A stretch of 64,000 bases of DNA. Origin: Chlorobiota bacterium (GTDB lineage: Bacteria > Bacteroidota > Ignavibacteria > Tepidaquicellales > OLB5). The first letter of the stretch is position 1; each line of letters opens with the position of its first letter. The stretch is taken from positions 1 through 64,000 of the forward strand of contig JAKEEM010000046.1 in assembly GCA_022616535.1 (NCBI GenBank). Direction: 5' to 3'. Of this stretch, positions 1-64,000 are shown in pieces. The translations under genes were made by a program, and so were the position numbers. The notes beneath the pieces are model-generated. The model was not told the DNA's origin. It saw only the letters and a list, made by a program, of their open reading frames with translations, and ran no database searches.

Positions 1-419
1 GCCAAATCGTGTTTAATCAAAGTGTGTGCAAGCGTTCCGCTGCCGTGAACAAGTATATCGCCTCCATTCTGCTGTTTGAGCTTCAATATTTCGTTAACAA
101 CATTGTTTTTAATAATGGTTGCGTTGTTCCACTCCGCCTTTTCAAGCGTTTTTGAAACCACATACTTTGGCATTGAGTTCATCCTTTCGGCAAAGCCCAT
201 TTCGTCCGTCCGCCCCGGCCAGGCTTTGGCAAATCCCTCATAAGTAACCCTGCCGAGCAAGAGCGCGCCTGCATCGAAGATTTCATCAAGCTTGTACTTT
301 AAATATTCTTCGCTTAAATATTCCGCACTCCATCCAGTATGCGGATGTCCCTTTTCCCCGCCCGGCGCTTCAATTACTCCGTCCAGCGTTATAAATTCAG
401 ATATTATAATTTTTCTCAT
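1..419 (-). CDS. Dihydrofolate reductase family protein (RibD C-terminal-like), cut by the window's left edge
   Basis: The minus-strand frame opens with ATG at 419 and runs to base 1 without a stop, so the C-terminus is missing. The product begins MRKIIISEFITLDGVIEAPG, then has a LLGRVTYEGFAKAWPG segment and, near the cut, GGDILVHGSGTLAHTL. These are hallmarks of the RibD C-terminal/YyaP-YwjB branch of the DHFR fold, small reductases whose physiological substrate is usually unknown. Its ATG overlaps the TAA of the preceding DinB gene by one base (TAATG), which suggests coupled translation. A second member of the family lies at 2477-3046. Confidence 0.85.
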   Translation of the reverse strand, partial: MRKIIISEFITLDGVIEAPGGEKGHPHTGWSAEYLSEEYLKYKLDEIFDAGALLLGRVTYEGFAKAWPGRTDEMGFAERMNSMPKYVVSKTLEKAEWNNATIIKNNVVNEILKLKQQNGGDILVHGSGTLAHTLIKHDL

Positions 420-931
420 TATTTATTATTAAGTCTTTCATAAATATTTTTCAGTTGACGGGTGTGGCGTATTGAGTGGCAGTTTACAAAACAGAGCCAT
501 TCCTGCCTTGTCAGCTCTCCCATCCCGGGAAATGAAAAATCAGCGCAGGTTAAAGTTAAGTCTCCCGTTTTAATTATCTTTCTTATATCTTCCCTGGTTT
601 TTTTGAATCTTTTTAAAAATTCTTCCGGATTCTTCGGCTCATCCGAGGGCAGGACAAAACCCGGCGACTGGAACTTAATCTCAAAATTAAGAAAGCTTAA
701 CCTGAATGCTTCCTCGTTTGCATCCGGCTTTCTGTCCGTTGTTGCCTGTGTATTTCCGTTTAATACCTGCACAGCGTTTGATTCCGATTTAAAGAGGTGC
801 TCGGCAACCTGCCCTGCTGTCCAGCTTCCTTTAAAAGGAACGTGGTTAAACTGCTCATCGGTGAACGAAGAAAGTGTCTGCAGAAGGCATGCCGTTGTTT
901 CTTCAAATTCGGTGAGAAGATTTTTATCCAT
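419..931 (-). CDS. DinB family protein (four-helix, putative metal-dependent transferase fold)
   Basis: From the internal start the product is 170 residues (MDKNLLTEFEETTACLLQTL...). It has the DinB/YfiT layout: an N-terminal helix with GSWTAGQVAEHLFKSE, where the His is a likely metal ligand, and a C-terminal CHSIRHTRQLKNIYE helix with further His ligands. DinB proteins resemble bacillithiol or mycothiol transferases, but most are uncharacterised. I prefer the ATG at 931 because it follows the upstream stop by 7 bases and begins where the fold begins. An in-frame ATG at 973 would add a basic 14-residue tail and overlap the upstream gene. The downstream gene starts inside this stop codon. Confidence 0.8.
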   Translation of the reverse strand: MDKNLLTEFEETTACLLQTLSSFTDEQFNHVPFKGSWTAGQVAEHLFKSESNAVQVLNGNTQATTDRKPDANEEAFRLSFLNFEIKFQSPGFVLPSDEPKNPEEFLKRFKKTREDIRKIIKTGDLTLTCADFSFPGMGELTRQEWLCFVNCHSIRHTRQLKNIYERLNNK

Positions 932-938
932 TCGATTA

Positions 939-1316
939 TTATTTCTTTGATTTACCTTTCGCTTTTTCTTCATTCTCTTTCATTCTTGCCTTCATAATCT
1001 TTTTTACAAGCGTGGCAGGAATTGGCTTATCATAAGGGAAATGAATAGTCGTTCCCGAAACTTTATAGGGCTTAAGCTCATTCTTTAATGATTTGACCAA
1101 AGGCACGCTCATTGTTACAAAGCTCACGTGATTTTTAGCAGCCATAAACGCTGTAAGATGACCCTTATACTTATAGAGGGGAATTCTGTAGCTTATAAGC
1201 TCCTCGGTTTTCGGGGCGGCGGATTTAATCGCTTTTCTTAGCTGCTCAAGACTCTTTCGCGCCTTAGGAGAAATCTGATTTAGATATTCGTCGACTGTTT
1301 TAGCCGTTTTTGCCAT
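939..1316 (-). CDS. DUF1801 (YdhG-like) domain protein
   Basis: The protein has 125 residues. It starts MAKTAKTVDEYLNQISPKAR, continues with an EELISYRIPLYKYKGHL segment, and ends in a KPIPATLVKKIMKAR helix followed by a Lys-rich tail. That is the DUF1801/YdhG pattern, a small YdhG-type fold sometimes described as a frataxin-like iron chaperone in Bacillus. The length is normal. It is the middle of a closely spaced minus-strand series and ends 7 bases before the preferred start of the DinB gene. The actual function here is unknown. Confidence 0.8.
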   Translation of the reverse strand: MAKTAKTVDEYLNQISPKARKSLEQLRKAIKSAAPKTEELISYRIPLYKYKGHLTAFMAAKNHVSFVTMSVPLVKSLKNELKPYKVSGTTIHFPYDKPIPATLVKKIMKARMKENEEKAKGKSKK

Positions 1317-1326
1317 AAATTGTTAT

Positions 1327-1392
1327 AACCTCACATCCGCTCCCTCTCCTAATAGGAGGGGGTGTCCGCCAGCTGGAGGACGGGTTGAGGTT
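1327..1392. repeat. REP-like palindromic element
   Basis: The element is bounded by perfect 7-base arms (AACCTCA ... TGAGGTT) and contains a CTCCTAATAGGAG hairpin and a CCAGCTGG palindrome. It fills the gap between the SRPBCC and DUF1801 genes. A related CCCCTCCT/AGGAGGGG hairpin occurs at 21009-21030, so this looks like one copy of an interspersed family. Confidence 0.6.
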
Positions 1393-1394
1393 AT

Positions 1395-1832
1395 TTATTT
1401 TTCCGAAAGTTCTTTAACTTTTTCCAATGCCTTGGGCCATGTTTTTGAAAAGTAATCCTTGTACTCGTTATCAGAGTCCATATCTATTTTGAGCTCCGTA
1501 ACTCCCGAATTTTCATTCAGAGTATAGTTTTCCAGCGCACCTGCCCATTTCTTCACCTCGTCGCTTTGAGTATCTTCAATTCCGTCTTTTATAATACCAA
1601 TGTGATTTATCGAAAGATACTCATGCGGATTACTTTTGGCAATTCTGCTTACCATTCCGTTGCCTTTGCCATCGAGGAAAAGAGCTTTGCTGCCTTCCTT
1701 CCAATCGGTTTCGGCGTATGAACCCGGGGCAAATACCGATGTCCAATTCCTGTATGTGGGGTCATCAAACAAAACGCTCCAAACCTTTTTTCTCGGTGCG
1801 TTAATTTTAATTGAGAAGTTCAGTTTTTCCAT
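1395..1832 (-). CDS. SRPBCC (AHSA1/START-like) domain protein
   Basis: The 145-residue product begins MEKLNFSIKINAPRKKVWSV, followed by a TYRNWTSVFAPGSYAETDWK stretch and a YLSINHIGIIKDG strand. This is the usual start of a Bet v1-like SRPBCC fold, which forms a hydrophobic ligand cavity. The last part (WPKALEKVKELSEK) is the long C-terminal helix of the fold. The ligand is not predictable. It sits in the minus-strand row of small genes, with an AGGAGG-like ribosome site just upstream of the ATG. Confidence 0.85.
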   Translation of the reverse strand: MEKLNFSIKINAPRKKVWSVLFDDPTYRNWTSVFAPGSYAETDWKEGSKALFLDGKGNGMVSRIAKSNPHEYLSINHIGIIKDGIEDTQSDEVKKWAGALENYTLNENSGVTELKIDMDSDNEYKDYFSKTWPKALEKVKELSEK

Positions 1833-1932
1833 TGTTGTTCCTCCTTATAAATTTTTTTATATTATATGAACAATTTCTTTTGTAAAAACTTTGTAGAGAA
1901 GCACTGCTGTGCGTCTCTACACTTAGTGATGC

Positions 1933-2142
1933 TTATTCCAATACTTCGCAAAAGTAACCGTTGTGATTTAAGATTTTCAATACTTCCCCGGGAACCACTT
2001 TCTCGTTTTCTATGCGGAGTATCTTATCACAGTCTTCGAGATCAAAATTTATTTTATACCCGGGAAAATGCCTGTACAAATCCTCTAATACTTTACTTGC
2101 AGTTGATTTATCCTGAATATTTGTCTTAAATACTTCTACCAT
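1933..2142 (-). CDS. Small conserved hypothetical, possibly ferredoxin/HMA-like fold
   Basis: This is a 69-residue product. It alternates strand and helix (VEVFKTNI, SKVLEDLYRHFPGYKINFDL, DKILRIEN, GEVLKILNHNGYFCEVLE), much like a heavy-metal-associated domain without the metal CxxC. The phrase HFPGYKINFDLEDCDKILRI is typical of small uncharacterised Bacteroidota proteins. The reading frame is clean and has the direction and spacing of its neighbours. No function can be assigned. Confidence 0.6.
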   Translation of the reverse strand: MVEVFKTNIQDKSTASKVLEDLYRHFPGYKINFDLEDCDKILRIENEKVVPGEVLKILNHNGYFCEVLE

Positions 2143-2156
2143 TTTTCAATAGTGAT

Positions 2157-2444
2157 TTATTTCAGCCGGTATTTTTGCGGATTCGAGCCGCTCCTTTCAA
2201 TTAATTTTCGTGCTTCCAAATCGAGTTTTATGGTTTCTCCATACCAGCTTATATTTCCGGAAAACTTGGATTTTAAGGTTTTATTCAGACGGCTCATTAA
2301 TTCCGTATGGGTGAGCTCTTTACCGCGAACGGCTGAGAGAATAGCCTGTTTAAATAGCCCGTATGTTTGCCTGCTTACATTTTTCCCGCTTTTGCCTTCG
2401 GGATGTTTGGTAAGTATTTTTGCTTCTGTTTTTTTCTTTGTCAT
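2157..2444 (-). CDS. Small hypothetical protein with winged-helix-like C-terminus (DUF6958-like)
   Basis: The 95-residue basic protein has TYGLFKQAILSAVRGKELTH, then TELMSRLNKTL, ISWYGETIKLDLEARKLIE and a closing RSGSNPQKYRLK. The helix-helix-helix-hairpin order resembles a winged helix, and the sequence resembles what I remember of DUF6958, which I cannot verify here. It is 12 bases upstream (in transcription) of the 69-residue gene, so the two are probably cotranscribed. Confidence 0.6.
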   Translation of the reverse strand: MTKKKTEAKILTKHPEGKSGKNVSRQTYGLFKQAILSAVRGKELTHTELMSRLNKTLKSKFSGNISWYGETIKLDLEARKLIERSGSNPQKYRLK

Positions 2445-2476
2445 TTTTTAAACTGAGCCTTTAATTATAGATTTTT

Positions 2477-3046
2477 TTATTTGCGCGGCTCGTAGTGAAG
2501 CACCACTACGCCATCCCCAAACGGAACAGATTTAACGAGCTTCAGCTTTAAATTTCTGGCGGAATCACCGAATATTCTCAAACCGGAACCTATTGCAGCA
2601 GGATTTATGAATAAATGGTATTCATCTATCAATCCTTCATTGATGAGCGAGGATACAAACGATGCGCCGCCGTATACAACAATATCTTTTCCTTTTTGCT
2701 GCTTAAGTTTATTAACTTCTTCTGCCAGGGGACCCTTTGCAAGCGTTGTGTTTACCCAGCTGGATTTATCGAGCGTTTTAGTAAATACCACCTTGGGTAT
2801 ATCAATCATTTTCTTTGCAAAATCATACTCTGGGCTCTCCGGCTTTGTCAGCACATTTGACCAGTACGATACAAAGCCGTCGGTCATTTTCCTGCCAAGT
2901 AAAATGGTGCCGGAAGAGTCAGTCAATTCAGTGACGTATTCTATTCTCTTTTCGTCCTCATCCCAGCTCATCCAATCCAGCCCGCCATCGGTCCTTCCAA
3001 CAAACCCGTCGACGCTCATCTGAACCTGAAGTTTTAATTTTCTCAT
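2477..3046 (-). CDS. Dihydrofolate reductase family protein (RibD C-terminal-like)
   Basis: The complete 189-residue protein starts MRKLKLQVQMSVDGFVGRTD, has GTILLGRKMTDGFVSYW, and carries KGKDIVVYGGASFVSSLI as the nucleotide-binding segment. These are the standard blocks of the RibD_C/DHFR-like family. The C-terminus (GDGVVVLHYEPRK) is intact, which shows what the truncated copy at 1-419 lacks. It is likely an NADPH-dependent reductase with unknown substrate. It is cotranscribed with the downstream small genes and follows a DoxX gene. Confidence 0.85.
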   Translation of the reverse strand: MRKLKLQVQMSVDGFVGRTDGGLDWMSWDEDEKRIEYVTELTDSSGTILLGRKMTDGFVSYWSNVLTKPESPEYDFAKKMIDIPKVVFTKTLDKSSWVNTTLAKGPLAEEVNKLKQQKGKDIVVYGGASFVSSLINEGLIDEYHLFINPAAIGSGLRIFGDSARNLKLKLVKSVPFGDGVVVLHYEPRK

Positions 3047-3058
3047 TTTTACTATATT

Positions 3059-3466
3059 TTAAGTTATTTGTTGTTTCTTTCTGGCATCTAATGACCAATT
3101 CCCTGCACCAAAAGCCAAAAGCACCAGGCACGCGGCAAGCACCATAAGCGGAAAATTCCATCCGGGTCCTGTCGCTGTTACAAATCCTATTCCGTAATCA
3201 AATTTAGAAATATAAATTGCCCCGATTAAAATAATCGTAAGCCCGCTTGCTGCCCATCTGGTCAGAAATCCAATTAGTACAGCTGCGGCTCCCAGCGGTT
3301 CGGCAATCGAAAGCAGTCTGGTTACAAACAGCATAAATGCTGAGATTCCCTCAGGTGCTTGCGACCAAAAAGGGAATTTATAATAAGCTGCAACACTAAA
3401 GATTGAGGCAGTAACAATTCGCAAAATCAATAGTGCTGAATTTTGAAAATTATTGTATGTTTGCAT
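3059..3466 (-). CDS. DoxX family membrane protein
   Basis: The 135-residue protein has four hydrophobic stretches. The first is RIVTASIFSVAAYYKFPFW and another includes ITATGPGWN-like polar turn VTATGPGWNFPLMVLAACLV. A SIAEPLGAAAVLIGFLTRWA segment between helices is the DoxX signature. It should be an inner-membrane protein. DoxX relatives are linked to quinone or thiol redox chemistry, but most are uncharacterised. It sits 12 bases before the reductase at 2477-3046, so one transcript is likely. Confidence 0.85.
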   Translation of the reverse strand: MQTYNNFQNSALLILRIVTASIFSVAAYYKFPFWSQAPEGISAFMLFVTRLLSIAEPLGAAAVLIGFLTRWAASGLTIILIGAIYISKFDYGIGFVTATGPGWNFPLMVLAACLVLLAFGAGNWSLDARKKQQIT

Positions 3467-3528
3467 TTTTATTATGTTAATTGTTTGTAATTATTTTTCC
3501 CCGAATGCTTCTTCAAACGATTTTTGTT

Positions 3529-3945
3529 TTACATCTTAGGATTTGGCTGCAGTAAACTTAAACGGTTGCCTTCTGTATCTTTAAATGCAATATAAAGACC
3601 AACGCCCGGGATATCATCCGGTTCACCCGCCTTGAATCCTCCGCCTATTATTTTACCGCCTGCTTTTTCAACCGCCTTCATTGCTTCACGTATATCATCA
3701 ACTGCAATAACAACGGAGGGATGCTGGTTGTCGTCGGATTTATCGAAAAAGCCGCCGTTGATTATGCCCGGTTTTTTCGGGAAACCGCTTTCTTCGGTTT
3801 CTGTTGTCTGAACTATTATATAGTTTCCCATTTCCGGACCTAAGCGCTGGGCATTCCAGCCGAAAACGTTTGTGTAAAAATCTACCATGCGGTCTCTATT
3901 TTCCGCCGGCATTTCGAAATGTACTACAGGATTCATCTTTTTCAT
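3529..3945 (-). CDS. VOC superfamily (glyoxalase/bleomycin-resistance fold) protein
   Basis: The protein has 138 residues. It starts MKKMNPVVHFEMPAENRDRM, with VDFYTNVFGWNAQRLG and, at the C-terminus, GLYIAFKDTEGNRLSLLQPN. These are the paired beta-alpha-beta-beta-beta modules of the VOC fold, with the His in the first strand and the Glu of DTEGN as probable metal ligands. It is the subgroup annotated as VOC proteins of Bacteroidota gene islands. The substrate is unknown. It is the first of two adjacent but unrelated-subfamily VOC genes. Confidence 0.85.
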   Translation of the reverse strand: MKKMNPVVHFEMPAENRDRMVDFYTNVFGWNAQRLGPEMGNYIIVQTTETEESGFPKKPGIINGGFFDKSDDNQHPSVVIAVDDIREAMKAVEKAGGKIIGGGFKAGEPDDIPGVGLYIAFKDTEGNRLSLLQPNPKM

Positions 3946-3994
3946 GATTTTTAAAATTAATAGTTTATAAAATTTATTAATTAAGTTTTTTAAT

Positions 3995-4471
3995 TTATGC
4001 GTTTCTTAAACCGTTTATGTCAAGTTTTTTCATTTGAAGCAGAGCAGCCATTACCCTTTGCGTTTTGCCCGGCTCTTTGCTTGACATTAATTTTCCCAGC
4101 TCGGATGGAACAACCTGCCACGAGAGACCGTATTTATCCTTAAGCCATCCGCACACGGATTCCTGCCCGCCGTTTGTAGTAAGCTTGTCCCAGTAAAAAT
4201 CCACTTCTTTCTGGTCTTCGCAGTTTATTACAAGAGAGACTGATTCATTAAACTTAAACATAGGTCCGCCGTTTAAAGCCATGAACCCTCTGCCCTCAAG
4301 CTCAAATGTCATTGTCATTACAGACCCTTCCGGTCTGCCTGAGGCAGCGGCGGCGGCTTTATCATAACGTGAAGTTTCTCCGATTTTTGAATTTTTAAAA
4401 ACGGACGTATAAAAATTCACTGCTTCCTCAGCCTGGCTATCGAACCACAGGCATGTTGTTATTTTTTGCAT
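3995..4471 (-). CDS. VOC family protein, PhnB-like (3-demethylubiquinone methyltransferase-type fold)
   Basis: The 158-residue product begins MQKITTCLWFDSQAEEAVNF and has YTSVFKNSKIGETSRY, MTMTFELEGRGFMALNGGP and a C-terminal DKYGLSWQVVPSELGKLM. This is the PhnB_MTase-like branch of the VOC superfamily, a name taken from weak similarity and not from proven methyltransferase activity. Length is normal. It lies between the DNA alkylation repair gene and the other VOC gene on the minus strand. Confidence 0.85.
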   Translation of the reverse strand: MQKITTCLWFDSQAEEAVNFYTSVFKNSKIGETSRYDKAAAAASGRPEGSVMTMTFELEGRGFMALNGGPMFKFNESVSLVINCEDQKEVDFYWDKLTTNGGQESVCGWLKDKYGLSWQVVPSELGKLMSSKEPGKTQRVMAALLQMKKLDINGLRNA

Positions 4472-4486
4472 AATTAATTTACTCCT

Positions 4487-5230
4487 TTATTTTTTTATTG
4501 AATTTTTTTTCAGTCCCATATAATACTCGCGCTCGTTTTTATCGAAATGTTCAAGAGCATATCTCAGCGCTGTGCGGGGCATTGTTGCTGCATGATTATC
4601 CAAAAAGCCCGTAAGCCTATGAAAATTCCTATCGCCTGCATACCGCAGCAGCCAGCCGGTTGCCTTATGGATTAAATCTTCCTTGTCATTTAGCAGCATT
4701 TTCGCGATTTTATATGTATCGTCCAAATCCCCCCGTTTTATAAAATACGCAGTGCTGACAATTGAAGTGCGCCGTTCCCACAGATTTTTGGATTTTGCCA
4801 GATTATATAAAATGCTGCGGGGTTTATCAAATAAATAGCCGCCGACTACATATACACAGCTTACATCGACTAAATCCCAGTTATTGATTTTCTGATGACG
4901 GCTCAAATAAAGCTCAAATAATTCTTTCCTGCGATTTTCGGGTGTTTTTTTACGCCGAGCCTGCTTGCTCATAACACTGAGTGCTGCTGCTCTTATTTCA
5001 TGTATGGGGCTTTTAAGCATCTTTTCTATTTCGCCCGGCGGCATTTCAATAAATTCCTGCGAAAATTTAAAGACTGTTCCCATACGAACCCCAATGAATT
5101 TATCGCCTTCGCCGTATTCGCCCTTGCCGGTTTTGAAGTAACGGGAAAGTTTCTTTAAATCTTCAGCCGAGGCACTTGTCTTCAGCTTTTTAATAAAATC
5201 ATTAGCTTTAATTTTCTTATCCGCAGGCAT
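4487..5230 (-). CDS. DNA alkylation repair protein (AlkD-like HEAT-repeat glycosylase family)
   Basis: The 247-residue, helix-rich protein carries the family landmarks: FIGVRMGTVFKFSQEF near residue 45, an INNWDLVDVSCVYVVGGYLF block, LWERRTSIVSTAYFI, IHKATGWLLRYAG and MPRTALRYALEHF near the end. AlkD-type proteins stack HEAT-like ALK repeats around DNA and excise positively charged alkylated purines without base flipping. The row of conserved Trp/Asp/Arg residues supports a working enzyme. The next gene starts 8 bases upstream in the same orientation. Confidence 0.9.
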   Translation of the reverse strand: MPADKKIKANDFIKKLKTSASAEDLKKLSRYFKTGKGEYGEGDKFIGVRMGTVFKFSQEFIEMPPGEIEKMLKSPIHEIRAAALSVMSKQARRKKTPENRRKELFELYLSRHQKINNWDLVDVSCVYVVGGYLFDKPRSILYNLAKSKNLWERRTSIVSTAYFIKRGDLDDTYKIAKMLLNDKEDLIHKATGWLLRYAGDRNFHRLTGFLDNHAATMPRTALRYALEHFDKNEREYYMGLKKNSIKK

Positions 5231-5238
5231 AAAATTTT

Positions 5239-5745
5239 TTATTGATATTTCATTGGTTCATAACCCATTATTCTGCGCCATAATCCAATCTGGCCGATTA
5301 GGTACGCTTCACGGTGAATGAAAAAAGCAATCAGCTCAAAGTAGGGCATCGACATTTCATGCATTTCAAAAATGCTGTCCAGTTTTTCATCGCTTACATT
5401 TTCCAGCAATTCTCTTAAAACCGGGGTAACTGAATCCCAGTCTGGGTTAAATGACTTAAGCGGCGGGTAGGTTACATTATCCTGAATGCCTTTATAGTCC
5501 TTGAAAAGCTCATGCGCTGCCTGCTTTATATCAGCACCTAAAAGGTTTGCAATTTCAACTCTCTGCTGAACGAGGCTTCCCGTAAGCCAGGCAACGTGAT
5601 TGGCTTTGGTGTTTAGTCTGTTATGAGCGTCTTTATCAGAGATTCCGTCTATTACATTCGGGAAAAGGCCAGTATGTGTATCATAAAGAAACAGCAGAGG
5701 TTGTATCCTGGTGCTAGCAGCTTTTGTTTCTGTTTTGGTATTCAT
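5239..5745 (-). CDS. DinB family protein
   Basis: The protein has 168 residues. It contains LFLYDTHTGLFPNVIDGISD near the N-terminus, then TKANHVAWLTGSLVQQRVEI with a His, and a final FIHREAYLIGQIGLWRRIMG helix with the second His. Those spaced histidines are the usual DinB metal site. It is distinct from the DinB protein at 419-931, so the block contains two paralogues. Probable role is small-molecule or thiol transfer, but this is inferred from fold only. Confidence 0.8.
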   Translation of the reverse strand: MNTKTETKAASTRIQPLLFLYDTHTGLFPNVIDGISDKDAHNRLNTKANHVAWLTGSLVQQRVEIANLLGADIKQAAHELFKDYKGIQDNVTYPPLKSFNPDWDSVTPVLRELLENVSDEKLDSIFEMHEMSMPYFELIAFFIHREAYLIGQIGLWRRIMGYEPMKYQ

Positions 5746-5842
5746 CTTATTTTACTTTATTAAAAGTTATTAAAATTATTATTGCTAAAGAACAGACAAG
5801 ATATTTGTTGGTATCAAGCTTAACAAGGCATTCAGTTCGTTA

Positions 5843-6580
5843 TCAGTCCTTCCCGTATTCATCGTGCCAGTTCCACCAACCGTAGGGCTTGGTCTGCGGG
5901 TAGCCTTTCGGCGAATCCTCCCACTCCTCCTGGCGCCCAAGTGCTGTGATGTCGAGGTAGTTCCAAGTGCTCCCCATTTGCTCGTCGCCGCGACTGTTAA
6001 TAAAGTAGGTGCGAAAAACGTTGTCGCCCTCGCGGATGAACGCATTCGTGCCGTGCCATTCGTCCACGCCGAAGTCCTTATCGAAGTCGTCCGTCAGTGT
6101 GTACCAGGGGATCAGTTCCCAGCCCATCCGCGCCTTCATGCGCTTGATGTCCTTCTGCGGCGCTCGCGACACGAACACCAGAGTTGTGTCGCGGGTGTTG
6201 AGATGGGCGGGGTGTGCGACCTGGTCGGCCACAAAGGAGCAGCCGATGCAGCCGTGGTCCGGCCAGCCGTGCACGCCGGGCTCGAAGAAGGCGCGGTAGA
6301 TGATCAACTGTCGGCGGCCATCGAACAGGTCGAGCAGGCTCACCTTGCCCTTCGGCCCGTCGAACTTGTACTGTTTCTCAATGGCCATCCACGGCATCCG
6401 CCGCCGCGCGGCGGCCAGCGAGTCTCGGGTGCGGGTCAACTCCTTCTCCTTCACGAGGAGCTGCTGGAGCGCAGCCTCCCACTGCTCGCCCGAAACAATC
6501 GGGGGTGTATCCATTGCGATATCCGCTTTCCGGTGCTTTTTGTTGTTTGTCATTTTGTTTGTCATTTTGTTTTTCCTCAC
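5843..6580 (-). CDS. DUF899 family thioredoxin-like protein, GC-rich and probably acquired
   Basis: The 245-residue reading frame has the DUF899 pattern: PPIVSGEQWEAALQQLLVKE, a RRRMPWMAIEKQYKF segment, LLDLFDGRRQLIIYRAFFEP, then DHGCIGCSFVADQV with a Cys-x-x-Cys, and a Trp-rich end. The family is related to thioredoxin-fold proteins, function unknown. Base composition is visibly GC-rich against AT-rich neighbours on both sides, with GC-ending codons, which points to recent transfer. The 5' end contains a duplicated ATGACAAACAA, giving MTNKMTNN. The true start may be either copy (near 6550-6565) and not the ATG at 6580. Confidence 0.85.
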   Translation of the reverse strand: MRKNKMTNKMTNNKKHRKADIAMDTPPIVSGEQWEAALQQLLVKEKELTRTRDSLAAARRRMPWMAIEKQYKFDGPKGKVSLLDLFDGRRQLIIYRAFFEPGVHGWPDHGCIGCSFVADQVAHPAHLNTRDTTLVFVSRAPQKDIKRMKARMGWELIPWYTLTDDFDKDFGVDEWHGTNAFIREGDNVFRTYFINSRGDEQMGSTWNYLDITALGRQEEWEDSPKGYPQTKPYGWWNWHDEYGKD

Positions 6581-6604
6581 CCTTTTAGGTATTTTTTTCG
6601 GTTT

Positions 6605-7021
6605 TTACTTTTTAGAATCAAGCCTGACCAAACAAATAATATCTCGTTCGTTAGGGTATACTTCAAGGCAGTAACCGTTTTTATCTATCCTTTTATCGCT
6701 TAGCATTTTCTTAAATGTATTTGCAATTGCTGATTCATCCTTTCGCCAGTTGCTAACGGTATGACTTAAATAATCTCCTTTTTTGATAACGAAAGTTTCA
6801 CACCCGTATTTTTCGGCTTCTCCAGGCAGGGATTCTTCAACGGCAGCTTTATAGATAATACTGCCGCTTCTTGCAGGATAAGATATGCCAAAAAACCTTC
6901 TGCCAACTGTAGAGGGAAGCAGAGAATGCAGTTTATTATGAGCTGCTTTTATACCGGCAGGAAAACTATCGGCTTTTACATAAAAAACCTTAATATTGTC
7001 TTTGAAGTTCTGAATTTCCAT
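6605..7021 (-). CDS. GyrI-like small-molecule-binding domain protein
   Basis: The 138-residue protein has a VKADSFPAGIKAAHNKLHSL helix, RFFGISYPARSGSIIYKAAV and CETFVIKKGDYLSHTVSNW, followed by an ICLVRLDSKK end. The arrangement resembles stand-alone GyrI-like/AraC effector-binding domains, which bind small ligands. Its ATG faces the GlxA-type regulator at 7158 across a 136-base gap that holds inverted repeats, so the pair may share control. It is the first gene of the long minus-strand row. Assignment is by pattern only. Confidence 0.6.
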   Translation of the reverse strand: MEIQNFKDNIKVFYVKADSFPAGIKAAHNKLHSLLPSTVGRRFFGISYPARSGSIIYKAAVEESLPGEAEKYGCETFVIKKGDYLSHTVSNWRKDESAIANTFKKMLSDKRIDKNGYCLEVYPNERDIICLVRLDSKK

Positions 7022-7033
7022 TTTTATTAAATT

Positions 7034-7050
7034 TGTGGATTTTTTCCACA
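7034..7050. promoter_or_regulatory. Inverted repeat in the divergent intergenic region (candidate operator)
   Basis: TGTGGA and TCCACA form perfect 6-base arms around five T residues. The repeat lies 13 bases upstream of the minus-strand ATG at 7021 and in the shared control region with the regulator at 7158. A GTGTAAATTAC/GTGTAATTAC pair of direct repeats follows (near 7051 and 7097). Which protein binds is unknown; the adjacent GlxA-type regulator is the obvious candidate. Confidence 0.4.
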
Positions 7051-7121
7051 GTGTAAATTACCTTACAAACATACTATCATTACGCATATTTCACAATGTG
7101 TAATTACGACAAAGTATGGGG

Positions 7122-7158
7122 TTGATTGCGACATAAATAATGTATTAATTTTGTACTA
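7122..7158 (+). promoter_or_regulatory. Promoter giving a possibly leaderless transcript
   Basis: TTGATT (7122-7127), 18 bases, then TAATTTTG (7146-7153), the Bacteroidota-type TAnnTTTG element. Counting 12 bases from the first T puts the start of transcription on the A of the ATG at 7158. No Shine-Dalgarno sequence precedes the ATG, which fits a leaderless message. Confidence 0.5.
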
Positions 7159-8144
7159 TGAAACATGTATCAATAATAATACCAAAAGGGCATTTCAGCC
7201 TGGTTAATGCAGAAGGTACGCTTCAAATTCTTAGCTGGGTAAATGATTGTGTTGAAAGACTTGGAAGAAAACCGATATTTGACATTCATTTGGTCGGTTC
7301 ATCAAAATCAATAACCCAGTCAATCGGTTTATTTACCATTAATCCCGATTCACTGATTGAAGATATTAAAAAAACAGACCTGATTGTGCTTCCGGCAATT
7401 CACGGCGATCTAAAGAAAAACCTTGAGCTAAACGCCGAGCTTATCCCGTGGATAATCGGGCGCTACAAGCAAGGGTCAGAAGTTGTAAGCCTGTGCATAG
7501 GTTCGTTCTTTCTTGCTTCCACAGGTTTGCTTAACGGCAGACCGTGTGCAACTCACTGGGCATTTGCTAATGAGTTCAGAAGCCTTTTCCCAGAAGCGAA
7601 GCTGATGGATGATAAAATCATAACCGAAGCTGATGGTATTTACACTAGCGGAGGAGCGTACTCATTCACAAATCTTTTAATATACCTGATTGAAAAATAC
7701 GCAGGCAGAGAGGTTGCCATTTTAACCGCAAAGGCGTTTATGATAGATATAGACAGAACCAGCCAGTCACCCTTTATAATGTTTGCCGGACAGAAAACAC
7801 ACGGCGATAAAGCAGTTCTGAATGCGCAGGAATTTATAGAACAAAATTACACCGATAAAATTACCGTTGATAAGCTCAGCGAAAGATTAGGAGTTGGACG
7901 CAGAACGTTCGAGCGCAGATTTAAAAAAGCCACTGCAAATACAGTTGTTGAATATATACAAAGAGTGAAAATCGAGGCGGCTAAGAAGGAACTTGAGTCG
8001 GGGCGGAAAACCGTCAGCGAAGTCATGTATAATGTCGGCTATACCGATACAAAGGCGTTCAGGGACGTTTTCAAAAAATTTGCAGGCATTTCGCCTGTTG
8101 ATTACAGAAATAAATATAACAAGGAAGCATTTTTTTATTCTTAA
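7158..8144 (+). CDS. GlxA family AraC-type transcriptional regulator with DJ-1/PfpI domain
   Basis: The protein has 328 residues. Residues 1-190 are a DJ-1/PfpI-like domain with the nucleophile-elbow motif VVSLCIGSFFLASTGLL and the following ATHW. Residues about 220-320 are the double helix-turn-helix AraC domain (KITVDKLSERLGVGRRTFER and TVSEVMYNVGYTDTKAFRDV). GlxA-type regulators activate genes in response to small ligands. It is divergent from the minus-strand row of small enzymes, so it may control that row. Its promoter appears to place the transcript start at the ATG. Confidence 0.92.
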   Translation: MKHVSIIIPKGHFSLVNAEGTLQILSWVNDCVERLGRKPIFDIHLVGSSKSITQSIGLFTINPDSLIEDIKKTDLIVLPAIHGDLKKNLELNAELIPWIIGRYKQGSEVVSLCIGSFFLASTGLLNGRPCATHWAFANEFRSLFPEAKLMDDKIITEADGIYTSGGAYSFTNLLIYLIEKYAGREVAILTAKAFMIDIDRTSQSPFIMFAGQKTHGDKAVLNAQEFIEQNYTDKITVDKLSERLGVGRRTFERRFKKATANTVVEYIQRVKIEAAKKELESGRKTVSEVMYNVGYTDTKAFRDVFKKFAGISPVDYRNKYNKEAFFYS

Positions 8145-8169
8145 TAAGTTATTTTGAAAAATAGATTCT

Positions 8170-8209
8170 GCCTGCCTGCAGCAGGTCTACCTGTTGTAGA
8201 TAGGCAGGA
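8170..8209. repeat. REP-like palindrome (CCTGCC/GGCAGG family)
   Basis: CCTGCCTGCAGCAGG begins the element and GGCAGG closes it, giving an imperfect hairpin in the gap between the GlxA-type gene and uvrC. The same core occurs as a perfect hairpin at 20983-21001. The rest of the 270-base gap shows no gene. Confidence 0.55.
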
Positions 8210-8416
8210 AAGCCAGCTCAGAATAAAAGCTCATTCAAACAGCCGGAAAATACCCGAGACCACCCCTAACTCGATGCAGCCTTTTATTGTGACCATTCCT
8301 CAATGCCCTGACAGGGCTTGTCCAAATTCCATAAAAAAATAAGAATGTTATAATAATTAACGGTTTGAGCCGTGAATTTGCATTTAACTTCTAAGGTAAA
8401 TTTGCAATCTTTAATC

Positions 8417-10318
8417 ATGGCAAAGCCAAAACGTTTGGGTCTAGAGATCAAACTGGATAACCTGCCGACCACTTCCGGCATTTACCAGTTTAAGGATAAA
8501 GTAGGCAAAGTGATTTATCTTGGCAAGGCGAAAAATCTTAGAAACAGGGTCCGTTCTTATTTTGTGTCAAAGCCGGTTAATCCACTTACTTCAAGAATGA
8601 TTTCTCTTATACGAGATGTTGAAATAATCAATACTGATTCCGAAGTGGAATCCCTCATACTCGAGATGAACATGATAAAACGTCTCAAGCCGAGATATAA
8701 CGTTAATTTAAAAGACGACAAATCTTTCCCGTACATTGTAGTTACAAATGAGCCATTTCCTAGAGTGTTTCCGACCCGCAAAAGAAGAAACGACGGCTCG
8801 AAATATTTCGGTCCTTACACAGACGTTGGCACAATGAGATACTCGCTTAAGCTGCTTCGGGATATATTTATGATTCGGACCTGTAATCTTAACATTACGC
8901 AGGAAGCAATAAAGAAGAAAAAGTTCAAAGTGTGCCTTGAGTATCATATTCACAAATGCGAGGGACCATGCGAAGGACTTGTATCGGAGGCTCGGTATAA
9001 TGAAATGATTACGGAAGTCGAAAAAGTTTTAAACGGCAAAACGGATACTCTGATTAAAGAGCTTAGGCAAAAGATGAATGAAGCTGCACGAAATGAAAAA
9101 TACGAGGAAGCAGCGCTAATCAGAAACAAGCTTGAATCGCTTGAGGTTTATTCAGAAAAGCAAAAAGTTGTCTCCGAAGACCTGCTTGATAAAGATATTA
9201 TAAATTTCGTGAAAGAGGAAAATGATGCCTGCGCTATGATTTTAAACATCCGCGACGGCAAAGTTATCGGCAAAAGGCATTTTTATATGGATTCAGTTGA
9301 AGATAAAGAATCGAATGAAATTTTGGAAAGTGTTATTTTCAAATACTACTCGGAAAATGAATTTGTGCCCGACTATGTCTATTTGCCTGAAGAAATTGAA
9401 GACATAAAGGCACTAAATGACTGGTTCACTGAGAAAAATAGTAAAAAAGTTGAGTTTATTTTTCCAAAACGGGGTGAGAAAGTTCATCTTTTGCAAATGG
9501 TCAGGGCAAATGCTCAGTATTTGCTTGACGAGCTTAAGCTCCAAAGATTAAAACGGGAATTTATTCCAAATTCAGTAACATCGCTCAAGCGTGATTTAAG
9601 GCTTACAAAGCTCCCCCGAAGAATCGAATGTTTCGATATATCGAACATACAGGGCACAGATACAGTCGCATCGATGGTTGTGTTTGAAGACGGAAGACCG
9701 AAAAAAAGCGATTACCGCAAATTTAAAATTAAAACCGCATTGAATGAAGCGGGCAAGCCGGATGATTTTGCCTCAATTAGGGAGGTGATTTACAGGAGAT
9801 ATATTAAAAATGCTGAGGAAATGATTAACAATAACGTTTTAGTCGAGCAGATAAATACCGACTCAAAAGAAATAATGCTGTTACCTGACTTAGTGGTGAT
9901 AGACGGCGGAAAAGGACAGCTAAGCTCAGCCGTGAAAGTTTTAAATGATATCGGAATCGAGAACCAAAATATAATAGGGCTTGCGAAAAGACTTGAGGAA
10001 GTATTTATACCCGGCGCTTCCGAGGCGCAGTCAATACCGAAATCCTCAGGCGGGCTGAAACTTTTGCAAAGAATAAGAGATGAGGCGCACAGGTTTGCAA
10101 TCACTTTCCACCGTTCATTAAGAGACAAGAGAACATTAAAAAGCGAGCTTGAGGATATAGAAGGAATCGGGAAAATAACCGCACAAAAGCTGCTCAAGGC
10201 ATTCGGCTCCGTTGATAAAATTAAGGAACTCATAAAAGCCAATTTTGAAGAATTTGAAAAAAAGGCAGGAAAAAAAACTGCAGAGAGGCTAAAAACTGCT
10301 TTGTTAAACAATTATTGA
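8417..10318 (+). CDS. uvrC: UvrABC excinuclease subunit C
   Basis: From the ATG at 8417 the product has 633 residues. It carries the N-terminal GIY-YIG nuclease (TTSGIYQFKDKVGKVIYLGK, residues 18-37), a UVR domain around residues 213-242 (EEAALIRNKLESLE), the RNase H-like UvrC domain with CFDISNIQG near 403 and VVIDGGKGQLSSA near 493, and a C-terminal helix-hairpin-helix (DIEGIGKITAQKLLKAFGSV). UvrC makes both incisions of nucleotide excision repair in the UvrB-DNA complex. An upstream in-frame ATG at 8372 is less likely because the homologous region starts at the later one. A TAAATTTG element at 8397-8404 would give a leader of only about 8 bases. Confidence 0.95.
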   Translation: MAKPKRLGLEIKLDNLPTTSGIYQFKDKVGKVIYLGKAKNLRNRVRSYFVSKPVNPLTSRMISLIRDVEIINTDSEVESLILEMNMIKRLKPRYNVNLKDDKSFPYIVVTNEPFPRVFPTRKRRNDGSKYFGPYTDVGTMRYSLKLLRDIFMIRTCNLNITQEAIKKKKFKVCLEYHIHKCEGPCEGLVSEARYNEMITEVEKVLNGKTDTLIKELRQKMNEAARNEKYEEAALIRNKLESLEVYSEKQKVVSEDLLDKDIINFVKEENDACAMILNIRDGKVIGKRHFYMDSVEDKESNEILESVIFKYYSENEFVPDYVYLPEEIEDIKALNDWFTEKNSKKVEFIFPKRGEKVHLLQMVRANAQYLLDELKLQRLKREFIPNSVTSLKRDLRLTKLPRRIECFDISNIQGTDTVASMVVFEDGRPKKSDYRKFKIKTALNEAGKPDDFASIREVIYRRYIKNAEEMINNNVLVEQINTDSKEIMLLPDLVVIDGGKGQLSSAVKVLNDIGIENQNIIGLAKRLEEVFIPGASEAQSIPKSSGGLKLLQRIRDEAHRFAITFHRSLRDKRTLKSELEDIEGIGKITAQKLLKAFGSVDKIKELIKANFEEFEKKAGKKTAERLKTALLNNY

Positions 10319-10476
10319 TTTCCCTTGATATATTTTAAAATTTTTCATTAATTTTACTAAAGATAAATTTTAAATTACAAACTTTCAGTAAAATTTATCA
10401 AATACATAATACCGTTTTTAAGCGGGAACAAAATTTATCCTTGCAGCGTATATTTCACAAAACTAACCTGTAATTT

Positions 10477-11154
10477 ATGGAAATAACCATTGGGGATTTT
10501 ACCTCCGTATCAGATTTGGAAAAATCAAGATACCTGCTATTAAACAAGTTTAAGTTTTGCGAAATGGAGTTTAACCAGTCGCGCCTTTACCCCACTTACC
10601 AGATGCTTATTAATATCCACCAGCAGCTTGTGGATATAATGAACAACCATAGTAAAATCTACAATAAAGAATATACGGACGCCTTAAGCGAAGAAGAAAC
10701 TGCGGAAAAACAAAAGATAATTAACGACGAAATTGAAAAAAGCTTTGAGCTTATGCACTGGGCGTTTTCGCATCTTAATAAAACCCTCGAAACGGGCAGG
10801 GCAATTTACGACTTTGTCGATGAAAGCATTAACATCGAGTCAATTGGAATAAGCAGTGAACATAATAAAGAAGGTTATTTTGTAGTTCCCAATAATCAGG
10901 GAAGAATACTTAAAGTAATAAAGTATGAGAAAAATCTTTACAAAATTTTAAAAACAAAGGAAGTTGGCAATTACGAGTTCAATATAATATTAATCCCCAA
11001 AGCTGTAGTCAGAAACTACATTATTTCAGAGGATATCCTAAACCAAATAATTTACTATTTGGATACGGAGCTCAGTTTTCCGTTCAGCCAGACAATTCTG
11101 CCTGTTGCAAAAAGAAAATTTTTGAATTTTCTTGAAACTAATTCAATCAATTAA
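10477..11154 (+). CDS. Hypothetical protein (lineage-restricted)
   Basis: I do not recognise this 225-residue protein. It has an N-terminal MEITIGDFTSVSDLEKSRYL, a long helical middle (HQQLVDIMNNHSKIYNKEY; EKSFELMHWAFSHLNKTLE) and a C-terminal half with beta-strand character (EGYFVVPNNQGRILKVIKYE; FNIILIPKAVVRNYIISEDI). It has no signal peptide and no membrane segment, so it is probably cytoplasmic. The gene overlaps the convergent M15 peptidase gene by 12 bases at the 3' end. Confidence 0.7.
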   Translation: MEITIGDFTSVSDLEKSRYLLLNKFKFCEMEFNQSRLYPTYQMLINIHQQLVDIMNNHSKIYNKEYTDALSEEETAEKQKIINDEIEKSFELMHWAFSHLNKTLETGRAIYDFVDESINIESIGISSEHNKEGYFVVPNNQGRILKVIKYEKNLYKILKTKEVGNYEFNIILIPKAVVRNYIISEDILNQIIYYLDTELSFPFSQTILPVAKRKFLNFLETNSIN

Positions 11155-11964
11155 CAGCTCAGGTCTGTATTCAAAGTGCATTGTGTCATAATGGTACCAT
11201 TTCCCGCCCCAGATAAACCCGTGCTTTTCGAAAATTTCAATTATTTCCATCGGAATTTGGCTTTTCCAGACCAAATCCCCGTCCCATTGCCAGTAGTTTG
11301 AGTATTTTGTATTAATGTCTATTGACGTTCCGAAAGCGTGTGTGCTTAATCGGTTAGTCCCTGCAATATTACGCCAGTTAAAAGTACCTGCAGTTTTATT
11401 GATGTATTTGTGAAATTCCTTCCCAAGAGTTGACTCAATTTCATCCGAAACTACCTTAAGCTTTTCCGACGCTCCGTTTACACTGTTGAACTGCACGGAA
11501 CATCCGCAAATCGAAGGGAGCCAATTTACGGTTACAAGTTTATTCTGCACTTCACCTGATGACGAACCGTACATTTTTTTAAAGAACGGCTCATATCGGA
11601 TTCTTCCAGGTTCAAAGTTTTCGGGTGGCGGCGAGTCCCAATCCGCTCCTTTAACATATCTTTGTGACATCATATCCTCAAGGTCAGGATTGTTTAGTTT
11701 TTCATCGTGCGTTTTATTTGAAATACCGTCATCCCATTGCATTTGCGTCCCGTCTCTCCAATAAAGCGTCGTCTGATTTGCTGAATCCAAAAAATCCGGA
11801 TATGCTCTTAGAAGTTTGTTTAAGCCTTCGGGAATACTGCTTTGAAGCTTTATGCTATCCTCTAGGAAAGTGTTTTTATTTGGAACAATATTTGTGTAAT
11901 TTGATTTATTATAATTACACGAATAAAGACTAAATAAAATAATAAAGCAGATTAACAGGTTCAT
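11143..11964 (-). CDS. M15 family D-Ala-D-Ala carboxypeptidase-like lipoprotein
   Basis: The 273-residue product begins with a lipoprotein signal (MNLLICFIILFSLYSC), so Cys16 should be lipidated. The catalytic zinc motif is visible as LSTHAFGTSIDIN (family pattern SxHxxGxAxD) about residue 207, and the second His as HYDTMHFEYRPELL near the end. VanY-type M15 enzymes trim peptidoglycan peptides in the periplasm. It has an ordinary length for the M15C group. The gene is divergent from the methyltransferase at 11998, with only 33 bases between the two starts. Confidence 0.85.
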   Translation of the reverse strand: MNLLICFIILFSLYSCNYNKSNYTNIVPNKNTFLEDSIKLQSSIPEGLNKLLRAYPDFLDSANQTTLYWRDGTQMQWDDGISNKTHDEKLNNPDLEDMMSQRYVKGADWDSPPPENFEPGRIRYEPFFKKMYGSSSGEVQNKLVTVNWLPSICGCSVQFNSVNGASEKLKVVSDEIESTLGKEFHKYINKTAGTFNWRNIAGTNRLSTHAFGTSIDINTKYSNYWQWDGDLVWKSQIPMEIIEIFEKHGFIWGGKWYHYDTMHFEYRPELLID

Positions 11965-11997
11965 AAGTAAATATACTTTAATGTTGAAAATACTTTA

Positions 11998-12705
11998 ATG
12001 CAAAAAGGAAAACTCTATTTAATCCCAACATCGCTTGGAAATAATGATTTAAAGCTGGTTCTGCCTCATTACGTATATGACATAATAAATGACATTGATT
12101 ATTACATTGTTGAAAATATAAAAACAGCTGCGGGATTTTTAAAACAGGCCGGGATTAAAAAAAATATTCATGATTTATTTTTTTATGAATTGAACGTCAA
12201 TACAAATTAAAAAAAAATCGAAAACTATTTAGACGCAGTTAAGGAAGGGAAAAACATCGGTTTAATATCAGAAGCCGGTGTGCCCTGCGTGGCTGACCCG
12301 GGGGCTGCGATAGTTTCACTTGCACATCAAACCGGAATTCGCGTAATTCCCCTAACAGGACCGTCATCTTTAATACTTGCTGTAATGGCGTCGGGATTAA
12401 ACGGACAAAACTTTGCATTTAACGGATACCTTCCGATTGATAAAAAGGGAAGAAAAGAGAAACTGAAAGAACTGGTGAAAAGAATTAAATACGAAAACCA
12501 AACACAGATATTTATCGAAGCTCCTCACAGAAACGATATGCTTTTAAGAGAGATATTGACCAATTGCGATAGCGGTTTGAGATTTAGCATTGCTAAAAAT
12601 CTCACTATGGAAAATGAACTTGTCATTACTAAAAAAATTTCTGAGTGGAAGAAATCAGAAACTAGAATTGGAAAAAATCCGACGGTTTTTTTAATTGGAA
12701 GGTAA
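11998..12705 (+). pseudogene. RsmI-like SAM-dependent methyltransferase, interrupted by an in-frame TAA
   Basis: Two pieces lie in the same frame: 11998-12207 (MQKGKLYLIPTSLGNNDLKL...) and 12211-12705 (KKIENYLDAVKEGKNIGLIS, then EAGVPCVADPGA, IPLTGPSSLILAVMASGLNG). Together they give 235 codons, normal for the tetrapyrrole-methylase-fold family that includes RsmI (16S rRNA C1402 ribose methylation) and YraL-like proteins. The only break is the TAA at 12208-12210, in a stretch of A residues between NVNTN and KKIENY, where homologues have a charged or polar residue. A single base change would restore the frame. Real nonsense mutation and sequence error are both possible. Confidence 0.8.
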
Positions 12706-12715
12706 AATTATATAA

Positions 12716-12832
12716 ATGGTTAAGAAATCAGCTTTATTGGGTAAGTTATTAATTACGTTTGTAATTCTAAGCGCATTGTTTATCATTTACCTGACAATAA
12801 AATTATTTGTTGCAGGACAAAATTTCAGATAA
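12716..12832 (+). CDS. Small single-pass membrane protein (38 residues)
   Basis: A short ORF (MVKKSALLGKLLITFVILSA, continuing LFIIYLTIKLFVAGQNFR) encodes one strongly hydrophobic helix flanked by basic ends. It starts 10 bases after the methyltransferase stop and ends just before a hairpin terminator. The clean membrane-protein pattern supports it, but I see no strong ribosome site and no family match. It resembles in style, not in sequence, the two tiny membrane proteins near 61.5-62 kb. Confidence 0.4.
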   Translation: MVKKSALLGKLLITFVILSALFIIYLTIKLFVAGQNFR

Positions 12833-12837
12833 TTGAA

Positions 12838-12872
12838 AAGGAGGCATATGACGCCGCCTTAATTGTAAATTT
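12838..12872. terminator. Hairpin between convergent genes
   Basis: AAGGAGGC (12838-12845) and GCCGCCTT (12853-12860) pair with one mismatch, with a T-rich run after it on the plus strand and TTTTC after it on the minus strand. It lies between the small membrane protein and the convergent HU gene and probably ends both transcripts. Confidence 0.45.
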
Positions 12873-12882
12873 TTTTAATAAC

Positions 12883-13158
12883 TTACCTGTTCACTTCACC
12901 CGATAAAGCCTTGCCTGCTTTAAAACGGGCAACCTTCCTTGCGGGAATTTCAATAGATGCGCCGGTCTGAGGATTTCTTCCGGTTCTTGCGTTTCTTTTC
13001 GATACGGAAAATGTCCCAAAACCAACAAGCGAAACCCTCCCGCCTTTTTTCAGGGTTTTGGTAACACAGCCGATGAATGAATCCAATGCTGTTCTTGCTG
13101 CGACTTTTGTAGTCTTAGCATCAGCAGCCATTTGTGCAATGATTTCTTCTCTTGTCAT
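12883..13158 (-). CDS. HU family DNA-binding protein
   Basis: The 91-residue protein carries the HU/IHF signature: MTREEIIAQMAADAKTTKVA, then VSLVGFGTFSVSKRNARTGR around residue 43, the DNA-contacting arm NPQTGASIEIPARKVARF, and KAGKALSGEVNR at the end. The intercalating Pro of the arm is in place. HU dimers bend and compact DNA. The upstream region has CAAAAATA at 13209-13216, read as TATTTTTG on the coding strand, a plausible TAnnTTTG promoter element giving a leader of about 46 bases. Confidence 0.95.
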   Translation of the reverse strand: MTREEIIAQMAADAKTTKVAARTALDSFIGCVTKTLKKGGRVSLVGFGTFSVSKRNARTGRNPQTGASIEIPARKVARFKAGKALSGEVNR

Positions 13159-13316
13159 TTTTAATTGGATTTAATTTAGTTATTAAGTTGTTGATTAGAA
13201 TAGTTTTACAAAAATAACTATTTCTTAACAAAATAAAAAATAGGCAAACTAGAATTTATCATACCTTTTATGATAGAAATTAATTCGTTAACATTGTGCC
13301 TTAAAAATATTATTTA

Positions 13317-15116
13317 ATGAAATTACTTCTTTCCTATCTTAAGAAATACAAGGGATTTGTTGTACTTTCTTTGTTTTTAGCTGCAATTAACCAAATTTTT
13401 TCCCTGTTAGACCCTATAATTTTAAGATTTATTATAGATGATTACGCCACAAAGTTTGACCATTACTCCCAGGAACAATTCTTCAAGGGAGTAGGATTGC
13501 TTCTTGCCCTTGGCGTAGGGTCGGCTTTTGTATCACGGGTTGCCAAAAATTTCCAAGACTACTATATTAATGTAATTACCCAAAAGCTCGGTGCGCAAAT
13601 TTACGCTGACGGGATAAAGCATTCCCTTGAACTGCCCTACCAGGTTTTTGAAGACAAGCGAAGCGGGGAAACACTTGGTATACTGCAAAAAGTGCGGGCT
13701 GATGTAGAAAGACTAATTTCCGCATCCATTAATATTGTTTACACCACTTTAATAGGGATAATTTTCGTAACTGTTTATTCATTTACGATACACTGGATAA
13801 TTTTCCCGGTATATGTTGTTACTGCTCCGTTAATCGGATGGGTAAGCTCACAGCTCAGCAAAAGAATTAAGAAGATACAGAAGAAAATTGTTGCAGAAAC
13901 AACATCGCTTTCCGGCACTACAACTGAGTCCCTGCGAAACATTGAACTTGTAAAAAGTCTTGGACTTTCCCGCCAGGAAATAGGGCGGCTTAACAGCACA
14001 ACCGATAGGATACTCGGGCTTGAGCTGAAAAAAGTCCGCTACATAAGAAGCCTGAGCTTTATTCAGGGAACACTTGTGAATTTTTTAAGAACGTCGATAT
14101 TGTTCATTATGATGTATTTAATCTTTTCAAAAGTTATATCGGCGGGAGAGTTTTTCTCTTTATACATTTATTCATTTTTCATTTTTGGTCCTTTGCAGGA
14201 GCTTGGAAACATCATTAACATTTACAGGGAAAGCGAGGTTTCACTAAATAACTTTCAGGATATAATAAACACCCCTCTGGAACGCAGACCCGAAAAACCC
14301 GTATCGATAGGAGATATTATAACATTTACGTTTGAAAATGTCAGCTTTAAACACCAAAGCGCAACCACCAAGGCGCTTGAGAATATCTCATTCAAAACTC
14401 ATCTTGGCGAAACTGTAGCATTTGTCGGGCCCTCAGGCTCGGGCAAAACTACTCTTGTAAAACTTTTGGTGGGACTGTATACGCCGCAAGTCGGTAAAAT
14501 TTATTACAACGGGATTCCGGGTGATGAAATTGATTTCGACCACCTGAGAAACCAGATTGGATTTGTAACACAGGACACACAGCTTTTCGCTGGCACTATT
14601 AAAGAAAACCTTTTATTTGTTAATCCAACTGCAAGTGATGCTGAAATACAGGACGCACTGAACAAATCCGCGTGTCAGAGCTTGCTTGCCAGGGCGGATA
14701 AGGGAATCAATACACTTATAGGTGAAGGAGGTGTTAAAGTATCCGGTGGAGAAAAACAGCGATTATCGATTGCCCGAGCGCTGCTCAGAAAGCCTCGACT
14801 GCTGGTTTTTGACGAAGCAACCTCGGCGCTTGATTCGCTGACCGAAGAAGAAATCAGCCAAACCATACGTGACGTTTCGGCAAGAACAGACCACATCACA
14901 ATATTAATTGCTCATCGTCTTTCAACAGTAATGCACGCGGATAAAATTTACGTCCTTGAAAAAGGGCGGATTATAGAAGAAGGCAGGCATAACGAGCTTA
15001 TCGATGCTAAAGGGTTGTATTACGCAATGTGGCGCCAGCAGATTGGTGAAAGGCACGGTGAAAACGGTGCGCCTCAGAAAGCGCTGGAATATACCGAGTC
15101 CAAAGCCTTACAGTGA
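13317..15116 (+). CDS. ABC transporter, fused permease and ATP-binding (exporter type)
   Basis: This 599-residue protein joins six transmembrane helices (residues about 1-310) with an ATPase domain. The Walker A motif GPSGSGKTT is near residue 371, the signature VSGGEKQRLS near 475, and Walker B LLVFDEATSALD near 497, followed by the H-loop IAHRLS. This is an MsbA/LmrA-type half exporter that works as a dimer in the inner membrane; the cargo could be lipid or drug. The gene stands alone, with an AT-rich upstream region, and is followed 47 bases later by apaG. Confidence 0.93.
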   Translation: MKLLLSYLKKYKGFVVLSLFLAAINQIFSLLDPIILRFIIDDYATKFDHYSQEQFFKGVGLLLALGVGSAFVSRVAKNFQDYYINVITQKLGAQIYADGIKHSLELPYQVFEDKRSGETLGILQKVRADVERLISASINIVYTTLIGIIFVTVYSFTIHWIIFPVYVVTAPLIGWVSSQLSKRIKKIQKKIVAETTSLSGTTTESLRNIELVKSLGLSRQEIGRLNSTTDRILGLELKKVRYIRSLSFIQGTLVNFLRTSILFIMMYLIFSKVISAGEFFSLYIYSFFIFGPLQELGNIINIYRESEVSLNNFQDIINTPLERRPEKPVSIGDIITFTFENVSFKHQSATTKALENISFKTHLGETVAFVGPSGSGKTTLVKLLVGLYTPQVGKIYYNGIPGDEIDFDHLRNQIGFVTQDTQLFAGTIKENLLFVNPTASDAEIQDALNKSACQSLLARADKGINTLIGEGGVKVSGGEKQRLSIARALLRKPRLLVFDEATSALDSLTEEEISQTIRDVSARTDHITILIAHRLSTVMHADKIYVLEKGRIIEEGRHNELIDAKGLYYAMWRQQIGERHGENGAPQKALEYTESKALQ

Positions 15117-15163
15117 CCGTATACTTTACTTGATTATGTTTAAATATTATATTAAAATTACAA

Positions 15164-15565
15164 ATGCCTCTAAGCACTAATTCCGATACAGTCACCGAAG
15201 GAATCCGTGTTCAGGTATTTCCCGACTATATACCTGAACAATCAAACCCGGAACTGAACCGCTTTACTTTTTCATATAGAGTGATAATTACAAATCAGAG
15301 CGAAACGAAAGTTAAGCTCCTTTCAAGGCACTGGCTTATTATCAACTCCGAGGGCGACCAGGAAAGTGTAAACGGTCCGGGAGTTGTCGGCTATACACCC
15401 GAGCTTGGACCCCGAGAATCGTTTGAGTACACCAGCTTCTGTCCCATAAATACAGGCTGGGGAACTATGGAAGGCTCATACACTATGATTAAAGAAAACA
15501 GCGAAAAGTTTGAAGCCGAAATAGGCAGATTCTATCTTGTAAGCGATGAAGTTCTGGCTGAATAG
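15164..15565 (+). CDS. apaG: ApaG domain protein
   Basis: The 133-residue protein has the ApaG beta-sandwich blocks: GIRVQVFPDYIPEQSNPELN, FSYRVIITNQSETKVKLLSR, HWLIINSEGDQESVNGPGVV and FEYTSFCPINTGWGTMEGSY. The ApaG fold is fibronectin-like; in enterobacteria apaG mutants show a cobalt/magnesium phenotype and the molecular function is unclear. Length and motif order are normal. It may be cotranscribed with the ABC exporter. The gene ends 12 bases before the convergent CapA-like gene. Confidence 0.93.
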   Translation: MPLSTNSDTVTEGIRVQVFPDYIPEQSNPELNRFTFSYRVIITNQSETKVKLLSRHWLIINSEGDQESVNGPGVVGYTPELGPRESFEYTSFCPINTGWGTMEGSYTMIKENSEKFEAEIGRFYLVSDEVLAE

Positions 15566-15576
15566 TCATTCCCCTA

Positions 15577-16662
15577 TTAATTCAGCGAAACCTGAAAATA
15601 TTTTGAATCAATTTTTTTAAAATCGTTTTTTGAAAGTCCCGTATTAATCAAATATCCATTGCATTTTTTAAACTCCGTTTCGTTTACCAGTCTGATTTGA
15701 TAATTTGTTTTAAGGTTATCCGTAAAAACCGGATAAAGTTTTAGTGTCTTGTCCTTTTTTTCACTGACCTCAAGCTTCACAATGAAGCTACAAGGCTTCG
15801 CATCAAATTTTTCATATCTGCCGGGAGAATTAAAAATAAAGTTGCCGATATTATAAATTATCCATTTGCCTTTATAATTTTCAATCTTTTGTATTCTGTG
15901 TGCGCCGTGCCCTATTATTAAATCTACACCGCCTTCGATTAACTTAATTGCAATTTCTGACTGATACACATTTGCCTCTCTGTAATTGCTGCCCCAGTGA
16001 GAATAAACAATTACAAATGCACTTGGATTTGATTCTTTAATTTTCTTAACTTCGTTAATTATTTTTCCCGGCTCGAGAAGATTCACTCCGCCGGAATTCT
16101 CGCTTGCATAATAATTTTTTTCAGCGAAGCTTTTTCTGTGCCAATAACATCCAAAGACAAAAATTTCAAATTCATTTTTCCCGATAGGAAGTCTTTTTGT
16201 AAAAGGCTTAAAAGCTTCGGTTTCATTATATCCCGCACCGAATGAGCTGATTGAGTAACTATTTAGAGATGCAGCCGTAGTTTCAAATCCCTTAAATCCC
16301 AAATCAAAAATATGGTTATTTGCAAGCGATACAGCTCCAATGTTATACTTCGCTAAATAAAACGGCGTACTGTCAGCATTTGAAAAGTGAATGTATTTCT
16401 TATTTGAAGTGTAATCAATTTCATAAGTGGTTAAGGGAGTTTCAAGATTTGCAAAGACCAAATCAGCACCGGTAAGCAAATCTTTTACATTTTGGAAGAA
16501 ATAATCATAACCGTACTTATTAATTACATTTTCCCCTCTGTTAAACTTCTGGCCGGTCTGATAGCTTTCTCCAAAATAAGTGTCACCCAGAAAAACAATA
16601 GATACCGAATCCGAAAAAGCTGATTCAAATAATAGCAGAAGAGTAAGTAATATCTTTTTCAA
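15577..16662 (-). CDS. CapA family protein (poly-gamma-glutamate capsule-type metallophosphatase), secreted
   Basis: The 361-residue protein starts with a signal peptide (MKKILLTLLLLFESAFSDS). It then shows the PGA_cap blocks: VFLGDTYFGE, LVFANLETPLT, AVSLANNHIFDLG, VIVYSHWGSNYRE, IIGHGAHRIQKIE and IYNIGNFIFNSPGR. The Asp, Asn and His residues of these blocks form the calcineurin-like metal site. CapA proteins take part in poly-gamma-glutamate synthesis in Bacillus, but most homologues have an unknown substrate, and no capBC partner is nearby. It is 6 bases downstream of the antiporter gene on the same strand. Confidence 0.88.
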   Translation of the reverse strand: MKKILLTLLLLFESAFSDSVSIVFLGDTYFGESYQTGQKFNRGENVINKYGYDYFFQNVKDLLTGADLVFANLETPLTTYEIDYTSNKKYIHFSNADSTPFYLAKYNIGAVSLANNHIFDLGFKGFETTAASLNSYSISSFGAGYNETEAFKPFTKRLPIGKNEFEIFVFGCYWHRKSFAEKNYYASENSGGVNLLEPGKIINEVKKIKESNPSAFVIVYSHWGSNYREANVYQSEIAIKLIEGGVDLIIGHGAHRIQKIENYKGKWIIYNIGNFIFNSPGRYEKFDAKPCSFIVKLEVSEKKDKTLKLYPVFTDNLKTNYQIRLVNETEFKKCNGYLINTGLSKNDFKKIDSKYFQVSLN

Positions 16663-16668
16663 TTCAAA

Positions 16669-17763
16669 TTAAATAAAAATCAAAAAAACAAAGGTGATAA
16701 AAAGCATAAAATGTATAAATCCCTGAAGAGCGTTGCTTTCCCCGTCCTTGCAGCTAAAGATTGCAACAAGGAGCGAGATTATAACCATTCCCGATTGAAT
16801 AGGAGTTAAGCCAAGAGATATGTCTTTACCGATAATCAGGCCTACAACCAGAACAGCAGGAATTGTAAGCGAAACCGTCGATAGCATTGAACCCAGTGAA
16901 ATATTTATAACTCTCTGCATATCATCGCTAAGCCCTGCACGTATTGCAGTTAAGCCCTCGGGAGAAACTATGATTAAAGCTATTATAAGTCCCGCCGCTC
17001 CAGCCGGCAGGTGAAGCTTTTCTATACCGTCATCCACAAAAACCGATAAGCTTTCGGCAAGAAATGAAATCGATGCAATAGTTGCTGCAAGCATGACCGA
17101 GTGGTAAGGAATACTGATTTCCTTTTTCGAGGGGGGATTGTGAATCGCTTCCCCGGAATTTTTTGTATGCTCGAACTTAAAATAGTAGTTGTGCTCCTTT
17201 GACTGCATTCTTAAAAAAAAAGAGTATAAAATCAAGCAAGTTATAATGAGGAAGATTTCATAGATATAATACTTTTCAAAGTTTAAAATAAGCGGCAGGA
17301 ACATTCCAAGTCCAATAACTGCAAAAATCATTGAAAAAAATGAATTCGCGCTTTTGATATTATATTTTTGCTCACTGTATTTTAATCCCCCAAGAAGCAT
17401 TATCAGCCCGGTTAAGCCGTTTAGCAAAATCATCAGTGTGGAAAAAATCGTATCCCTGGCTACTTCAGTGTCATTATCACCGTGCAGCATCATCACAGAT
17501 ACCATTATTATTTCAACCGTTACGGCTGAAAGTGTAAGAATCATTGTGCCGAAGGGCTCACCAAGCTTGTAAGCAAGCAGCTCCGCGTGGTGAACAACAC
17601 CTATTGCCGCAAATATTATAACGCCGAAGACTAAAAAAAACAGAATCGCTTCGGCAGGAAATGACTGCTTAATAAACGGGCTGTTTCCTATTACCGATGA
17701 TATTATAAGAGTCAGAATTGCGAGCAGAAAAGCAGCTTCTCTGACTGCAAATTTCTTTATCAT
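16669..17763 (-). CDS. Calcium/proton antiporter (ChaA/CaCA family)
   Basis: The 364-residue integral membrane protein has about eleven hydrophobic helices. The first alpha-repeat motif is GTMILTLSAVTVEIIMVSVM with its conserved Glu, and the second is IIVSPEGLTAIRAGLSDDMQ, also with a Glu, followed by INISLGSMLSTVSLTIPAVL. These paired acidic motifs are the ion sites of CaCA exchangers. It resembles y4hA-type ionic transporters. It probably exports Ca2+ (possibly Na+ or K+) against protons. The CapA-like gene follows after 6 bases, so they are likely cotranscribed. Confidence 0.9.
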   Translation of the reverse strand: MIKKFAVREAAFLLAILTLIISSVIGNSPFIKQSFPAEAILFFLVFGVIIFAAIGVVHHAELLAYKLGEPFGTMILTLSAVTVEIIMVSVMMLHGDNDTEVARDTIFSTLMILLNGLTGLIMLLGGLKYSEQKYNIKSANSFFSMIFAVIGLGMFLPLILNFEKYYIYEIFLIITCLILYSFFLRMQSKEHNYYFKFEHTKNSGEAIHNPPSKKEISIPYHSVMLAATIASISFLAESLSVFVDDGIEKLHLPAGAAGLIIALIIVSPEGLTAIRAGLSDDMQRVINISLGSMLSTVSLTIPAVLVVGLIIGKDISLGLTPIQSGMVIISLLVAIFSCKDGESNALQGFIHFMLFITFVFLIFI

Positions 17764-17924
17764 TAGCGCTAAAATACTAATTTAAGCAAATATAGACAAA
17801 CCAGATGATTTCAGATTTGAGATTGAAAAAGCCATTCTGAATCTAACTGTAAACTTACCTCCCGACCATTTCCTACATAGAGGACCCTACAGATACGGCG
17901 GGCACAGTATGAGACCCTATGAAA

Positions 17925-20900
17925 TTACCTGACTTTTTGCTTTACAACGGACTCGAGTTCAGAAACCCTGCTGTTAGACCAATCCAAAAACCATTTTTCA
18001 TCGGATTTGCTTTTTCTGTGATTGATTACGTCTATAACATTTTCAAAAAGCGGCTGGTTAGAATTTACAAAATAAATTAACACCTTTTCAATTACAGATT
18101 TGAAGTTTTCGTCCGATAAATTATTTAACGAATACAGAAACGCGTTTAATGATTTATTATCACCTGTAACGATGTTAATATCGTTGATGTAATTCATGTA
18201 AAGGTCTCCGAAGTTTTCGAGTGCATCGGCAACCAAAAACCTCACACCGTAATAATCATCATTTAACAGGCTGATTAAAACGGGAATATTCGTCTCCTGC
18301 TTATAGTTGTTAAAGGCAAATGCAATATCTTTTTTATAAAGCTTTTTATAGGAATTTTCCTGAGTCAATTCAATCAGCCTGTCACTGACTCTTTTTATAA
18401 ATTCAACTTCTGATGTATCATATTTAATTTTGCCCAAGGCATTAACAGCGGATGAGCGGATTTTAAAATTATCATCATATGTAAGCTGAAGGAGAATATC
18501 TTTACCCCGGGGATTTCTTGTTTCCCCAAAGATATAACACGCAAAGCTAACTTCAGGCTGTGTCATTGAGTTTCTGTCAGACAAATATTTTTCAAGCACT
18601 GTTAAAAGTGCATCAGCTATGGATTTTTTAATTTTCTGAGATAAGACGCGCATTACTTGAGTTTCCCTGTGGTCTTCGGTTTTGAGCTTTGTCAAGATAA
18701 ATCCAGCGGTTGTAATGCTGTCCTGGATTAGCTTTCTGAATCCGTACTCCTGCCAGAGTGAAAATCTCGGCTCAAGGGTCTTTGCCATCATGAAATATTC
18801 CGGTATTGTGTAATCTCTTATTATTTGAAGCGGAAGAGCATCGCGACCTAAAATAGTTATGTCTTTAAAGATTGTATCAACCGGCACTTTAAAATCATCT
18901 ACGTTAAGCTGTGAAGGCAGGTCACTTAAATAAAAATCGTTGAATACTCCCCAAACTGATGAATTAACGAGCGTGCTGTCGAACCCCGGGTTTGAGTAGT
19001 AATCCTCGCCTGAGGCATCGAGAAAAATTCCAAGACTGCCGTATTCCCTGCGCGGATTGCCGTATCCGCGCGTGTTTGAAGGAAACTTGTTGAGGTAACC
19101 ATCAACTCCGCTTTCGTCTATCAGAATGCCGATACCATCCGCATTGCCCGCACCCTGGGAGAGCGAGTAAGCGGAATAGTTATCATTGCCTTTCACGTCC
19201 CAGAGCATGCCGAAGCCGAAATCATGCCCGCAGCCCTGGGAGACGCCGTTTGACTGGTAGAAATCCCAGCCGTCAAAATCTTTAAGCAATCCGACTGCCA
19301 AATGAATGCCTGCGCCCTGCGAATACTGGTAGCCGTTGTATTTATCATGCCCTGATTTATCGACGATTGCGCCGAGCGAATACCAGTACGCCCCGCCCTG
19401 CCCAAAAATATCGGTGTTGTAAATGTCGTTGCCCTCGCCTTCAATGATTAAGCCGATTCCGCCTGCGTAATAGGGACGAAGTCCGAGCCCGTAGCCCTGG
19501 CACATTGAAACGTAGTGGTCATTATATCGCCCGATATCAAGTGAGCGGGAATCGACAAGGTATGAATCATTGCCCTTGTTATCAATGATTGCGCCAACTC
19601 CCTGCGTCATTCCAAACCCCTGCGAGTATGAGTTTGCGATGTAGAAATCATTTCCTTCCCTGTCAACAATCAGTCCAACACCGAAACATCCTGCGCCGAG
19701 CGAAAACGTAACGCCCTTGTATGTGTCATTGCCCTTTTCATCGTAAAGCAAGCCCAGCCCGCCGATTGCAGCGCCCAAATTTCCCGCACCTTTGGATTCG
19801 TAAATATCGTCGCCTTCTTTATCGAAGATAAATGATGAGCTTAACAACCCGCCTGCGAGCGCGAAATCGCTTGAGGTTGTGTAATAATCGTTGCCGGAGA
19901 GGTCGATTATACATCTGAAGCCCCCCTCCTGCGTCAAGACTTCGGATGGTAAACCCCTTTTATTTTTGGTAGATTTTTCGTTTTCAATTTTATACACATC
20001 ATCGCCGCCGAAGTCGATTATGAAATCGAAATCACCCGTGTAAATATTTTTCCTCGGCCCGCCGATTGCAATGCGGATGTTGTCTTCGTCATAGTAGTAG
20101 TAGTAGAAGCTGCCTTGGAGATTTTTATTGTTATAATTTTTTAATTCCGGTAAATCTTTTATATCGAGTGAATCTTTTGAATATTTATAAACGTTATTAC
20201 ACATACTGAACGAATTGAAACCACAGAAATCAACCAAAATGTAATCTAGTTTACTTAGAATATCCATTGTCATCTTTGACATCATTATTGAAGTATCTCT
20301 CATTTGATTAAACTTGAAAATATCAAAATTACTGGGGTCATCAACATCAGATTCTTCAAGGATTGATAAAATGTTTTTGGTTAAAAATTCTATGTCAGGC
20401 CGCGAAAAATTTGTTGCTAAAGTGTCTTGAAAGTGTTTTGTCTTTTTAAGTACAAACAACATTCTATCAGTTAAGGGAAGTTTTGATTTTATTAGTTCTT
20501 TATAAATAACAGTAATTCGGGGAAGCCAATCACCATACAAATGGAAAATAAATTCCAGATTCGCAAAATTAAATTGCATAATTTTATACAAGGTCTCATA
20601 TAAATCCAAATCAGCCAAAGTGATTAAGTCGTCGGTTAGAATCATAGTTTCATTTGATGGACTGCCATATTTTTTCATACGTAACGGATTAACGAGCATA
20701 TCCTTAACCAAAGGGAGCATAAGCTTTGCATCGTTGGTGGGTGATTTTTCACCCGCGGTGAAGAACTCAACCGGTATGGTTATGTCCTCTCTGGTTAAGC
20801 CGCGGTAGGTTAGAGTGTAATCAAGAATGTCGTTAATGTTACGCTCCTGCGAAGCGGTGTAAAAAGTAAATAGTAAACAGTAAAGAGTAAATAATAAACA

Positions 20901-20927
20901 GTGAACCGCAAATAAGCGTTTTGGCAT
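17925..20927 (-). CDS. Secreted protein with GND-Y repeats and C-terminal HEAT-like repeats
   Basis: From ATG at 20927 the product has 1000 residues (an upstream ATG at 20972 adds 15). MPKRLFAVHCLLFTLYCLLF is a signal peptide. Residues about 300-640 hold at least ten copies of a 30-45-residue unit ending G-x-x-x-D-x-x-G-N-D-x-Y, for example GLIVDREGNDFY, GAIIDNKGNDSY and GILIDESGVDGY, separated by SQGAG-type turns, as in a beta-solenoid or metal-binding repeat. The last 300 residues look like HEAT-type helical pairs (AVNALGKIKYD; LVADALENFGDLYMN). No family name is known to me. A surface or periplasmic role is likely. Confidence 0.8.
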   Translation of the reverse strand: MPKRLFAVHCLLFTLYCLLFTFYTASQERNINDILDYTLTYRGLTREDITIPVEFFTAGEKSPTNDAKLMLPLVKDMLVNPLRMKKYGSPSNETMILTDDLITLADLDLYETLYKIMQFNFANLEFIFHLYGDWLPRITVIYKELIKSKLPLTDRMLFVLKKTKHFQDTLATNFSRPDIEFLTKNILSILEESDVDDPSNFDIFKFNQMRDTSIMMSKMTMDILSKLDYILVDFCGFNSFSMCNNVYKYSKDSLDIKDLPELKNYNNKNLQGSFYYYYYDEDNIRIAIGGPRKNIYTGDFDFIIDFGGDDVYKIENEKSTKNKRGLPSEVLTQEGGFRCIIDLSGNDYYTTSSDFALAGGLLSSSFIFDKEGDDIYESKGAGNLGAAIGGLGLLYDEKGNDTYKGVTFSLGAGCFGVGLIVDREGNDFYIANSYSQGFGMTQGVGAIIDNKGNDSYLVDSRSLDIGRYNDHYVSMCQGYGLGLRPYYAGGIGLIIEGEGNDIYNTDIFGQGGAYWYSLGAIVDKSGHDKYNGYQYSQGAGIHLAVGLLKDFDGWDFYQSNGVSQGCGHDFGFGMLWDVKGNDNYSAYSLSQGAGNADGIGILIDESGVDGYLNKFPSNTRGYGNPRREYGSLGIFLDASGEDYYSNPGFDSTLVNSSVWGVFNDFYLSDLPSQLNVDDFKVPVDTIFKDITILGRDALPLQIIRDYTIPEYFMMAKTLEPRFSLWQEYGFRKLIQDSITTAGFILTKLKTEDHRETQVMRVLSQKIKKSIADALLTVLEKYLSDRNSMTQPEVSFACYIFGETRNPRGKDILLQLTYDDNFKIRSSAVNALGKIKYDTSEVEFIKRVSDRLIELTQENSYKKLYKKDIAFAFNNYKQETNIPVLISLLNDDYYGVRFLVADALENFGDLYMNYINDINIVTGDNKSLNAFLYSLNNLSDENFKSVIEKVLIYFVNSNQPLFENVIDVINHRKSKSDEKWFLDWSNSRVSELESVVKQKVR

Positions 20928-20963
20928 AGTTAAATATAAAGGATTGAAAAATATAATGAAATG

Positions 20964-21034
20964 CACGACCACCCCGTCACTTCCTGCCTGCAGCAGGCAG
21001 GCGTGCCACCCCTCCTAAAAACAGGAGGGGAGCT
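20964..21034. repeat. Compound REP-like element (two nested hairpins)
   Basis: CCTGCCTG and CAGGCAGG (20983-21001, loop CAG) form a perfect 8-base stem. CCCCTCCT and AGGAGGGG (21009-21030, loop AAAAAC) form a second. The element lies between divergent genes and shares its parts with the elements at 1327-1392 and 8170-8209. Confidence 0.65.
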
Positions 21035-21107
21035 TTTAATGGAAACAAAACTTGTTCAGCTAAAGTATATCAATTAACAACATAAACGTAATTACAAGAG
21101 GTGTAAA

Positions 21108-22040
21108 ATGAAATACGCAAAAACGCTGGCTTTGGCATACATTATACCGTTCATCGTAGCTTTTAACGGCTGCGGGAATTCCGATAAACAAACATCAGGC
21201 GATAAAAGAGTTATAACGACTGATATGGAATCTTCCCCTCCGCAGACAATCGAGGATTTAGCACTGTTAAAAGTTGATGAAAAGGTATCACAAAACGAAA
21301 GCGACGGAAACATCCAGCAAATCAATTACCGGCAGCAGACGGAAAATTATAATTTGCAGGATAAAAGGATGATAATCCGCTCAGGAACCATGAGCATTGA
21401 ATCCGATAATTTTAACGAAACCGAGGCAAAGGTTAAGCAGATTGTAAACGGACTAAACGGCTATGTTACGAATTCTTCTTCCCAATTAAATGCAAGCGGC
21501 AAGAAGCAGGGCGCAATTACAATAAGAGTTGCCGCAGACAGATTCGACGCGCTGCTTGAGGAGCTTGCCAAAATCGGAAAGGTTATGAACCAGAACATAA
21601 ACGGGCGCGATGTTACGGAGGAGTATATGGATTCCGAAGCAAGATTAAAGACACAGGGAGAGCTTGAATCACGCTTGCTTAGACTGCTTGCAGAAAAGAC
21701 GGCTAACTTAACCAGCATTGTTGAAGTTGAGCAGAAGCTTGCACAGGTGAGGGAAAACATTGAAAAGACCGAAGGCAGAATGAGATTTTTGAAAGACCAG
21801 GCGGCGTTTTCAACCTTGACGGTTTCGGTTTATGAGCCCGCTATTCTTAACACATCTTCAGGCGGCGGATTCTTCCATGAAATAGGGCAGGGAGTTAAAA
21901 GAGGTCTGACAGGATTCACCTCCGTTGTAAGCGGAATAATTACCTTCGTAATTGCATTATCGCCTGTGCTTGCAATAGCCGGAATTATCTTATTTATAGT
22001 TGTAAGAATTTTAAAGAAAAGAAAATTAGCGAAAGCATAA
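21108..22040 (+). CDS. DUF4349 domain lipoprotein
   Basis: The 310-residue protein begins with a lipoprotein signal ending AFNGC. The DUF4349 core is visible as MIIRSGTMSIESDNFNETEA, VNGLNGYVTNSSSQLN, ITIRVAADRFDALLEELAKI and GRDVTEEYMDSEARLKTQGE, followed by a long coiled coil (LLRLLAEKTANLTSIVEVEQ). It ends in a transmembrane helix (IVSGIITFVIALSPVLAIAG, then a KKRK tail). The family is an envelope protein of unknown function. A good GAGG ribosome site precedes the ATG and a strong terminator follows. Confidence 0.88.
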   Translation: MKYAKTLALAYIIPFIVAFNGCGNSDKQTSGDKRVITTDMESSPPQTIEDLALLKVDEKVSQNESDGNIQQINYRQQTENYNLQDKRMIIRSGTMSIESDNFNETEAKVKQIVNGLNGYVTNSSSQLNASGKKQGAITIRVAADRFDALLEELAKIGKVMNQNINGRDVTEEYMDSEARLKTQGELESRLLRLLAEKTANLTSIVEVEQKLAQVRENIEKTEGRMRFLKDQAAFSTLTVSVYEPAILNTSSGGGFFHEIGQGVKRGLTGFTSVVSGIITFVIALSPVLAIAGIILFIVVRILKKRKLAKA

Positions 22041-22092
22041 AACACGTTAGCAGCAATTGCCTTTAATAAGGGCAATCTCCCCCGCAGCTAAG

Positions 22093-22135
22093 TAGAACAA
22101 AAAGGGCTTAGAAATAAGCCCCCGTTCTATTTTTA
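22093..22135. terminator. Bidirectional intrinsic terminator
   Basis: GGGCTTA/TAAGCCC (loop GAAA) lies inside TAGAAC/GTTCTA arms and is followed by a T run; the complementary side also has an A-rich flank. It separates the convergent DUF4349 and T9SS genes. Confidence 0.8.
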
Positions 22136-22151
22136 AATTATTAGATTTAAG

Positions 22152-23399
22152 CTACTTTACAAGAATCATTTTTTTAGTTTCAGTGAATTCCCCTGCTTGT
22201 AAACTGTAAAAGTAGGCTCCCGATGTTAAATCGGAACCATTGAAACTGACTTCATATGTACCAGGAGTTAGCTGCTCGTTAACAAGCGAGGCGGTTTCTT
22301 TGCCAAGCGCATCAAACACGGTAAGAGCGACTCGGCGAGCAACCCCTGCAGGCAGCTCAAAACGAATCTTTGTAACTGGGTTAAAGGGGTTGGGATAATT
22401 CTGACTTAATGAGAAAGATGCGGGAATCTCAGTGGAAATTTGAGTTATGCCGGTGACTTCGGATGCATTCCTTTGGTAAATTCCCCCGCTTGTGGCGGCT
22501 AAAATTTTATTATTGAAAATGACAAGTTTATCAATGTTGCTTAGAAAGGGCAGTCCTTGCCCGAAATTTTCCCATAAGATTCCGTCATTTGTTGATTTAT
22601 AAATCCCGGAGCCGCCGAATTTTAGCGATGAAACAAGCACTGCGTTTACCCTGACAAAGCTTGAGGTATAGGGGTCAGGTGAATAACCGTTAGAGCGCTC
22701 AAGCCAGCTGGAGCCGTTGTTGGTCGAAAGCCACGCGCCGTGAATTGTTCCTGCAAACAGCTTTCCCGGCTCGGAAAAAAAAGTTATCGAAGGAACGCTG
22801 ATTGAGCTTAAGCTGTTCCATGTTATGCCGTTATCGGTGGAAAAATAACCGTTTGGTTGATTCCCGGTTTCGCGCGCAGCAAATATTGTTCCGTTATGAA
22901 GCGTAAAATTTTTCGCCCATATATGCATTCCCGTGATGTTAGTTGCAAGCCAGCTTTCTCCGCCGTTGGTTGAGCGGTAAAGTCCCGTATATGCTCCCGT
23001 AAACAAATTGTTATTATGCTCAAAGATTGATTCGCAGAACTCATAGTTTGCGCCGTTTCCGATAATAATTCCCGTGCTTTTTTTAATCCAGTTTGCACCG
23101 AAGTTGGTCGATTTGTAAATACCGTCAAAAGTTGCAGCGTATAATGAACCGCCGTTGCTGATAACCTGCACACATTGCAAAGCCTGGGGATTGTTTAATC
23201 CGCTTGAGATTTGAACCCAGCTTAGCGTTCCGTCTGTTGATTTATAAACGCCGTTATTTGCAGTCGCAGCGTAAACAATGCCTCCGCTGATGTAAATATC
23301 CTGCACATAGTTTACGGGGAATGAATTAATCTTCTGCCAGTCCGAATACAGGCAGGCAGAGTAAAGGAGGGCTGAAAAAATGATAAGAAATTTTTTCAT
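22152..23399 (-). CDS. Secreted BNR/sortilin-like repeat protein with type IX secretion sorting domain
   Basis: The 415-residue protein has a signal peptide (MKKFLIIFSALLYSACLYSD), then repeated blades with the Asp-box style GVYKSTDGTLSWVQIS, GIYKSTNFGANWIKKS, GLYRSTNGGESWLATN, GAWLSTNNGSSWLERS. The C-terminal 85 residues are a type A T9SS sorting domain (QNYPNPFNPVTKIRFELPAG; SGAYFYSLQAGEFTETKKMI). It is a beta-propeller-like protein delivered to the cell surface; the ligand is unknown. It is the first of three T9SS cargoes in the window and follows 18 bases after the gene at 23418. Confidence 0.88.
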   Translation of the reverse strand: MKKFLIIFSALLYSACLYSDWQKINSFPVNYVQDIYISGGIVYAATANNGVYKSTDGTLSWVQISSGLNNPQALQCVQVISNGGSLYAATFDGIYKSTNFGANWIKKSTGIIIGNGANYEFCESIFEHNNNLFTGAYTGLYRSTNGGESWLATNITGMHIWAKNFTLHNGTIFAARETGNQPNGYFSTDNGITWNSLSSISVPSITFFSEPGKLFAGTIHGAWLSTNNGSSWLERSNGYSPDPYTSSFVRVNAVLVSSLKFGGSGIYKSTNDGILWENFGQGLPFLSNIDKLVIFNNKILAATSGGIYQRNASEVTGITQISTEIPASFSLSQNYPNPFNPVTKIRFELPAGVARRVALTVFDALGKETASLVNEQLTPGTYEVSFNGSDLTSGAYFYSLQAGEFTETKKMILVK

Positions 23400-23417
23400 G
23401 TTAAGTTTTTTAGAAAA

Positions 23418-23948
23418 TTACTTTTTCGGGTCGTATTTCCTTAAATATTTAATGCTCTTCAAAAGCTGCTGCGCTTGTTCATAATCCTTATCTCCCGGCT
23501 TAATTTTTTTTAGATACTCCTCGGCTTTATCGTAGTCTTTTTCAGCCAGATATTTTGAGCCGAGCAGAAAATCATCGCTCGGGAAAACGTCTTTCATATC
23601 GTCATCTGAGGTTTTTGTATTTTCTTTTACGTCCTCGCCTGGAGACTCGATCTTTTTTTCTGTTTTGCGGTTGTCAGTTTTATCAGACTCAGAATACGAG
23701 ATAAAGAACACCGCAATGCCTGCGATTAAGACCACTGCAAATGCAGCCATTGAGAGCACTATCGCCCGTGCGCCGCCGGATTTTTTGCCGGATGAAGCTG
23801 CAATAAAAGGGTTTGTATAGAAAGGAAGTATAAACTTGTTATAATAGTCGGGGTCAGCCGTTTTGTAATGAGCCGCAAGCTCGTCAAAATACTGACGGCT
23901 TGATTTCCAGTACATTTCAAGCTCTTCTTTTGATGGTCCTGATGCCAT
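23418..23948 (-). CDS. Single-pass membrane protein with helical-repeat C-terminus
   Basis: The 176-residue product begins MASGPSKEELEMYWKSSRQY, has one transmembrane segment (AIVLSMAAFAVVLIAGIAVFF, about residues 62-82), a charged linker (TDNRKTEKKIESPGEDVKEN) and a C-terminal stretch resembling one or two TPR units (LLGSKYLAEKDYDKAEEYLK). It is probably an inner-membrane anchor with a periplasmic helical domain. No family is recognised. It precedes the T9SS protein by 18 bases. A palindrome at 23996-24015 lies 48 bases upstream of its ATG. Confidence 0.65.
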   Translation of the reverse strand: MASGPSKEELEMYWKSSRQYFDELAAHYKTADPDYYNKFILPFYTNPFIAASSGKKSGGARAIVLSMAAFAVVLIAGIAVFFISYSESDKTDNRKTEKKIESPGEDVKENTKTSDDDMKDVFPSDDFLLGSKYLAEKDYDKAEEYLKKIKPGDKDYEQAQQLLKSIKYLRKYDPKK

Positions 23949-23995
23949 ATATAGCCGCTCCCAAGCAAAGATAAGGGTAAAAGTTTAAATATGCA

Positions 23996-24015
23996 TTACA
24001 CTATATACAGTGTAA
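23996..24015. promoter_or_regulatory. Palindromic candidate operator
   Basis: TTACACT and AGTGTAA are perfect 7-base arms around ATATAC. The site is 48 bases upstream of the minus-strand gene starting at 23948 and 62 bases before the promoter of the non-coding RNA at 24111. The binding factor is unknown. Confidence 0.45.
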
Positions 24016-24076
24016 ATTACTACGAGGTGTAAAGTTATAAACACAAAAAATGAAGTAATGTCCAATTTTTTTCCTC

Positions 24077-24111
24077 TTGACAAATCTTTTCAATTCCGTA
24101 TATTTGCAATT
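24077..24111 (+). promoter_or_regulatory. Strong promoter for the structured RNA
   Basis: TTGACA (24077-24082), 16 bases, then TATATTTG (24099-24106), which fits both the sigma-70 consensus and the Bacteroidota TAnnTTTG element. The predicted transcript start is about 24111, with no protein start for almost 500 bases. Confidence 0.65.
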
Positions 24112-24256
24112 AAGAAGTTTAGTGAGCTAAACATCGTTCTTTGGTAATTCTCATATATGAGATTTTAAAAAGCAGCAGGAGATAGCTAGGTAAGGGTGGC
24201 TATCGTTTTTAGTAGGAGTGCTCCCAGTACTTCGAACGAACCTGCTGCATTTTTTT
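24111..24256 (+). ncRNA. Candidate structured non-coding RNA, family not recognised
   Basis: The predicted 146-base transcript folds almost entirely into helices: GTTTAG/CTAAAC (24117-24132, loop TGAG), the palindrome TCTCATATATGAGA (24149-24162), and a closing stem GCAGCAGG/CCTGCTGC (24172-24179 with 24241-24248). That stem encloses two arms, GATAGC/GCTATC (24181-24204) and AGTAGGAG...CTCC...TACT (24211-24231), making a three-way junction. Seven T residues follow the closing stem, as in an intrinsic terminator. No ORF of note is inside. It is not tmRNA, SRP RNA or RNase P RNA by sequence, and I cannot match it to a known riboswitch. Confidence 0.6.
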
Positions 24257-24354
24257 AAATGAAAAGCCGTATAAAAATGAACAAGGCGGAATCTGTTAAA
24301 GTGACACTTTAAAAGCTCCGCCCTTTCATTTGATACGGGGGCTTTGTATCAAAT
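24257..24354 (+). other. Second structured element with competing pairings
   Basis: AAATGAAA (24257-24264) pairs with TTTCATTT (24324-24331) around GGCGGA/TCCGCC (24285-24290 with 24317-24322) and TTAAAGT/ACTTTAA (24296-24312, loop GAC). A second hairpin, ATTTGATAC/GTATCAAAT (24328-24354), uses part of the same bases, and AAAGCC..GTAT can also pair with the GGCTTT and ATAC of its loop side. The exclusive pairings look like a switch or an attenuator ahead of the gene at 24599. The remaining bases to 24598 show no gene. Confidence 0.45.
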
Positions 24355-24598
24355 ATAATTATGAAATCTTAAATTATAGTTTTTTTACTTTCAGCAACAG
24401 CTATTATGCTTTTTATGCAATAAGTCAGCTTCTTCATCTCCTACTATTTAATTACATTAGTTACACAGCAAATATAGAACAAAGATTAAACCGAAGTCAA
24501 AGAAAAATTTTCTCATTTGTCGAAATGAAATATTTTAATGACGGGGAAAAATCTTGCTTTTTAATTTAAAATTAAGGATTTTGAGAGAAAATTGTCGA

Positions 24599-26050
24599 AT
24601 GGAGAACTCAAAGCTTCACCAGCTGCTTAAGACATTTTCAAAAAGCGAGTTTGACGCATTGGGAAAATTCATTTACTCGCCTTTTTATAACACAAGTCTC
24701 CAGATAACAAAGCTTTATAAGATTTTAAGCAATTATTACCCTGAATTAAACTCGCCCAGGCTTACTAAGGAAAAGATTTATATGCTAATTTACAGAAGCG
24801 GGAAATTCGACGACAAAAAAATACGGGATTTGTATTCGAGAATGCTGAAGCTTACACAGGAGTTTATAGCAGTCAGCGAATTCAAAACAATGCCGGTTTT
24901 GCAGAAAAGGCTTGTTCTGGAAAAACTTGCCGGCAAGAATCTTGAAAAGCATTTTACATCACTTGCAAAGGAACTTGAAAATATTCTTGACAGGGAAGAA
25001 ATAACCGACGGCGAGTATTTTTTCAACAGATATACACTTATGAAGGAAAAAAGGAGCTATATGGAAATACAAAAAAGCGTTGGCAAAAGGGAAAAGTTTT
25101 TCGGGGATATTACCAAGGAAATCGATGCATTTATTTACTATGCAATTTATAAGATTATAAAATACTACTTGACTTTTCAGATTCATTCAAGGCTGATAAA
25201 GCATGATTATGATTACAAGCTCCGCAAGGAAGTCCTGGACTATCTTGAGAAAAACCCCGCCACAGACTACCCGGTTATAATGATACATTATCATATGGTT
25301 TTGATGAATATTAATCTTGATGATGACGACAGCTATTACAAAGCAACGCGCCTGCTCGAAAAAAATACAGGCTCAATAAAACAGGAAGACCTGAAGCTGA
25401 TATACACCGAGCTGTTTAACTACACAAGAATCCGCTCGGCAACAGGAAGCAGGGAGTTTCATAATGAAAATTACAGAATCCTTAAGGATATGGTGGCAAA
25501 AGGAGTCTACCCCGTTGAAGGAAATTACCTCACTGAAAATGCCCTGATTACGATATTTTCCGCTGCACTTATTGAAAAGGATTTTGACTGGGCTTTGGAA
25601 TTTTTGGATGAACATATAGGAAAGATTCCTAAGGAAGCTAAGGAGAACGCACTAAGCTACTGCATTGGAATTTTAAATTACAGAAAAGGGAAATACACAG
25701 AAGCTTTAGAAAAACTTTCTAAAGTCTCAATAGAAGATTTTTATCATCACATGAGAGTAAAAAACCACGAAATCAAAATTTTCTTTGAGTTGGGCGATTT
25801 CGAAAAAGTGATGTTTACGGTCGATTCATTCCGCCATTTTTTAAACTTAAATAAACTTATACCTGACTATATAAGAATCAGGTATCTCAATTACGTTAAT
25901 TTCACAGGCAGACTTGCAAACGCACTTCTTTCAGCCAGTCCTGCCGATAAAATTATTCCTATTAAAAAGGAGATTGAAAAACACGACGTTGCCGCGCTCG
26001 AAAACCAGCAGTGGCTTTTGGAACAGATTGAAAAAGCATTAATAAAATAA
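24599..26050 (+). CDS. Helical-repeat hypothetical protein, paralogue of 59513-61042
   Basis: From ATG at 24599 the product has 483 residues. It starts MENSKLHQLLKTFSKSEFDA and is all-helical, with DFDWALEFLDEHIGKIPKEA and YRKGKYTEALEKLSKVSIED resembling TPR-like pairs. No signal peptide or membrane segment is visible. The gene at 59513 encodes a protein of the same length and order (LLKTFSKSEF against ILKTFDKSEL; YSPFYNTSLQITKLYKIL against SSNYFNTNERVYKLLRVL). I know of no assigned function; such proteins recur in Ignavibacteria-type genomes. A further in-frame ATG at 24554 is less likely. It follows the structured RNA region. Confidence 0.75.
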   Translation: MENSKLHQLLKTFSKSEFDALGKFIYSPFYNTSLQITKLYKILSNYYPELNSPRLTKEKIYMLIYRSGKFDDKKIRDLYSRMLKLTQEFIAVSEFKTMPVLQKRLVLEKLAGKNLEKHFTSLAKELENILDREEITDGEYFFNRYTLMKEKRSYMEIQKSVGKREKFFGDITKEIDAFIYYAIYKIIKYYLTFQIHSRLIKHDYDYKLRKEVLDYLEKNPATDYPVIMIHYHMVLMNINLDDDDSYYKATRLLEKNTGSIKQEDLKLIYTELFNYTRIRSATGSREFHNENYRILKDMVAKGVYPVEGNYLTENALITIFSAALIEKDFDWALEFLDEHIGKIPKEAKENALSYCIGILNYRKGKYTEALEKLSKVSIEDFYHHMRVKNHEIKIFFELGDFEKVMFTVDSFRHFLNLNKLIPDYIRIRYLNYVNFTGRLANALLSASPADKIIPIKKEIEKHDVAALENQQWLLEQIEKALIK

Positions 26051-26203
26051 CTATTGTAAAAAAAGCTAATGTCATCCCGTGCGCTTTTTAAAATCTGAAG
26101 GGTCTTTAAATAATCTTATCAATTTTCAAATAGTTACGTTTTGTATTCTGTAAACATATAAAAAACAACATAATAAATTGAAATAGTCCCTTTCTTTTAA
26201 TCT

Positions 26204-26238
26204 TGACTTTTTTGTATAGATAAGGTAACTTTGAGTAA
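26204..26238 (+). promoter_or_regulatory. Promoter of the suf operon
   Basis: TTGACT (26204-26209), 16 bases, then TAACTTTG (26226-26233), matching TAnnTTTG. The predicted start near 26238 lies downstream of the possible TTG start at 26231 and so supports the ATG at 26273 for sufB. Confidence 0.55.
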
Positions 26239-26272
26239 TAAATTCTGGATTTTAGCAAAATTTTTAAAGAAA

Positions 26273-27721
26273 ATGCCGACTGAAGTAAATAATATTGAGG
26301 AATTAGCAATAAAGGATTACAAATACGGCTTTGAAACCGATATTGAAACCGATACTATTCCTAAAGGCCTGAATGAAGACATAATCCGCACGATTTCGGC
26401 TAAGAAAAACGAGCCGGAATGGATGCTTGAATGGAGGCTGAAGGCATACAGGCATTTCATCACTTTGAAAGAAGACCCGCGATGGGCAAACATTACGTTT
26501 CCTAAGATTGATTTTCAGGACATAATATACTATGCCGCCCCGAAGCAAAAGCCCGTTTTGGATTCGCTAGATGAAGTCGACCCTGAACTTTTAAGGACGT
26601 TCGAAAAGCTCGGCATTTCACTTCAGGAGCAGAAAAGATTAACCGGCGTTGCTGTTGATGCAGTTTTTGACAGTGTTTCTGTAACAACAACATTTAAGGA
26701 AGAGCTTTCGAAGCTCGGAATAATTTTCTGCTCGATGAGCGAAGCCATAAAGGAACACCCGGAACTTGTTAAAAAATATCTCGGCTCGGTTGTGCCTTAT
26801 ACTGATAACTATTTCGCTACTTTAAACTCAGCTGTATTCAGTGACGGCTCTTTTTGCTATATACCAAAGGGTGTGAGGTGTCCTATGGAGCTTTCAACCT
26901 ATTTCCGCATCAACACAAGCGGCACCGGACAGTTCGAGCGCACTCTGCTTATTGCCGATGAAGGCGGCTACGTGAGTTATCTCGAAGGATGCACTGCACC
27001 GGTAAGGGATGAAAACCAGCTGCACGCTGCGGTGGTTGAGCTTGTTGCTCTTGATAACGCTACTATAAAATATTCAACCGTGCAGAATTGGTACCCTGGT
27101 GATATTCATGGTAAGGGAGGTGTATATAATTTTGTTACCAAGCGCGGTGCATGCAGGGGAGTTAATTCAAAAATCACATGGACTCAGGTCGAAACCGGTT
27201 CGGCAATAACGTGGAAATATCCTAGCTGTATACTGCAGGGTGATAACTCAATAGGCGAGTTTTACTCCGTTGCAGTTACCAATAACCGCCAGCAAGCGGA
27301 TACGGGAACCAAGATGATTCATTTGGGAAAAAACACAAGAAGCACGATAGTCTCGAAGGGTATTTCAGCCGGCAGAGGAAATAATTCGTACAGGGGTCTG
27401 GTAAGAGTTCACAAAAAAGCGAGTAATGCAAGAAACTTTACGCAATGCGATTCACTGCTAATCGGCGATAAGTGCGGTGCGCATACATTCCCGTATATTG
27501 AAGTTGCCAATCCTACGGCTAAAGTAGAGCACGAGGCAACCACGTCGAAAATCGGCGAAGACCAGCTGTTTTACTTGAGGCAGCGCGGAATTTCGCAGGA
27601 AGACGCTATTAATATGATTGTTAACGGCTACTGCAAGGAAGTTTTTCGCGAGCTGCCGATGGAGTTTGCCGTCGAAGCGCAAAAGCTGTTGAGCATCTCG
27701 CTTGAAGGAAGCGTTGGGTAA
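26273..27721 (+). CDS. sufB: Fe-S cluster assembly scaffold SufB
   Basis: From ATG at 26273 the protein has 482 residues, normal for SufB. Landmarks are [20 protein letters not shown], the [20 protein letters not shown] block, [40 protein letters not shown] and [20 protein letters not shown]. SufB forms the SufBC2D complex with SufC and SufD and builds [4Fe-4S] clusters, with the cysteine of the EGC segment as sulfur acceptor. It is first of a tight operon (sufB-C-D-S-E-T). The TTG at 26231 would start before the predicted transcript start, so I reject it. Confidence 0.95.
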
Positions 27722-27764
27722 CATTAAACAATTAACAATAAGCAATTAACAATAAGGCAATAAA
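27722..27764. repeat. AT-rich short direct repeats (AATTAACAAT type)
   Basis: Between sufB and sufC the sequence repeats AATTAACAATAAG-like units about three times (27729-27757). It is a low-complexity string like the TTTACTN heptamers at 20869-20912. No gene or clear structure is present. Confidence 0.5.
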
Positions 27765-27789
27765 ACATCAGCAAAAAAATAGGACTTAA

Positions 27790-28548
27790 ATGTTAAAAAT
27801 AAAAGATTTGTTTGTATCGGTTGAGGAGAAGGAAATTTTAAAAGGAATCAATCTCGAAGTTAATACCGGCGAGGTTCACGCAATTATGGGGCCCAACGGC
27901 TCAGGAAAAAGCACGCTTGCAAACGTGATTGCCGGGCGTGACGGCTATGATATTACAAAGGGAGAGATAATCTACGAAGGACACAACCTGCTTGAAATGG
28001 ACCCCGAAGAAAGAGCGCGTGAGGGTGTGTTTCTTGCATTCCAGTATCCGGTTGAGATACCCGGCGTAAGCAACGCAGTATTTTTAAAAACCGCGCTCAA
28101 TGAAATCAGAAAGCACCGCGGCGAAGAGGAGCTTGATGCTGTGCAGTTTTTAAAATACATGAAAGAAAAAATGAAGCTTGTCGGGATACCAGACTCGTTA
28201 ATTAACCGCCCGGTTAACCAGGGATTTTCCGGCGGCGAGAAAAAACGTAACGAAATTTTCCAGCTGCAGGTGCTGCAGCCCAGACTTGCGGTGCTGGATG
28301 AAACCGATTCAGGCTTGGATATTGACGCATTAAAAATTGTTTCTAACGGAGTTAATTCGTTCAGGGATAAAAACAATGCCGTTATTGTCGTTACACATTA
28401 TCAGCGATTGCTTAACTACATAATTCCCGATTTTGTTCACGTCCTGGTTGACGGCAGAATCGTTAAGTCCGGCGGCAAGGGGCTTGCCCTTGAGCTTGAA
28501 GAAAAGGGCTATGACTGGGTTACAAATAATGAAGCAGTGACAGCATAG
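27790..28548 (+). CDS. sufC: Fe-S cluster assembly ATPase SufC
   Basis: The 252-residue ABC ATPase has Walker A GPNGSGKST near residue 36, the Q-loop LAFQYPVEIPGVSNAVFL, the SufC-type signature NQGFSGGEKKRNEIFQL and Walker B LAVLDETDSGLDIDAL. The Asp of DETDSGLD in place of the usual Glu-Pro is typical of SufC. It provides ATPase-driven conformational change for SufBC2D. It sits 68 bases after sufB (repeat string between) and 6 bases before sufD. Confidence 0.96.
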   Translation: MLKIKDLFVSVEEKEILKGINLEVNTGEVHAIMGPNGSGKSTLANVIAGRDGYDITKGEIIYEGHNLLEMDPEERAREGVFLAFQYPVEIPGVSNAVFLKTALNEIRKHRGEEELDAVQFLKYMKEKMKLVGIPDSLINRPVNQGFSGGEKKRNEIFQLQVLQPRLAVLDETDSGLDIDALKIVSNGVNSFRDKNNAVIVVTHYQRLLNYIIPDFVHVLVDGRIVKSGGKGLALELEEKGYDWVTNNEAVTA

Positions 28549-28554
28549 GGAAAA

Positions 28555-29883
28555 ATGGAAAAAACAAAATCAAAGGACTGGTATTTATCAAGCTTTAAGG
28601 CAATTCAGGAAAGCTTAAATGGTTCGGCTTCGCTCACAACGAACGGGAAGTCTGCGACTCCGTTTCATGATATCCGCAAGCAGGCAATTGCAAGGTTTGA
28701 GAAAATTGATTTCCCGACAACGAAAAACGAAGACTGGAAGTACACTAACATTGCCCCGATTTTAAATTATAATTTTACCCCTGTCGCTGGAGCTGAGGTT
28801 TCAGCAGCGGATATTGAAAAGTTTTTAATCCCTAATTTAAAGACAAGTTTGATTGTTCTTTTAAACGGAAATTTTTCGCCCAAGCTTTCAAAAATTCATT
28901 TAGAATCAAACGGTGTTAGAATAGAAAGCTTCAGAAATTTATTAAGGATTGAGCCCGATTTTATTCTGGAGCATTTTGCAAAATATGCACAGCTTGAAAA
29001 CGGATTTGTTGCCTTTAACACTGCTTTTGCCGATGACGGCGCTGTGATTTACGTTCCCGATAACACAATTATTGATAACTGCATACACATATTAAACGTC
29101 ATTACTGCTGAAGCCGAAAACATTCTATCACAGCCGAGAAATTTAATTGTTGCAGGCAGAAACTCAAAAATTAAAATTATAGAAGGCTATCACAGTATTT
29201 CAGAAAATGTAAGCTTAACGAACGTTGTAAATGAAATCATAATTGGAGAAAGCGCTGAGGTTGAGCTTTACCGAATTCAAAACGAAAATCTTAACTCGTT
29301 CCACATAAACAGAACGCAGGCAGAGCAGAAAAAGGGCTCGGTATTTACGCATTACAGCGTGTCGCTTGGCGGAAGAATAATGCGAAACGATACAAACACA
29401 GTTTTGGATGATGAAAATTGCACCGCAAATCTCTACGGTCTGTATTTGACAGAGGACAGCCAGCATATTGATAATCACACGTTAATCGACCACGCGAAGC
29501 CGCACTGCCAAAGCAATGAGCTTTACAAAGGGGTGTTAAATGACAACTCTAGAGGCGTTTTTAACGGAAAAGTTTTTGTAAGAAAAGATGCGCAGAAGAC
29601 AAACGCATACCAGTCAAACAAGGCAATTCTGCTTTCAAACGAGGCACTTGTTGATACAAAGCCCCAGCTTGAAATCTACGCCGATGACGTGAAATGCTCT
29701 CACGGCGCAGCAATCGGCCAGCTTGACGAAGATGCTTTGTTCTACCTGCGTACGCGCGGTATTGGCAAAGAGGAAGCAAGAACTGTCTTAATACGCGCAT
29801 TTGCCAATGATATTTTCGAAACAATCGAAAACGAAGCATTGCATGATTATTTGAATAATCTTGTATTTGCAAAGCTTAAATAA
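28555..29883 (+). CDS. sufD: Fe-S cluster assembly protein SufD
   Basis: The 442-residue protein has the SufD-type N-terminus (KNEDWKYTNIAPIL) and the shared SufB/D beta-helix core with DDENCTANLYGLYLTEDSQH, NHTLIDHAKPHCQSNELYKG, GRGVFNGKVFVRKDAQKTNA-like RGVFNGKVFVRKDAQKTNAY, and CSHGAAIGQLDEDALFYLRT with the Cys and the His of the cluster-building site. SufD partners SufB. The length is normal. It overlaps nothing; the sufS ATG follows the stop by one base. Confidence 0.95.
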   Translation: MEKTKSKDWYLSSFKAIQESLNGSASLTTNGKSATPFHDIRKQAIARFEKIDFPTTKNEDWKYTNIAPILNYNFTPVAGAEVSAADIEKFLIPNLKTSLIVLLNGNFSPKLSKIHLESNGVRIESFRNLLRIEPDFILEHFAKYAQLENGFVAFNTAFADDGAVIYVPDNTIIDNCIHILNVITAEAENILSQPRNLIVAGRNSKIKIIEGYHSISENVSLTNVVNEIIIGESAEVELYRIQNENLNSFHINRTQAEQKKGSVFTHYSVSLGGRIMRNDTNTVLDDENCTANLYGLYLTEDSQHIDNHTLIDHAKPHCQSNELYKGVLNDNSRGVFNGKVFVRKDAQKTNAYQSNKAILLSNEALVDTKPQLEIYADDVKCSHGAAIGQLDEDALFYLRTRGIGKEEARTVLIRAFANDIFETIENEALHDYLNNLVFAKLK

Positions 29884-29884
29884 A

Positions 29885-31126
29885 ATGGAAACGGCTCTTG
29901 TTAAAAAAATATTTGATGTTGACCAAGTTAGGAAAGATTTCCCTATCCTCAGCAGGGAAGTTAACGGCAAGCCGCTTGTTTACTTTGATAATGCCGCTAC
30001 ATCACAAAAACCGCTTAGTGTGATAAATGCTCTTGATAATTATTACAAAACCTGCAACTCAAACATTCACAGGGGGGTATATTTAATCAGCGCAGAGGCA
30101 TCGGAAGCTTATGATAAGGCAAAAGATAAAGTTAAGGAGTTTATTGGTGCAAAGGATTCAAGTGAAATTATTTTCACGCGCGGAACGACCGAAGCAATAA
30201 ATCTCGCCGCTTATTCATACGGCAGGCAAAGTGTAACTGAAGGCGATGAGGTTATTATTTCAACAATGGAGCATCACTCAAACATTGTCCCCTGGCAGGT
30301 ACTTTGCGATGAGAAAAAGGCAAAGCTGAAAATTATCCCGATTACCGATTCAGGCGAGATAATTATGGATGAATATAAAAAGATGTTAAATGAAAAAGTA
30401 AAGCTCGTTTCCATATGCCATATTTCAAATTCAATCGGAACCATTAACCCTGTAAAGGAAATCATAAAGCTTGCGCATGAGAAAAATATTCCCATTTTAG
30501 TTGACGGGGCGCAGGCAGTTCATCACACAAAAGTCGATGTGCAGTCACTTGATGCGGATTTTTACGCGTTTTCCGCGCACAAAATGTACGGACCGATGGG
30601 AATCGGCGTTCTATACGGAAAAGCAGAGCTGCTTGAACAAATGCCACCCTACCAAACCGGCGGCGACATGATTAGCTCAGTCAGCTTTGAAAAGACAGAC
30701 TATAATGAAATTCCAATGAAATTCGAAGCAGGCACACCGAATGTGGAAGGGGCAATCGGTTTAACAGAGGCGATTGATTATATAAATTCAATTGGCAGGG
30801 ACCAAATTCACGAGCACGAAAAAGAAATACTGGAATATGCAACCGAGGAAATTGAGCAAATTGAATCTGTTAAAATAATCGGCACGGCTCGGAATAAAAC
30901 GGGTTCGCTTTCATTCATAGTCGAGGGTTTAAGCGCTCTTGATATCGGCATAATGCTTGATACTTTCGGCGTGGCAGTGCGAACGGGTCACCACTGCACA
31001 GAGCCGCTGATGAGGAGATTCAAAATCCCCGGAACGGTTCGAGCATCGTTTGCTATGTATAATACGAAGGAAGAAATTGATGTATTTACCAGTGCTTTAA
31101 GGAAATCGATAAATATTCTGAAGTAG
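29885..31126 (+). CDS. sufS: Cysteine desulfurase SufS
   Basis: From ATG at 29885 the product has 413 residues. It shows NAATSQKPLSVINAL (PLP phosphate region), the PLP lysine in FSAHKMYGPMGIGVLYG, and the catalytic cysteine in RTGHHCTEPLM, which places it in the group II (SufS/CsdA) desulfurases. It removes sulfur from cysteine as persulfide and passes it through SufE to SufB. An in-frame start at 29861 would overlap sufD and is unlikely. A REP hairpin separates it from sufE. Confidence 0.95.
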   Translation: METALVKKIFDVDQVRKDFPILSREVNGKPLVYFDNAATSQKPLSVINALDNYYKTCNSNIHRGVYLISAEASEAYDKAKDKVKEFIGAKDSSEIIFTRGTTEAINLAAYSYGRQSVTEGDEVIISTMEHHSNIVPWQVLCDEKKAKLKIIPITDSGEIIMDEYKKMLNEKVKLVSICHISNSIGTINPVKEIIKLAHEKNIPILVDGAQAVHHTKVDVQSLDADFYAFSAHKMYGPMGIGVLYGKAELLEQMPPYQTGGDMISSVSFEKTDYNEIPMKFEAGTPNVEGAIGLTEAIDYINSIGRDQIHEHEKEILEYATEEIEQIESVKIIGTARNKTGSLSFIVEGLSALDIGIMLDTFGVAVRTGHHCTEPLMRRFKIPGTVRASFAMYNTKEEIDVFTSALRKSINILK

Positions 31127-31146
31127 CACAGGCATTCCTGCCTGTG
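31127..31146. repeat. REP-like hairpin
   Basis: CACAGGCA/TGCCTGTG with loop TTCC, perfect 8-base arms, in the 35-base gap between sufS and sufE. It belongs to the CAGGCA/TGCCTG family seen elsewhere in the window (8170, 20983, 61328). Confidence 0.6.
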
Positions 31147-31161
31147 GGGTGTATTTAAAAC

Positions 31162-31596
31162 ATGACAAAGTCAATTTACGAAATAGAAAACGAAATTACA
31201 GATGAGTTCAGCTTTTTTGCTGACTGGCAGGATAAATACGAATATATAATAGAGCTTGGTAAAAAGCTGAAGGATTTTCCAGAAGACAAACGAACCGCCG
31301 AAAATATGGTAAAAGGATGCCAGTCAAGTGTTTGGCTTGTTACTGAGAGATTAAACGGGAGCATAGTATTTAAGGCAGACAGCGATTCAACAATAGTTAA
31401 AGGATTAATCGCCCTGCTAATCAGAGTTTTATCGGGCAAATCGTCTGATGAAATTGTAAATGCAAAGCTTGAATTTATCGATAAAATCGGATTAAGGCAG
31501 CACTTGGCACAGACAAGGGCAAACGGACTTGCCGCAATGATTAAACAAATGAAAATGTATGCTATTGGATATAAAACCAAAGAGCAGTTAAATTAA
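31162..31596 (+). CDS. sufE: Sulfur transfer protein SufE
   Basis: The 144-residue protein has the SufE/CsdE pattern: FFADWQDKYEYIIELGKKLK, ENMVKGCQSSVWLVTERLNG with the acceptor cysteine near residue 53, DSDSTIVKGLIALLIRVLSG and GLRQHLAQTRANGLAAMIKQ. SufE takes the persulfide from SufS. Position directly after sufS and full length leave little doubt. Gap to the next gene is 3 bases. Confidence 0.94.
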   Translation: MTKSIYEIENEITDEFSFFADWQDKYEYIIELGKKLKDFPEDKRTAENMVKGCQSSVWLVTERLNGSIVFKADSDSTIVKGLIALLIRVLSGKSSDEIVNAKLEFIDKIGLRQHLAQTRANGLAAMIKQMKMYAIGYKTKEQLN

Positions 31597-31599
31597 AAA

Positions 31600-31953
31600 A
31601 TGTCTGACCAATCCAAACTACAGGCGGAAGAAATCAAAAAAATTGATAAAGCCGAGCTTAACAACTCAGTTGTAGAAGCTTTAAAAAGCTGCTATGACCC
31701 GGAGATACCCGTAAATATTTACGAGCTGGGGCTGATATATGCTATTAATATTGATGACGAGGGGAAAGTCGATATTGAAATGACGTTAACATCACCTGCT
31801 TGTCCCGTTGCCGGCTCGCTGCCCCCCGAAGTTGAGAACAAGGTAAGATTAATACCGGGTGTTTCCGATTGCAGAGTAAGGGTTGTTTGGGAACCGCCGT
31901 GGGGTATGCATATGATGAGTGAAGAAGCAAAGCTGCAATTGAATTTATATTAA
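31600..31953 (+). CDS. sufT: SUF-linked metal-sulfur cluster protein SufT/MIP18-like (DUF59)
   Basis: The 117-residue protein contains the MIP18 signature CYDPEIPVNIYELGLIYAIN, then VDIEMTLTSPACPVAGSLPP and VRVVWEPPWGMHMMSEEAKL. MIP18/SufT proteins help deliver clusters to target enzymes. The conserved Asp-Pro-Glu and the Cys of the SPACP loop are both present. It is the last gene of the tight suf run. The symbol rests on position plus family; a PaaD-like paralogue is the alternative. Confidence 0.9.
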   Translation: MSDQSKLQAEEIKKIDKAELNNSVVEALKSCYDPEIPVNIYELGLIYAINIDDEGKVDIEMTLTSPACPVAGSLPPEVENKVRLIPGVSDCRVRVVWEPPWGMHMMSEEAKLQLNLY

Positions 31954-31967
31954 AATTTTATACTAAG

Positions 31968-31996
31968 TTGACAAAACAAATTTTATTAAATATAAT
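31968..31996 (+). promoter_or_regulatory. Consensus promoter upstream of the bacilliredoxin gene
   Basis: TTGACA, exactly 17 bases, TATAAT: a perfect sigma-70 match 15 bases after the sufT stop. It would start transcription near 32003 and makes the next gene a separate unit from the suf operon. A REP-like ATTGC...GCAAT stem lies at 32042-32062 in the leader. Confidence 0.6.
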
Positions 31997-32071
31997 ATAA
32001 TTTAATTAAAATGAGCGGAAACGAAACATTGCTAAAAATGGATTGCTTCGAGGCTCGCAATTAGAAAAGAT

Positions 32072-32608
32072 ATGTTTACAATAAACTCAAGAGGACCGAT
32101 TTACGACCCTGAAGCAGTTCAGCCGATGAGAGATGAGCTGACTGCTGCAGGATTTACCGAACTGCTGACTCCCCAGGATGTTGATAACAACGTTGACCAC
32201 AAGGAAGGCACAACGCTTGTTATGATTAACTCCGTTTGCGGCTGTGCGGCGGGAAGCGCAAGACCGGGGGTGACGCTTGCTTTGCAGAACAAAATCATTC
32301 CCGATAGAATTGTAACCGTTTTTGCAGGACAGGACAGAGACGCAGTTGATTATCTCAGAAATGCGTATCTTCCGGGGATACCGCCTTCATCGCCGTTTAT
32401 TGCTTTGTTTAAAGGCGGCGAGCTTGCTTTTGCAATGCAGCGATTCAACATCGAAGGCAAAACTGCTGATATGGTTGCGGATGAATTGATTGAAGCATTC
32501 AATATGTTCTGCTCAAAGGAAGGTCCCTCGGTTACAAAGGAGCAGTATGATGCGATACTCCACGCAAAGGCATGCGGCTCTAAAATTCCAAAATATAACG
32601 GAGGTTAA
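32072..32608 (+). CDS. Bacilliredoxin (BrxA/BrxB family, DUF1094)
   Basis: The 178-residue protein carries VMINSVCGCAAGSARPGVTL near residue 50, the CGC active site of the YphP/YqiW family, with GGELAFAMQRFNIEGKTADM and VADELIEAFNMFC towards the end. Bacilliredoxins remove bacillithiol from oxidised proteins. Whether this organism makes bacillithiol cannot be seen from the window, though two DinB-fold proteins, related to bacillithiol transferases, are encoded at the left end. It has its own consensus promoter. Confidence 0.9.
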   Translation: MFTINSRGPIYDPEAVQPMRDELTAAGFTELLTPQDVDNNVDHKEGTTLVMINSVCGCAAGSARPGVTLALQNKIIPDRIVTVFAGQDRDAVDYLRNAYLPGIPPSSPFIALFKGGELAFAMQRFNIEGKTADMVADELIEAFNMFCSKEGPSVTKEQYDAILHAKACGSKIPKYNGG

Positions 32609-32656
32609 AAAATCTAAACAAGAGCAATGGAAAGGATTTCATAAAATTAAAATATT

Positions 32657-32683
32657 GGATTCTTTCGCTTCGCTCAGAATGAG
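32657..32683. repeat. REP-like hairpin (ATTCT/AGAAT with TTCGCTTCGCTC)
   Basis: ATTCT and AGAAT flank TTCGCTTCGCTC in the 78-base gap between the bacilliredoxin and Rrf2 genes. It is a short inverted element of the type scattered between genes in related bacteria. Confidence 0.5.
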
Positions 32684-32686
32684 AAA

Positions 32687-33154
32687 ATGAAATTCAGTTC
32701 ACAGGAAGAATACGGAATCAGGTGCCTGCTCCGCATAGCAAAGGCGGATAGCGGGAAGGGGCTTACCATCCCCGAAATCAGCAAAGCCGAAGGAATTTCG
32801 ATTCACAACGCGGCTAAGCTGCTGCGCGTTCTGCGATTGGGCGGATTTTTGGAAAGCTCACGCGGGCAATCGGGCGGGTATACATTAAGCCGCCCGCCAA
32901 ATGAAATATTAATAGGCGATGCCTTAAGCACTCTGGGCGGAAAGCTTTATGATGCTGAATTCTGCAGCTCACACACGGGAGAAATGAAAATCTGCACTAA
33001 CTCAATCGATTGCTCAATCCGTTCGGTGTGGCAAATGCTCCAAAATTCCATAGACGGCGTGCTTAAAAACCTCTCGCTTAAGGATTTGATTTCAAGCGAA
33101 GATACGCTTATATCAAAGATTAAAAATTATACCAATGAAATAATTACTCTATAG
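32687..33154 (+). CDS. Rrf2 family transcriptional regulator
   Basis: The 155-residue protein has the Rrf2 winged helix: EYGIRCLLRIAKADSGKGLT, ISKAEGISIHNAAKLLRVLR (recognition helix) and GQSGGYTLSRPPNEILIGDA. Three cysteines follow in the effector region (EFCSS, KICTN, IDCSI; spacing C-x9-C-x5-C), as in the cluster-binding IscR/NsrR/RirA regulators. It lies two genes after the suf operon, so it is a good candidate to sense Fe-S status or NO and adjust suf expression. The target site is not identified. Confidence 0.9.
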   Translation: MKFSSQEEYGIRCLLRIAKADSGKGLTIPEISKAEGISIHNAAKLLRVLRLGGFLESSRGQSGGYTLSRPPNEILIGDALSTLGGKLYDAEFCSSHTGEMKICTNSIDCSIRSVWQMLQNSIDGVLKNLSLKDLISSEDTLISKIKNYTNEIITL

Positions 33155-33172
33155 TTTAAATAAAACTTTCAA

Positions 33173-33212
33173 AAAGCCCGTATTTTTTAAATGAAAATGC
33201 GGGCTTTATTTT
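33173..33212 (+). terminator. Intrinsic terminator after the Rrf2 gene
   Basis: AAAGCCCGTATTTT pairs with AAAATGCGGGCTTT (one wobble) and is followed by ATTTTTT. It is 19 bases past the stop. Confidence 0.8.
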
Positions 33213-33268
33213 TTAAGATATTTTAAATAAAAAATTAAATTTATATTATATCTATAAGAGGAGGGAAA

Positions 33269-33718
33269 ATGCGCTCAATGCTAAAAACAACATTGCTTCC
33301 TTTAAGTTTTTTCTGCTTAATTTTAGTTTTCAGCTGCGGCGAGGAGGTGAACGCGCCCCAGGATTTTATAAGCGGGACAATTACATTTAACGATACCAAC
33401 TTAAAACCGACCGGTGGATATTATGCTGTTTCATTATACGGGGACAGTGCAAATCCGTTTACACATCCCCCGATAAGAAGCGACCGCCTGAGCGTAGGGA
33501 TTTCCAATGGTGTCGCATCATCATATTACAAAGTAACCGGTCTTGCCTCGGCGAATTATTACGTAGGCTCTACGTGGATTGACAGCGTAAGCGGCAACAT
33601 CAGCGTTTACGGAGTTTACGGTTGTGATACGCTTGTCAACTGCACAAACCCAACAAAGGTAACAGTTCCTAATTTTGCCGGAACAGGTAATATCAGTTTT
33701 AGAAGCAGGACAAGGTGA
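33269..33718 (+). CDS. Small lipoprotein of unknown function
   Basis: The 149-residue product opens with a lipoprotein signal (FCLILVFSCGEE, Cys about residue 23). The mature part is a beta-rich domain (SGTITFNDTNLKPTGGYYAV; YYKVTGLASANYYVGSTWID). A GAGGAGG ribosome site 7 bases before the ATG is strong. It may be one immunoglobulin-like or carboxypeptidase-regulatory-like sandwich, judging from the pattern only. It is flanked by terminators on both sides, so it is transcribed alone. Confidence 0.75.
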   Translation: MRSMLKTTLLPLSFFCLILVFSCGEEVNAPQDFISGTITFNDTNLKPTGGYYAVSLYGDSANPFTHPPIRSDRLSVGISNGVASSYYKVTGLASANYYVGSTWIDSVSGNISVYGVYGCDTLVNCTNPTKVTVPNFAGTGNISFRSRTR

Positions 33719-33736
33719 GTTGGACAATTGTTAAGC

Positions 33737-33770
33737 GAAAGCCCCGTCTTAAAATAGACGGGGCTTTCTT
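33737..33770. terminator. Bidirectional intrinsic terminator
   Basis: GAAAGCCCCGTCT and AGACGGGGCTTTC form a perfect 13-base stem with loop TAAAAT, between the convergent lipoprotein and M1 peptidase genes. Confidence 0.85.
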
Positions 33771-33789
33771 ATAAGAAGGAGAAACAGTT

Positions 33790-35841
33790 CTATCTGACTA
33801 TAACCATCTTTTTCGCATCCTTAAATATCCCGCCTTTTTCCAAATCCTTTGCTCTAAGCTCGTAATAATATACACCGCTTGAAATATTGTTTGCGTTAAA
33901 CTCCGCAATGTATTTTCCCTTGTTTGTTTGGCCGTTAAAAAGCTCGGCAACAAGCCTTCCGGTAACATCATAAACCCTAAGCTCAACAAATGAGCGTCTC
34001 GGCAGGTCAAATTTAATATGTGTCACAGGGTTGAAAGGATTCGGATAGTTCTGCTTTAAGTCATAACGAATCGGTATTTCTTCATTCTGAAGTGTGATTC
34101 CGACCGTACCCTGAGTTGTGGTCCCTTGTTTCAGTACAATATCGTTGTCGGGGTCAAACTGGAACGAGGTGGGCTGCCTTGTATAAGGCCAGAACCAAAC
34201 CTGGTCATTAGCGTTGTTGTCAACCCTGAAAGTTGTATCCGGTCCGCTTGCAAAGGAAATTTTTAAAGTGAGCGGCATTCTGTGGAACGGTGAATTGGAC
34301 TGAATCTGTCTTGCCTGGAAGCCGACTGTCCAGTTTCCGCCGCCGTTATTTATGAACTGGTAATAATTCTGATATACAGGATGGTTCGGCTGTTTAACCC
34401 ATTGGTCAATAAACCAGGTTAAATCCTGTCCGTATGACTCGGAAATCTTAGCTGCAAAGTCATCGGTTGCAACAGAATTATTCTTAAAGTTTACAGTATC
34501 CATTGAGTATGCCCTTATTGCATTAAAGAAAGTTGCGGAATCACCCATAAGGTAGCGAAGCATATGCAGAACACATGCTCCTTTTGCATAAGTAATGGCA
34601 TAGTTGAACAGTGTATTATTATTAGGCGGATTCTCCGCCCAGGTTGGCTGATACATTGCCCATCCGGGGTTCCCCGAAAGATAACTGCTTGCACTGCTCA
34701 GTATATCGCTTTTGTAAGAGCTGTAACCGCCCGTGTATTCATACCACAGTGCTTCGCAGTAAGTTGCAAACCCTTCGTTCATCCAGATATCAGCCCATGA
34801 AGCGCAGGTGATCATATCTCCAAACCATTGATGCGCAAACTCATGCGACACAAGATTTGCGCTCCAGCTGTTGTATTGCAGACTGGTTAATGTCTGGTTT
34901 TCCATGCCGCCCCATGTAAAGCCGCTGCCGGAAGCGATGGTTGCAAATCCGTTTTTTTCGAAAGGATGCTCGCCGAACTTGTAGGAATAATACGTTGTCA
35001 TCGGTCCGATGATAGTTTTAATATTATTCAACGAACTAATGCTTTCGCCTGTATTCCAGTAAAACCTGATGGGAATGCTGTCTGATGGATTAGAAATCTT
35101 GTGCCAGTAAACAATATCGAGATTGTAATTCACTCTGCCTGTCAGCACTGTAAGATATGTTGCAACAGGGTCGCGGCTAATCCAGTGATAGTAAAGCGAG
35201 TCACCTGTAATAAGCGAATCGTTCAATCTACCGTTTGAGCCGAGCCGCACATTAAGCGGCACTTTTACAGTAATATCAACAGTTGCTTTATCCGAGGGTC
35301 TGTCCCAGCAGGGAAACCATTTTCTTGCTCCCTGCGGTTCGCAGTCCGTGAAAACCATTCCGTTTCCGTTCTGGCTTACATAGAATGCCTGGTCAGACAC
35401 GTTTAAATGGCGGTAGTAGATTTTTATTTCAACCGTGTCATTCGGATTGTAAGTGCTGTTCAATGTAATTGTCAGAATATTGTTTACATGAGTAAAGGAA
35501 ACTCCCGCCATTCCAACGGAATCAATCGTAAGCGAAGTATTTACAGCATTCAAATCAATTGAGTTCAGTGCAGTGTCTACTCTGAACTTAATTATAATGT
35601 TAGCATCATAGTTGCGGGGGTAAGGGCTTAGGAAGCAATGCCTGATATCCATCCATATTTTATAATTAAGGACATCAAATTTGTGTTTGGGTGAATTAGG
35701 TGAATCACCTAAAACAAACGTGTGGGGTGAATTCGATTTTTTATGCCAGCAGTACTCAGAACCTTTTTGAAAAGTTATCTGGGTAAAACTGTAGCTTACC
35801 AGAATTATAGATAAGCTAAAAATTGTGAATAAATGTCTCAT
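33790..35841 (-). CDS. Secreted M1 family aminopeptidase with T9SS sorting domain
   Basis: The 683-residue protein has a signal peptide (MRHLFTIFSLSIILVSYSFT). The zinc site is HEFAHQWFG near residue 330, with the third ligand Glu in WMNEGFATYCEALWYE about 18 residues later, and the substrate motif appears as GGMENQT. The C-terminal 80 residues are a type A sorting domain (QNYPNPFNPVTHIKFDLPRR; SSGVYYYELRAKDLE). It should act on extracellular peptides. The gene ends with a strong terminator and is divergent from queF. Confidence 0.93.
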   Translation of the reverse strand: MRHLFTIFSLSIILVSYSFTQITFQKGSEYCWHKKSNSPHTFVLGDSPNSPKHKFDVLNYKIWMDIRHCFLSPYPRNYDANIIIKFRVDTALNSIDLNAVNTSLTIDSVGMAGVSFTHVNNILTITLNSTYNPNDTVEIKIYYRHLNVSDQAFYVSQNGNGMVFTDCEPQGARKWFPCWDRPSDKATVDITVKVPLNVRLGSNGRLNDSLITGDSLYYHWISRDPVATYLTVLTGRVNYNLDIVYWHKISNPSDSIPIRFYWNTGESISSLNNIKTIIGPMTTYYSYKFGEHPFEKNGFATIASGSGFTWGGMENQTLTSLQYNSWSANLVSHEFAHQWFGDMITCASWADIWMNEGFATYCEALWYEYTGGYSSYKSDILSSASSYLSGNPGWAMYQPTWAENPPNNNTLFNYAITYAKGACVLHMLRYLMGDSATFFNAIRAYSMDTVNFKNNSVATDDFAAKISESYGQDLTWFIDQWVKQPNHPVYQNYYQFINNGGGNWTVGFQARQIQSNSPFHRMPLTLKISFASGPDTTFRVDNNANDQVWFWPYTRQPTSFQFDPDNDIVLKQGTTTQGTVGITLQNEEIPIRYDLKQNYPNPFNPVTHIKFDLPRRSFVELRVYDVTGRLVAELFNGQTNKGKYIAEFNANNISSGVYYYELRAKDLEKGGIFKDAKKMVIVR

Positions 35842-35901
35842 TTTTGTATATTTTAATTAGAAAACGCTGGTGTAAAAATAGCTCTTTTGATTATGTCAAC
35901 A

Positions 35902-35951
35902 TATGACGCAGGTCATAAGAATTACTGATGATTTTTGTTAATTTTGATATG
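35902..35951 (+). promoter_or_regulatory. Crp/Fnr-type operator and promoter upstream of queF and the hdr-mvh genes
   Basis: The perfect palindrome TATGACGCAGGTCATA (35902-35917) is followed after 21 bases by TAATTTTG (35939-35946). With a start near 35951 the operator is centred at -41.5, the class II activator position. The site upstream of ric at 50442 has the same core (GAC-N4-GTC), the same 21-base gap and the identical TAATTTTG. Confidence 0.6.
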
Positions 35952-36025
35952 ATTGGATGAGGCTTTTTACTGTTAAAGTTCGATTTTTTGGAATATATTG
36001 CGGAAAAAACGGTTAAGCAAGAACT

Positions 36026-36436
36026 ATGAAAACATTTAATCCGATTAAATCAGACCCCAACAAAATTATGCTTCTGGAAGTATTTGAAAACTCGTTCCCA
36101 AAGCGGAATTACCTAATTATTCACAGGGCAAACGAGTTTACCTCTTTATGTCCGAAAACAGGACAGCCGGATTTTGGCACCATCACAATCTCTTACATCG
36201 CAGATAAAAAGTGCGTAGAGCTTAAATCATTAAAATATTACCTTCAGTCATTCAGAAACGAAGGAATATTTTACGAAAATGTAACAAACCGCATACTCGA
36301 AGACCTTGTGAGGGTGATAAAACCGCGATGGATGGAAGTTAAGGGCGAGTTTTCCACAAGAGGGGGACTAAACTCCAATGTGGCTGCAACGTATGGGAAA
36401 AACCCAAATGAAAGAAGTAGGCAAAAATTATATTGA
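36026..36436 (+). CDS. queF: NADPH-dependent 7-cyano-7-deazaguanine reductase QueF
   Basis: The 136-residue protein is a short (type I) QueF. It shows [20 protein letters not shown] with the catalytic Cys near residue 42, [19 protein letters not shown], and [15 protein letters not shown] at the C-terminus. QueF reduces preQ0 to preQ1 in queuosine synthesis. Length and motifs are complete. It lies directly after the Crp/Fnr-type promoter and ahead of the hydrogenase cluster; the link is by position, since queF has no direct role in H2 metabolism. Confidence 0.95.
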
Positions 36437-36704
36437 TGAGCTTATAAGTATTCTTAAAAAAGATGAATACACCGTTATAAGTCCCGTTTTAAGAGACGGG
36501 GCGATTGTTTACATTGAAATCCAAAGCGTAAATTATTTGCCCCAGCAGGCCTTAAATTTTCCACACACCTTTTCTGCGTTCCCCAAGCAATATATCTTTC
36601 GGCTTCACTCCGCAAATTACCCGAAAACCTGGTCATATTTGGTATTGAAGCAAAATTATTCGGCGTGTATTCGGGTTTATGACTTATGGTGGAAAATGCA
36701 GTAA
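36408..36704 (+). pseudogene. Decayed N-terminal fragment resembling a 4Fe-4S hydrogenase beta subunit
   Basis: An ORF starting inside queF reads [20 protein letters not shown], then LRDGAIVYIEIQSVNYLP, close to the opening of the 4Fe-4S dicluster/sulfhydrogenase beta-subunit family (pattern: Leu-rich helix, VIGP, RDGAIVY, LP). Similarity then fades (FPKQYIFRLHSANYPKTWSY) and the frame stops after 99 residues, without any of the cysteine clusters such proteins need. It looks like the remnant of a subunit gene once in front of hdrC. It could also be a chance ORF, but RDGAIVY is quite specific. The rest of the gap to hdrC is AT-rich with no terminator. Confidence 0.45.
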
Positions 36705-36787
36705 ATAATGTAGAACAATTAGTGTAAAAAGAAATAATAAAACTTTAAAAAAATTCAGATGAAGAAACATAAAGGAGAATTTAACTA

Positions 36788-37435
36788 ATGGGTAAGACCA
36801 TTGATGTAAAAACGTTTGCACTGAATGGGACAGCTAACGGTCGCGGAGAAATACACAGGCGTATTAAATACGAAAGCGAGTTAAGCAGGGATTTTAAGGA
36901 AAAGATTGCTGAGATTGCATACGGCGAAAAGCTCTACAGCTGCATTCAGTGCGGAACATGCAGTGCCACCTGTCCGGTAAGCCATTATATGGATTACACA
37001 CCTCGTAAAATTATACAAATGGTTAGGGAAGGTTTTAAGGAAGAAGTCCTGAGCAGCTCAACCGTTTGGCTTTGCGCATCATGCTACTCATGCACTGTTG
37101 AGTGCCCGAAGGGAATAAAAATTACCGATGTAATGTATGCATTGAAAAGAGAAGCCATATCGAGTGCTTACCATTCAAAGCATTTTCCTGCCTCAGTGCT
37201 TGCAAACAGCTTCTTTAAGCAGGTTCTTGACCACGGAAGAAACAGCGAGGGTCCGCTGCTGCTGAAGATGTATTTAAAGACCAATCCTTTTATGCTGATT
37301 AAGAATATGAAGCTTGGCTTTAAGCTGTGGAAAACAGGGAGGTTATCGCTTAAGACAGAAAAAATAAAAAATAAGCGGAATCTGAACAAGCTGCTTAAAA
37401 ATATTGAAAAAGCAGAGGAGGCCGAAGCAAAATGA
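36788..37435 (+). CDS. hdrC: Heterodisulfide reductase subunit C
   Basis: The 215-residue protein has two [4Fe-4S] motifs: CIQCGTCSATCPVSHYMDYT near residue 52 and CASCYSCTVECPKGIKITDV near residue 97. HdrC carries electrons from HdrA to the HdrB active site. The C-terminal 90 residues are an additional helical, Lys-rich tail. It is the first gene of the tight hdrCBA-mvhDGA run; its TGA overlaps the ATG of hdrB (ATGA). A GGAG ribosome site precedes the start. Confidence 0.93.
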   Translation: MGKTIDVKTFALNGTANGRGEIHRRIKYESELSRDFKEKIAEIAYGEKLYSCIQCGTCSATCPVSHYMDYTPRKIIQMVREGFKEEVLSSSTVWLCASCYSCTVECPKGIKITDVMYALKREAISSAYHSKHFPASVLANSFFKQVLDHGRNSEGPLLLKMYLKTNPFMLIKNMKLGFKLWKTGRLSLKTEKIKNKRNLNKLLKNIEKAEEAEAK

Positions 37436-38334
37436 GATACCTTTATTACCCGGGATGCTCGCTTAAATGCACGGGCAGGTCTTATGAAGAATCGCTTCTT
37501 GCTGTTTTAAAAGCGCTTAAAATCGATTTCGTTGAGCTTAATGACTGGAACTGCTGCGGTGCTACGGCTTATATGGCAGTTGACGAGTCTAAAGCATTTG
37601 CAATTGCATCGAGAAATCTTGCCCTTGCGGAGGAGCAGTTTAAAAATGAAAAAGAGATTCACATTATAGCGCCGTGCAGCGCCTGTTATATGGTTCTGCT
37701 GAAGACGCAAAACTACCTTGCACATAATGCCGGTGAGATGAAAAAAATTCAATCGGCATTAAAGGAATCGGGTTTAAGCTACGAAGGAAAAGTTAAAATC
37801 CGCCATCCCTTAGATGTGCTGGTAAATGATTTTGGATTGAAAGAAATTACCAAAGCCGTAAAACATCATTTAAAGGGAATTAAGGTTGCATCATACTACG
37901 GCTGCCAGACAGTAAGGCCTTTGGCAACATTTGACGATGCAAGAGAGCCCGTGTCAATGGACGAGCTGGTGAGGGCAATCGGCGCCGAGCCGGTAGACTG
38001 GCCGCTGAAGACAAGGTGCTGCGGTGCAAGTCTGACAGGTATTATTGAACAGGTCGGTCTGCCGCTAAGCTACATTATACTTCATGAGGCGGCAAAACGC
38101 AGGGCTGACGTGGTTATAACGGCTTGTCCGCTTTGCCAGTTCAATCTTGAATGCTACCAAACAGAAATCAACAAAAATTACCAAAATGATTTACGTATCG
38201 GTGTAATTTATTTTTCCCAGCTTTTGGGGCTTGCACTGGGAATTTCACCCAAGGAGCTTGGTATGCAGCGATTGTTTGTTAAGCCCGAAGGAGTCTACAA
38301 AGCAGTGAAAGGAGGCGAAACGGTTTATGTATAG
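37432..38334 (+). CDS. hdrB: Heterodisulfide reductase subunit B
   Basis: The 300-residue protein begins with YLYYPGCSLKCTGRSYEESL and has the first cysteine-rich motif ending NDWNCCGATAYM (residue 36 on), and the second ending KTRCCGASLTGI near residue 193, with APCSACY and TACPLCQFNLE as the closing CxxC pieces. These bind the two noncubane [4Fe-4S] clusters that split a disulfide. The natural disulfide in bacteria is unknown. The gene overlaps hdrA by 8 bases. Confidence 0.93.
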   Translation: MRYLYYPGCSLKCTGRSYEESLLAVLKALKIDFVELNDWNCCGATAYMAVDESKAFAIASRNLALAEEQFKNEKEIHIIAPCSACYMVLLKTQNYLAHNAGEMKKIQSALKESGLSYEGKVKIRHPLDVLVNDFGLKEITKAVKHHLKGIKVASYYGCQTVRPLATFDDAREPVSMDELVRAIGAEPVDWPLKTRCCGASLTGIIEQVGLPLSYIILHEAAKRRADVVITACPLCQFNLECYQTEINKNYQNDLRIGVIYFSQLLGLALGISPKELGMQRLFVKPEGVYKAVKGGETVYV

Positions 38335-40357
38335 CACTAACGGAAATAATATTCCAAGAATCGGCTTTTATATCTGCCACTGCGGGCATAATATCGCCTC
38401 AATTGTTGATGTTGTTGAAGTGCAAAAATATGCAGCAACTCTGCCCGGCGTTACGGTTTCAAGGGATTACAAATATATGTGCTCTGACCCGGGGCAGGAA
38501 CTGATTCAGCAGGATATTAAAGAGCATAATCTTAACAGAATTGTTGTTGCTTCCTGCTCACCTCTGCTTCACGAGCATACTTTCCGCTTAGCTGCTGAAA
38601 AAGCGGGATTGAACCCTTACTACTTTCATATGGTAAATGTTAGGGAGAACGTTTCGTGGGTTCACGACAACAAAGAACAGGCGACCGAAAAAGCAAAAGA
38701 CCTTGCAAGGGCGGCGATTAAGCGCGTATTTTTCCATAAACCGCTTGAGAAGAAAACAGTCCAGATAAAACCTGATGTTTTGATTGTCGGAGGCGGAATT
38801 GCGGGCATACACTCAGCTTTAACAATTGCTAATGCAGGCAAACACGTTTATCTTGTCGAACGGGAACCGACCATCGGAGGACACATGGCAATGTTCGATA
38901 AAACATTTCCTACACTTGACTGCGCGGCATGTATTTTAACTCCAAAAATGTCGGCTGTGAAATCACACCCGAACATTACACTCTGGACATACTCCGAAGT
39001 AGAAAAAATTGATGGCTTTGTAGGCAATTATAAAGCTACAATTAAGAGAAAGCCCCGTTACGTTAACGAGGAATTATGCGTGGGATGTCTTGACTGCATC
39101 GAGGCGTGCATATACAAGGAAGCAAAATACCCTGATGAATTTAATCTTGGCTTAAGCAAGAGAAAACCGATATACATTCCATTCCCGCAGGCAACACCGC
39201 AGGTAGTGCTTTTTGACCCTGAAACGTGCATCGATTTCAAAAGCCACCGCTGCAAGAAAACCTGCATAGAAGCCTGCGAAAGAAACGCAATTGACCTTAA
39301 GCAAACTGCAAAGTTCGAAGAAATCGAAGTAGGAACGGTGATAATTTCAACTGGATTTAAAACATACGACCCGAAGCTTTCGCCCCAGTACGGCTACGGA
39401 AAGCTTCCGAATGTTTATACATCGCTTGAAATCGAACGGCTTGTTAACGCCTCGGGTCCGACTGCTGGAGAAGTTGTAACACGAGACGGAAAGAAGCCTG
39501 AGTCAGTTGGAATAATTCACTGTGTCGGCTCGCGTGACGAAAAAAGCAATAAATGGTGTTCGCGCGTATGCTGTATGTATTCATTAAAACTTGCGCATTT
39601 GATTAAGGAACACACCGGAGCCGAAGTTTACAATTTTTACATCGATATGAGGACACCCGGCAAGGGATACGAGGAGTTTTACGATAAGTTTATGAACGAG
39701 GGTGTTCATTTTATACGCGGGCGTGTTGCAGAAGTAACCGACTGGGCGCTTGTCCCCGAAGAAGAAAATAAACTGACGATACGTGTAGAGGACACATTAA
39801 TTGGAGTTGTAAGAAGGATACCCGTTGATATGGTGGTTTTATCCGTCGGGCTTGAACCGAGGGAGGATGCTTCTGAAATCAGGAGAATGTTTAATATTTC
39901 CTGTTCATCGGAGGGATTTTTCCTTGAACGCCACCCGAAGCTTGCACCGGTTAATACCTTTACCGACGGCATATTTATCGCAGGTGCATGCCAGGGCCCC
40001 AAGGATATACCCGATACTGTAGCGCAGGCGGGAGCTGCTGCTGAAGCTCTTTCGCTTATCAGTGCGGGAAAAATTGAGCTTGAACCCAATACTGCGCAAG
40101 TAATCGAGAAATATTGTTCGGGGTGCAAATCATGCATTCCGCTTTGCCCGTATACTGCTATATCGTTCAAAGAAGATATTAAAAAGGCATACATTAACGA
40201 AGCACTTTGCAAAGGATGCGGAACATGTGTGGCTGCATGTCCGTCAGGCTCTATAACACAGAACATGTTCGAAGACGAGCAAATCTTCAGCGAGATAGAG
40301 GGACTTTTGAAATTTGCGGGCATCGAACTCGAAGAAAAGGAGGTGGAGCATGCTTAG
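38327..40357 (+). CDS. hdrA: Heterodisulfide reductase subunit A (FAD, electron-bifurcating type)
   Basis: The 676-residue protein has the HdrA N-terminal cysteine region (GFYICHCGHNIASI; KYMCSDPGQELI), the FAD site VLIVGGGIAGIHSALTIANA near residue 150, GGHMAMFDKTFPTLDCAACI near 185, a ferredoxin insert (CVGCLDCIEACIY near 250) and a C-terminal 2x[4Fe-4S] ferredoxin (CSGCKSCIPLCP near 596; CKGCGTCVAACP near 628). In methanogens HdrA bifurcates hydrogenase electrons between ferredoxin and the disulfide. The motifs needed for this are all visible. Confidence 0.94.
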   Translation: MYSTNGNNIPRIGFYICHCGHNIASIVDVVEVQKYAATLPGVTVSRDYKYMCSDPGQELIQQDIKEHNLNRIVVASCSPLLHEHTFRLAAEKAGLNPYYFHMVNVRENVSWVHDNKEQATEKAKDLARAAIKRVFFHKPLEKKTVQIKPDVLIVGGGIAGIHSALTIANAGKHVYLVEREPTIGGHMAMFDKTFPTLDCAACILTPKMSAVKSHPNITLWTYSEVEKIDGFVGNYKATIKRKPRYVNEELCVGCLDCIEACIYKEAKYPDEFNLGLSKRKPIYIPFPQATPQVVLFDPETCIDFKSHRCKKTCIEACERNAIDLKQTAKFEEIEVGTVIISTGFKTYDPKLSPQYGYGKLPNVYTSLEIERLVNASGPTAGEVVTRDGKKPESVGIIHCVGSRDEKSNKWCSRVCCMYSLKLAHLIKEHTGAEVYNFYIDMRTPGKGYEEFYDKFMNEGVHFIRGRVAEVTDWALVPEEENKLTIRVEDTLIGVVRRIPVDMVVLSVGLEPREDASEIRRMFNISCSSEGFFLERHPKLAPVNTFTDGIFIAGACQGPKDIPDTVAQAGAAAEALSLISAGKIELEPNTAQVIEKYCSGCKSCIPLCPYTAISFKEDIKKAYINEALCKGCGTCVAACPSGSITQNMFEDEQIFSEIEGLLKFAGIELEEKEVEHA

Positions 40358-40847
40358 TTCAGATAAGAAATGGGAGCCCAGAATAATCGCATTCTTCTGT
40401 AACTGGTGCACTTATACTGCTGCTGACCTTGCGGGAGTATCAAGATTAAAATACGCTCCGAATGTGAGAGTAATAAGGGTAATGTGCTCAGGCAGGGTTG
40501 ACCCGCAGTTTATACTGCATGTGTTTGCAAGCGGAGCCGACGGCGTGTTAATCGGCGGTTGCCACCCGGGCGACTGCCACTACTCCGAAGGCAATTACAA
40601 AATGCTGCGCAGATTCATGCTTTTAAAAAGAATGCTTAAAAAAATGGGGATTGAGGAAGACCGATGCCGGCTCGAGTGGATTTCAGCGGCTGAAGGTGAA
40701 AAGGTAAAATCAGTAATTAATGATATGGTTGAAAAAGTTAGAAAGCTCGGTCCGCTCGGGATTCCAAAGAGAATATCAAAAATCGATAAGGAAATAAAAA
40801 TAATAGAAAAGGAGATTAACCCAGAGGAGGCAGTTGAACATGCCTGA
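40350..40847 (+). CDS. mvhD: Hydrogenase iron-sulfur subunit MvhD
   Basis: From ATG at 40350 the product has 165 residues. It shows IIAFFCNWCTYTAADLAGVS, RVMCSGRVDPQFILHVFASG and GVLIGGCHPGDCHYSEGNYK, the [2Fe-2S] motifs of MvhD, the electron link between the hydrogenase and HdrA. The start overlaps the hdrA stop by 8 bases and follows GGAGGTGGAG; an upstream in-frame start at 40314 lies inside hdrA and is unlikely. Confidence 0.93.
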   Translation: MLSSDKKWEPRIIAFFCNWCTYTAADLAGVSRLKYAPNVRVIRVMCSGRVDPQFILHVFASGADGVLIGGCHPGDCHYSEGNYKMLRRFMLLKRMLKKMGIEEDRCRLEWISAAEGEKVKSVINDMVEKVRKLGPLGIPKRISKIDKEIKIIEKEINPEEAVEHA

Positions 40848-41814
40848 TAAACCTAAAATAGGATTTTACTGGTGCGCTTCATGCGGCGGATGTGAAGAAT
40901 CCGTTGTTGACCTTGCCGAAGATATTTTAATGGTGACGGGTGCCGTGGATATAGTTTTCTGGCCGGTTGCAATGGATTTCAAGAAATCAGATGTTGAAAA
41001 AATGGATGACGGCTCGATACTTGCAACAATGGTAAACGGCGCAATTCGGACATCGGAGCAGGAAGAAATGGCAAGGCTAATCAGAAGGAAAAGCAAAATT
41101 GTCATTGCATACGGTTCCTGCGCGCATCTTGGAGGCATACCTTCTCTTGCCAATGAATTTGAAAAAGCAGAAATTCTGAAGTATATTTACAGCGATGCCC
41201 CTTCCGTCATAAACAAAGAAGAAACTTATCCCTTAACGGAATTTAAGCATAACGGCAGATATGTTACGCTTCCGGTTTTCAGGAACATTGTTAGAACACT
41301 TGACCAGGTAATTGATGTAGATTACTATCTCCCGGGTTGTCCCCCGACGCCAAAGCTTCTTAAGCAGGCGGTGCTCACTTTGCTTTCGGGAGAGCTGCCT
41401 CCAAAGGGCGCCGTTCTTGCTCCGGACTATGCTTTGTGCGAGGAGTGTCCGAGGAAGAAAACGAAACCGGATAATGTTTCATTTACCCAGTTTGTAAAGC
41501 CGCATATGATGCTTATTGACAAGGAAAAATGCCTGCTGGCTCAGGGTGTTATTTGTATGGGTCCCGCAACGCGCGCAGGATGCGAAGCACTCTGCATTAA
41601 CGGAAATATGCCCTGCAGCGGGTGTTTCGGCCCGACTTCAAGGGTTAAAGACCAGGGAGCAAAAATCTTATCATCTATTTGCTCTAATATAGAAGCTAAA
41701 TCAGAAGACGAAATTGACACGCTGCTTAATGGAATTCCCGATCCTGTTGGCACTTTTTACAGGTACGGGCTGGCAGCTTCGCTTCTTAGAAAAAAAATAC
41801 AGGAGGGAAAGTAA
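40840..41814 (+). CDS. mvhG: [NiFe] hydrogenase small subunit MvhG
   Basis: The 324-residue protein (ATG at 40840, overlapping the mvhD stop) has the proximal cluster ligands in FYWCASCGGCEESVVDLAED, IAYGSCAHLGGIPSLA and VDYYLPGCPPTPKLL. A cysteine-rich C-terminal half follows (CEECPRKK; CLLAQGVICMGPATRAGCEA; MPCSGCFGPTSR) for the medial and distal clusters. It has no Tat signal, so the enzyme is cytoplasmic. It is the group 3c type. An in-frame TTG at 40834 is less likely. Confidence 0.92.
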   Translation: MPDKPKIGFYWCASCGGCEESVVDLAEDILMVTGAVDIVFWPVAMDFKKSDVEKMDDGSILATMVNGAIRTSEQEEMARLIRRKSKIVIAYGSCAHLGGIPSLANEFEKAEILKYIYSDAPSVINKEETYPLTEFKHNGRYVTLPVFRNIVRTLDQVIDVDYYLPGCPPTPKLLKQAVLTLLSGELPPKGAVLAPDYALCEECPRKKTKPDNVSFTQFVKPHMMLIDKEKCLLAQGVICMGPATRAGCEALCINGNMPCSGCFGPTSRVKDQGAKILSSICSNIEAKSEDEIDTLLNGIPDPVGTFYRYGLAASLLRKKIQEGK

Positions 41815-41816
41815 AA

Positions 41817-43343
41817 ATGGCTGTAAATAAAGTTCAGGAAAAATGGAATGAGGGGCTATTAAAAGCCAATGATTCCTATATGAAAACAAGAAGAATTACA
41901 ATTGACCCGATAACAAGGCTTGAGGGGCACGGGAAGATTGACATACTGCTTGATGAAAAAGGCGAGGTTGAAAGGGCATATTACCAGATACCGGAGCTGA
42001 GAGGATTTGAGATATTCTGCAAGGGCAGGTCGGCGGAGGATATGCCCCAAATCACAAGCAGGATTTGCGGTGTTTGCCCAACAGCACACCATATGGCGGG
42101 TACAAAAGCGCTCGACAGTCTGTACAAAATAGAGCCTACTTCTGCGGCAAAGAAAATCAGGGAATTGATTTACAATCTGTTTATGCTTGAAGACCACGCG
42201 CTGCACGTTTACGTGCTTGGGGGCCACGATTTTATTGTCGGACCCGAAGCTCCGAAGGAAAAGAGAAACGTGCTTGGAGTTATAGAAAAGGTCGGAATTG
42301 ACGCAGGCAAAAGGGTCATTCAAATGCGCAGAAAAATACGCGAGCTGATAAGCTATCTCGGAGGCAAGGTTATTCACCCTGTGTTTGGCTTGCCGGGCGG
42401 TGTTGCAAAAGATATCGATTCAGGCGAGCTGCCGAGATTTAAGGAAACCGCTCGGGAGGCTCTGGATTTTGCACGCTTCACAATGCAGGTATTCAGTGAT
42501 ATAGTCTTAAAAAATGAACAGTACTTAAGAATCATAACATCCGATACTTATACCCATAAAACGTATTATATGGGACTTGTTGACGAGAACAATAAGGTAA
42601 ACTTCTATGACGGTAAAATAAGAGTTGTAGACCCCAATGGAAAGGAATACGCTAAATTCACTTCCGATAAATACCTTGATTACATTGCCGAGCATGTTGA
42701 GCCGTGGAGCTATGTGAAGTTCTGCTACCTTAAGTCCCTCGGATGGAAAGGCTTTGTTGACGGCAATGATACCAGCATTTATTCCGTTGCGCCCCTTGCA
42801 AGGCTAAATGCAGCAGACGGTATGGCAACTCCTGAGGCTCAAAAAGCTTATGAGGAATATTTTGAAACACTTGGAGGAAAACCTGTTCATCACACGCTTG
42901 CAAACCACTGGGCAAGGGTTGTGGAAATGATTTATGCTGCTGAGAGGATTAATGAACTTGTAAATGACACCGAAATTGTAAGTGCTAATATAAGAGCAAT
43001 CCCAACCGAAAAGCCCGAAGTAGGAATTGGAGTTGTCGAAGCTCCCAGGGGGACACTGATACATCACTATGAAACTGATGAGAAAGGCATAATTACAAAA
43101 GTAAATTTAATTGTCGCAACGCAGAACAACTCTGCAAGAATTGCAATGAGTGTTGATAAAGCTTCGAAGGGATTGATTCACGAAGGCATGGCCTCGGACG
43201 GGCTGCTAAATATGATTGAAATGGCTTTCAGGGCTTATGACCCGTGCAATGCTTGTGCAACGCACTCGCTTCCGGGAAATGTCCCGATTATTATAAATAT
43301 TTTTAACAAAGAAAGGAAATTAATTCAAAGGATTTCAAGATGA
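41817..43343 (+). CDS. mvhA: [NiFe] hydrogenase large subunit MvhA
   Basis: The 508-residue protein carries both nickel motifs: SRICGVCPTAHHMAGTKALD near residue 81 and DPCNACATHSLPGN near residue 475. It ends 30 residues after the second motif, so the precursor should be cut after the His by the protease encoded next. RRITIDPITRLEGHGKIDIL is the standard N-terminal large-subunit signature. Group 3c hydrogenases take up H2 for HdrABC. All four Cys ligands are intact, so the structural gene is not decayed. The gene overlaps the protease by an ATGA. Confidence 0.95.
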   Translation: MAVNKVQEKWNEGLLKANDSYMKTRRITIDPITRLEGHGKIDILLDEKGEVERAYYQIPELRGFEIFCKGRSAEDMPQITSRICGVCPTAHHMAGTKALDSLYKIEPTSAAKKIRELIYNLFMLEDHALHVYVLGGHDFIVGPEAPKEKRNVLGVIEKVGIDAGKRVIQMRRKIRELISYLGGKVIHPVFGLPGGVAKDIDSGELPRFKETAREALDFARFTMQVFSDIVLKNEQYLRIITSDTYTHKTYYMGLVDENNKVNFYDGKIRVVDPNGKEYAKFTSDKYLDYIAEHVEPWSYVKFCYLKSLGWKGFVDGNDTSIYSVAPLARLNAADGMATPEAQKAYEEYFETLGGKPVHHTLANHWARVVEMIYAAERINELVNDTEIVSANIRAIPTEKPEVGIGVVEAPRGTLIHHYETDEKGIITKVNLIVATQNNSARIAMSVDKASKGLIHEGMASDGLLNMIEMAFRAYDPCNACATHSLPGNVPIIINIFNKERKLIQRISR

Positions 43344-43855
43344 GTGAAAATAGAAATCAAATACTTGTTCTTGCACTTGGAAACGATATAATGGGCGATG
43401 ATGCAGCGGGTCTGGAAGCCGCAAGGGAACTGAAGAAAAAATTTAAAAGAGGAATTGACTTTTTTGAAGTTTCATCGGCGGGCTTTATGCTGATTGATAT
43501 ACTCGAAGGATATAGCGAGGTGCTCATACTTGATTCGGTTTTATCCGAAAATAAAGCAGGCACGATAAGGGAGCTCTCAAAAGATGAATTTGTGCAGAAA
43601 TTCTCATCATCGCCTCACTTTGCCGGACTGCCTGAAATGATGGAGCTTGCCGGAAAGCTTGACATTAAATTTCCAAAGCAGATAAAGGCTCTTGTAATGG
43701 GAATTAACGAAACCGGCGTAATCAGGGAAGGACTGAGCCGCGAAATAAGGGAGCAAATTCCTGTTTTTGCCAAACGTGCTTCTTATATACTGAAAAGCTG
43801 GGTGAATATGGAAATATTTGCAAAAAAGATGCTTACAGGGGAGTATATAGAGTAA
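43340..43855 (+). CDS. Hydrogenase maturation protease (HyaD/HycI family)
   Basis: The 171-residue protein has the opening motif LALGNDIMGDDAAGLEAARE, where the Asp residues bind nickel, then VSSAGFMLIDILEGYSEVLI with the second acid residues and SSPHFAGLPEMMEL (metal-ligand His). This family removes the C-terminal tail of the large subunit after nickel insertion. It overlaps the mvhA stop (ATGA), so the two are translationally coupled and it most likely processes MvhA. Confidence 0.92.
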   Translation: MSENRNQILVLALGNDIMGDDAAGLEAARELKKKFKRGIDFFEVSSAGFMLIDILEGYSEVLILDSVLSENKAGTIRELSKDEFVQKFSSSPHFAGLPEMMELAGKLDIKFPKQIKALVMGINETGVIREGLSREIREQIPVFAKRASYILKSWVNMEIFAKKMLTGEYIE

Positions 43856-43861
43856 GAGGAG

Positions 43862-43888
43862 CCTTGCATTTACGCATTTTTTGCAAGG
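43862..43888. other. Hairpin between the protease gene and hypA
   Basis: CCTTGCA and TGCAAGG form a perfect 7-base stem around a 13-base loop, in the only gap of more than a few bases in the hdr-mvh-hyp series. It may be a processing or attenuation site separating structural and maturation genes. Confidence 0.4.
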
Positions 43889-43913
43889 TAATTAAAATAT
43901 TAAAGTTAAGATT

Positions 43914-44270
43914 ATGCATGAATTATCATTAGCAAAAGACATAATTGAAGCTGTTTATCAAAACGTCTCTGCAAGTGAAATTATCATCGTAAAACAGGTT
44001 GTTATTAAAGCAGGACAATTTTCCGGTGTTGTTGCGGATTCTCTTAAGTTTTCATTTGAAGCCATAACTGCAAATACCGACCTTGAAAACGCAGAGCTGA
44101 AAATTATTGAAATCCCGTTTTATATAAAATGCGGCTCATGCGGAAAAAAAACGACAAATGAATTCAGCATGATGGTTTGCGAAGAGTGCGGCTCAGCCAA
44201 TACGAAAATCATTTCGGGAACCGAGCTTGAAATTTGCGAAGTTAAATTAGAAGAAACGGAGAAAGTGTAA
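43914..44270 (+). CDS. hypA: Hydrogenase nickel insertion protein HypA
   Basis: The 118-residue protein starts MHELSLAKDIIEAVY, where His2 is the nickel ligand, and has the zinc site CGSCGKKT (near residue 73) paired with CEECGSANTK (near residue 89). HypA delivers nickel with HypB. It is full length. Its TAA overlaps the ATG of hypB (TAATG). Confidence 0.94.
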   Translation: MHELSLAKDIIEAVYQNVSASEIIIVKQVVIKAGQFSGVVADSLKFSFEAITANTDLENAELKIIEIPFYIKCGSCGKKTTNEFSMMVCEECGSANTKIISGTELEICEVKLEETEKV

Positions 44271-44919
44271 TGAAAGTAATAACAATTGAAAGAAAGGTTT
44301 TGCAGAAGAACGATGAGATTGCGTCCAAGAACAGGGAGCTGTTTAAGCAGAGAAATATATTTGCTATAAATCTCGTAAGCTCTCCCGGCTCCGGCAAAAC
44401 GAGTCTTTTGAAAAAACAATTGAGCGGTTAAAGGATAAAGTAAAATTTGCAGTAATTGAAGGCGACGTTCAAACCGATATTGATGCCAAAAGGGTGTCTA
44501 ATTATAATGTTCCCGTTGTGCAGATTATCACAAACGGCTCGTGCCATCTTGAAGCTAATCTTATAAAAGACGCGCTTGAAAACTTTGAGTTAAACGGAAC
44601 AAACCTGCTGATAATTGAAAACGTAGGCAACCTTGTATGTCCCGCAGGATATGACTTAGGCGAAGATTTGAAGGTGGTTATAATAAGCGTTACCGAAGGC
44701 GACGATAAACCGCTTAAATACCCAAAGATGTTTATTAATTCAAAAGTTCTTGTTATAAATAAAATTGATTTGCTCCCTTTTGTTAACTGCAGTATTGAAA
44801 CTCTGAAAGCAAATGCCCTTAAAGTAAATCCCGGTCTTAAGATTTTTGAAACTTCCTGCACTAAGGGAGAGGGAATAGCCGAGTGGTGCGGCTGGCTTGA
44901 GGATAATATCATAAAGTAA
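44270..44919 (+). pseudogene. hypB: Hydrogenase nickel incorporation GTPase HypB, broken by a one-base shift
   Basis: The first frame gives MKVITIERKVLQKNDEIASK...FAINLVSSPGSGKTSLLKKQ and then stops at 44429. From about 44410 the -1 frame continues EKTIERLKDKVKFAVIEGDV, NYNVPVVQIITNGSCHLEA, LLIIENVGNLVCPAGYDLGE, VINKIDLLPFVNCSIETLKA to 44919. The join is TTGAAAAAAC where TTGGAAAAAAC would keep one frame (SLLEKTIERL). All GTPase motifs (GSGKT, D of EGDV, NKIDL) and the metal Cys are present across the two pieces, total about 216 residues. Sequence error and real frameshift are both possible. Confidence 0.85.
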
Positions 44920-44921
44920 CA

Positions 44922-47183
44922 TTGAGACAAAGAGCAAAAATAACAATCAAAGGCGCGGTTCAGGGCGTGGGATTCAGGCCGTTTGTTTACAGACTCGCAA
45001 CAGAGTTTGGAATAAAAGGGTGGATAATCAATTCATCACAAGGAGTTTTTATTGATGCCGAAGCCGAGGAACAGTACCTAACCAGCTTTGTTCAAAAGCT
45101 TAAGACCGATAAGCCAAAGAATGCATTTATACAAAGCTTTGAGCACGCATATTTTGACTGCAACGGCTATAATGATTTTGAAATACGAAAAAGAGATGAT
45201 GAAGGCAGTAAAACCGCTTTTGTAGTGCCGGATATTTCAACTTGCGATGACTGTTTGAATGAAATTTTCGACCCAGGCAATAGAAGATATCTATACCCGT
45301 TTACAAACTGCACGAATTGCGGGCCGAGATTTTCTATTATATGTGATTTGCCGTATGACCGCGCAAATACTACAATGGCTGAATTTGAAATGTGCGAGGA
45401 CTGCAAAGCCGAATACACAAACCCGCTTGACAGGAGGTTTCACGCTGAGCCGACCGCCTGTCCCGTATGCGGTCCAAAAGTTGCATTATGGAATGAAAAA
45501 GGAACAACAATTTATCAGAAGCACGAAGCTATTAAAAAAGCAGCGGAGTTTATCAAATCCGGAAAGATAGCTGCATTAAAAGGAATAGGCGGTTTTCAGC
45601 TATTAGCAGATGCCAGGAATGATGAAATAATCAAAGAACTAAGGAAAAGAAAAAGAAGAAGCGAAAAACCGTTTGCGGTGATGTTTCCAAGTATCGAAGA
45701 CGTTAAAAATGAATGCGAGTTAAGTATGCTTGAAGAAAGTTTATTAAGCTCGATTGAATCGCCCATAGTTTTACTGAAAAGAAGGAAGAGAATTAAATCC
45801 TCTGTGTCACCCGAAACCGCTATTGGGAATCCTTATTTGGGTGTGATGCTGCCGTATTCACCATTGCACCATATTTTAATGAGGGAGCTTGGTATTCCGA
45901 TTATTGCAACCAGCGGAAATATTTCCGAGGAGCCGATTTGTATCGATGAATATGAAGCATTAAAAAAGCTCAAGGGAATTGCGGACTACTATCTGGTTCA
46001 CAACAGAAAAATTCTAAGGCACGTGGATGATTCAATTGCGCGCATTGCAGGCAGCAGGAAAATGATTATCCGCTGAGCAAGGGGTTATGCTTCCTTGCCC
46101 GTTGTTTTAGGTGTGGTAAATGAATCCGTTTTAGCCGTTGGCGCCCACTTGAAAAACACAATTGCCGTAAATAAGAACAACAACGTTTTCATCAGCCAGC
46201 ACATAGGTGACTTGGAAAATATTGAATCCATAAATGCCTTTAAAAAAGTTACAAATGACCTGCAGAGCTTTTATGAAATTAAGCCCAAAAAAATCATTTG
46301 CGACCTGCATCCCGATTACATTTCAACAAAGTTTGCTAAGGAGTCCGATAAGAAAGTTATTCAGATTCAGCATCATTATGCGCACGTTCTTTCGTGCATG
46401 GCGGAAAATAATATTGATGGTGAGGTGCTCGGAGTTTCGTGGGACGGAACGGGATACGGAACTGATGGAACCATCTGGGGCGGTGAGTTTATAATTCCAA
46501 AGGGGGGTGATTTTAAGCGTGCAGCACATTTAAAAACGTTTCACCTGCCGGGAGGTGAAAAAGTTATTTATGATGTTTGGCGAATCGGATTTGCTCTATT
46601 ATATGAAGTTTTTGGGAATGAGGTTTTTGCTTTAGAAAACGTGAAATTTATTAAGAAACCCGAATCGAAGCTGATTAAGCAAATGCTCGAAAAGAACATT
46701 AATTCACCTTTGACTACAAGCATGGGCAGGCTTTTTGATGGAATCGCTGCAATTACTGGTATCAAACAGGATGTAAGCTTTGAGGCACAGGCAGCTATGG
46801 AATTGGAATTTGCAGCGGGAGAACTGAATTCAGATGATTGTTATGATTTCGAAATTGATGAAATTTCAACCGGAACTTTTGTGATAAATTGGCATAAATT
46901 AATAACGGATATAGTTAGTGATTTAGAGAACAATGTTCCCCAAAATTTGATTTCGGTGAAATTTCACAACACACTTGCTGAGGTAATTGTAAAGATTGCA
47001 GATAAAATAGAGTTAGAAAAAGTTTTGCTGACGGGCGGCTGTTTTCAGAATAAATATTTGCTTGAAAGAGCAATTAAAAGGTTGAAGCAAGAAAATTATA
47101 AAGTTTACTGGCACCAGAGAGTCCCAACAAATGACGGGGGTATTTCCCTGGGGCAGATTAAATATACAGCTTATTTAAAATAA
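44922..47183 (+). pseudogene. hypF: Carbamoyltransferase HypF, interrupted by an in-frame TGA
   Basis: One frame runs from TTG at 44922 to 47183 with a single TGA at 46074-46076. The first part holds the acylphosphatase domain (GAVQGVGFRPFVYRLATEFG), two zinc fingers (CDDCLNEIFDPGN; NCTNCGPRFS; CEDCKAEY; CPVCGP) and the YrdC domain. The second holds the Kae1-like carbamoyltransferase part (CDLHPDYISTKFA; QIQHHYAHVLSCMAE; LLTGGCFQNKYLLERAIKR). The stop replaces the first or second Arg of the family motif RRARGYAP, here R-stop-ARGYASLPV; CGA to TGA would explain it. Without readthrough, cyanide ligand synthesis would fail. Confidence 0.85.
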
Positions 47184-47184
47184 T

Positions 47185-47445
47185 ATGTGCTTAGCGGTTC
47201 CGGGAAAAATAATAAGCATAGATGATTCAAAAGGCGAACTTATGAGAGTTGGCAAGGTAAACTTTGGGGGAATTGTAAAAGAAGTTAACCTTGCTTATGT
47301 TCCTAACGCCAAAGTTGATGATTATGTAATAGTTCATGTTAGCTTTGCTTTGAATACAATTGATGAAAAAGAAGCAGTGAAGGTTTTTGAGTATCTTAAG
47401 GAGATGGATTCACTGGAATTAAGCGATGAAGGTGATAATAAATGA
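47185..47445 (+). CDS. hypC: Hydrogenase assembly chaperone HypC
   Basis: The 86-residue protein has the invariant start [20 protein letters not shown], with Cys2 as the Fe ligand, and [39 protein letters not shown]. HypC carries the Fe(CN)2CO unit with HypD to the large-subunit precursor. Its TGA overlaps the hypD ATG. Confidence 0.94.
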
Positions 47446-48527
47446 AATATATAAATGAATACAGAACCGAAGAAGCTGCACACAGGTATTCACGCCTTAT
47501 AAAGGAAAGCACCACTCAAAACTGGAATATAATGGAAGTATGCGGGGGGCAGACTCACGCAATTGTAAAATTCGGCATTGACGAGCTTTTGCCGAAGGAA
47601 ATCAACCTTATTCATGGACCTGGCTGCCCCGTTTGCGTTACATCACTTGAGCTGATTGATAAGTCAATCGAAATTGCTTCGAAAGAAAACGTAATATTTT
47701 GTTCCTTCGGCGATATGCTTCGGGCTCCAGGCTCAAATAAGGATTTGTTTCAGGTTAAGGCGGATGGCGGCGATGTAAGGATTTTGTATTCACCGCTTGA
47801 TTCCGTTAAAATCGCAAAAGAAAATCCAAACAAAGAAGTAGTTTTTTTTGCGGTTGGATTTGAGACAACGGCACCGGCAAACGCTATGGCTGTCTATCAG
47901 GCGAAACAGCTGGGCTTAAAGAATTTTTCACTGCTTGTTTCGCATGTTTTAGTTCCCCCGGCAATGGAAGCTATACTTTCCTCAAAAAGCAGCCGTGTTC
48001 AGGGATTTCTAGCCGCAGGGCATGTATGCACAGTTATGGGTTATAATGAATATTACCCGATTGCCGAAAAATATAAGGTACCGATTGTAGTAACAGGTTT
48101 TGAGCCGCTTGACATACTGCAGGGAATCTATATGTGCGTTAAGCAGCTTGAGGAGAGAAGAGCGGAGGTTGAAAACCAGTATGCCCGCTCAGTGCGCAGA
48201 GAAGGCAATCAAAAAGCACAGGAATTAATTAATAAAGTCTTCAAAATCGGCACAAGGAAGTGGCGCGGAATCGGCGAGATTCCGGACAGCGGGCTGGAAC
48301 TGCAGAACGAGTACTCCGATTATGACGCATCATTAAAATTCGGCCTTGCTGAAATGTGTGTTGAGGAACCGAAGCAGTGTATCAGCGGGCTTATTCTGCA
48401 GGGCTTAAAAAAACCGTTTGAATGCAGTGTATTTGGAAGCGGGTGCACACCTGAACACCCGCTCGGAGCAACAATGGTTTCGTCCGAAGGAGCGTGTGCC
48501 GCTTATTACAGATACAGAAAGAATTAA
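47442..48527 (+). CDS. hypD: Hydrogenase maturation protein HypD
   Basis: The 361-residue protein has the signature [80 protein letters not shown] and, at the end, [20 protein letters not shown]. These include the Fe-binding Cys and the [4Fe-4S] cysteines. HypD is the scaffold for Fe(CN)2CO. Complete length; the next gene (hypE) starts two bases later. Confidence 0.95.
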
Positions 48528-48529
48528 CA

Positions 48530-49579
48530 ATGAATAAGGAATTTAAACTAACTTGCCCAATACCGATTAATGAATACCCCAAAGTAATGCTTGCTCACGG
48601 CGGGGGAGGCAAGCTGATGCACTAGCTTATAGAAAAAATGTTTACAAAGGCATTTGGCAATGAGCTGCTTGCTCAAAATCACGATTCAACCTTAATTAAT
48701 CTGCCAAACAATAAAATAGCTTTCACTACGGATTCTTATGTTGTAAAACCGATATTTTTTTCGGGAAGCGATATCGGTTCGCTTGCTGTTAATGGAACGG
48801 TTAACGACCTTTCTATGAGCGGAGCGAAGCCGCTGTATTTAAGTCTTGGCTTTATTATAGAAGAGGGTTTTGCTATGGAAGATTTATGGAAAGTGGTTCA
48901 AAGCATCAGCGAATCGGCTAAAAAATCCGGGGTAAAAATTGTTACAGGCGATACGAAAGTCGTTGATAAAGGCAAGGGCGACGGTATTTTTATCAATACA
49001 TCAGGTGTTGGAGTTATTGAACATAAGCTTAACATATCACCCGCAAACATACAGAAAGACGATGTGATTATATTAAACGGCGATATAGGCAGGCACGGGA
49101 TTGCAATTATGGCAGAGCGCGAGGGGCTTGAGTTTGAGCATGCAATTGAAAGCGACTCTGCACCCTTGAACGGGATTGTTCAAAAAATTCTGGATGCAGG
49201 GATTGATATTCACTGTATGCGCGATTTAACACGCGGGGGACTTTCAAGCGCGCTAAATGAGCTGGCTGATTCCTCAAAAAGCGAGATTTTAATTGATGAA
49301 AACTCAGTTCCCGCTAGAGAAGATGTGAAGGGTGCGTGTGAAATTCTTGGTTTCGACCCGCTTTATGCAGCAAACGAAGGAAAGTTTATAGTTTTTGTGA
49401 ATCCTAAAGATGCCACGCAGTGTTTATCGATAATGAAAACTCACCCGCTCGGAAAAGATTCAGCAGTAATCGGTGAAGTGACAGGCGGAAATGAAACTAT
49501 TGTTAAGCTAAGGAGCAAAATAGGCACAACGAGAATTCTCGATATGCTTAGCGGCGAGCAGCTTCCGAGGATTTGCTGA
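48530..49579 (+). pseudogene. hypE: Hydrogenase maturation protein HypE, interrupted by an in-frame TAG
   Basis: Reading from ATG at 48530: [31 protein letters not shown], then TAG at 48623-48625, then [20 protein letters not shown] onwards in the same frame to 49579. Homologues read HGGGGxLMHQLI, so CAG to TAG would explain the stop at codon 32. The rest is intact, including [35 protein letters not shown], and the C-terminal PRIC whose Cys receives the cyano group from HypF. A restart at ATG 48638 would lose the essential GGGG nucleotide loop, so it would not be active. Confidence 0.85.
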
Positions 49580-49682
49580 ATTCTATTTAAAATTACCCCT
49601 ATAAAAATAATTTTTACAATCTCTTTTCTGAATATGCTCAATTACATTTCTTTGCATTGATTTTATAATTAATTTGTGACTA

Positions 49683-50390
49683 TTGGAAACATCAATTCTA
49701 AAAAAAGTCTATATATTTTCAGGCTTAAGTGAAGAAGAGCTTGAAGATGTTCAGAAAATTACCCGAACAAAGACCTTTAATAAGGGTGATATCATCTTTT
49801 TCGATACAGAGCCGTATTTGGGATTCTATATCACAGTAAGCGGATTAGTGAAAATTTACAAAATTTCAAAAGACGGGCGCGAACACATTCTGCACTTAAT
49901 AAATCCATACAATACATTTGCAGAGGTGCCGCTGTTTGAAAACTTCGGTGAAATCCGGGAAGATGCGTTCCGCTACCCGGCAAACGCAATGGCGCTGGAG
50001 GACCAGACAAAGGTGGTATTAATTCCCGCCCGACCATTTACCGAGCTTCTTGCAGAAAACAGCAGAATATCTTTAAAAATGCTATCGGGCTTTGCCAAAA
50101 GACTTCGTCACCTAAACAGGCATATCGAAGAAATCACGCTTAAAGATGTCACTAAAAGAGTGGCTAATTTTGTTTTATCAGAATATATAAATAAACGAAA
50201 AACCAAACTGGATTCAACACATTCGATCAGGTTAAATATAAGCAAAAACGACCTTGCATCTTATCTTGGAACAATACTCGAAACCCTTTCCCGCACATTT
50301 AAAAAGCTTCAAGAGGAAGGCATTATATTGGTTGAAGGAAGAACCATATTAATCAAAGACTTCGAAAAACTCAAAGAAACCGCTTCGTAA
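49683..50390 (+). CDS. Crp/Fnr family transcriptional regulator without cysteines
   Basis: The 235-residue protein starts at TTG (ETSILKKVYIFSGLSEEEL), has a cyclic-nucleotide-binding-type beta barrel (FNKGDIIFFDTEPYLGFYIT; VSGLVKIYKISKDGREHILH) and a C-terminal winged helix (RLNISKNDLASYLGTILETL; SRTFKKLQEEGIILVEGRTI). The recognition helix ETLSRTF has the E-x-x-S-R of FNR/DNR regulators. The protein has no cysteine, so it cannot hold an FNR-type cluster; a DNR/NnrR-like NO sensor is possible. It sits just upstream of ric and nos, where a matching operator lies. Confidence 0.9.
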   Translation: METSILKKVYIFSGLSEEELEDVQKITRTKTFNKGDIIFFDTEPYLGFYITVSGLVKIYKISKDGREHILHLINPYNTFAEVPLFENFGEIREDAFRYPANAMALEDQTKVVLIPARPFTELLAENSRISLKMLSGFAKRLRHLNRHIEEITLKDVTKRVANFVLSEYINKRKTKLDSTHSIRLNISKNDLASYLGTILETLSRTFKKLQEEGIILVEGRTILIKDFEKLKETAS

Positions 50391-50441
50391 TACTCTTAAT
50401 TTTATTCATCAAAACGCTGTTTTCTGCTTATATTTTAGCTT

Positions 50442-50491
50442 TTTGACTTAAGTCAAAGGGTTAGATATAACTGTTTGGTAATTTTGTATCA
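50442..50491 (+). promoter_or_regulatory. Crp/Fnr-type operator and promoter of the ric-nos genes
   Basis: The perfect palindrome TTTGACTTAAGTCAAA (50442-50457) is followed by 21 bases and TAATTTTG (50479-50486). A start near 50491 puts the operator at -41.5. The half site TTGAC agrees with the E-x-x-S-R recognition helix of the adjacent regulator. Confidence 0.7.
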
Positions 50492-50516
50492 GCAATAAAA
50501 AGGAGATAATTTTAAT

Positions 50517-51242
50517 ATGCTGGTACAAAAAGAAAGCAAAATCGGAGAAATTGTTTCTCAAAACTTTCAAACGGCAAAAGTACTTGATAACTTTGGGATT
50601 GATTTCTGCTGCGGAGGGAAAAAAACCCTTGGCGATGCCTGCCGCGAAAAAGGGGTTAATCCTGAGTTTGTAGTAAGTGAGATTTCAAGGATTCAGGATT
50701 CCAACGGCTCAGCAGCCCGTTTTGACAGCTGGGATGTTGACTTTCTTATAGATTTTATCGTTAACAATCACCACTCTTACGTGCTGAGCTCAATACCTAC
50801 AATTGAGCATCATCTGCAAAAAGTAATTTCAGCTCATGGTGAAAGGTATCCTGAACTCGCAAAAATTGACGAGGCATTCTCGGATTTGAAAGAAGAGCTT
50901 CTAACTCATATGGCAAAGGAGGAAAAAATGCTCTTCCCATACGTAAAGAAAATGCACATTGCATATAAAAATACTCTTCCTCCTTTCGGAACAATCTCGA
51001 GCCCGATTAAACTAATGGAAAGCGAACATGAGAAAGCCGGGAAGTTTATGGAATCTATTAATCAGCTCGCAAACAGTTACTTCCCCCCCGTGGATGCCTG
51101 TACTACTTTCAGGGTATTGTATGAAGAACTCAAAGAATTCGAAAGAGACCTCCGTATACACATTCATCTTGAAAATAATATTCTGTTTCCGAAATCTGCA
51201 ATTCTTGAAAAAGAGTTAAGCAAAACATATAATATTCTTTAA
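50517..51242 (+). CDS. ric: Di-iron iron-sulfur cluster repair protein (Ric/YtfE/ScdA)
   Basis: The 241-residue protein has the ScdA N-terminal domain (KVLDNFGIDFCCGGKKTLGD) and a hemerythrin-like four-helix part with IVNNHHSYVLSSIPTIEHH, HGERYPELAKIDEAFSD, LLTHMAKEEKMLFPYVKK, LMESEHEKAGKFMES and IHIHLENNILFPKS, whose His and Glu bind the di-iron centre. Ric repairs clusters damaged by NO or oxidants. It is the first gene behind the operator and is followed by the cytochrome c and nosZ, so defence against NO is coregulated with N2O reduction. A GGAGATAA ribosome site precedes the ATG. Confidence 0.93.
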   Translation: MLVQKESKIGEIVSQNFQTAKVLDNFGIDFCCGGKKTLGDACREKGVNPEFVVSEISRIQDSNGSAARFDSWDVDFLIDFIVNNHHSYVLSSIPTIEHHLQKVISAHGERYPELAKIDEAFSDLKEELLTHMAKEEKMLFPYVKKMHIAYKNTLPPFGTISSPIKLMESEHEKAGKFMESINQLANSYFPPVDACTTFRVLYEELKEFERDLRIHIHLENNILFPKSAILEKELSKTYNIL

Positions 51243-51277
51243 TAAAATTACATAATTAAATGAAAGGTATAATATAA

Positions 51278-51721
51278 ATGAACACTAAAAATAAATCACT
51301 TTTAAAAATTGCAATAGCAGTTTTTTCCCTTATGTTATTTGTGATAAGCATCAACGGATGCGGAGAAAAGGATGAGTTTGGCGTAGGTCCGGTAAAAGAT
51401 GAAATGAAGCTTGCTCCGATTGATAATAATCTCGTTGCCAAGGGAAAACAGATTTTCGATGTAAAATGCGTATCGTGCCACAAATTTGATACACGGCTTG
51501 TTGGTCCTCCGCTTAAAGACGTAACTAAAAGGAGAAGACCTGAGTGGATTATGAACCAGATTTTAAATCCAACCGAAATGACAATGAAAGACCCAATTGC
51601 AAAACAGTTATTTGCACAGTATTTGGTACAAATGACTTTCCAGGATGTAACACACGATGATGCAAGAGCAATTTTAGAGTATTTCAGAGCGGTAGATAAC
51701 AATCAAATCACCGCTCAATAA
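51278..51721 (+). CDS. Monohaem cytochrome c lipoprotein of the nos cluster
   Basis: The 147-residue protein has a lipoprotein signal ending ISINGC (Cys about residue 28), the haem site FDVKCVSCHKFDTRLVGPPL near residue 65, and Met candidates for the second axial ligand (PTEMTMKDP). It should be a periplasm-facing electron carrier anchored in the membrane. Clade II nos clusters often have such a cytochrome before nosZ. The nosZ ATG follows 16 bases after its stop, with AAGGAG between. Confidence 0.88.
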   Translation: MNTKNKSLLKIAIAVFSLMLFVISINGCGEKDEFGVGPVKDEMKLAPIDNNLVAKGKQIFDVKCVSCHKFDTRLVGPPLKDVTKRRRPEWIMNQILNPTEMTMKDPIAKQLFAQYLVQMTFQDVTHDDARAILEYFRAVDNNQITAQ

Positions 51722-51737
51722 AAAGGAGCAATAAATA

Positions 51738-53717
51738 ATGAAGACAAAAACCAATAGCTATTTCGTAATAATAAAATCGATTATTATTCTTTTAACTATA
51801 ACAGGCATTTTAGCAGTAAACGGCTGCGGCAAAAAAGAAAGCACTCTTAACATGAGCGAAGATGCTGCCGGCAAAGTTTATATACCTCCTGGAAAATATG
51901 ATGAGTTTTACTCATTTCTTTCGGGCGGATTCAGCGGGCAGCTTGCCGTCTACGGCTTGCCTTCTGGAAGATTATTCAGGGTTATTCCTGTTTTTTCCGT
52001 TGACCCCGAAAAAGGCTGGGGCTATACGGAAGAAACAAAACCGATGCTTATGACTTCCCACGGATTTCTACCATGGGGTGATGCGCACCATCCTGAGCTG
52101 TCTATGAAAGAAGGCGTTCCCGACGGGAGGTGGGTGTTTATTAACGAGAACAATACGCCAAGAATTGCAAGAATTGACTTAAAAACATTTAGAACTGCTG
52201 AAATAATCGAAATCCCTAACAGCGCGGGCAACCATTCATCGCCATTTACTACTGAAAATTCGGAATATGTCATAGCAGGTACAAGATTCAGCATACCAAT
52301 CAGGGAAAAAGACGTTTCGATAAATTCATACTCTGAAAATTTTAACGGAACCGTAAGCTTTATCAAAGTTAACCCTTCAAACGGAAGAATGAGCATTGCT
52401 TTTCAAATAATGTCTCCTCCTTTTGATTATGATCTCAGTCATGCGGGCAAGGGTCCATCTCATGACTGGATGTTTTTTTCCTGTTATAACACCGAGCAGG
52501 CTTTCTCTTTACTTGAAGTTAATGCAAGCCAGAAAGATAAGGATTTCATAATGGCGGTTAACTGGAAAAAAGCTGAAGATTATGTAACACAGGGAAAAGC
52601 CAAAGACTACGAAGCAGACTACTATCATAACGTGTATGACGATGCTACTCATTCGGCATCATCGGAAAAGCTTACTTCGGTGAAAGTGCTTGACCCAAGC
52701 GAATGTCCCGGAATGGTATATTATATTCCCTGTCCCAAATCACCGCACGGAGCCGATGTAGACCCCTCTGGCGAATATATAGTCGGGGGCGGAAAGCTTT
52801 CGACAGTCATCCCGGTATTTTCATTTTCCAAAATGCTCAAGGCAATTGATGGAAAACAATTTGACAGCGAAATAAACAGTATACCTGTTCTGAAATATGA
52901 TGCTGTTATAGCGGGAGAAGTTCAAAACCCGGGACTTGGACCCTTGCATACCGAATTTGACGGCAACGGTTATGCTTATACGTCGATGTTCGTATCTTCG
53001 GAAGTCGTTAAATGGAAGCTCGGAAGCTGGGAGGTTGTTGACAGGGCTCCTTCGTTTTATTCAGTCGGACACATTATGATACCGGGCGGTGACTGTAAAA
53101 AACCGTGGGGCAAATACCTTCTTGTACTAAATAAAATTACCAAAGACCGCTTCTTACCAACAGGTCCGGAACTTACGCAGTCATGCCAGCTTTATGATAT
53201 TACCGGCGAAAAGATGAAATTATTATTGGATTTCCCGACTATCGGCGAACCGCACTACGCTCAGGCTATTACAGCAGATTTAATATCCGGTAACTCGTTA
53301 AAAATATTTAAAATTAATGAGAATAATCATGTTCACGCAACAAGAAGCTCAAACGATGTTAAGGTAGAGCGTAAAGGAAATGAAGTTCATATCTATATGA
53401 CTATGATACGCTCACACTTTACACCGGATAACATTGAGGGTATAAAGCTTAGCGATAAGGTTTTCTTTCATGTTACAAATCTGGAGCAGGACTGGGATAT
53501 ACCGCATGGATTTGCAGTTATGGGCAACAATACTTCTGAGATGCTGATTATGCCGGGCGAGACCCAAACAATTACATGGGAACCCAAACAAGTCGGTGTT
53601 TTTCCCTTTTACTGCACAGATTTCTGTTCCGCATTGCATCAGGAAATGCAGGGATATATCAGGGTACACAAGAAGGAAGCAAGTGTTGAACTTACGTTTT
53701 CAACAGGGACAAAATAA
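51738..53717 (+). CDS. nosZ: Nitrous-oxide reductase NosZ, clade II (Sec-dependent)
   Basis: The 659-residue protein starts with a Sec-type signal that ends in a lipobox-like LAVNGCGKKE, not a twin-arginine signal, which marks clade II. CuZ histidine motifs are visible (WGDAHHPELS; DLSHAGKGPSHDW; SPHGADVDPSGEYIVGGGKL; NENNHVHATRSSND). The CuA site is in the C-terminal domain: FYCTDFCSALHQEMQGY near residue 624. It reduces N2O to N2 in the periplasm. The gene follows ric and the cytochrome c in one operon. All key copper ligands appear intact. Confidence 0.96.
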   Translation: MKTKTNSYFVIIKSIIILLTITGILAVNGCGKKESTLNMSEDAAGKVYIPPGKYDEFYSFLSGGFSGQLAVYGLPSGRLFRVIPVFSVDPEKGWGYTEETKPMLMTSHGFLPWGDAHHPELSMKEGVPDGRWVFINENNTPRIARIDLKTFRTAEIIEIPNSAGNHSSPFTTENSEYVIAGTRFSIPIREKDVSINSYSENFNGTVSFIKVNPSNGRMSIAFQIMSPPFDYDLSHAGKGPSHDWMFFSCYNTEQAFSLLEVNASQKDKDFIMAVNWKKAEDYVTQGKAKDYEADYYHNVYDDATHSASSEKLTSVKVLDPSECPGMVYYIPCPKSPHGADVDPSGEYIVGGGKLSTVIPVFSFSKMLKAIDGKQFDSEINSIPVLKYDAVIAGEVQNPGLGPLHTEFDGNGYAYTSMFVSSEVVKWKLGSWEVVDRAPSFYSVGHIMIPGGDCKKPWGKYLLVLNKITKDRFLPTGPELTQSCQLYDITGEKMKLLLDFPTIGEPHYAQAITADLISGNSLKIFKINENNHVHATRSSNDVKVERKGNEVHIYMTMIRSHFTPDNIEGIKLSDKVFFHVTNLEQDWDIPHGFAVMGNNTSEMLIMPGETQTITWEPKQVGVFPFYCTDFCSALHQEMQGYIRVHKKEASVELTFSTGTK

Positions 53718-53727
53718 AAAAATATAG

Positions 53728-53747
53728 GGGGAGCTAAAATGCTCCTC
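53728..53747 (+). other. Intercistronic hairpin after nosZ
   Basis: GGGGAGC and GCTCCTC pair (one mismatch) around TAAAAT, 11 bases after the nosZ stop and 22 bases before the next ATG. Without a T run it is more likely a message-stabilising or attenuating hairpin than a full terminator. Confidence 0.4.
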
Positions 53748-53768
53748 TGATTCTTTAATGGTTAATAA

Positions 53769-54485
53769 ATGAAAAAGATATCAAAAATAATTATAGTAAC
53801 AGCTTCGGTTTTAATGATTGCTTCGTTTTTCATTCCAATTTGGCAGATAGATCTTGAAGCACCGCAGTATCCGGAAGGTCTGGGGATGAAAATCTGGATT
53901 AATAAAATTACCGGTGACCTTCAAACAATAAATGGACTCAATCATTACATCGGTATGAAGAAAATTGAACCGGATTCTATTAAGGAACTTACAATAATGC
54001 CCTATGTTTTGGCATTTTTAATTGTCTCAGGTATCACAACTGGCTTTACTGGAAAAAGAAAGCTTCTTACCACTTGGGTTATACTTTTGTTAATTTCGGG
54101 AATCACAGGAGGGATCGATTTCTATATCTGGGAATATGACTACGGGCATGACTTAAATCCCGGTGCGGCAATCAAAGTGCCGGGGATGAACTATCAGCCG
54201 CCGTTGATAGGAAGCAAGCAGCTACTGAACTTTATTGCGCATTCCTATCCCGATTGGGGCGGGGTAATAGTTATTTCAGCAGGATTGATAGCGGTTCTTG
54301 TATTATTATATGAAATAAAATATAACAAACCACACAAGGTTAAGTTTTCCCCTAAAGATGAGACACAAAACGTTAAATATAATTTTAATTATCACAGCAT
54401 TAACGGGACTATCGTGCAGCAAGGGTCCGGAGCCGATAAATTTCGGAACAGACCAGTGTCATCACTGCAAAATGCAAATAGTTGA
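53769..54485 (+). CDS. Nos-cluster integral membrane protein, probably over-extended at its 3' end
   Basis: The 238-residue product has an N-terminal helix (SKIIIVTASVLMIASFFIPI), three more (PYVLAFLIVSGITTGFTG; LLTTWVILLLISGITGGI; VVISAGLIAVLVLLYEI) and ends KPHKVKFSPKDETQ plus 36 more residues. This resembles the membrane protein that clade II nos clusters of Bacteroidota carry between nosZ and nosL. The last part overlaps nosL by 128 bases. If one base is missing in TTTTCCCC (54346-54353), the true end would be the TAA just before the nosL ATG. Function: unknown, possibly electron supply to NosZ. Confidence 0.7.
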   Translation: MKKISKIIIVTASVLMIASFFIPIWQIDLEAPQYPEGLGMKIWINKITGDLQTINGLNHYIGMKKIEPDSIKELTIMPYVLAFLIVSGITTGFTGKRKLLTTWVILLLISGITGGIDFYIWEYDYGHDLNPGAAIKVPGMNYQPPLIGSKQLLNFIAHSYPDWGGVIVISAGLIAVLVLLYEIKYNKPHKVKFSPKDETQNVKYNFNYHSINGTIVQQGSGADKFRNRPVSSLQNANS

Positions 54486-54807
54486 TACGAAGTTCGGGGC
54501 TGAGATTGTAACGAAAAAGGGCAAAGTTTATAAATTCGACGCCACAGAATGCATGTTAAAAGCATTAAGTCTTGACAATATTCAAATAAACGACGCAGAA
54601 AAATTTTACGTTATTGATGCAGCAAATCCCAAACAGCTAACCGGTGCAGTTACAGCATTTTACTTAATCAGCACAAATTTCCCGAGTCCAATGGGGGCCG
54701 ACCTTTCCGCATTCAGGCAAGAAAGTGATTTGGAATCATTTCAAAATCAGTATGGAGGCGAAGTAAAAAACTGGAATGAGCTGCTTGCAAAGTTTAAGAT
54801 TCAATGA
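54358..54807 (+). CDS. nosL: Copper-binding lipoprotein NosL
   Basis: The 149-residue protein starts with a lipoprotein signal (ILIITALTGLSC, Cys about residue 20). It has the NosL blocks DQCHHCKMQIVDTKFGAEIV and KGKVYKFDATECMLKALSLD, with the Cys-His-x-Cys-x-Met copper site near residue 34. NosL delivers copper to NosZ. The ATG lies within the upstream ORF. Its TGA overlaps the nosD ATG. Confidence 0.93.
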   Translation: MRHKTLNIILIITALTGLSCSKGPEPINFGTDQCHHCKMQIVDTKFGAEIVTKKGKVYKFDATECMLKALSLDNIQINDAEKFYVIDAANPKQLTGAVTAFYLISTNFPSPMGADLSAFRQESDLESFQNQYGGEVKNWNELLAKFKIQ

Positions 54808-56048
54808 AAAACATTAGTAAAATATCGAAATTTTTTATTGCGAGCTGTCTTTTCATTACATCGCACCTTGGTTTTGGAAAAGATATTATTGTTACCGAAG
54901 GGAACAGCATTAAAAATGCTGTGGAGTCCTCTTCAGAGGGTGACCGAATAATGGTAAGTAGCGGAATATATTTTGAATCCGGCATAATTATCACAAAAAA
55001 AATAGAGCTTATCGGTAAAGATTATCCGATTGTTGACGGAGGTTCAATAGGAGAAATTTTTACAGTTAAAGCAAGCGGAGTCGTTATAAAGGGCTTTGTG
55101 GTTAAAAATTCAGGTTTCAGCAGTCTAAAAGATTTCGCCGCTATCAGAGTTGAAAATTCCATTAATTGCATAATTCAGGATAACAAATTAATAAACAATT
55201 ACTTTGGAATTTATCTTGCCGGAGCAAATGATTGTAAGGTTTTTAATAATGAAATCATCAGCAACGCAGTAAAAGAAAGTGCCTCGGGAAACGGAATCCA
55301 TTTATGGAAGTGCGATAATATATTAATTAAGAATAATTCGGTATCGGGACACAGGGACGGAATTTATTTTGAATTTGTAACTCACAGTAAAATCTCAGAG
55401 AATTTCAGTTTTAATAACATTCGTTACGGCTTGCACTTTATGTTTTCGAACTGGGATGATTATGAATATAATGTTTTCTCAACTAACGGCGCGGGTGTTG
55501 CCGTAATGTATACCAAGTATGTTAAGATGATTAACAACCGTTTTGAAAATAACTGGGGGCGGCCTAACTCCTACGGTCTGCTTTTAAAGGATATTTCGGA
55601 AAGTTTTATTTTTAAAAACACATTCCATAAGAATACTGTTGGAATCTTTGCAGAGGGAGTCTCTAAAGTAAATATTGAATATAATTTATTTACAGAAAAC
55701 GGCTACGCTGCGAAAATTCTGGGCAATTGCACTGAAGACACTATTAAAGCCAACAACTTTATATCCAACTCTTTTGATATTTCAACAAACAGCTCAAGAA
55801 ACTCTAACCTATTTTACGGTAATTACTGGGATAAGAACAAGGGATATGACCTTAATAAAGACGGTTTTTCCGATGCGCCTTACCGTCCTGTCAGTATGTT
55901 TTCAATGATGGTTGAGCAGACACCGGAATCAATTTTTCTGCTGAGAAGCTTTCTGGTTAATCTGCTTGATTTAGCTGAAAAAGTGATGCCTGTAATTATA
56001 CCGGAATCGCTGATTGACTTAAATCCGAGAATGGAGCCTGTTATATGA
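54804..56048 (+). CDS. nosD: Nitrous oxide reductase maturation protein NosD
   Basis: The 414-residue protein has a signal peptide (FFIASCLFITSHLGFG) and many parallel-beta-helix coils (NCIIQDNKLINNYFGIYLAG; ILIKNNSVSGHRDGIYFEFV; GLHFMFSNWDDYEYNVFSTN), with YWDKNKGYDLNKDGFSDAPY towards the C-terminus, as in NosD/CASH domain proteins. NosD acts in the periplasm with NosF and NosY to build the CuZ site. It overlaps nosL and nosF by ATGA-type joins. Confidence 0.93.
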   Translation: MKNISKISKFFIASCLFITSHLGFGKDIIVTEGNSIKNAVESSSEGDRIMVSSGIYFESGIIITKKIELIGKDYPIVDGGSIGEIFTVKASGVVIKGFVVKNSGFSSLKDFAAIRVENSINCIIQDNKLINNYFGIYLAGANDCKVFNNEIISNAVKESASGNGIHLWKCDNILIKNNSVSGHRDGIYFEFVTHSKISENFSFNNIRYGLHFMFSNWDDYEYNVFSTNGAGVAVMYTKYVKMINNRFENNWGRPNSYGLLLKDISESFIFKNTFHKNTVGIFAEGVSKVNIEYNLFTENGYAAKILGNCTEDTIKANNFISNSFDISTNSSRNSNLFYGNYWDKNKGYDLNKDGFSDAPYRPVSMFSMMVEQTPESIFLLRSFLVNLLDLAEKVMPVIIPESLIDLNPRMEPVI

Positions 56049-56752
56049 TTGAAGTTAAAAATCTGTCAAAATCATACTATAAAACTGTTGCATTAAAAGA
56101 TGTATCACTGCGTCTTAGCACCGGCTGCATTACTGCTGTTATGGGTCCAAACGACTCGGGTAAGACTACTCTTTTGAAATGCATACTTGGACTTGTTAAG
56201 CCCTTAAGCGGGGAAATTTATGTTAACGGCTTTCAGGTTAACGGTAACTGTGAATACAGAAAGTTTATAGGCTATATGCCTCAGTTTTGCTGTTTTCCGG
56301 AAAATCTGAAGGTTAAAGAAGTATTTAACATGCTGAAAGATGTAAGGGGAAATCACTGCACATACGACGAGGATTTAATTGGTAAATTAAAGATAGATAA
56401 AATATTCAACAGTTCAATCGGGTCGCTTTCCGGCGGTTCAAGACAAAGGGTCAGCAGTTCCGCTGCATTTTTATTTAACCAGGAGATAATAATACTTGAT
56501 GAGCCGACGGCGGGACTTGACCCAGCTTCTTCGGAGATTGTTAAAGAAAAGATTATTGCGGAAAAACAAAAAGGCAAGCTGATTATAATAACCTCGCATA
56601 TAATTAGCGAAGTTGAAGAATTAGCCGACAGGATTGTATATATGCTTGACGGGAGCATTTATTTTGATAGCACAAAAGAGGAGCTGTTAAATTTAACAGG
56701 AGAGGAAAATCTCAACAAGGCAATTGCAAAAATTACTGCAATAAGGTATTAA
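56045..56752 (+). CDS. nosF: ABC transporter ATP-binding protein NosF
   Basis: The 235-residue ATPase has Walker A VMGPNDSGKTTLLK near residue 34, where the Asp replaces the common Gly, as is seen in NosF. The signature is GSLSGGSRQRVSS and Walker B is IIILDEPTAGLDP. NosF partners NosY and NosD. It starts inside the nosD stop and is followed by nosY after 2 bases. Confidence 0.93.
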   Translation: MIEVKNLSKSYYKTVALKDVSLRLSTGCITAVMGPNDSGKTTLLKCILGLVKPLSGEIYVNGFQVNGNCEYRKFIGYMPQFCCFPENLKVKEVFNMLKDVRGNHCTYDEDLIGKLKIDKIFNSSIGSLSGGSRQRVSSSAAFLFNQEIIILDEPTAGLDPASSEIVKEKIIAEKQKGKLIIITSHIISEVEELADRIVYMLDGSIYFDSTKEELLNLTGEENLNKAIAKITAIRY

Positions 56753-56754
56753 TA

Positions 56755-57528
56755 ATGACTACTGTAAAAATTTTAAAATACGTTATTTACGACATATTGA
56801 GGAGCAGGATTGTAATTGGTTATACAATTTTGCTTTTTGCCGTCACTTATGGAATAATTTACACAGGCAAAGATGCTTCGAAGGCAATTATAAGCTTATT
56901 AAATGTCGTTATGCTGGTTGTCCCTTTAGTCAGCATAATATTCGGGACAATACATTTCTATAATTCCAGGGAATTTATGCAAATGATGCTCGCACTGCCG
57001 GTTAAAAGAAAAAACATTTTCTGGGCGGAGTATCTAGGACTCTCATTTGCATTATCTATTAGTTTTACATTGGGGGTAGGATTGCCGCTTCTTATTTACG
57101 GGGCCTCTGCAGCTTCACTTTACTTAATTTTTTCGGGTGCTGCGCTTTCTTTTATTTTTACATCACTTTCATTTCTTGCATCCGTAATTAATAATGATAA
57201 AACAAGAGGTATAGGTCTTTCTTTAATAATATGGTTTTATACGGCGATAATTTTCGATGCAATTGTGCTAATGATTTATTTCTTATTCAGCGATTATCCG
57301 CTTGAGAAGTTTACTGTGATTATCTCCGCGCTCAACCCTATTGACCTAGCACGCATTCTTGTATTGCTAAAAATGGATATTTCAGCATTGATGGGATATA
57401 CAGGTGCAACACTGCGGCTTTTCTTCGGCTCAGCATTTGGAACGGTGTTTTCATTTGCATTTCTTATTATATGGATATTGGCCCCCACTGCAATAGCCCT
57501 CAAAGTTTTTAACCGGAAAAATTTTTAA
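56755..57528 (+). CDS. nosY: ABC transporter permease NosY
   Basis: The 257-residue protein has six hydrophobic segments: IVIGYTILLFAVTYGIIYTG, LLNVVMLVVPLVSIIFGTIH, LGLSFALSISFTLGVGLPLL, IFSGAALSFIFTSLSFLASV, IIWFYTAIIFDAIVLMIYFL and the C-terminal FLIIWILAPTAIALKVF. This is the usual NosY layout with YNSREFMQMMLALPVKRKNI between helices two and three. It is the last gene of the nos operon; only 26 bases separate it from the convergent T9SS gene. Confidence 0.93.
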   Translation: MTTVKILKYVIYDILRSRIVIGYTILLFAVTYGIIYTGKDASKAIISLLNVVMLVVPLVSIIFGTIHFYNSREFMQMMLALPVKRKNIFWAEYLGLSFALSISFTLGVGLPLLIYGASAASLYLIFSGAALSFIFTSLSFLASVINNDKTRGIGLSLIIWFYTAIIFDAIVLMIYFLFSDYPLEKFTVIISALNPIDLARILVLLKMDISALMGYTGATLRLFFGSAFGTVFSFAFLIIWILAPTAIALKVFNRKNF

Positions 57529-57554
57529 TTTGACTGCTTCAAAATCTTGCAAAT

Positions 57555-58990
57555 TTACTTTACTAAATTCATCTTCTTCACATCCGAGAATCCGCCCGCG
57601 TGCAACCTATAGAAGTACACTCCCGAAGATAAGCCCGAACCATCGAAATCAACGGAATATGACCCAGCATTCAGTTGCTGATTGACAAGCGTACTTACTT
57701 CTCTTCCCGTCATGTCGTAAATTTTCAAAGTAACATAATTGGACCCCGAGTTACTCGAGGGTAATTGAAAATTGATAATTGTTTTTGGATTGAACGGGTT
57801 CGGATAATTCTGCTCCAGCGAAAACTCACCCGGTATTTCAGAATTAATAGAAGTAATACCAACCGGGTTGCCGGTAGGATTGCGTTTGTAATAAATCTCT
57901 GTGCCATCGACATCGGCTGACCAGGCAACATGCAGCTGTGAATTGCTCACAGCAATGGATGGAATTTGATCGAGAATAGAGTTATTGGTAAGGCGTGTAT
58001 CGCTTTCCCAGCCGGTATTATCGTTTAATCGTTTGTAGTATATCTCACTTGTTCCATTTCTGGAATCTTGCCAAACAAGATGAACATAGGGTTGTGACAT
58101 AACTAAAGATGCTCCATTAGATTCCCCCGCAGCGTTTGTTAACCTCACTTCAGGAGACCAAAATACACCACGATTTCCGGAACGTGAATAATAAATTTCA
58201 AGATTTCCATTGCGTCCATCCCCCCAAACCAGGTGAACTATATTTCCCTGAGCAGCTATACTTGGGTTCCATGTGTAAAATCCAGAAGGGAAAATTAATC
58301 TTACGTCCGGGCCCCAGCTGGACCCGCTTGTAGTCGAACGCTTATACCAAATTTCATAATTATTATTTAACCGGGTATCTTGCATGCAAGATGAACATCG
58401 GTACCTGTTGCCGCTAAAGATGTTCTGGCACCATTGCCGCATCCATTAATTAATGAACCACCTATCGTCCAGTTCGCTCCGCTATTCAAGGAGACATAAT
58501 AATAAATACTATTGAAGGATGTGCTGTATGCTATATGAACGTTTTGACCTGATGCGGCAATAGAAGGCGTATATATTTGATAGGCGCGGTTGGAGACAAG
58601 AGCAACTGATGAACTCCAGTCAATGCCGAGATTTGTTGACCTTTTGTAAAATAGAGCATATGAAGAATTAGGACTTCGCTCCGCCCAAACGAGATGAACA
58701 TTTGAACCTGATATCGCAGCTTGGGGGCTATATGACATATTACTATTGGTAGTACGAACATCCTGAGACCATGTTACTCCGGCATCCCAGGAGGTTTTGG
58801 CATAAACCTCCTCATGTCCGTCACGGGAGTCTGACCAAACAATAATAATATAATTACCGGCAGCAGCAATTGACCTTGGTGTAGTCAGGGAGAATCCCGA
58901 AGCAAACGTCAGCCGGACATCGGACTGCCATTGAGAATAGGCGGCTTGAAAAAGGAAAAAAAATAAAAGAATAACTAACTTATGTAACAT
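57555..58990 (-). pseudogene. Secreted BNR-repeat T9SS protein, broken by a one-base shift
   Basis: The 5' part (58990 down to 58367) gives a signal peptide (MLHKLVILLFFFLFQAAYSQ), then Asp-box-like repeats (VIVWSDSRDGHEEVYAKTSW; VHLVWAERSPNSSYALFYKR), and ends in VHLACKIPG-stop. From about 58386 another frame continues QDTRLNNNYEIWYKRSTTSG, VHLVWGDGRNGNLEIYYSRS to a T9SS sorting domain (QNYPNPFNPKTIINFQLPSS; SSGVYFYRLHAGGFSDVKKM). Adding one G at GCATGCAAG (to GCATGGCAAG) restores VHLAWQDTR, the repeat phase. It is a surface beta-propeller-type protein of about 477 residues if whole. Confidence 0.8.
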
Positions 58991-59063
58991 TTTGTCATCT
59001 CCTTTGATATTGATATTAAATTTATTAAATTAATAAGCTCAACAGATAATTTTTGATAAAGCA

Positions 59064-59204
59064 CTATTGATTGCTTTGTCTTTTCTTTACCCCGAGTTTT
59101 TGTTGAAGTTTTTTAATAAGCTTATGAGTCTCCGGTTTTAATATGTATTTTTTTGAAGCTGGCTGCTCTTTGTTTTGTCTTTTAATTTTTATCTTTCTGT
59201 TCAT
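59064..59204 (-). CDS. Possible small basic protein (46 residues)
   Basis: ATG at 59204 would give MNRKIKIKRQNKEQPASKKY, ILKPETHKLIKKLQQKLGVK, ending KRQSNQ: strongly basic, one amphipathic helix. The longer start at 59249 is less likely. Without a visible ribosome site or family match it remains weak. Confidence 0.3.
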   Translation of the reverse strand: MNRKIKIKRQNKEQPASKKYILKPETHKLIKKLQQKLGVKKRQSNQ

Positions 59205-59381
59205 GCTGTTAGACACGCTTTCATACAAAAATATATTTAGAGATAGCAACAGGCAAAGAGATTTTTTTAAAAATCAAAGTCAATATTATCGTTTCATGAA
59301 CGTGAATATCCCCGATTTCTATGAAAAAACAGTATTTATTTAATATTTGAATTCAAGTAAATTTACTCAAGTTGGCCACAG

Positions 59382-59452
59382 GTAACTCTATATTCCCGTT
59401 TCGGGATTCCCGTTTTGGGAGGATTTTCCCCGAATCTGGAGATTCGAGTTAC
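59382..59452. repeat. REP-like bounded element
   Basis: GTAACTC (59382-59388) and GAGTTAC (59446-59452) are perfect arms. Inside are two near copies of ATTCCCGTTTYGGGA and a CGAATC-TGGA-GATTCG hairpin. It lies 60 bases upstream of the paralogous helical-repeat gene. Confidence 0.5.
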
Positions 59453-59512
59453 AAAATAATAAATCTATATTTTACATGATTTATCAACATAAAGAAGTAA
59501 ATTTATAGGGCT

Positions 59513-61042
59513 GTGATAATTAAAGAAATAACAGAAATATTAAAAACCTTCGACAAATCGGAATTGAAAAAATTCGAGAGATTTGTCAGTTCTAATTATT
59601 TCAATACAAACGAAAGGGTATATAAATTGCTGAGGGTGTTAAAAAAATTTCACCCTTCATTCTCTAATCGTAAGCTGACGAATCATTACATCTTCAGGAA
59701 GATTTACGGAGATAGAAAATTCAATGATATAACTCTCAGATATCTTCTATCCGAATTCCTGAAGCTGACAAAACAATTCATATCAATTTCGGCGACTCAG
59801 AAGAATAAACATGAAATGAGCAAAATATTTATTGAGGAAATGATATTCAGAAAGCAATTTAGCCAGGTACGAAGTAATATCGTAAAGTTAGAAAAAGAAG
59901 TGAATAAGAATTTTATTATCGGCACCAATTATCTTCATAATAAAATGGATGTTTCTCTGCTCTGGCATATGTATTCTTTCTTTTCCAGCACAGGTTTTAA
60001 GCAGATACATAAGAATGTTGAAGGCGGTGAGTTCGAAGTTTATAATACAATAATTGACCTTTGTCATATATATCAGAATCTCATCGCAATCAAAAATTCT
60101 CATAATGTTGAATATGAGGACAATCTGTTATTTGCATTCATAAGAAATTTCGATTACAAGGGAATGCTTGATAGTGTCGAAAAATTGAAAACTGATGATA
60201 AGCAAAGAGAGAAACTGCTCAATGTATTAAAAATTTATCTTTGTTTCATGATAACCTTTACCGATGAGAAAGAAGAGATTTACTTTGAGAAAATGAAAGC
60301 ACTGGTTTTCAGGTTTCAGGATATTTTTAAGACCGAAGAACTTCGTGATATTCACACAATGCTGACAAATTGCTGCAGGTTCAAAGCAAGAGCAATTGAC
60401 AATGAAAAGTACCTGAGATATTCCTTTGAATTAATTCAGAATGCTCTTTCTAAAAATCTATATCTTAGCTTAGGTCAATACATGCCCTTTACGACTTACA
60501 TCTTAATTTTGAATAATGCACTTGCATTAAAAGAGATAAATTGGACGGAAGATTTTGTAAATAAATATATTAAGGAAATTGCACCCGAGATAAGGGAGGA
60601 TGTTCATTCCTATTCTGCAGCCGAAATATTATTTCAAAAGAAACAATTTGAAGGTGCATTGGAACAGCTTTCAAAAGTAAAATTTGATTTTGAAATGATA
60701 AAACCTAATGTAAGAAGCCTGACTTTAATGACTTATTATGAGCTTGAACTGATTGAAGCAGCTTACTCTCTTATAGATTCTTTTGCTCATTTCATTAATA
60801 GTAATAAAAAAATTACTCCCCTACAAAAGGAAGCAGATTCTAATTTCATTTCTTTTGTAAAAACACTGCTGAAACATAAAGGGAAAAAAGTTAACTTATT
60901 TAAACTTGTAAAAGAAATAGAACGATGCTCTAATTTAAGCCGAAGAGAATGGCTATTGGAAAAAGCAGAGGAAGTGTCAGAGCTTCAAGCCAGATACTTC
61001 CAGAACAAAGGACAGCGGAAGCGAACATCCTATCGTTTATAA
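59513..61042 (+). CDS. Helical-repeat hypothetical protein, paralogue of 24599-26050
   Basis: The product has 509 residues with a GTG start (IIKEITEILKTFDKSELKKF). It is all-helical, cytoplasmic by lack of signal, and shares its order with the 24.6 kb protein: ILKTFDKSELKKFERFVSSN, LLRVLKKFHPSFSNRKLTNH, LRYLLSEFLKLTKQFISISA, FQKKQFEGALEQLSKVKFDF and REWLLEKAEEVSELQ near the end (partner: QWLLEQIEKALIK). No known function. The pair is a two-member family in this window, each preceded by an unusual structured non-coding stretch. Confidence 0.75.
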   Translation: MIIKEITEILKTFDKSELKKFERFVSSNYFNTNERVYKLLRVLKKFHPSFSNRKLTNHYIFRKIYGDRKFNDITLRYLLSEFLKLTKQFISISATQKNKHEMSKIFIEEMIFRKQFSQVRSNIVKLEKEVNKNFIIGTNYLHNKMDVSLLWHMYSFFSSTGFKQIHKNVEGGEFEVYNTIIDLCHIYQNLIAIKNSHNVEYEDNLLFAFIRNFDYKGMLDSVEKLKTDDKQREKLLNVLKIYLCFMITFTDEKEEIYFEKMKALVFRFQDIFKTEELRDIHTMLTNCCRFKARAIDNEKYLRYSFELIQNALSKNLYLSLGQYMPFTTYILILNNALALKEINWTEDFVNKYIKEIAPEIREDVHSYSAAEILFQKKQFEGALEQLSKVKFDFEMIKPNVRSLTLMTYYELELIEAAYSLIDSFAHFINSNKKITPLQKEADSNFISFVKTLLKHKGKKVNLFKLVKEIERCSNLSRREWLLEKAEEVSELQARYFQNKGQRKRTSYRL

Positions 61043-61195
61043 AAACTTATAAACTTCATCTACAACCCTTCGTTATAATGCAAATGTTAAGGCAGAGAAA
61101 CTTAAAAATAAAATTGATAAATTGCAGACATTGAATGCAGATTTTGGAGATAAAATTGCTGATAAATATTATGATTTTTAGAAGATAATACACTT

Positions 61196-61270
61196 CGGGG
61201 TGTGGCTCAGCCCGGTTAGAGCGCCTGGTTCGGGACCAGGAGGCCGGAGGTTCGAATCCTCTCACCCCGA
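61196..61270 (+). tRNA. tRNA-Pro (anticodon CGG)
   Basis: All arms pair: acceptor CGGGGTG/CACCCCG, D stem GCTC/GAGC, anticodon stem CCTGG/CCAGG around TTCGGGA, and T arm GGAGG-TTCGAAT-CCTCT. The discriminator is A at 61270 and CCA is not encoded. A 12-base hairpin follows at once. Confidence 0.96.
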
Positions 61271-61277
61271 CGAACAT

Positions 61278-61310
61278 GATTAATTTATAACTTTTAAATA
61301 TAAATTAATC
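61278..61310. other. Perfect 12-base stem just after tRNA-Pro
   Basis: GATTAATTTATA and TATAAATTAATC pair perfectly around a 9-base loop, 7 bases past the tRNA. It may help end or process the tRNA transcript. Its AT-only stem is weak for an intrinsic terminator. Confidence 0.45.
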
Positions 61311-61315
61311 GTAGC

Positions 61316-61383
61316 CCGGAGGTTGGATTGCCTGCCAGCTGTAGGCAGTCACAGGCAAGGAGCCATCCTCTCACCCTGACGAA
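61316..61383 (+). pseudogene. Damaged copy of the tRNA-Pro 3' half, split by a REP-like insertion
   Basis: CCGGAGGTTGGA (61316-61327) matches the tRNA T arm (CCGGAGGTTCGA) with one change. ATCCTCTCACCCTGACGAA (61365-61383) matches the next 19 bases of the tRNA and its 3' flank with one change. Between them 37 bases form TTGCCTG/CAGGCAA arms around CTGCC/GGCAG, of the same REP-like family as at 8170 and 20983. The two parts are contiguous in the intact tRNA, so the palindrome entered the T loop of a duplicate, or the pieces mark an old tRNA attachment site. Confidence 0.6.
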
Positions 61384-61519
61384 TTCAAATATTTCGCCCA
61401 CTCAGAGTATAAATTAAGGCATAGAAGTTTGAATTAGCCCCGGGGGGAACGGATGTTCCCCAAAAATTTCAACTGATTAAAGGTTATAAGGGTAAATTAT
61501 CTTATTCTCGTCTGCAATA

Positions 61520-61645
61520 TCAGCCGAAAATAAAGCCAATTGCTATTATTGTAAGCATTATAGCAAATGTTACACCAATAAAGAGATTGCTTTTCTTTTT
61601 GTGTTCAATTGAGTTATCTTCAATATAGTCTTTTCTAACTTCCAT
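61520..61645 (-). CDS. Tiny single-pass membrane protein (41 residues)
   Basis: ATG at 61645, preceded by GAGGAGA at a good distance, gives MEVRKDYIEDNSIEHKKKSN and then a hydrophobic helix LFIGVTFAIMLTIIAIGFIFG-stop. The charged N-terminus and one helix predict an N-in membrane protein. A second ORF at 61898-62011 has the same plan and the same ending (IFG-stop). The palindrome at 61678-61711 is 33 bases upstream and may be its operator. Confidence 0.55.
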   Translation of the reverse strand: MEVRKDYIEDNSIEHKKKSNLFIGVTFAIMLTIIAIGFIFG

Positions 61646-61677
61646 TGTTGTTTTCTCCTCTAGTTTAATTGATTATT

Positions 61678-61711
61678 AGTTTTGATTGATTAAATATGAT
61701 TAATCAAAACT
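61678..61711. promoter_or_regulatory. Palindrome upstream of the tiny membrane protein
   Basis: AGTTTTGATT and AATCAAAACT are perfect 10-base arms around 14 bases. It lies 33-66 bases upstream of the ATG at 61645, where an operator or a leader hairpin would be. Confidence 0.4.
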
Positions 61712-61897
61712 ACTTAATACAATAATTATATTAAATAACTCAAATAGTGATATTTACTATTGACTTATTAAATTTTACTTATATTAATAAAAAAGGGGTA
61801 AAAAGAACGTTTCATTGTCTCACGAAAACTCTCCCGGCTAAATGACGCCGGTCAAATTCATCTATATATCGCCGCGAGCATATAATTAATAATTATA

Positions 61898-62011
61898 TCA
61901 CCCAAATATCAAGCCTACAATTACAATTACCAGACAAATCGCTATTGCTCCGGCAATAAAGCTGTTGCTTTGTTTTTTAAAGGATGATATATCAATATCG
62001 TTTTGAATCAT
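61898..62011 (-). CDS. Tiny single-pass membrane protein (37 residues), similar to 61520-61645
   Basis: ATG at 62011 gives MIQNDIDISSFKKQSNSFIA, then GAIAICLVIVIVGLIFG-stop. It shares with the neighbour an acidic N-terminal stretch, a Lys-Lys/Ser-Asn junction, one hydrophobic helix and the final IFG. No strong ribosome site is visible. The similarity to the neighbour is the main support. Confidence 0.45.
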   Translation of the reverse strand: MIQNDIDISSFKKQSNSFIAGAIAICLVIVIVGLIFG

Positions 62012-62204
62012 CACAAGCAAAATGCAGCATTATTTTACCGATAACAATACAAAAATATCGCAGAAATTACTTTTTGTAAATAACGAATCGGATCATAATC
62101 TATATAAAGGGCAGATTTTGAAGTTAACATTTTTGTTGAGAAACAGCGGGATATGTATTATGAAAATTTATGATGTATGTCTTAATGAAATATTTCGTTT
62201 TGCT

Positions 62205-64000
62205 TTATCGGCTTTGAGGAATTTCACCGAACGCTTCTTTTAACAGCCGTTTTTGCGTTTCTGCATAAACAGCATTAGAACCCGGAGCGGGTGCTGGGCT
62301 TTCATCCCTGCTTACGCAATAAAACTTTAAGCTTGAATTCATCGTCCACAAGTCTCTTTTCAGTCGGTATGACATAAATGCCAAAGCCCCCATGTTTGCC
62401 GGTTCTTCCTGTGTCCATACCAGCTCCTTTGCATTTTCGTACTTCTTTATAACACTTTTGATTTCATCTGAAGGATAGGGATAATATCTTTCAACTCTCA
62501 CTATTGCTGTATCTATAATATTTTGTTCTTTTCTGTATTTTGTCAAGTCGTAATAAAATTTTCCGCTTGTTAAAATAATTCTTTTAACGATTGATTTACT
62601 AACAATTTGGCTATCATCAATAACAAGCTCATATTTTCCGTTCACAAATTCACCTTTTCTTGAACGTGACTCAGGCATCCTTAAAAGACTTTTCGGAGTC
62701 ATAACAACCAAGGGTCTTCGGTTATTATATTTGCCCTGACTCCTCAGTAAATAGTAGTATTGTGCGGGAGTTGAAGGATTGCAGACAGTAATATTATCTT
62801 CGGCGCAAAGAGTCAAGAACCTTTCAAGCCTTGCACTTGAATGCTCAGGTCCCTGCCCTTCCTGACCATGGGGCAGCAGCATAACAAGGTTGCTCGGAAG
62901 CTTCCATTTATCATAAGACGCAGCGATAAAGTTATCAATAATTACCTGTGCTGCGTTGGCAAAATCACCGAACTGTGCTTCCCACAGGACAAGGGTCAGT
63001 GGGTCGGCTGTGCTGTAACCGAATTCAAACCCCAGTACGGCTGCTTCCGAAAGCAGGCTGTCAAGCGGCTCGATTTTTACAAGTTCGGGAGAGATATTAT
63101 TATGTGGAATAATCTCGTCCTCGGTTTCCATATCAGTTAAGACAATATGTCTCTGGGAAAATGTTCCTCTCGCACTGTCCTGACCACTGAGTCTAACAGG
63201 AATTCCCTCAAGCAAAAGAGCTCCGAACGCTAAAGCCTCTGCAAAAGCCCAATCAATCAGTACATCATTACTCAAAAACTCTCTGCGCGATTCAATAAAT
63301 TTTTTCAGCTTAGGATGCAAATGGAAATTCTCGGGAAGTGTAGTTATTTTATCAACTACGAATTCAAGATTTTCCATAGTAATTTTTGGAAGCTGGTGAG
63401 ACCTAAGCTCCTTAATTTTTTCATCAGTCAGCCGAATGGGAATATCGGGTTTAAAAGCAGTTTCCCCAACGCGGGCTTTGGAATAGCCCTTATCCATAAT
63501 CTCGTAAATTTCATCTTCCATTTCTTTTATTTCATCCGGGCTTACAACCTTATCCTGAATGAGTTTTTCCTGATAAATTGACTTAACCGAAGGGTGATTC
63601 CTGATTGCTTTATACAAAACAGGCTGGGTAAATGCAGGCTCATCGGCTTCATTGTGGCCAAGCCGCCTGTAGCTGTAAACATCGATTACAACATCGTCGT
63701 GGAATTTCATCCTGTATTCATAAGCAAGCTTAACGCATAGCAGCGTCGCCTCGGGGTCGTCTCCATTGACGTGGAAAATGGGTGCCTGCACCATTTTTGC
63801 AACATCTGAAGCATAAACTGTGGAACGCGCATCAACGGGACTGGTTGTAAAGCCAATTTGATTATTAATAATTATATGAACCGTCCCGCCTGTGCTGTAG
63901 CCTTTTAATTGGGAAAGATTAAGGGTTTCAGCAACAATTCCCTCTCCCGCTATAGCGGCGTCTCCGTGCAAAAGGACGGGGATATATTTATTCCTCCCCG
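62205..64000 (-). CDS. sucA: 2-oxoglutarate dehydrogenase E1 component, 5' end beyond the window
   Basis: The frame is open to base 64000 on the minus strand, so the N-terminal part is missing; about 598 residues are seen. It reads KYIPVLLHGDAAIAGEGIVA, TVHIIINNQIGFTTSPVDAR, VNGDDPEATLLCVKLAYEYR, YRRLGHNEADEPAFTQP, then the transketolase-type domain with RLSGQDSARGTFSQRHIVLT, MLLPHGQEGQGPEHSSARLE and CNPSTPAQYYYLLRSQ. These are the ThDP-binding and E1o signatures. The enzyme decarboxylates 2-oxoglutarate in the TCA cycle. No partner (sucB) is inside the window. Confidence 0.95.
   Translation of the reverse strand, partial: GRNKYIPVLLHGDAAIAGEGIVAETLNLSQLKGYSTGGTVHIIINNQIGFTTSPVDARSTVYASDVAKMVQAPIFHVNGDDPEATLLCVKLAYEYRMKFHDDVVIDVYSYRRLGHNEADEPAFTQPVLYKAIRNHPSVKSIYQEKLIQDKVVSPDEIKEMEDEIYEIMDKGYSKARVGETAFKPDIPIRLTDEKIKELRSHQLPKITMENLEFVVDKITTLPENFHLHPKLKKFIESRREFLSNDVLIDWAFAEALAFGALLLEGIPVRLSGQDSARGTFSQRHIVLTDMETEDEIIPHNNISPELVKIEPLDSLLSEAAVLGFEFGYSTADPLTLVLWEAQFGDFANAAQVIIDNFIAASYDKWKLPSNLVMLLPHGQEGQGPEHSSARLERFLTLCAEDNITVCNPSTPAQYYYLLRSQGKYNNRRPLVVMTPKSLLRMPESRSRKGEFVNGKYELVIDDSQIVSKSIVKRIILTSGKFYYDLTKYRKEQNIIDTAIVRVERYYPYPSDEIKSVIKKYENAKELVWTQEEPANMGALAFMSYRLKRDLWTMNSSLKFYCVSRDESPAPAPGSNAVYAETQKRLLKEAFGEIPQSR

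Follow-up and report, generated by a model that had tools for sequence, protein, structure and literature searches.

The locus and its features

The window, i.e., the whole stretch of 64,000 nucleotides that we analyzed, is part of contig JAKEEM010000046.1 of a Chlorobiota bacterium. It contains an intergenic region that lies between a gene for a 176-aa protein (23418-23948, minus strand) on one side and a gene for a 498-aa protein, sufB, and sufC on the other. This gene order is retained in relatives belonging to two genera. The nearest downstream gene is located about 300-350 nt away in the window, compared to about 0.9 kb at the syntenic locus of most relatives, where small genes on the opposite strand stand in between. 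The original prediction, made from the sequence alone, placed a stand-alone structured RNA in this region. Its features are as follows.

24077-24106, plus strand: promoter (-35 box TTGACA at 24077-24082, 16-nt spacer, -10 box TATATTTG)
24109-24171, plus strand: leader of the copies at the syntenic locus, 63 nt, variable in sequence and without a conserved helix
24135-24142, plus strand: boxA-like motif CGTTCTTT, same core as the 16S rRNA leader boxA ACGTTCTTTCAACA of the own genome and of relatives
24172-24179, plus strand: 5' strand of helix P1, GCAGCAGG, paired with 24241-24248; compensatory changes at 4 of 8 pairs; also 5' arm of the terminator
24181-24204, plus strand: hairpin P2, GATAGCTA-GGUAAGGG-TGGCTATC; compensatory changes at 4 of 8 pairs, all cells (100%) paired
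24207-24208, plus strand: 5' strand of P3a, which lies just inside the junction and forms 2 bp with 24239-24240
24211-24214, plus strand: AGUA side of the internal loop AGUA/GAA, AGTA in 24 of 24 copies
24215-24233, plus strand: hairpin P3, 8 bp with a CCC triloop (24223-24225); compensatory changes at 6 of 8 pairs
24234-24236, plus strand: GAA side of this internal loop (bulged-G type), in all complete copies except the syntenic pair L038/L039
24239-24240, plus strand: 3' strand of P3a, partner of 24207-24208
24241-24256, plus strand: 3' strand of P1, CCTGCTGC (24241-24248), and run of seven T (24250-24256); together an intrinsic terminator that uses the junction's closing helix as its stem

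The promoter is present as predicted: TTGACA, a 16-nt spacer, and TATATT, which is followed by TG (24099-24106), match 11 of 12 consensus bases. We found TATATTTG 39-65 nt upstream of P1 in all 14 copies at the syntenic locus, and in the alignment of these copies the promoter block is better conserved than the flanking sequence. The seven T residues that had been predicted at the other end are likewise in place.

The folded core is supported by covariation

The core (24172-24249) has a folding energy of -33.6 kcal/mol (z = -4.1), and none of 200 shuffled sequences was equally stable; for the whole 148 nt the folding energy is -43.1 (z = -3.3). The three-way junction closed by P1 that the original prediction described was recovered, since P1, P2, and P3 covary and RNAalifold, unprompted, returned the same three helices including the CCC triloop. 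Our pairing test covered 435 cells and comprised P1, P2, and P3 (8 bp each), P3a (2 bp), and a GGG-CCC contact that the loops might make. Standard pairs were observed in 97.0% of the cells, compared to 84.4 ± 1.0% in shuffled alignments and at most 52% in slid controls. Compensatory changes occurred at 15 pairs and the covariation score was 0.411 (0.174 in shuffles), whereby these counts include kin sequences, and the changes in P2 columns 13 and 15-17 and in P3a split groups of copies and may represent few events. None of 500 shuffles matched the observed pairing and compensatory counts, and an earlier three-helix model, set down before refinement, gave the same picture. Independent covariation events were added by the copies in G002, G003:C6, and G000:C41; in G002, which belongs to the distant genus g3, P1 reads GGCGGG/CCCGCC and P2 reads GTCGGG/CCCGAC.

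Helix P3a was first seen by eye, after alignment. Its pair between columns 39 and 70 is CG in seven copies, UA in seven, and AU in one, and is broken in none; in the G002 copy each strand of the helix has an additional base (UUC/GAA). Between P3a and P3 stand UUAGUA and GAA(A), and AGUA facing GAA is what we take to be the sequence signature of a bulged-G (loop E, sarcin-ricin) module. Such modules are common, recur as building blocks in many unrelated RNAs rather than defining a family, and are often associated with protein binding (PMC7247131). The loop region of P2, TAGGTAAGGGTG, is invariant in all copies read except one, and a T-rich tail follows every complete copy. The GGG-CCC loop contact can be formed in every aligned copy; as it does not covary, showing one G-U change in two copies, it is unproven, and the contact may perhaps be made within or between molecules.

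On the evidence of sequence comparison, the fold, the promoter, the terminator, the AGUA/GAA loop, and the two near-invariant hairpin loops are thus features of the RNA. The description of the transcript as nearly all helical was overstated, given that the 63-nt leader contains only two weak hairpins in the window (GTTTAG/CTAAAC and TCTCA/TGAGA). These two hairpins, which had been correctly noted for the window, are absent from the orthologous leaders and consequently lack comparative support; the GTTTAG stem, in which compensatory changes would have counted as support, is not conserved, and the conserved feature of the leader is instead an rRNA-type boxA.

Distribution of the RNA family

When 99 relatives were searched at the DNA level, the junction (query bases 103-187 in most cases) was retrieved, with 79-89% identity, from 13 of the other 14 genomes in the taxonomic family, several of which carry more than one copy, whereas the leader and its hairpins gave no match in this search. 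The genome of the window itself holds a second copy (G000:C41:17248-17337). Fifteen distinct copies align without gaps, and a covariance model built from them yielded 25 strong matches (61-108 bits) in all 15 genomes of the family, which span three genera; the G002 copy scored 71 bits. Because two matches in G006 are one copy split over contig ends, the matches correspond to 24 loci. The search over Ignavibacteria that had been proposed as a check thus returned a family whose stems P1, P2, and P3 covary strongly. The number of loci per genome ranges from one to five (five in G004, two each in G000, G003, G009, G013, and G014, one in each of the others), and these numbers are minima, as almost all assemblies are drafts and those of the named genomes derive from metagenomes.

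Outside the family, the model gave only weak matches of 20-26 bits among the 11 candidates scored in each of 396 genomes of the phylum, a scope within which remote relatives may be missed. We rejected these matches, which look like plain terminators; in those viewed as alignments, the similarity lies chiefly in P1 and the T run. A pattern of the invariant bases was found on 21 contigs in all of GTDB r220, all of them from Ignavibacteria or Chlorobi MAGs with OLB5 among them, and in 391 genomes of the class it occurred in this taxonomic family only. No related copy was detected on viral contigs or in phage and plasmid collections. Judged by sequence, the junction at 24172-24249 and the U-run after it represent a member of an undescribed RNA family that is confined, in the searches made, to one family of uncultured Ignavibacteria.

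Transcription signals and context of the dispersed copies

At the dispersed loci, a -10 box (TAnnTTTG or TATAAT) ends 4-7 nt before P1 in 7 of 10 copies, at a chance expectation of 0.8% per copy. This spacing predicts a basic transcript of about 80 nt that extends from P1 to the U-run, and P1 also serves as the predicted terminator stem in these copies. The unit of about 146 bases originally described consequently holds for the window copy, whereas the unit of the family is the junction of about 80 nt. The leader is missing in most dispersed copies, and boxA occurs at the syntenic locus only.

The dispersed copies adjoin unrelated genes and their neighbors differ between loci, so that no adjacent gene is conserved across them. 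At several loci (L032, L035, L040, and L100) the copy is located 24-77 nt past the stop codon of a same-strand gene, and some loci are syntenic between species (L032/L033 and L038/L039). The loci have no downstream gene in common, and the downstream genes are often convergent or far away; in the absence of a fixed downstream gene, there is no obvious target in cis. Inspection of the flanks did not reveal common repeats.

An rRNA-type boxA in the leader of the syntenic-locus copies

GTTCTTT is present in 13 of 14 syntenic leaders, compared to 0.03 expected in shuffled leaders, and the 14th reads GTTCATT. In the 16S rRNA leaders of G000, G001, and G005 (L113, L114, and L115), boxA ACGTTCTTTCAACA follows a hairpin formed by TAATTATAC and GTATAATTA, and these sequences look like clear leaders of the rRNA antitermination type. 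A position of boxA after a hairpin is familiar from rRNA operons. In the window, CGTTCTTT is located just after the hairpin GTTTAG/CTAAAC, in the same manner as the rRNA boxA follows TAATTATAC/GTATAATTA. In Escherichia coli, the boxA of rRNA is bound by NusB and NusE (S10) (PMC4807359). The syntenic-locus leader shares its boxA core with the rRNA-operon leaders that act in NusB-S10 antitermination; unlike in those, the motif precedes a short RNA with an intrinsic terminator and not rRNA. Our literature search for boxA on non-coding RNAs found no description of such a case. We consider it somewhat more likely than not that the boxA is functional.

Two pairings that involve the leader were considered and rejected. 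A stem enclosing boxA is convincing by eye, but it is not significant, its score being equalled or exceeded in 155 of 2000 shuffles. For a pairing of the leader GTTCTTT with the junction strand GAAARAAC, we noted that this strand reads AAAAAAC in most copies and that the leader carries no matching change.

Comparison with known RNAs

At the gathering threshold of Rfam 15, the only match in the whole window is a tRNA at 61196. When the threshold was relaxed to E <= 10, the 341-bp region around the RNA gave only sub-threshold matches at chance level (best 17 bits) and the G002 copy gave none. No tmRNA or tRNA was detected at the RNA and no Rfam family matches it, in line with the statement that it is not tmRNA, SRP, or RNase P RNA. 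Nor does the 6S model (RF00013) match the region, whose fold is a three-way junction and not a long hairpin with a large central bubble; 6S RNA was not found above the cut-off in any of the four genomes searched. Neither of the two outcomes named beforehand as speaking against the prediction, a lack of covarying stems or a match to a known Rfam family, was obtained, and our literature searches on this RNA and its group yielded no description of it.

Comparative genomics has previously uncovered stand-alone structured non-coding RNAs such as Chlorobi-1 and Bacteroidales-1 (PMC2864571). RNAs of this type are likewise intergenic, supported by covariation, without a known function, and limited to one lineage; in contrast to them, the RNA in the window has no Rfam match at the gathering threshold and no credible one at E <= 10. 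With its covarying stems, the missing Rfam match, and a promoter and terminator conserved at the syntenic locus and in dispersed copies, the proposal of a novel stand-alone structured RNA holds well at the level of sequence, and we consider it very probable that this is a genuine, expressed non-coding RNA family.

RNA chaperones were searched for in four genomes. Hfq (PF17209) had no match in any of them, while control genomes do match, and CsrA (PF02599) had none either. The RNA loop is GGUAAGGG and not GGA as in RNAs that titrate CsrA/RsmA. Pairing aided by these chaperones is therefore not expected, and the RNA probably works in another way than textbook small RNAs.

Possible modes of action

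Overall, the comparative data are best explained by a stand-alone, non-coding, structured small RNA of a new family that is trans-acting and probably binds a protein or the ribosome, a combined reading that we regard as reasonably likely. The basic transcript of about 80 nt would begin and end with P1, which doubles as the terminator stem, and the window copy would reach about 146 nt because a leader with an rRNA-type boxA is added. Action in trans, as a folded object, appears quite likely. Together with the bulged-G-type loop, the conserved loops GGUAAGGG and CCC may offer a protein or the ribosome a surface to bind, and we lean slightly towards such binding, rather than antisense pairing, as the main mode of action. 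At the window copy, NusB-S10 on boxA could couple transcription to the machinery that makes rRNA. A more specific version, in which this principal copy loads NusB-S10 like rRNA via its leader and the folded body acts on ribosome assembly or translation, is speculative and on balance rather unlikely.

The main rival to binding of a protein or the ribosome is antisense regulation in trans, in which the loops GGUAAGGG and CCC would be seeds for pairing with mRNAs (for example the C-rich loop with GGG regions), while the fold presents them and stabilizes the RNA. The loops are invariant or nearly so while the stems drift, and several divergent copies occur per genome, as is the case for multi-copy regulatory small RNAs. 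However, Hfq and CsrA were not found in the four genomes, and the conserved unpaired bases are located mostly in compact modules (AGUA/GAA and the CCC triloop) and not in an extended single strand, so that we give antisense pairing a minor though appreciable chance. A cis element, i.e., a riboswitch, an attenuator, or a decorated terminator, would serve the downstream gene, or the upstream gene with P1 and the U-run as its terminator. That P1 is a terminator stem and that L032, L035, L040, and L100 closely follow a gene on the same strand would fit this idea, yet a -10 box of their own precedes P1 at a constant spacing in the copies, their neighbors vary by locus without a consistent downstream gene or gene class, and at the window locus the distance of about 300-350 nt to the downstream gene, extended to about 0.9 kb with opposite small genes in between in most relatives, makes a role in cis improbable.

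Some genomes carry several copies at unrelated sites, with a maximum of five in G004, which could also be expected of a dispersed repeat or a remnant of a mobile element without a cellular role. This origin is quite improbable considering that the flanks show no common repeats by inspection, that loci are syntenic across species (the window locus, L032/L033, and L038/L039), and that the compensatory changes indicate selection on the fold. The original prediction saw no ORF; this is nearly right, although a frame of about 21 codons with a GTG start inside P2 is open from 24196. Many copies keep the frame open, in part owing to the near absence of gaps in the alignment, but it stops after five codons in G002 owing to a structurally matched one-base insertion and has no start codon in the copy in G004:C84, which argues against conserved coding. 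Moreover, the changes track base pairing and not codon positions, and a short protein-coding gene is accordingly a negligible alternative.

The architecture and loop sequences of the RNA are reminiscent of SRP Alu domains, a likeness that serves as a lead only, and because of the loops we examined whether it could be a detached Alu-type RNA, with a three-way junction and two touching hairpin loops, working with or against SRP. Bacterial SRP RNA is also a short structured RNA with its own terminator, and the junction is loosely Alu-like. The family's own SRP RNA, which is encoded elsewhere (G000:C3:18497-18594; L124), is of the normal small type, 98 nt long with its own terminator and no Alu domain, which would fit this idea. 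Against this, the SRP models (RF00169 and RF01854) do not match the RNA at E <= 10, and the AGUA/GAA loop sits in an arm that is longer than P2. In 396 genomes of the phylum, matches to the large-SRP model above the cut-off cover model positions 111-209 only, the S-domain part, so that no Alu ancestor is seen, and no large SRP RNA with an Alu domain was observed in these genomes. We therefore consider an SRP-related function very improbable.

The RNA adds a well-supported non-coding RNA family in uncultured bacteria in whose tested genomes neither Hfq nor CsrA was found. The rRNA-type boxA before a small RNA offers a concrete and testable link between the synthesis of small RNA and ribosome production, and if true, the NusB-S10 reading would tie a small regulatory RNA to rRNA synthesis. 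We infer the expression of the RNA, its binding to a partner, and any link to ribosome production. The alignment and the model are good enough for submission as a new Rfam family.

Further features in the neighborhood

In relatives, small opposite-strand genes occupy the gap between the RNA and the gene for the 498-aa protein, and one of them resembles the gene for an acyl carrier protein. On their strand, these genes are preceded by a conserved hairpin, GGCGAAAC...GTTTCGCC, with T residues after it (L099:6533-6587, L102:5632-5686, L103:5645-5699, L106:6544-6597, L109:907-961, and L110:2298-2351), and conserved TATCTAACA/TATCTGACA is found just upstream of it. The hairpin resembles an attenuator or a structured leader of another kind and was not detected in the window.

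On the minus strand of the window, 22152-23399 encodes a 415-aa protein whose C-terminal tail, QNYPNPFNP...MILVK, is like the sorting domains of type IX secretion; a similar protein is encoded next to the second copy of the RNA (L031). Just 3' of the RNA, at 24258-24352, lies a second strong inverted repeat, GAAAAGCCGTAT...GCTTTG (folding z = -4.6). It is absent from G001 and occurs once in the genome of the window, where it is perhaps a further terminator.
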